Assembly: GCA_000447185.1 (NCBI GenBank)
Contig: KE647187.1
Coordinates: 1 to 14,196, forward strand
Length of the DNA stretch: 14,196 nt
Source: Vairimorpha apis BRL 01
Lineage: Eukaryota > Microsporidia > Nosematidae
Reading direction: 5' to 3'
Under the pieces are notes generated by a model. It was not told the DNA's origin and did not search any database. It saw only the letters and a list, made by a program, of their open reading frames with translations. Both the position numbers and the translations under genes were made by a program. How positions within the stretch are numbered: position 1 is the stretch's first letter; each line of letters opens with the position of its first letter. Shown piece after piece: positions 1 through 14,196 of the stretch.

Positions 1-201
1 TATGTAAATTATCCATTTTTAATTCACAAGGAGGAGAAATTTCTGAAATAAAAAAATACACCTCTTAATGTGCTTACTTCTGATAAAAAGTTTTTTAAAA
101 ATCAAGTTATTGATGAAAAAAAAAGCTTAGTTGGTGATTATGGCGAAGGTAAGTTTTTCTCAATTTTAAATTGTGAATTTTTTATAAAACAAATCAAATA
201 A
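1..201 (+). CDS. Possible 3' end of an unidentified gene, frame-broken
   Basis: Frame 3 is open from the window edge to a TAA at 66-68. Frame 1 is open from about 52 to a TAA at 199-201. Read one after the other they give about 65 residues of mixed, non-repetitive composition (for example SQGGEISEIKKYTS, then SLVGDYGEGKFF), which looks more protein-like than the surrounding A/T filler. Joining them needs a +1 change near 60-68. I recognise no family. It would converge on the dynein light chain gene, leaving about 109 bp between the two stop codons. A GGTAAG at about 149-154 resembles a 5' splice site, but no matching acceptor follows. This could be chance open frame. Confidence 0.3.
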
Positions 202-310
202 AAATTTGAAATTGGTAATTGTTAATTGTTTTTAAAAACTTTTATTTTTAATAAAAAAATTTATCATTGATTGTATTTTGAAATAGTTTAAAAATTTACT
301 ATTAAACAAT

Positions 311-637
311 TTATTTGGTTGGTACGAAAGTTTTAAACACTACAATAGTAATTTCATCACTTTTAATTTCAACATAAAGATTGTCCATGTAAGTAAAAGA
401 TCCAGAAAAATGTCCTCCAGAAACAACACACCATCCTTTACCAAAATTTTCATCCAACATTTTGTTTAATTTCGTACTTATCTTCGATGGTTCGGTTTTT
501 TTAGTAAAACCTTGAAGCTCCTTTCTAAGTTTATCTTTTATTTCTTCTGGAAAATCTTCATTTTTAGAAAATTCAAATTCTTCCTTTACTTCTTCTTTTT
601 TAGGTGTTTTGTTGTTTTCTTCAGTTTTGTCAGACAT
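311..637 (-). CDS. LC8-type dynein light chain
   Basis: 108-residue protein. After a charged, probably disordered N-terminal extension (about residues 1-25, rich in K and E), the rest follows the LC8/DYNLL fold. The helix region DFPEEIKDKLRKEL (28-41) corresponds to the DMSEEM...A.. helix of LC8. STKLNKMLDENFGKGWCVVSGG (about 54-75) matches the second helix and the Tyr/Asn-x-x-Trp-His/Cys-Cys/Val-Ile-Val-Gly strand. The ending EITIVVFKTF (95-104) matches LC8 Q-V-A-I-L-L-F-K. LC8 proteins are dimeric hubs that bind short linear motifs in dynein intermediate chain and many other partners in the cytoplasm. The usual length is about 89 residues, so the excess is the N-terminal tail. The start is the first ATG; GCC, not CCC, precedes it. 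It lies 117 bp downstream of DNA2 on the same strand. Family assignment is confident; the exact paralogue is not. Confidence 0.85.
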   Translation of the reverse strand: MSDKTEENNKTPKKEEVKEEFEFSKNEDFPEEIKDKLRKELQGFTKKTEPSKISTKLNKMLDENFGKGWCVVSGGHFSGSFTYMDNLYVEIKSDEITIVVFKTFVPTK

Positions 638-754
638 GGCTAAATAATAATAAAGTTTAAATAATAAAATTTTGTTTTAAAGTAAACAAATAATTTTACA
701 TGAAATTATTGGTAAATTTTTGCATAAATAAATTTCATTTATAAAAGTACATTT

Positions 755-3528
755 TTATATATTAAGTAAACTTAATAACTGTCTTAATATTTCTATTTCA
801 TACATAGCTTCTTTATCACCTAAAAGTATCAAACTTTTTTTAGCTCTTGTTAATGCTACATTTAGTCTCTCTTTACTTTCATAAACATCACATTTAATTA
901 CAGGATCAAATATAACAATAACATTATCTGATTCACTTCCTTGAAATCTGTCAATTGTTTCTACTTGACAATTTGTCAACTCTTTATTTTTTTTAACTTG
1001 AGAATTAAGATAACATAAAATTGTTGTGTTTTTTACTTTTTTGATAAATGCCTCATGGTCAATAGTTTTAGAATCAATAAAGATAACTTCATCATCATAA
1101 TGTATTCCTGATTGTAAAAGTCCATCATAAAACAAAGTATTAGATAATTTCATTATATTAGCACCCATACGATATTGTATACAAAGTTTTGAATGATTAT
1201 CATCTAGTAAATATTCAAAAAGTGAAGTATTTAATTCTTTGCTTGCTTTTACTAAAGGTTTAAGTTGTAAATGATCACCAAAAATAACAAATTTTTTACA
1301 AAGAGAAATAGGAATTAATGTAAGTAAAAGATGTTGTTGAGATCCTTCATCTATAATGCAAAAATCAAACTCTCTTTTAATAAAAATAGGATCCTTGAAA
1401 CCAAAACACGTGCTTGCAACTAAATCAATATTTTTAAAATACGTCTCAATTTCTTTTACACTATAAAAGTTAATATTTTCTTTGCAAGCTCTATATGCTC
1501 GAACTGTTTTAAGTTTATCTAAAATGTTTGTAATTGCCAAGTTTGTATAACATACCAATAAAATTTTTTTATTGAGATGAATTAAAATTTTAATAAGTAG
1601 TATTATTACAGAAGATTTACCAGTACCAGGCATTCCATGTATTATTTTATAATTTTCACAATTCAAAGCTGAGTATAAAGCTGTTTTTGATCATCATTAA
1701 GCTTTAAAAAATATGGCATATATATATTTGGAATACTATGTTCATATTTTGTTGGTGAAGGTTGAGGTGGTGTAAAATAATCAAAAGATGAAAATGACTT
1801 TTCTTCAAGACAAAAATTTATTTGTTTGTCTAATATATTCGTAGGTGTGGAATTATTCTCAATAGAAGATTGTGAAAATTTTAAATTTTTATCATTATTT
1901 TTATCATTTTCAATTTGAAAAAAATTGGAGAACTATTATTTTCTTGATTTATGATTTTTAAAGTACTTTCATTTTTAAAACGTTTACAAAAGTTTTCTTC
2001 TTCCATTTCATCATCAAAACTTGAAAAATCACATAAATCATCACTAATTTCCTGCACTTCGTTTTCAAAAATTAGACCGTTATCTTCGTTAGGTAATTTA
2101 AATCCACCTTTTTTATTTTTTCTACGTATCTAAAAAAAGCCAACTGAACTAAAGAATATCTCATATATTTAAAAAAAAGATCTGATGCTCCAAAACTAAT
2201 ATAATAGTATTCACCGTTTTCTAATTTAATTTTTTCACTAAGGGCAACATGTAAAAAAGTATTATCAATTTTATTAATAATTCCTTTACATAATTTAACG
2301 AAATCTTCGCTGTAGATATTAATAAACATATCTTCAATATTAGTTATTTTATCATCATATCTAAAAATAACCAATGTGCCTAGTTGTTTTTTTAATTTTA
2401 CATGATGCCATGTTTCTTTAATTCTGTAATTTTCTTCTTTTTCTATAGCATTCCACATTTTTTTTAAAAAATGATCTGATCTTAAACTAAATTTCTTAAT
2501 TATTTACAAATTTTAAGTCATAACATGAGCAATCTAATATTCCAGAAATATTTGTTAATTTATTTCTTAATATCATCAAACTTTTGATTTCATCATGTTT
2601 TAATTCAACCTTTACTAAATTTTTGACGTTATATAATATAAATATGGTTGAAAATATTTTTGAAATTTTTCTTTCATCATTAAACTGTATAAAATAACTT
2701 GTGCTTTATGTGAAACTTCCATAGATTTACCACTTTTTATTTCTAAAACAGTATTTTACCTATAGCATCCAAATTTCCTTTCAAATTCATACTTAGAGAC
2801 ACGATTCTTTTTTCGAAATCATCAAAAACAATATTATGACGTTCAAAGGATTTAATATTTTGAATCAATGATATCAAATCATTTCTGACATTTTTTTCAT
2901 TTGTCTCACATATATAAATATTAAGTAAATTTTTCTTTATTGATTCGTTAATTTTGATCATAATAAATGGTAGCGTATAATTTTCTTTTAACATACACTC
3001 TTCCATTATTTCATGTAAAATAATACCATTAACTAGACATTTATCATTAAATTCAAACAAAATATCTGCTATTTTAGTGTTTATAAAAGGATTATTTATA
3101 CACCTAATAGCAGATATTAAATTTGTTATTGTCATTAAATCGTCTTCAATAAACAACCAATGATGATCATCAGTAATGTTAATATATATATAATCTGAAT
3201 CTGTATTCTTCAACAATTCTTTTTCACAACACAAACATTTTGTAACAGTTATTTTTATATTTTTTTCAAAATTAATTTCTCTCCACTCACCATAAATATT
3301 GCATATAACGTCGTCTCCAATTAGAATTGTACGGTCCTCATATTTTTCAATATCTCTAATAATAAATTTTATGTGTGTTGGCTTATTATATTCTACATTA
3401 TCAACGAATTCTGCAGATGTAAAAGAAAACTCACTTAATATTTGTTCTTCATCATAATTTGAAGTAATTTGGTTAGCATCACTCCAAAAAGAAATTGCAC
3501 TTTTAAAATTTTTAGTAACTTTTTTCAT
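755..3528 (-). CDS. DNA2: DNA2-like nuclease/helicase, reading frame broken at about six sites
   Basis: DNA2 joins a RecB-like nuclease to a superfamily 1B helicase and trims Okazaki flaps and resected ends. The order here is canonical. Counting from the ATG at 3528, WLFIEDDLM and SAIRC (about 124-143) match the DNA2 region holding the first Fe-S cysteine; LHE is at 171-173; KGNLDAI (about 250-256) carries the nuclease Asp. After a frame change, LEIKSGK (about 2720-2745) supplies the E-x-K motif, followed by KAQVILYSLM. The beta-barrel region is 2115-2500, an acidic linker 1700-2110, and LNDDQK the helicase Q motif (about 1690). The helicase part (755-1683) has GMPGTGKSS, DEGSQQ, GDHLQL, QYRM, DRFQGSE and RLNVALTRAKKSL. 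Frame changes fall near 2754-2757, 2620-2624, 2498-2503, 2109-2114, 1918-1924 and 1684-1688. Overall about 920 residues, short for the family. ATG 3528 is preferred because CCC (3537-3539) precedes it. Assignment is strong; intactness is uncertain. Confidence 0.87.
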
Positions 3529-3536
3529 ATATTGAA

Positions 3537-3539
3537 GGG
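3537..3539 (-). promoter_or_regulatory. CCC start-proximal motif of DNA2
   Basis: On the - strand GCCCTTCAAT lies directly before ATG 3528, with the CCC at about -9 to -11. Similar triplets precede several other starts in this window, which supports this ATG as the true initiator over any upstream non-ATG codon. Confidence 0.5.
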
Positions 3540-3610
3540 CTTCCAAGAAATTTTGTAAAATACATTATACTCTCAATATATTAACTAGTAGTTATTGTAT
3601 AATAAAAAAT

Positions 3611-4086
3611 TTATTTAATGTATTTATATAAATCAATATCATCAAAACATTCAACTTCTTCATATTCATCTAAATCTATATTTCCTATTTCTTTAACGTC
3701 TAAATCACTACTATTTTCTTCTTCTTTTAAAGTGTGTTTTTCTGGAATAGTATATCTATCAAATCCTTTAACAAACCATTTTTCATCTTTTTTAACTATA
3801 TCTACCTTATCTTTTAAATCCAAAGCCAATGAGTTGATATTTTTATATTCTACATCTTCAAATCGTATAATATTATTATTTAAATAAACTTTATAAACAT
3901 CCATTAAATTTTTGAATTCATCATATCTGTATATAAAACTACACAAATTTGTAATAAAAATATTTTTAAATTTTTGTTTATCATTTCTCAATTTCATTTC
4001 ATTTTCTTTATGATTTTGATTTTGTGAATGAGAGTTATAAGCTTTTTTTGTTTTTAACTTTTTTTACAAAAAATACAAAATATCAT
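3611..4086 (-). CDS. KIN17: KIN17-like zinc-finger/winged-helix protein, one frame break in the zinc finger
   Basis: KIN17 is a conserved eukaryotic nuclear nucleic-acid-binding protein linked to DNA replication and repair and to RNA processing. The long in-frame part starts at 3997 (128 residues). Its first 80 residues resemble the KIN17 winged-helix core: FKNIFITNL, then DVYKVYLNNNIIRFEDVEYKN matching the VYNEYI.DK.H.HMN..W segment, then VDIVKKDEKWFVKGFDR matching V-DE-x-GW-x-x-x-x-IDRD. An acidic tail follows. Upstream, ATG 4086 opens MIFCIFCKK before a stop. A single missing base in the A7 run (plus-strand T7, 4059-4065) would join this to the downstream frame. That gives C-x2-C-x12-H-x5-H, the spacing of the KIN17 zinc finger. 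GGG lies at -6 to -8. It is shorter than human KIN17 (393 residues) and lacks the C-terminal KOW/SH3-like part. It lies 82 bp upstream of DNA2. Confidence 0.72.
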
Positions 4087-4118
4087 TATATCCCTTTTTT
4101 TTTAAATTTATCCCTTGT
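4087..4118. promoter_or_regulatory. 32-bp divergent start region shared by KIN17 and the SNARE gene
   Basis: Only 32 bp separate the two ATGs. The plus strand carries TCCCTTGT before the SNARE ATG (CCC at 4112-4114) and another TCCC at 4092-4094, which reads as GGGATATA before the KIN17 ATG on the - strand. A T-run lies between them. Both genes must therefore have extremely short 5' leaders or overlapping transcription starts. Confidence 0.55.
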
Positions 4119-4394
4119 ATGTTAGAATATGAATCAGATGATGAAGAAAGAATTCTTAGATCACGTATAAGTGTACTTAAACATGTCGCATTAGAAATGT
4201 CAGATGAAATAAGATCTCAAAACATTAAATTAAAAAATTTAGAACCAGGATTTAATGATACACTGAACAGCATATTTAGAAATATTAAAAATATTCGAAA
4301 ACTTAAGCCTAATCATTTTAAAACATGGTTATATTATATTGGAGCAACAGTGATTTTCGGTTTTTTATTCTTTATTCTTTTTGTCTTAACTTAA
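4119..4394 (+). CDS. BET1: Bet1-like Qc-SNARE, tail-anchored
   Basis: 91-residue protein with the architecture of Bet1/Sft1. A short acidic N-terminus is followed by one SNARE helix with heptad hydrophobics (about 12-62) and a C-terminal membrane anchor (about 70-91, YYIGATVIFGFLFFILFVL) ending almost at the last residue. ALEMSDEIRSQNIKLKNLEPGF matches the Bet1 segment I-G-x-E-V-x-x-Q-N-x-L-L-x-x-M-x-x-x-F; Q34 is the likely zero-layer glutamine. Bet1 functions in ER-Golgi vesicle fusion, and Sft1 is a close Golgi relative that sequence inspection cannot fully exclude. The start is the only nearby ATG, with CCC at -5 to -7. It is divergent from KIN17 and followed by a long gene-free stretch. 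Confidence 0.8.
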   Translation: MLEYESDDEERILRSRISVLKHVALEMSDEIRSQNIKLKNLEPGFNDTLNSIFRNIKNIRKLKPNHFKTWLYYIGATVIFGFLFFILFVLT

Positions 4395-5598
4395 GAAAAT
4401 TATTGTATTATGATTAAATTTAGTTTATATATATAATTTTTAGATCATAACATGGATATAATTGTTATATCTTTTTTAAGAAACCAATTAAATATTTGTT
4501 TTTCTTTTTATATTATTATTTATTTGTAAATAAATGTATATATCTAGTTTGTATTTTTTTATTTTTTTATATTAAGTTAACGTTTGATAATCTTTAAAAA
4601 ATGAAATATAATGCATAAATATGAAAATTAAATTTGTAAAATATAAATAATTCTGAAATTTTATATTTTGTTAAAATTTTTACAGCATTAAAATATTTTT
4701 TGATATTTTATAAAATTAATATAATAATGTTTAAATCATTCCATAAATTTTTTAAAATAATGATCTGCATATATTTTATTATTTAAAAGTTTTTTCTACG
4801 TGGTTTAATATATCGATTTTTAAATCAAAAAATTTGTAAATTTTAAATATAGAAAATATGATATTATTTTCAAAAAGTAAATTAATATATTTTCTATCTA
4901 TTTAAAAAGAGATATTTTTATAAAACTATACATGGAATGAAAAAAATAAGTTAAAAATCTATAGTATTTATTACTTTTCAGAACGAGAATTTAATTATTT
5001 GATTTTTCTGAAATTTGCTAAATATTTTTTCATTTTTTTTTATAATAAGTTAATAAAATCAAAATTTTTTTATTTATTCTGGAATTTTATCTTTTTTATT
5101 AATTATTTTGTATAAGAAAAAAATATAATTAAATTAATATAGTGTAAGATTTTTATTGTTTTAAATATAAAGTTTTTTTTACATTAAGTTTGATTTTTAT
5201 TTATAAACTTAATCAATTGTTTTTTACAAAGCTATAAATTATAAATTTATATAATCAATTTATAATTGATAATTTAAAGTTTAAGTAAATACATATACAG
5301 AACAATTCTAAATAAATTTTTAATGTTCGAAAATAAAGTTTGTCAATAAATAATATTTAAAATTTAAAAAAACTATATCAAATTATTTATATATTAAACA
5401 CAATTATTTTGAACTGCAGAACCTTATTTATCATATGTATTAACTTAGTCATATTTAATAAATGAAAAAGAAAAGATTTTTAGATTATGGGATATTAGTA
5501 TTATTTATATTCGTACAATTTGAATTATTTATATAAAAAACAATAACTTGGTATTATAGCAAAAATAATGTTTTGAATACAAATAAATAAAATCTTAT
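4395..5598. other. Gene-free A/T-rich intergenic stretch, about 1.2 kb
   Basis: I see no ORF above about 25 codons, no tRNA-like cloverleaf, no tandem array and no recognisable protein remnant. The sequence is almost entirely A and T, with dense stops in all frames. The only open stretch I could single out is a 24-codon hydrophobic ORF at 5462-5536. Confidence 0.6.
5462..5536 (+). CDS. Possible 24-residue hydrophobic micropeptide
   Basis: ATG...TAA ORF starting MKKKRF with a following hydrophobic stretch ILVLFIFVQFELFI. A basic N-terminus before a membrane-like segment is typical of very small membrane proteins, but no CCC motif precedes the ATG. In DNA this A/T-rich, hydrophobic codons (TTT, TTA, ATA) arise by chance. 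I do not recognise a family. Confidence 0.12.
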   Translation: MKKKRFLDYGILVLFIFVQFELFI

Positions 5599-6312
5599 TT
5601 ATTTTTTACTTCCTCTTACTCTACCAGTTCGTCTAGCTCCAATTAATCCCATAAGTTGTGCATGAGGTCTTCTCTTAGAAATTGTAGTAGGTCTACCTAC
5701 ATGTTGATGATTACCACCACCAAATTTATGATCAACAGGATTCATAGCCACACATCTAACACGAGGCCATTTTTTAGCATGTGCCTTATTATAATAATAA
5801 GCTACACTGGCTTTCAAGAAAGGTTTTTCTTTGATACCTCCAGCTGCAGGAACACCAACAATACACCTAACTTCACTACTGAATACTTTTTTAGCTCCAG
5901 AAGGAAGACCTATGACTGTTTCGTTAGATTCTTCTCTGTGGTTTACGACAACTGAATAAGCTCCACCTGTCATTCCCACACATCCACCGTCTTCGTATTC
6001 ATATTCTATAGAATGTACAGCCATACCTCCTGGTACATTCTTAAGCTTAGTAATATTACCAAAAGCGATAGGAGAATCATCACCTATAATAATCTTTTGT
6101 CCAGTATATAAACCTTCTGTTGCTATCATACTAAATGTTTCTTCTCCAAATTTAACATGCACTAATGGAACACCTCTTCCACGTTCATGAATTAAATCAA
6201 CTACAGTACCTTCAGTAATTTCTGAAATTGCTGGATATTTAGCTTGACTTAGTTTTCTGGGAGATCTTTCTTTCTTTTTCTCCTCTCTTATTTTTCTTGT
6301 AACTTTACCCAT
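5599..6312 (-). CDS. RPL8: 60S ribosomal protein L8 (uL2), cytosolic
   Basis: 237 residues, a complete uL2 of the eukaryotic large subunit that lies close to the peptidyl-transferase centre. The N-terminal OB-like part includes [19 protein letters not shown] (35-53) and ATEGLYTGQ (64-72). The SH3-like part includes [12 protein letters not shown] (92-103), [18 protein letters not shown] (136-153) and the near-universal [13 protein letters not shown] (198-210) with the conserved histidine near the active site. It ends in [16 protein letters not shown]. It is somewhat shorter than yeast or human uL2 (254 and 257 residues), mainly in the N-terminal basic segment, where the usual RKGAGSVF-type sequence is missing. 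The frame is unbroken over its full length. Start ATG 6312 has CCC at -6 to -8. Base composition is less extreme than its neighbours, as expected for a highly expressed ribosomal protein gene. Confidence 0.98.
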
Positions 6313-6317
6313 TTTGA

Positions 6318-6320
6318 GGG
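6318..6320 (-). promoter_or_regulatory. CCC start-proximal motif of uL2
   Basis: The - strand reads AAACCCTCAAA directly before the ATG. The CCC is conspicuous in a stretch otherwise nearly all A/T and matches the motif seen before the SNARE, MPP10-like, phosphatase and CHD genes. Confidence 0.6.
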
Positions 6321-6885
6321 TTTGAAAAAATATTTTCTAAAACATATATTTATTAATATTTTTAATACCTTTTAAAATATAAACATTTATGTTAAATTTA
6401 TAATATTAAATCATTTTATTTCTTCGTAGCTTTAATTTAATTACAAAAAGTATTTTTATTTAACAAAACGTTGATATTTTAAAAAAAAATATATAAAAAT
6501 AGTGTAAATTTTATATTTTATAAAATATCATTAATTTTATAATTTTATGTATTTATAATAAAATATAAAAACATTATTATAATATGAAGAATAAATATGT
6601 TATTACCATTTAAAATAAAATAATTGAATTTTTTTATCTATCAATTTATGAATTAAAAACAAAATTTTTTAATTTATGCAAAATATAACTAGATATTATA
6701 TTTAAATATTGTTAATTTTCATTAAAAATATCCCTTTGAATAAATTAAATATAGTTATGATCTTAGAATACCATTATTACTGTTATATTTATATTTTTAA
6801 AATTTAATTTTTTATTTCTTAAATTTAAAACTTTTTATATTGTAGTGATAATCATTACATAGTTTTCTTTTATCAAATTATTTAT
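6321..6885. other. Intergenic spacer between two divergent genes
   Basis: About 565 bp between the uL2 start (-) and the MPP10 N-half start (+). It should hold both promoters, but beyond the start-proximal CCC motifs I see no distinct element, ORF or RNA gene. Confidence 0.5.
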
Positions 6886-6888
6886 CCC
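6886..6888 (+). promoter_or_regulatory. CCC start-proximal motif of the MPP10 N-half gene
   Basis: ATCCCAAAA precedes ATG 6893, with CCC at -5 to -7. It suggests that this ORF has its own functional start. Confidence 0.55.
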
Positions 6889-6892
6889 AAAA

Positions 6893-7369
6893 ATGAATAC
6901 AGTTAAAGAAATTTATGATACGTTAAATTCAAAATATGAATGCAAAGAAATATATATTGAAGATTTTCAAACAGAACAAATTTTCTATCAAGTCGAAGAT
7001 CTAGTTAATAAAGTTATTGAAAAAAATGAAATTAAAATTAATAAATATTTGAAATTATGTGAAAAAGAATGTAATAAGACAGAAAACATAAAAATTTCTG
7101 AAAATGATGATATTAATTTAGAAAAAAGTGACGAAATTAGTAATGATATAAATGATATACAATCTGAGAATAATAAAGATTATAGTATAGATAGTAAAGA
7201 TGAAAAAGAAGAAGATTTTATTGAATTTGACGCAAGTAGTGAATTTAGTTTTGATAAAGAATCTAATGAATCAGAATTTGAAGAAGATGAAGAAATAAAC
7301 ATTGATGATCTTAAAGAATTACCAGCTTTGGATGTTTTTAAATATCTGGACAAAAATATCAAAAAATAA
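6893..7369 (+). CDS. MPP10 N-terminal-half-like acidic protein
   Basis: 158 residues. The N-terminus TVKEIYDTLNSK...KEIYIEDFQTEQIFYQVEDLV (3-38) resembles the start of MPP10, the U3 snoRNP/small-subunit processome scaffold, whose N-terminal block has the form T-K-x-L-Y-D ... L-x-V-D-G-F-D-x-E-Q-I-W-x-Q. The middle (about 65-145) is strongly acidic and low in complexity, as in the MPP10 linker. It ends LPALDVFKYLDKNIKK, reminiscent of the FFDLxEMxKFL patches there. The conserved MPP10 C-terminal block is absent here. It is found instead on the opposite strand, ending 3 bp away (7373-7855). So this is probably one half of a split MPP10 gene. The alternative is an unrelated acidic protein. The start is supported by CCC at -5 to -7. 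Confidence 0.6.
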   Translation: MNTVKEIYDTLNSKYECKEIYIEDFQTEQIFYQVEDLVNKVIEKNEIKINKYLKLCEKECNKTENIKISENDDINLEKSDEISNDINDIQSENNKDYSIDSKDEKEEDFIEFDASSEFSFDKESNESEFEEDEEINIDDLKELPALDVFKYLDKNIKK

Positions 7370-7372
7370 AAG

Positions 7373-7855
7373 CTACTTTTTTTGCAAAACTGTAACATTT
7401 TTTATATTTTGTAAACTTTTGATACTTTTACGATTAGTTTTAATTTCAACTTTTTTCTTAACAACAAATTTTGTATCTGGCATATATCCAAAACGACCAA
7501 AGTCGCTAATACTAAGTAAAAGACCTTCTATATCATTATATAGTAACTCAATATCTTCAATATCTTCGAATTTTTCATCGTCATTTTTTTCTATCTCCTG
7601 ATTTTCTTCTTCAGTAAATTCAAAATTATAATTATCAAACGTTCCTTCACGTAATCTTTGTATGGTCATTTTATATATTTCGTTATTTTGTTTTGCTGAT
7701 ATTGGTTCTGGTTTGTCATTTACAGTGTATGAAAGATCTTTTTTATTTAAAAGACTGTTTAACGGACGCTTTGTTTTGTCAACTTCTCCAAAATATTCCC
7801 AATTTTTTTCTTTAATAAGTTCTTGTTCAATTTTCTTTAAATCTTTTTTATTCAT
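7373..7855 (-). CDS. MPP10: MPP10 C-terminal domain (U3 snoRNP / SSU processome)
   Basis: 160 residues covering the conserved C-terminal half of MPP10, which in the processome associates with Imp3 and Imp4 and U3 RNA during 18S rRNA maturation in the nucleolus. DLKKIEQELIKEKNWEYFGEV (5-25) and KRPLNSLL (29-36) match the family block E-x-E-x-x-x-x-K-x-W-x-x-x-G-E-V-x-x-x-x-R-P-x-N-S-L-L. PEPISAKQNNEIYKMTIQRLREGTFDN corresponds to the P-x-P-x-x-T-E-E...I-K-x-R-I-x-D-x-x-F-D segment. ELLYNDIEGLLLSISDFGRFGYMPD (103-127) matches the E-L-F-x-x-L-x-x-K-L-D-A-L-S-N-F-H-F-T-P block. The family's N-terminal block and acidic linker are missing; a candidate lies convergently at 6893-7369. ATG 7855 follows ATCCTTGTTAAT, without a clean CCC. 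An in-frame TAA lies close upstream, so the ORF does not simply extend. Confidence 0.82.
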   Translation of the reverse strand: MNKKDLKKIEQELIKEKNWEYFGEVDKTKRPLNSLLNKKDLSYTVNDKPEPISAKQNNEIYKMTIQRLREGTFDNYNFEFTEEENQEIEKNDDEKFEDIEDIELLYNDIEGLLLSISDFGRFGYMPDTKFVVKKKVEIKTNRKSIKSLQNIKNVTVLQKK

Positions 7856-8316
7856 ATTAACAAGGATACATTTTTAAAAATAAAAATTTAAATTACGATA
7901 TTTATTAAAAGATAAAAAATCATAACATAATTTAAACTTTAATAATTTAAAATTTACATTACTTATTATTTTAATTTGTTATTGAAATTTTATAAAAAAA
8001 ATATTCATTTAGATTTTTTATAAATATACTAATTGTATAAAAAATATTTTTTTTATTTATCTTAAAAAATTTTGTAATTTATTTTTATAAAAATTATGAA
8101 TTACAATATTGTTAAAATAGATCTAATTATAATTTTTATTAATATATAATTTAAATTAATATAAAAATTTAACATTAATTTTATAACCTATTTTCTTAAA
8201 AGATTCTTTTTATAGTTATTTTAAAATAAAATATTTGACATTTACTAAATATAAAATAAAATGTTTTAAATTGTAATTAAAATAAATTAAGAATTTATAA
8301 CTGATTTTTTTTGTAT
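7856..8316. other. Intergenic spacer, no gene seen
   Basis: About 460 bp of nearly pure A/T between the MPP10 C-half start (-) and the phosphatase start (+). No ORF of note, RNA gene or repeat array is visible. Any promoters for the two divergent genes would be here. Confidence 0.5.
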
Positions 8317-8319
8317 CCC
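8317..8319 (+). promoter_or_regulatory. CCC start-proximal motif of the phosphatase gene
   Basis: TATCCCATACATA precedes ATG 8327, with CCC at -8 to -10. Confidence 0.5.
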
Positions 8320-8326
8320 ATACATA

Positions 8327-8887
8327 ATGCAAAAATATCTTCTTGTGTTAGATATTAATGATACACTATTGACAAAATTTAAGTATAACACATACTATCT
8401 AATAGATAAATTAAATACAGATTTAAAAGGTGAAATTTACATTTTAGATAATTGTAAAATATTGAAAAGACAATATTCTGACATTTTTTTAAAGTACATT
8501 TCTGAACATAATCTAGATTACATATTTTGGTCAACAGCATTTAAAAGAAATATTAAAAAAATGATACCATATCTTGAATTATGTGGTTATACATCTTATT
8601 TGGGTTATCTTGGACAAGAAGAATGTGAGGAAGGAATTTTAACTGACAAAATTAAAACTAAAATGAACAAAAAAAATTTGAAAGTTGTGAGTAAAATTTT
8701 TAATATTAATATCGAACATTGTATTCTAATTGATAATGATGAAAATAAACGTGTGGGAAATCAAAATTTTATCAAAGTAGAAGACACTTGTCCATTTAAA
8801 AAAGATATAGGATTTATCAATTTGTGTAAAAAAATTGATAATTACATAAATTGTAAAGATGATTGTACAATTAAACGTATTTTTTAA
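8327..8887 (+). CDS. FCP1/NIF-homology HAD-type phosphatase, variant active site
   Basis: 186 residues forming essentially one FCP1-homology (NIF) domain. Most family members dephosphorylate Ser/Thr, notably on the RNA polymerase II C-terminal domain. YLLVLDINDTLLTK (4-17) is motif I: D9 is the expected nucleophile, but the general acid/base position is N11, giving D-x-N rather than D-x-D. IFWSTAFKRNIKKMI (66-80) is the W-S/T-x-A-x-x-x-N motif II region. LGQEEC (95-100), the lysines around 110-116 and HCILIDNDENKR (131-142) correspond to the G-Q-x-x-C, Lys and I-L-x-D-D/N motifs. A subset of NIF proteins carries D-L-N-G at motif I, so the substitution may mark that subgroup rather than inactivation. 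No signal peptide or membrane segment is visible. The frame is unbroken, and CCC lies at -8 to -10. Confidence 0.85.
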   Translation: MQKYLLVLDINDTLLTKFKYNTYYLIDKLNTDLKGEIYILDNCKILKRQYSDIFLKYISEHNLDYIFWSTAFKRNIKKMIPYLELCGYTSYLGYLGQEECEEGILTDKIKTKMNKKNLKVVSKIFNINIEHCILIDNDENKRVGNQNFIKVEDTCPFKKDIGFINLCKKIDNYINCKDDCTIKRIF

Positions 8888-9927
8888 AAATTTTTATTAT
8901 TTTAAATTAAGTTTTAATAATTTATTTTTCAAAAAATTATTTTTTCATACTGCTGTTTTTCTAGTAAAATAAAAATTTTATACAAAGAAATAATCATATA
9001 TAACCAAGTTACATTTTTTTATTTACTTTAAAAATAAAAATTTATTAAAGTAAAATATTTGTTTAAATTTCTTAAATGCATAAGATTAATATAATAATAA
9101 AAATAAAATATTTTATGATAATATAATATTAACTGGTGTTATATTGCAAATAAAGATTGATAAAAATTTAAAGTAAATAATATATTGTTTTGGAGAGATA
9201 TTTTTAAATTATAAAATATTTTAAAAAAAATAAGATTATATTTTTTCATCATTTGACAAATATCTTTTTTTTATTTATATTAGATTAAATTGTATTCAAT
9301 ATTATTTAATTATAGATAATTTTGACTAAGTGATTTTGTTAAATAAGAATCAGATTAGATATAAATATTATAATTTTTGTAAATTATTGTATTAATTAAA
9401 ATTAAAAACATTTATTTAAACAGATAAAATATAATCTTATAAAATTGCATTGTTTTTTATATTTATATATAATTATTATATTTTTAGAAATACTACTAAA
9501 TAATAGATTGATTTAAAATTTTTTGTATTGTTTTACAAATTAAAGTATAACAAAAGTTTAAAACATGTGGTTTAAAAAAATTCATTTATTAATAAATTAT
9601 TAAAATTCTAGAATTTTTTTTTAATGTAAGATATAATTTAAAATCAAAATATATTTTTCAAAAATTTATTTAGTTTTTAAAATAATAAGAAAAAATTTTA
9701 TTTTTAACATCAATTTATTAGTTAATAATTTTAGATTTTTTTAATTATAATTTAAAGTTATAAAGTATTTTGACAAATAAATATCTATGTCTAAATCTCT
9801 GAATAATTTCAGAAATACATAATTTATAATTAATTTTTCAAACTAATTATTTAAAACATTATGATGAAAAAATTTATAAAAATCAGAGTTTATTTAAAAA
9901 AATAAATATTGATAAAAATTAATATTT
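8888..9927. other. Gene-free A/T-rich intergenic stretch, about 1 kb
   Basis: Stops are dense in all frames. I find no ORF that looks coding, no tRNA and no obvious tandem repeat. It separates two converging genes (phosphatase + and CHD -), so it needs no promoter, which makes its length unexpected for a compact genome. Confidence 0.6.
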
Positions 9928-12900
9928 TTAATCTTCAGATGTTTTTTGATTATTGTTTTTGATTAGTGCTTCACATCTTTTTATACATAAATCTTCATTT
10001 ATACCAAAAATTTCTTCTATATCCACAATACCCTTTTCTAATAGATGTTCTTTAAGTTTCATATCATTTTCTTTCGTCCAATTTCTAGGCATGTTAACTT
10101 TTCTTACATTATTTATAATTACAATTTCACTAAGCCTATCAAAAAACATAATCCTCTCAAAACATTCAGATTCACTTTGTGTTCGTGATCTTCTAGGTGT
10201 ATTTAATATTTTATTAATATTATCTTTTAAACCATTTATGTCTCTACTTTCTAAAAATTTTAAAATGTTTTCTTCGTTTAATTCAGTAACCTTTCCAAAT
10301 TTCATTATTGTTTTATAAAATATACTGTCTGCTTCAGCCATTTCTTTCATTCTGTTTAAAGTAGAAATAATTTTTCTTAGTCTTTGATTACATTCTTCAG
10401 GTGCTTTATTACGTATTTTATCAGGATAATTACCATAACCATTATTAAACACTGATTCCACCAAAGCTTTGTCATCTTCCTGGTTCCATCCTCTATTTTT
10501 TTCTACATTTAATTTTTCTGTTTGTAATAAAAATTCAAAATAAACACGATTTGTGCTCTCAATAAAAATTTTTCACCAAACTTACTGTACAAATCTTTAT
10601 ATTTTTCAAATAAACTAGGATCATAATTTTCTTCTAAAACTTGATCCATACAATATGAAAAATCAGCAACCAATTTTGGATTAGGCAACTGATCAATTAA
10701 AAATTTAAATAAAAATTTAAAATGTAATAAAGAATCTTTTAAATTATAAATATTAGTTTCCTCGTTTTCTACTAATTTTGAACCATTAAATTTTAAACCT
10801 AATTTCGAAATACCTTCCTTTAAAATAATTGTAAATATTTTAAGACATTGATTTTCAAAAAATTCAACATCATTTTCTGTATCTATTAATGGTGAAATAT
10901 TTTTTTCTAATTCAATTATTTCTTCAGATGTAATTACATCATCTCTTGCTAAACGTCTCATTTGTCTTTTAACACGACCTTCATTTTCTTCGTTACGTTT
11001 TTTATTAAGTAAATTGTCCCAAAAATAAGGATCATCAATTTCTTCCTCAACTTGAAATGAAGCTTTAGAAAATACATTTCCTCCATCAGAATGTTTAATG
11101 ACTTTAGTTCTTCTTTCTAATATTTGATCAATGTCTTCTTCACAAAATTTTTTACTTGCTTCATCGGTTTCCATCAAAACACCATAAGCTCCTTTTCTTA
11201 ATAAAATTTCAATTGCATCTTTTTTCTTAACTTTTTCATTTTTCTGACCTTCAAAACTCATTTTTTGTAAAACTGCTCTATCAAGCCCTAATTTCATTCC
11301 AGCTTTGTCAAACATTTCTCTTTCGTAAGTATTTCTAGTAACAAGTCTATAAATTTTAACCTCATTTTTCTGTCCAATTCTATGACATCTAGCTTGTGCT
11401 TGAAGATCATTTTGCGGATTCCAGTCAGAATCAAAAATTATAACCGTGTCTGCAGCAGTTAAATTAATACCAACACCACCTGCGCGTGTACATAACAAAA
11501 AAACGACCCATCACTATCTTTATCACTAAATCTATCAATAGCAGCTTGTCTATGGTCGCCACGAACACCACCATCAATTCTTTCAAATTTATATTTTTTA
11601 TAAGAAAGATAATCACTTAATAGATCTAAACATCTTGTCATCTGAGAAAATATTAAAACCTTGTGTTTACCATAAAGTTTGTATAATAATTTATCCAATA
11701 AAACTAATTTACCTACTACTTTGAATTAATATTTTATAATATTCATCTAAATTGGTAATTATATTAGTATTTAAAACTATTTTTTGTGAGTTTAATGATT
11801 CTTGATTTTCTAAATCACACAAATCTTCATTTTCAACAACTGGAGATTCAACATTTTCACGTTTTTTCTCTTAATAAAATCCCCAATAATTTTTCTTCGG
11901 CTCCCTTAATTAAATACGGATGAATGCAACATTTTCTTAATTCCATCATAGCATTTAATAAATTAGGTGCCGCATCTTTGCAACCTTTAGTTAAAAAATC
12001 TAAATTTTTTTCTAAAATAGCTCGATAATATCTTTTTTGTATCATGGTTAATTCAACTTCAATAATTGTTTCTTCTTTCATCGGTATGGTTTTCTCAACA
12101 TCTTCTTTCATTCTACGCAACATAAGTGGTCTCAGTAAAGCTTGTAATTTTTCAACATCTGCACTATTTTCTAATTTGTGCTCGTTTAAAAAAGTAATGC
12201 TATCACTAAATTCATTTGGATTTATAAAATTCAAAAGTGACCAAAGTTCTTTTATATTATTTTGAAGTGGTGTACCACTTAACAGAACTTTGTGACCAAA
12301 GTTATAATTTCTTAAAGTATTTGTTGCTCTAGATGTAGAATTCTTCAATCGATGTGCTTCATCAAAAATACCAACAGCCCAGTTAAATTGAGAAAGATGA
12401 TCAAAACCAGACATAATCATTTCGTATGTGGTAATCAACACATCAAAAAGTCTGATATTTGAATTATTTGTTTTTAAAAAAAATTCATAAGCCGCAATTG
12501 TGTTTCTTCCTGAAATACTACCATGATAAATTAAAACTCGCAAATTCGTCCAAGCTAAAAATTCTCTTTCCCAATGAACAATGGTACTTAGAGGTGCAAC
12601 AACAAGAATTGGTCCTACATAGTCAAATTTTGAAAATAAACTATTAACAAAAACAACAGATTGTACAGTTTTACCTAGACCCATTTCGTCTGCCATAATA
12701 CAACTCACTTTATAATACCACCGATTTAATAACCAATTTAAACCTTCTAATTGATAAGCTCTTAATTTATTTCCATTTTTAAATTCAGGAGATTCATCAA
12801 ATTTAATCTGTAATTCTCTTGGAGGTCTCCATTCTAAAGGATATCTCATAGTTCTTATTTTTTTTCTCTCCCGATATTTTTTTAGTTCTTCCTCAAAATT

Positions 12901-13707
12901 TTCACATTTTACAGCATCTTCAGATTTTTCTTCTGTACTTAATTCGTAAGGTAACTTCTTCCATTTAATAACATAAACTTTTCCATTTTTAAAATCTTCG
13001 TGAAGTACCCTTTCTACTTTAATAAAATCAGGATCAAATGTTTCAGTCGTAGGTCTAAACCTTTTAACTTTAATAGCTCCCCCTTTTGTTTTAACAATTT
13101 CACTTCTAGAAACATAATTGCAATGAATATAACTCATATGTCTAAATTTAACATAATACTTATCTGTTTCTTTGTCATAACTTAACAATTTTTCTATAGA
13201 ATCTTCTTCCTCGTATTTTAAATCTTCATCTGATCCCATGTTTTCGTTTAAAATATTATCAGAAGTTTTCGTCAATAAGCTTGCAGCTCTTTTTTGTCTT
13301 TTTTCTGGAAGATATACAGTTCTTTCTTCTTTTTTAGGACGAACAACAGATTGTGGTCTTACATATGATTGTCTTTGTTGAGAGTTAAAGATTGATTGAT
13401 TATGTGAATTATGATAAAAATTTACTGGAGGAATATTATAATTTATTGTTTGGTTGTGTGGTTCATTGAATGTATTATAAAAACCTCTTTGTACTAAAGG
13501 ATTTACATACAACACATGATTGGTTTGTGGTGTTTTATAATGATAACCTAATGGTGAATTATAGATTACATTGTTTTGTCTTTGTGGATGTCTTGCTTGA
13601 TTAGTTTCCCACTTTCGTGGTCGTCCGCGTCTCCTAACTATTTTTTCTTCACTGCTAGTGCTATTTGTTTCAGAACTAGACTCAAATTCTTCTGTGCTTG
13701 AATTCAT
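9928..13707 (-). CDS. CHD chromatin remodelling ATPase, class III-like, frame broken at about four sites
   Basis: About 1,260 residues read from ATG 13707. In order: AT-hook RRRGRPRKW (25-33); disordered N/Q-rich region; tandem chromodomains (about 170-290; [15 protein letters not shown] and [12 protein letters not shown]); SNF2 ATPase with [12 protein letters not shown] (315-326), DEMGLGKT (340-347), DEAH (449-452) and [10 protein letters not shown] (475-484). Then come [59 protein letters not shown] and [19 protein letters not shown] and [10 protein letters not shown]...RT with FSKASF resemble CHD6-9 rather than CHD1. The C-terminus has two SANT/SLIDE-like parts ([34 protein letters not shown]). 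CHD proteins slide nucleosomes. Frame changes lie at the T6 run 11862-11867, near 11711-11719, at the A7 run 11497-11503 and near 10537-10565. Conserved motifs continue across each, so a working gene with assembly indels is the simplest reading. Class III placement is inference. Confidence 0.9.
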
Positions 13708-13709
13708 AA

Positions 13710-13712
13710 GGG
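13710..13712 (-). promoter_or_regulatory. CCC start-proximal motif of the CHD gene
   Basis: The - strand reads TTCCACCCTTATG. CCC lies at -3 to -5, closer to the ATG than in the other genes here. Confidence 0.5.
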
Positions 13713-14196
13713 TGGAATTTAGTTTTTTATTTATAGAAAAATGTGTTTTATAATTGTCATTAATGTGTTTAGCATTTTTATATCTAATTAGTATAATTCT
13801 TTTTGTAATATAATAGTTTAATTAAAAATATATTAAAAAAATTTAAATTTTTAAAAAACTTTATTTGATTCTTTTTTAATATTATATAAATTAATATGTA
13901 TGTATATTCTATTAATTACATATTATATATATTTTTCTTTTGAATTTTTTGATGGGTAAACAAAAATTTAAACCTTATTTGTTTATATTAAACATTAAAA
14001 TATTCTAAAGATTACAATTGATTTTTTTATCAAATTTTGAAATAGTATTAGCATTTGATAACATCTTTGATTAGGTTTAAATGCTTTTTTTAAATTTTTT
14101 TTATTATTATTAAAAAATTAATTAAATGTAAACAATGAAAAAATAATTTAACGTTTTTTAATATCTAATTAAAATTGATATACATCATTATAAATA
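13713..14196. other. No gene seen
   Basis: About 480 bp of A/T-rich sequence upstream of the CHD gene to the window edge. It should contain the CHD promoter. The longest small ORF I noticed is 18 codons (from ATG 13952) and has no supporting signal. Confidence 0.5.

Follow-up and report, generated by a model that had tools for sequence, protein, structure and literature searches.

Mpp10, a scaffold of the U3 snoRNP/SSU processome, has been mapped in yeast and Chaetomium as a series of modules that are parts of a single chain (PMC5558966, in its available portions), and the locus described here raises the question of how and when a microsporidian, Vairimorpha apis, came to carry what looks like the same protein as two genes on opposite strands. 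The window, by which we mean the whole stretch of 14,196 nucleotides that was analysed, belongs to an assembly whose 223 contigs total 5.96 Mb. A first-pass annotation of the window had placed two ORFs tail to tail, with 3 bp between their stop codons and about 318 residues in all, and translation confirmed coordinates, strands, spacing and length. The + strand ORF (6893-7369; hereafter the N-half) encodes 158 aa and has its stop codon at 7367-7369, the - strand ORF (7373-7855; the C-half) encodes 160 aa and has its stop codon at 7373-7375, and three bases (7370-7372) lie between the two. The summed 318 residues on two genes of opposite strands compare with one Mpp10 gene elsewhere, the PDB chains being 593 (yeast), 681 (human) and 785 (Chaetomium) residues long. 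The features of the locus are as follows.

6886-6888, + strand: CCC just 5' of the ATG at 6893, read from the sequence.
6893-7369, + strand: probable MPP10 N-half gene, 158 aa, with N-terminal motif region, acidic linker and conserved C-terminal tail (Pfam PF04006, E 0.0011; N-domain profile, rank 1 of 879 frames; conservation in the related protein P0005).
6944-7021, + strand: predicted N-terminal motif of Mpp10 (residues 18-43), corresponding to motif 2 of the Chaetomium protein (residues 125-157), which binds Utp3/Sas10 (hhalign and shuffled sequences; motif function from the available part of PMC5558966).
7079-7300, + strand: acidic, fast-evolving linker, residues 63-136 (translation, identity to P0005, low pLDDT).
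7301-7366, + strand: conserved C-terminal tail of the N-half, residues 137-158 (19/22 identical to P0005).
7365-7370, + strand: AATAAA overlapping the N-half stop codon, a putative poly(A) signal (sequence).
7373-7855, - strand: MPP10 C-half gene, 160 aa, in the C-only form seen in Nosema, Vairimorpha and Ordospora (Pfam PF04006, E 4.5e-12; 11 relatives 42-99% identical).
7598-7846, - strand: predicted Imp4-binding region within the C-half (where PF04006 matched when the genome was searched; profile against yeast, human and Chaetomium; Imp4 domain of Chaetomium in the available part of PMC5558966).

From the three-base gap, the 3' UTRs of the two convergent genes are predicted to overlap, and are likely to do so in antisense. 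On the - strand, the first AATAAA past the C-half stop codon in the stretch examined starts at 7222, within the + ORF, and the C-half transcript therefore probably overlaps the N-half gene. A CCC before the start codon is a promoter-like motif of microsporidia, and the one reported upstream of the + ORF was indeed found. The spacing of the pair is uncommon, not unique. A sample of about 214 kb, made up of the window and 10-kb stretches taken from 20 contigs, holds 12 convergent pairs in which both ORFs reach 100 aa; their median gap is 691 bases, and the MPP10 pair is one of two separated by three bases. The other such pair (L012, 6159-7781) joins a member of the RNA 3'-phosphate cyclase family, possibly Rcl1, to one of the ribulose-phosphate 3-epimerase family.

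The C-half matched the Pfam Mpp10 family with an E-value of 4.5e-12 and 46 bits, above the curated cut-off of 29.9, over positions 299-381 of the 529 in the profile and starting at residue 4 of the ORF. This is in keeping with the first-pass annotation, which had read the - ORF as carrying the C-terminal blocks of MPP10 and lacking the N-terminal block. The open frame extends just 6 codons upstream of the ATG (166 versus 160 aa), which leaves no room for an in-frame N-terminal block. When a profile of 12 C-half sequences (A2) was compared with PDB chains, all seven matches at E 0.001 were Mpp10 (E 2e-8 to 7e-7; 5o9e_B, 5wlc_NA and 7mq8_NA among them), and the profile aligned the Imp4-binding region with residues 309-382 of the yeast, 369-445 of the human and 485-556 of the Chaetomium protein; the C-half thus has the same Imp4-binding region as the processome scaffold of those three organisms. 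L105, N107, I109, E110, L113, F119 and the run K152-N153-V154-T155-V156 are common to all 12 rows of the profile. A putative Imp3-binding helix and basic C-terminus have just a secondary match to yeast of 0.7 bits and a likeness seen by eye. Judged by its sequence, the C-half is MPP10 without the N-terminal half, and this identity is both secure and ordinary for the group.

How ordinary is apparent from its relatives. A protein search with a length window of 0.55-1.75 times the query (about 88-280 aa), outside which a longer fused MPP10 would be hidden, found 11 of them, 147-160 aa long and 42-99% identical, all C-only. Each has its own start codon (11/11), which lies no more than about a dozen residues from one common block and just ahead of the Imp4 region. 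They include the models of V. ceranae (NCER_100234), V. necatrix, N. bombycis, N. granulosis and Ordospora pajunii (42-60% identical, 151-160 aa), which are of the same kind as the - ORF and have a similar start. As these comparisons read, an MPP10 gene without the N-terminal block is the usual state in the group and is not peculiar to the V. apis locus. A tree was built from the C-half sequences except P0006, which is near-identical to the window, and thus from 11 of 12; in it the window pairs with P0007 with full support and on a long branch; the place of the pair relative to Nosema and Vairimorpha is not fixed.

Because C-only models occur in five other microsporidia, the separate C-half gene appears to be older than the V. 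apis locus, and this counts against the mechanism proposed in the first-pass annotation, namely that V. apis inverted the 3' half of its own MPP10. If the 3' half of one MPP10 gene had recently been inverted in place in this lineage, the observed layout would result, with two ORFs tail to tail, three bases apart and one compact protein long when summed; such a recent event is nevertheless rejected as very unlikely, since Nosema, Vairimorpha and Ordospora have C-only MPP10 genes that start at almost the same point, which places the separation of the C-half before V. apis. The layout may instead have arisen by an ancient inversion that left the pair in place, by duplication followed by complementary losses, or by a break with re-insertion. 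Searches for the N-half, which require shared 5-residue words and could miss diverged proteins, found variants of the window protein and P0005, and none in the named C-only species; in V. apis, by contrast, the N-half adjoins the C-half. A homologue search with a masked two-row profile gave the same five N-half proteins. The N-half diverges faster than the C-half toward what is apparently the same relative, with 54% identity (P0005) versus 79% (P0007).

That relative also bears on the integrity of the assembly. P0005 and P0007 are separate halves, each on a contig of 3301 bases, and are apparently encoded on one and the same contig. The first-pass annotation had named local misassembly of an ordinary fused MPP10 as the main rival explanation. 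The interrupted reading frames of the window, in its DNA2-like and CHD-like genes, could be taken to favour such an error, but the chance of it is close to negligible in view of what other contigs hold. The N-half protein of the window (P0001) occurs on five contigs, the window being one of them; near-identical N-halves of nearly the same length (P0002 and P0003; 98-99% identical, 158 and 161 aa) lie on others; a C-half 99% identical to that of the window (P0006) is found on two further contigs; the relative just described likewise has its halves apart; and a start codon of its own precedes the C-half in every relative found. The whole assembly yielded no second copy of either half among the top candidates that a permissive initial scan passed on for scoring; the family search had missed the N-half itself. 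A second intact MPP10 elsewhere in the genome was also considered and none was found in the assembly searches. No relatives were confirmed in viral contigs or in contigs of prokaryote genomes.

If the C-half is MPP10 as the group commonly has it, the standing of the locus depends on the N-half. The MPP10-like N-terminal block and acidic linker that the first-pass annotation had seen in the + ORF are probably real, and we consider homology of the N-half to the N-terminus of Mpp10 to be probable, with modest support and short of certain membership of the family. Against PF04006 the N-half had an E-value of 0.0011 over profile positions 27-147, although its 18.3 bits are below the curated cut-off of 29.9, which the C-half exceeds. 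The scan covered four of the five N-half proteins, P0004 being left out, and the same part of the profile was matched by P0002 (E 0.0015), P0003 (E 0.0025) and P0005 (E 0.0076). Residues 1-62 of the N-half alone matched Mpp10 at E 0.016, and the same 62-residue fragment of P0005 gave no Mpp10 match in Pfam. The family was matched by none of six shuffled versions of the N-half, nor by the one linker-and-tail fragment scanned.

Comparisons with the N-terminal domain itself point in the same direction. When a profile of the human, yeast and Chaetomium Mpp10 N-domains was run against 879 open frames of at least 40 codons from the sampled 214 kb, the + ORF ranked first with an E-value of 0.00058, the next frame having 1.2. 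With hhalign, a two-row profile (window and P0005) aligned to that of the three reference proteins over 26 columns, residues 18-43, with P 0.0026 and an HH-suite probability of 11%. In local alignments of residues 1-62 of the window protein, 0, 3 and 26 of 2000 shuffles reached the score against Chaetomium, yeast and human, respectively; for the N-terminal fragment of P0005 the corresponding numbers were 1, 288 and 569, the latter two being chance-like. By these alignment tests N-terminal motif 2, which binds Utp3/Sas10 in Chaetomium, appears to be present in the + ORF and is weaker in P0005. The motif of the + ORF aligns with the Utp3/Sas10-binding stretch of Chaetomium Mpp10, and as in that protein (PMC5558966, available part) it is followed by an acidic stretch. 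The long acidic loop was recognized by eye at residues of about 63-136, a composition shared by many proteins. For a putative motif 1, the N-terminal hydrophobic one, the AlphaFold model, of low confidence overall (mean pLDDT 55.9), has a helix at residues 4-15, and the resemblance to the human protein is by eye only.

The same results can be read differently, in that the + ORF would be an unrelated, fast-evolving acidic protein with a chance likeness to the motif and the MPP10 of the group would simply have lost its N-half. The Pfam score under the cut-off and the low HH-suite probability would suit this reading, as would the lack of any PDB match at E 10 for the N-half ORF or its three-row profile and the failure to find an N-half in the named C-only species, where a word-based search could have missed one. 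Loss of the N-half is also feasible, given that yeast lives without it (PMC5558966, available part). We nevertheless regard an unrelated protein as unlikely, because the + ORF stands far ahead of every other sampled frame, because its top Pfam family is that of the adjoining gene and the part matched is the complementary one, and because shuffling abolished the match in six of six cases. The whole-genome search with PF04006 listed the C-half alone and not the N-half, and an NCBIfam search of the N-half gave nothing relevant. The tail of the N-half was also considered as a counterpart of the DDxFF block of Mpp10 and rejected, as 1156, 825 and 1509 of 2000 shuffles reached the score against human, yeast and Chaetomium; for the P0005 tail the numbers were 1720, 167 and 1296.

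The conservation of the N-half is that expected of a gene under constraint. The window protein and P0005 are identical at 38/50 positions in residues 1-50, at 33/80 aligned residues over the stretch with the linker (51-136) and at 19/22 in the tail (137-158), and since both ends are conserved while the linker drifts, the N-half is best regarded as a constrained protein. The AlphaFold model places helices at residues 4-15, 27-44, 46-64, 137-140 and 145-156, with pLDDT below 50 at 64-104, 117-120 and 123-131. That the N-half might be a decaying relic without function is highly improbable: a frame change near the tail of the variant P0004 would be expected of a relic, whereas conserved ends flanking a diverging linker would not. 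P0004 shifts frame near the tail and runs to 235 aa, over the C-half in antisense, which may reflect a sequencing indel or a strain difference.

Homology of the N-half to the Mpp10 N-terminus would give the locus a coherent order. In Chaetomium, Mpp10 comprises an N-terminal domain (residues 1-162), an acidic loop (184-467), an Imp4 domain (475-562), an Imp3 domain (612-643) and a basic C-terminus, and residues 125-157 bind Utp3/Sas10 and are required for this binding in a reconstituted complex (PMC5558966, available part). The two V. apis ORFs together follow this order of modules, and the C-half starts close to the start of the Chaetomium Imp4 domain. We therefore favour, as a likely though not a certain account, a fission of MPP10 at the border between the acidic linker and the Imp4-binding domain in this microsporidian lineage, earlier than V. 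apis, after which the N-half would have been retained as an in-trans tether. The Imp4-binding region and the conserved C-terminal part would have stayed with the C-half, along with the essential task of anchoring Imp4 (and presumably Imp3) at the junction of U3 and pre-rRNA. The Utp3/Sas10-binding motif would have stayed with the N-half, as would the acidic linker, and this second protein would enter the same small-subunit processome on its own and serve there as a tether in trans. Judged by the C-half, the fission would be older than V. apis and common to Nosema, Vairimorpha and Ordospora.

Truncations of yeast Mpp10 indicate how such a division might be tolerated. Cells are viable with residues 299-593 alone, from which the N-terminal domain and loop are missing; growth is slow with residues 96-593, and loss of the Imp4 region is lethal (PMC5558966, available part). 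Because the yeast 299-593 form is viable, a fission at this point would leave a C-half able to work alone and an N-half that adds the Sas10 tether. Action of the N-half in trans is the most likely reading of the sequence relationships, and a two-subunit scaffold and binding to Sas10 are predicted from it. The fission probably dates from before V. apis, although repeated detachment of the N-half would give the same picture. A broader version, which we put forward only tentatively, is that MPP10 was split at the module border in an ancestor shared by Nosema, Vairimorpha, Ordospora and V. apis, and that the N-half survives in many microsporidia as a free Sas10 tether too diverged to notice; in the V. 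apis lineage the halves would have stayed tail to tail, and the overlapping transcripts predicted for them may couple the expression of the two parts. If so, an essential processome scaffold that is elsewhere a single chain would be a two-subunit one.

Were the split natural, it would follow that no covalent link is needed between Sas10 tether and Imp4 scaffold. In the available part of one survey, all components of the Mpp10 subcomplex and of three others were present in all eukaryotes examined, with a few named exceptions among which Mpp10 does not figure (PMC3879963). The split also bears on a question raised for microsporidia, in which ribosome biogenesis factors are reported to be reduced to about half of the ancestral set: whether and how they build ribosomes alone (PMC3919561, available part). 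Some apparent losses of factors in microsporidia may be fast-evolving, detached halves that searches miss, and C-only MPP10 gene models should not be taken as plain truncations before the other half has been sought. Split-Doa10 is likewise a eukaryotic nuclear gene divided naturally by fission, but it encodes an unrelated, polytopic membrane protein (PMC3464245, available part). No description of a divided MPP10 was found in the literature searched for microsporidia, Encephalitozoon, the SSU processome and gene fission, a search from which subscription journals were mostly out of scope.

The presumed partners of the two halves are partly recognizable in the genome. Two Brix matches were found, one BRX1-like and the other Imp4-like; the Imp4-like ORF (L025, 4982-5407, 142 aa) matches residues 146-287 of human IMP4, its C-terminal part, with an E-value of 2.8e-10. 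A search of the genome for the Sas10 domain gave no match, and the same search gave none in any control genome either. Imp3 was not identified among three S4-domain matches, of which the one on contig C110 is ribosomal uS4 and the L027 ORF appears by eye to be of the eS4 type. The uS4 is closest to PDB chain 6rm3_SJ0, from what we take to be the V. necatrix ribosome. The Rfam model of microsporidian SSU rRNA had no match in the 5.96 Mb versus a match in 9 of 14 control genomes, and the rRNA may be absent from the assembly. Five matches to TLC nucleotide transporters were also seen (L029-L033, on contigs C198, C188 and C193), three of them with an internal stop codon. Together with the uS4 match and with the fact that the C-half has its nearest named proteins in Vairimorpha and Nosema, these transporters make a microsporidian genome very probable, the missing rRNA match notwithstanding.

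Within the window, ordinary genes recognized by Pfam encode a dynein light chain (311-637, - strand), ribosomal uL2/L8 (5599-6312, - strand) and a NIF-type phosphatase (8327-8887, + strand). One apparent DNA2-like nuclease-helicase gene extends over 758-3564 (- strand) in up to seven consecutive, partly overlapping frames, with Dna2 at one end (E 1.8e-15) and an AAA_12 helicase at the other (E 1.3e-21), a pattern that may be due to sequencing indels or decay. A CHD-like remodeller at 10512-13821 (- strand), whose first frame matches SNF2 (E 1.1e-78) and a chromodomain (E 2.7e-10), is broken over about four consecutive frames, whereas both MPP10 halves are open.
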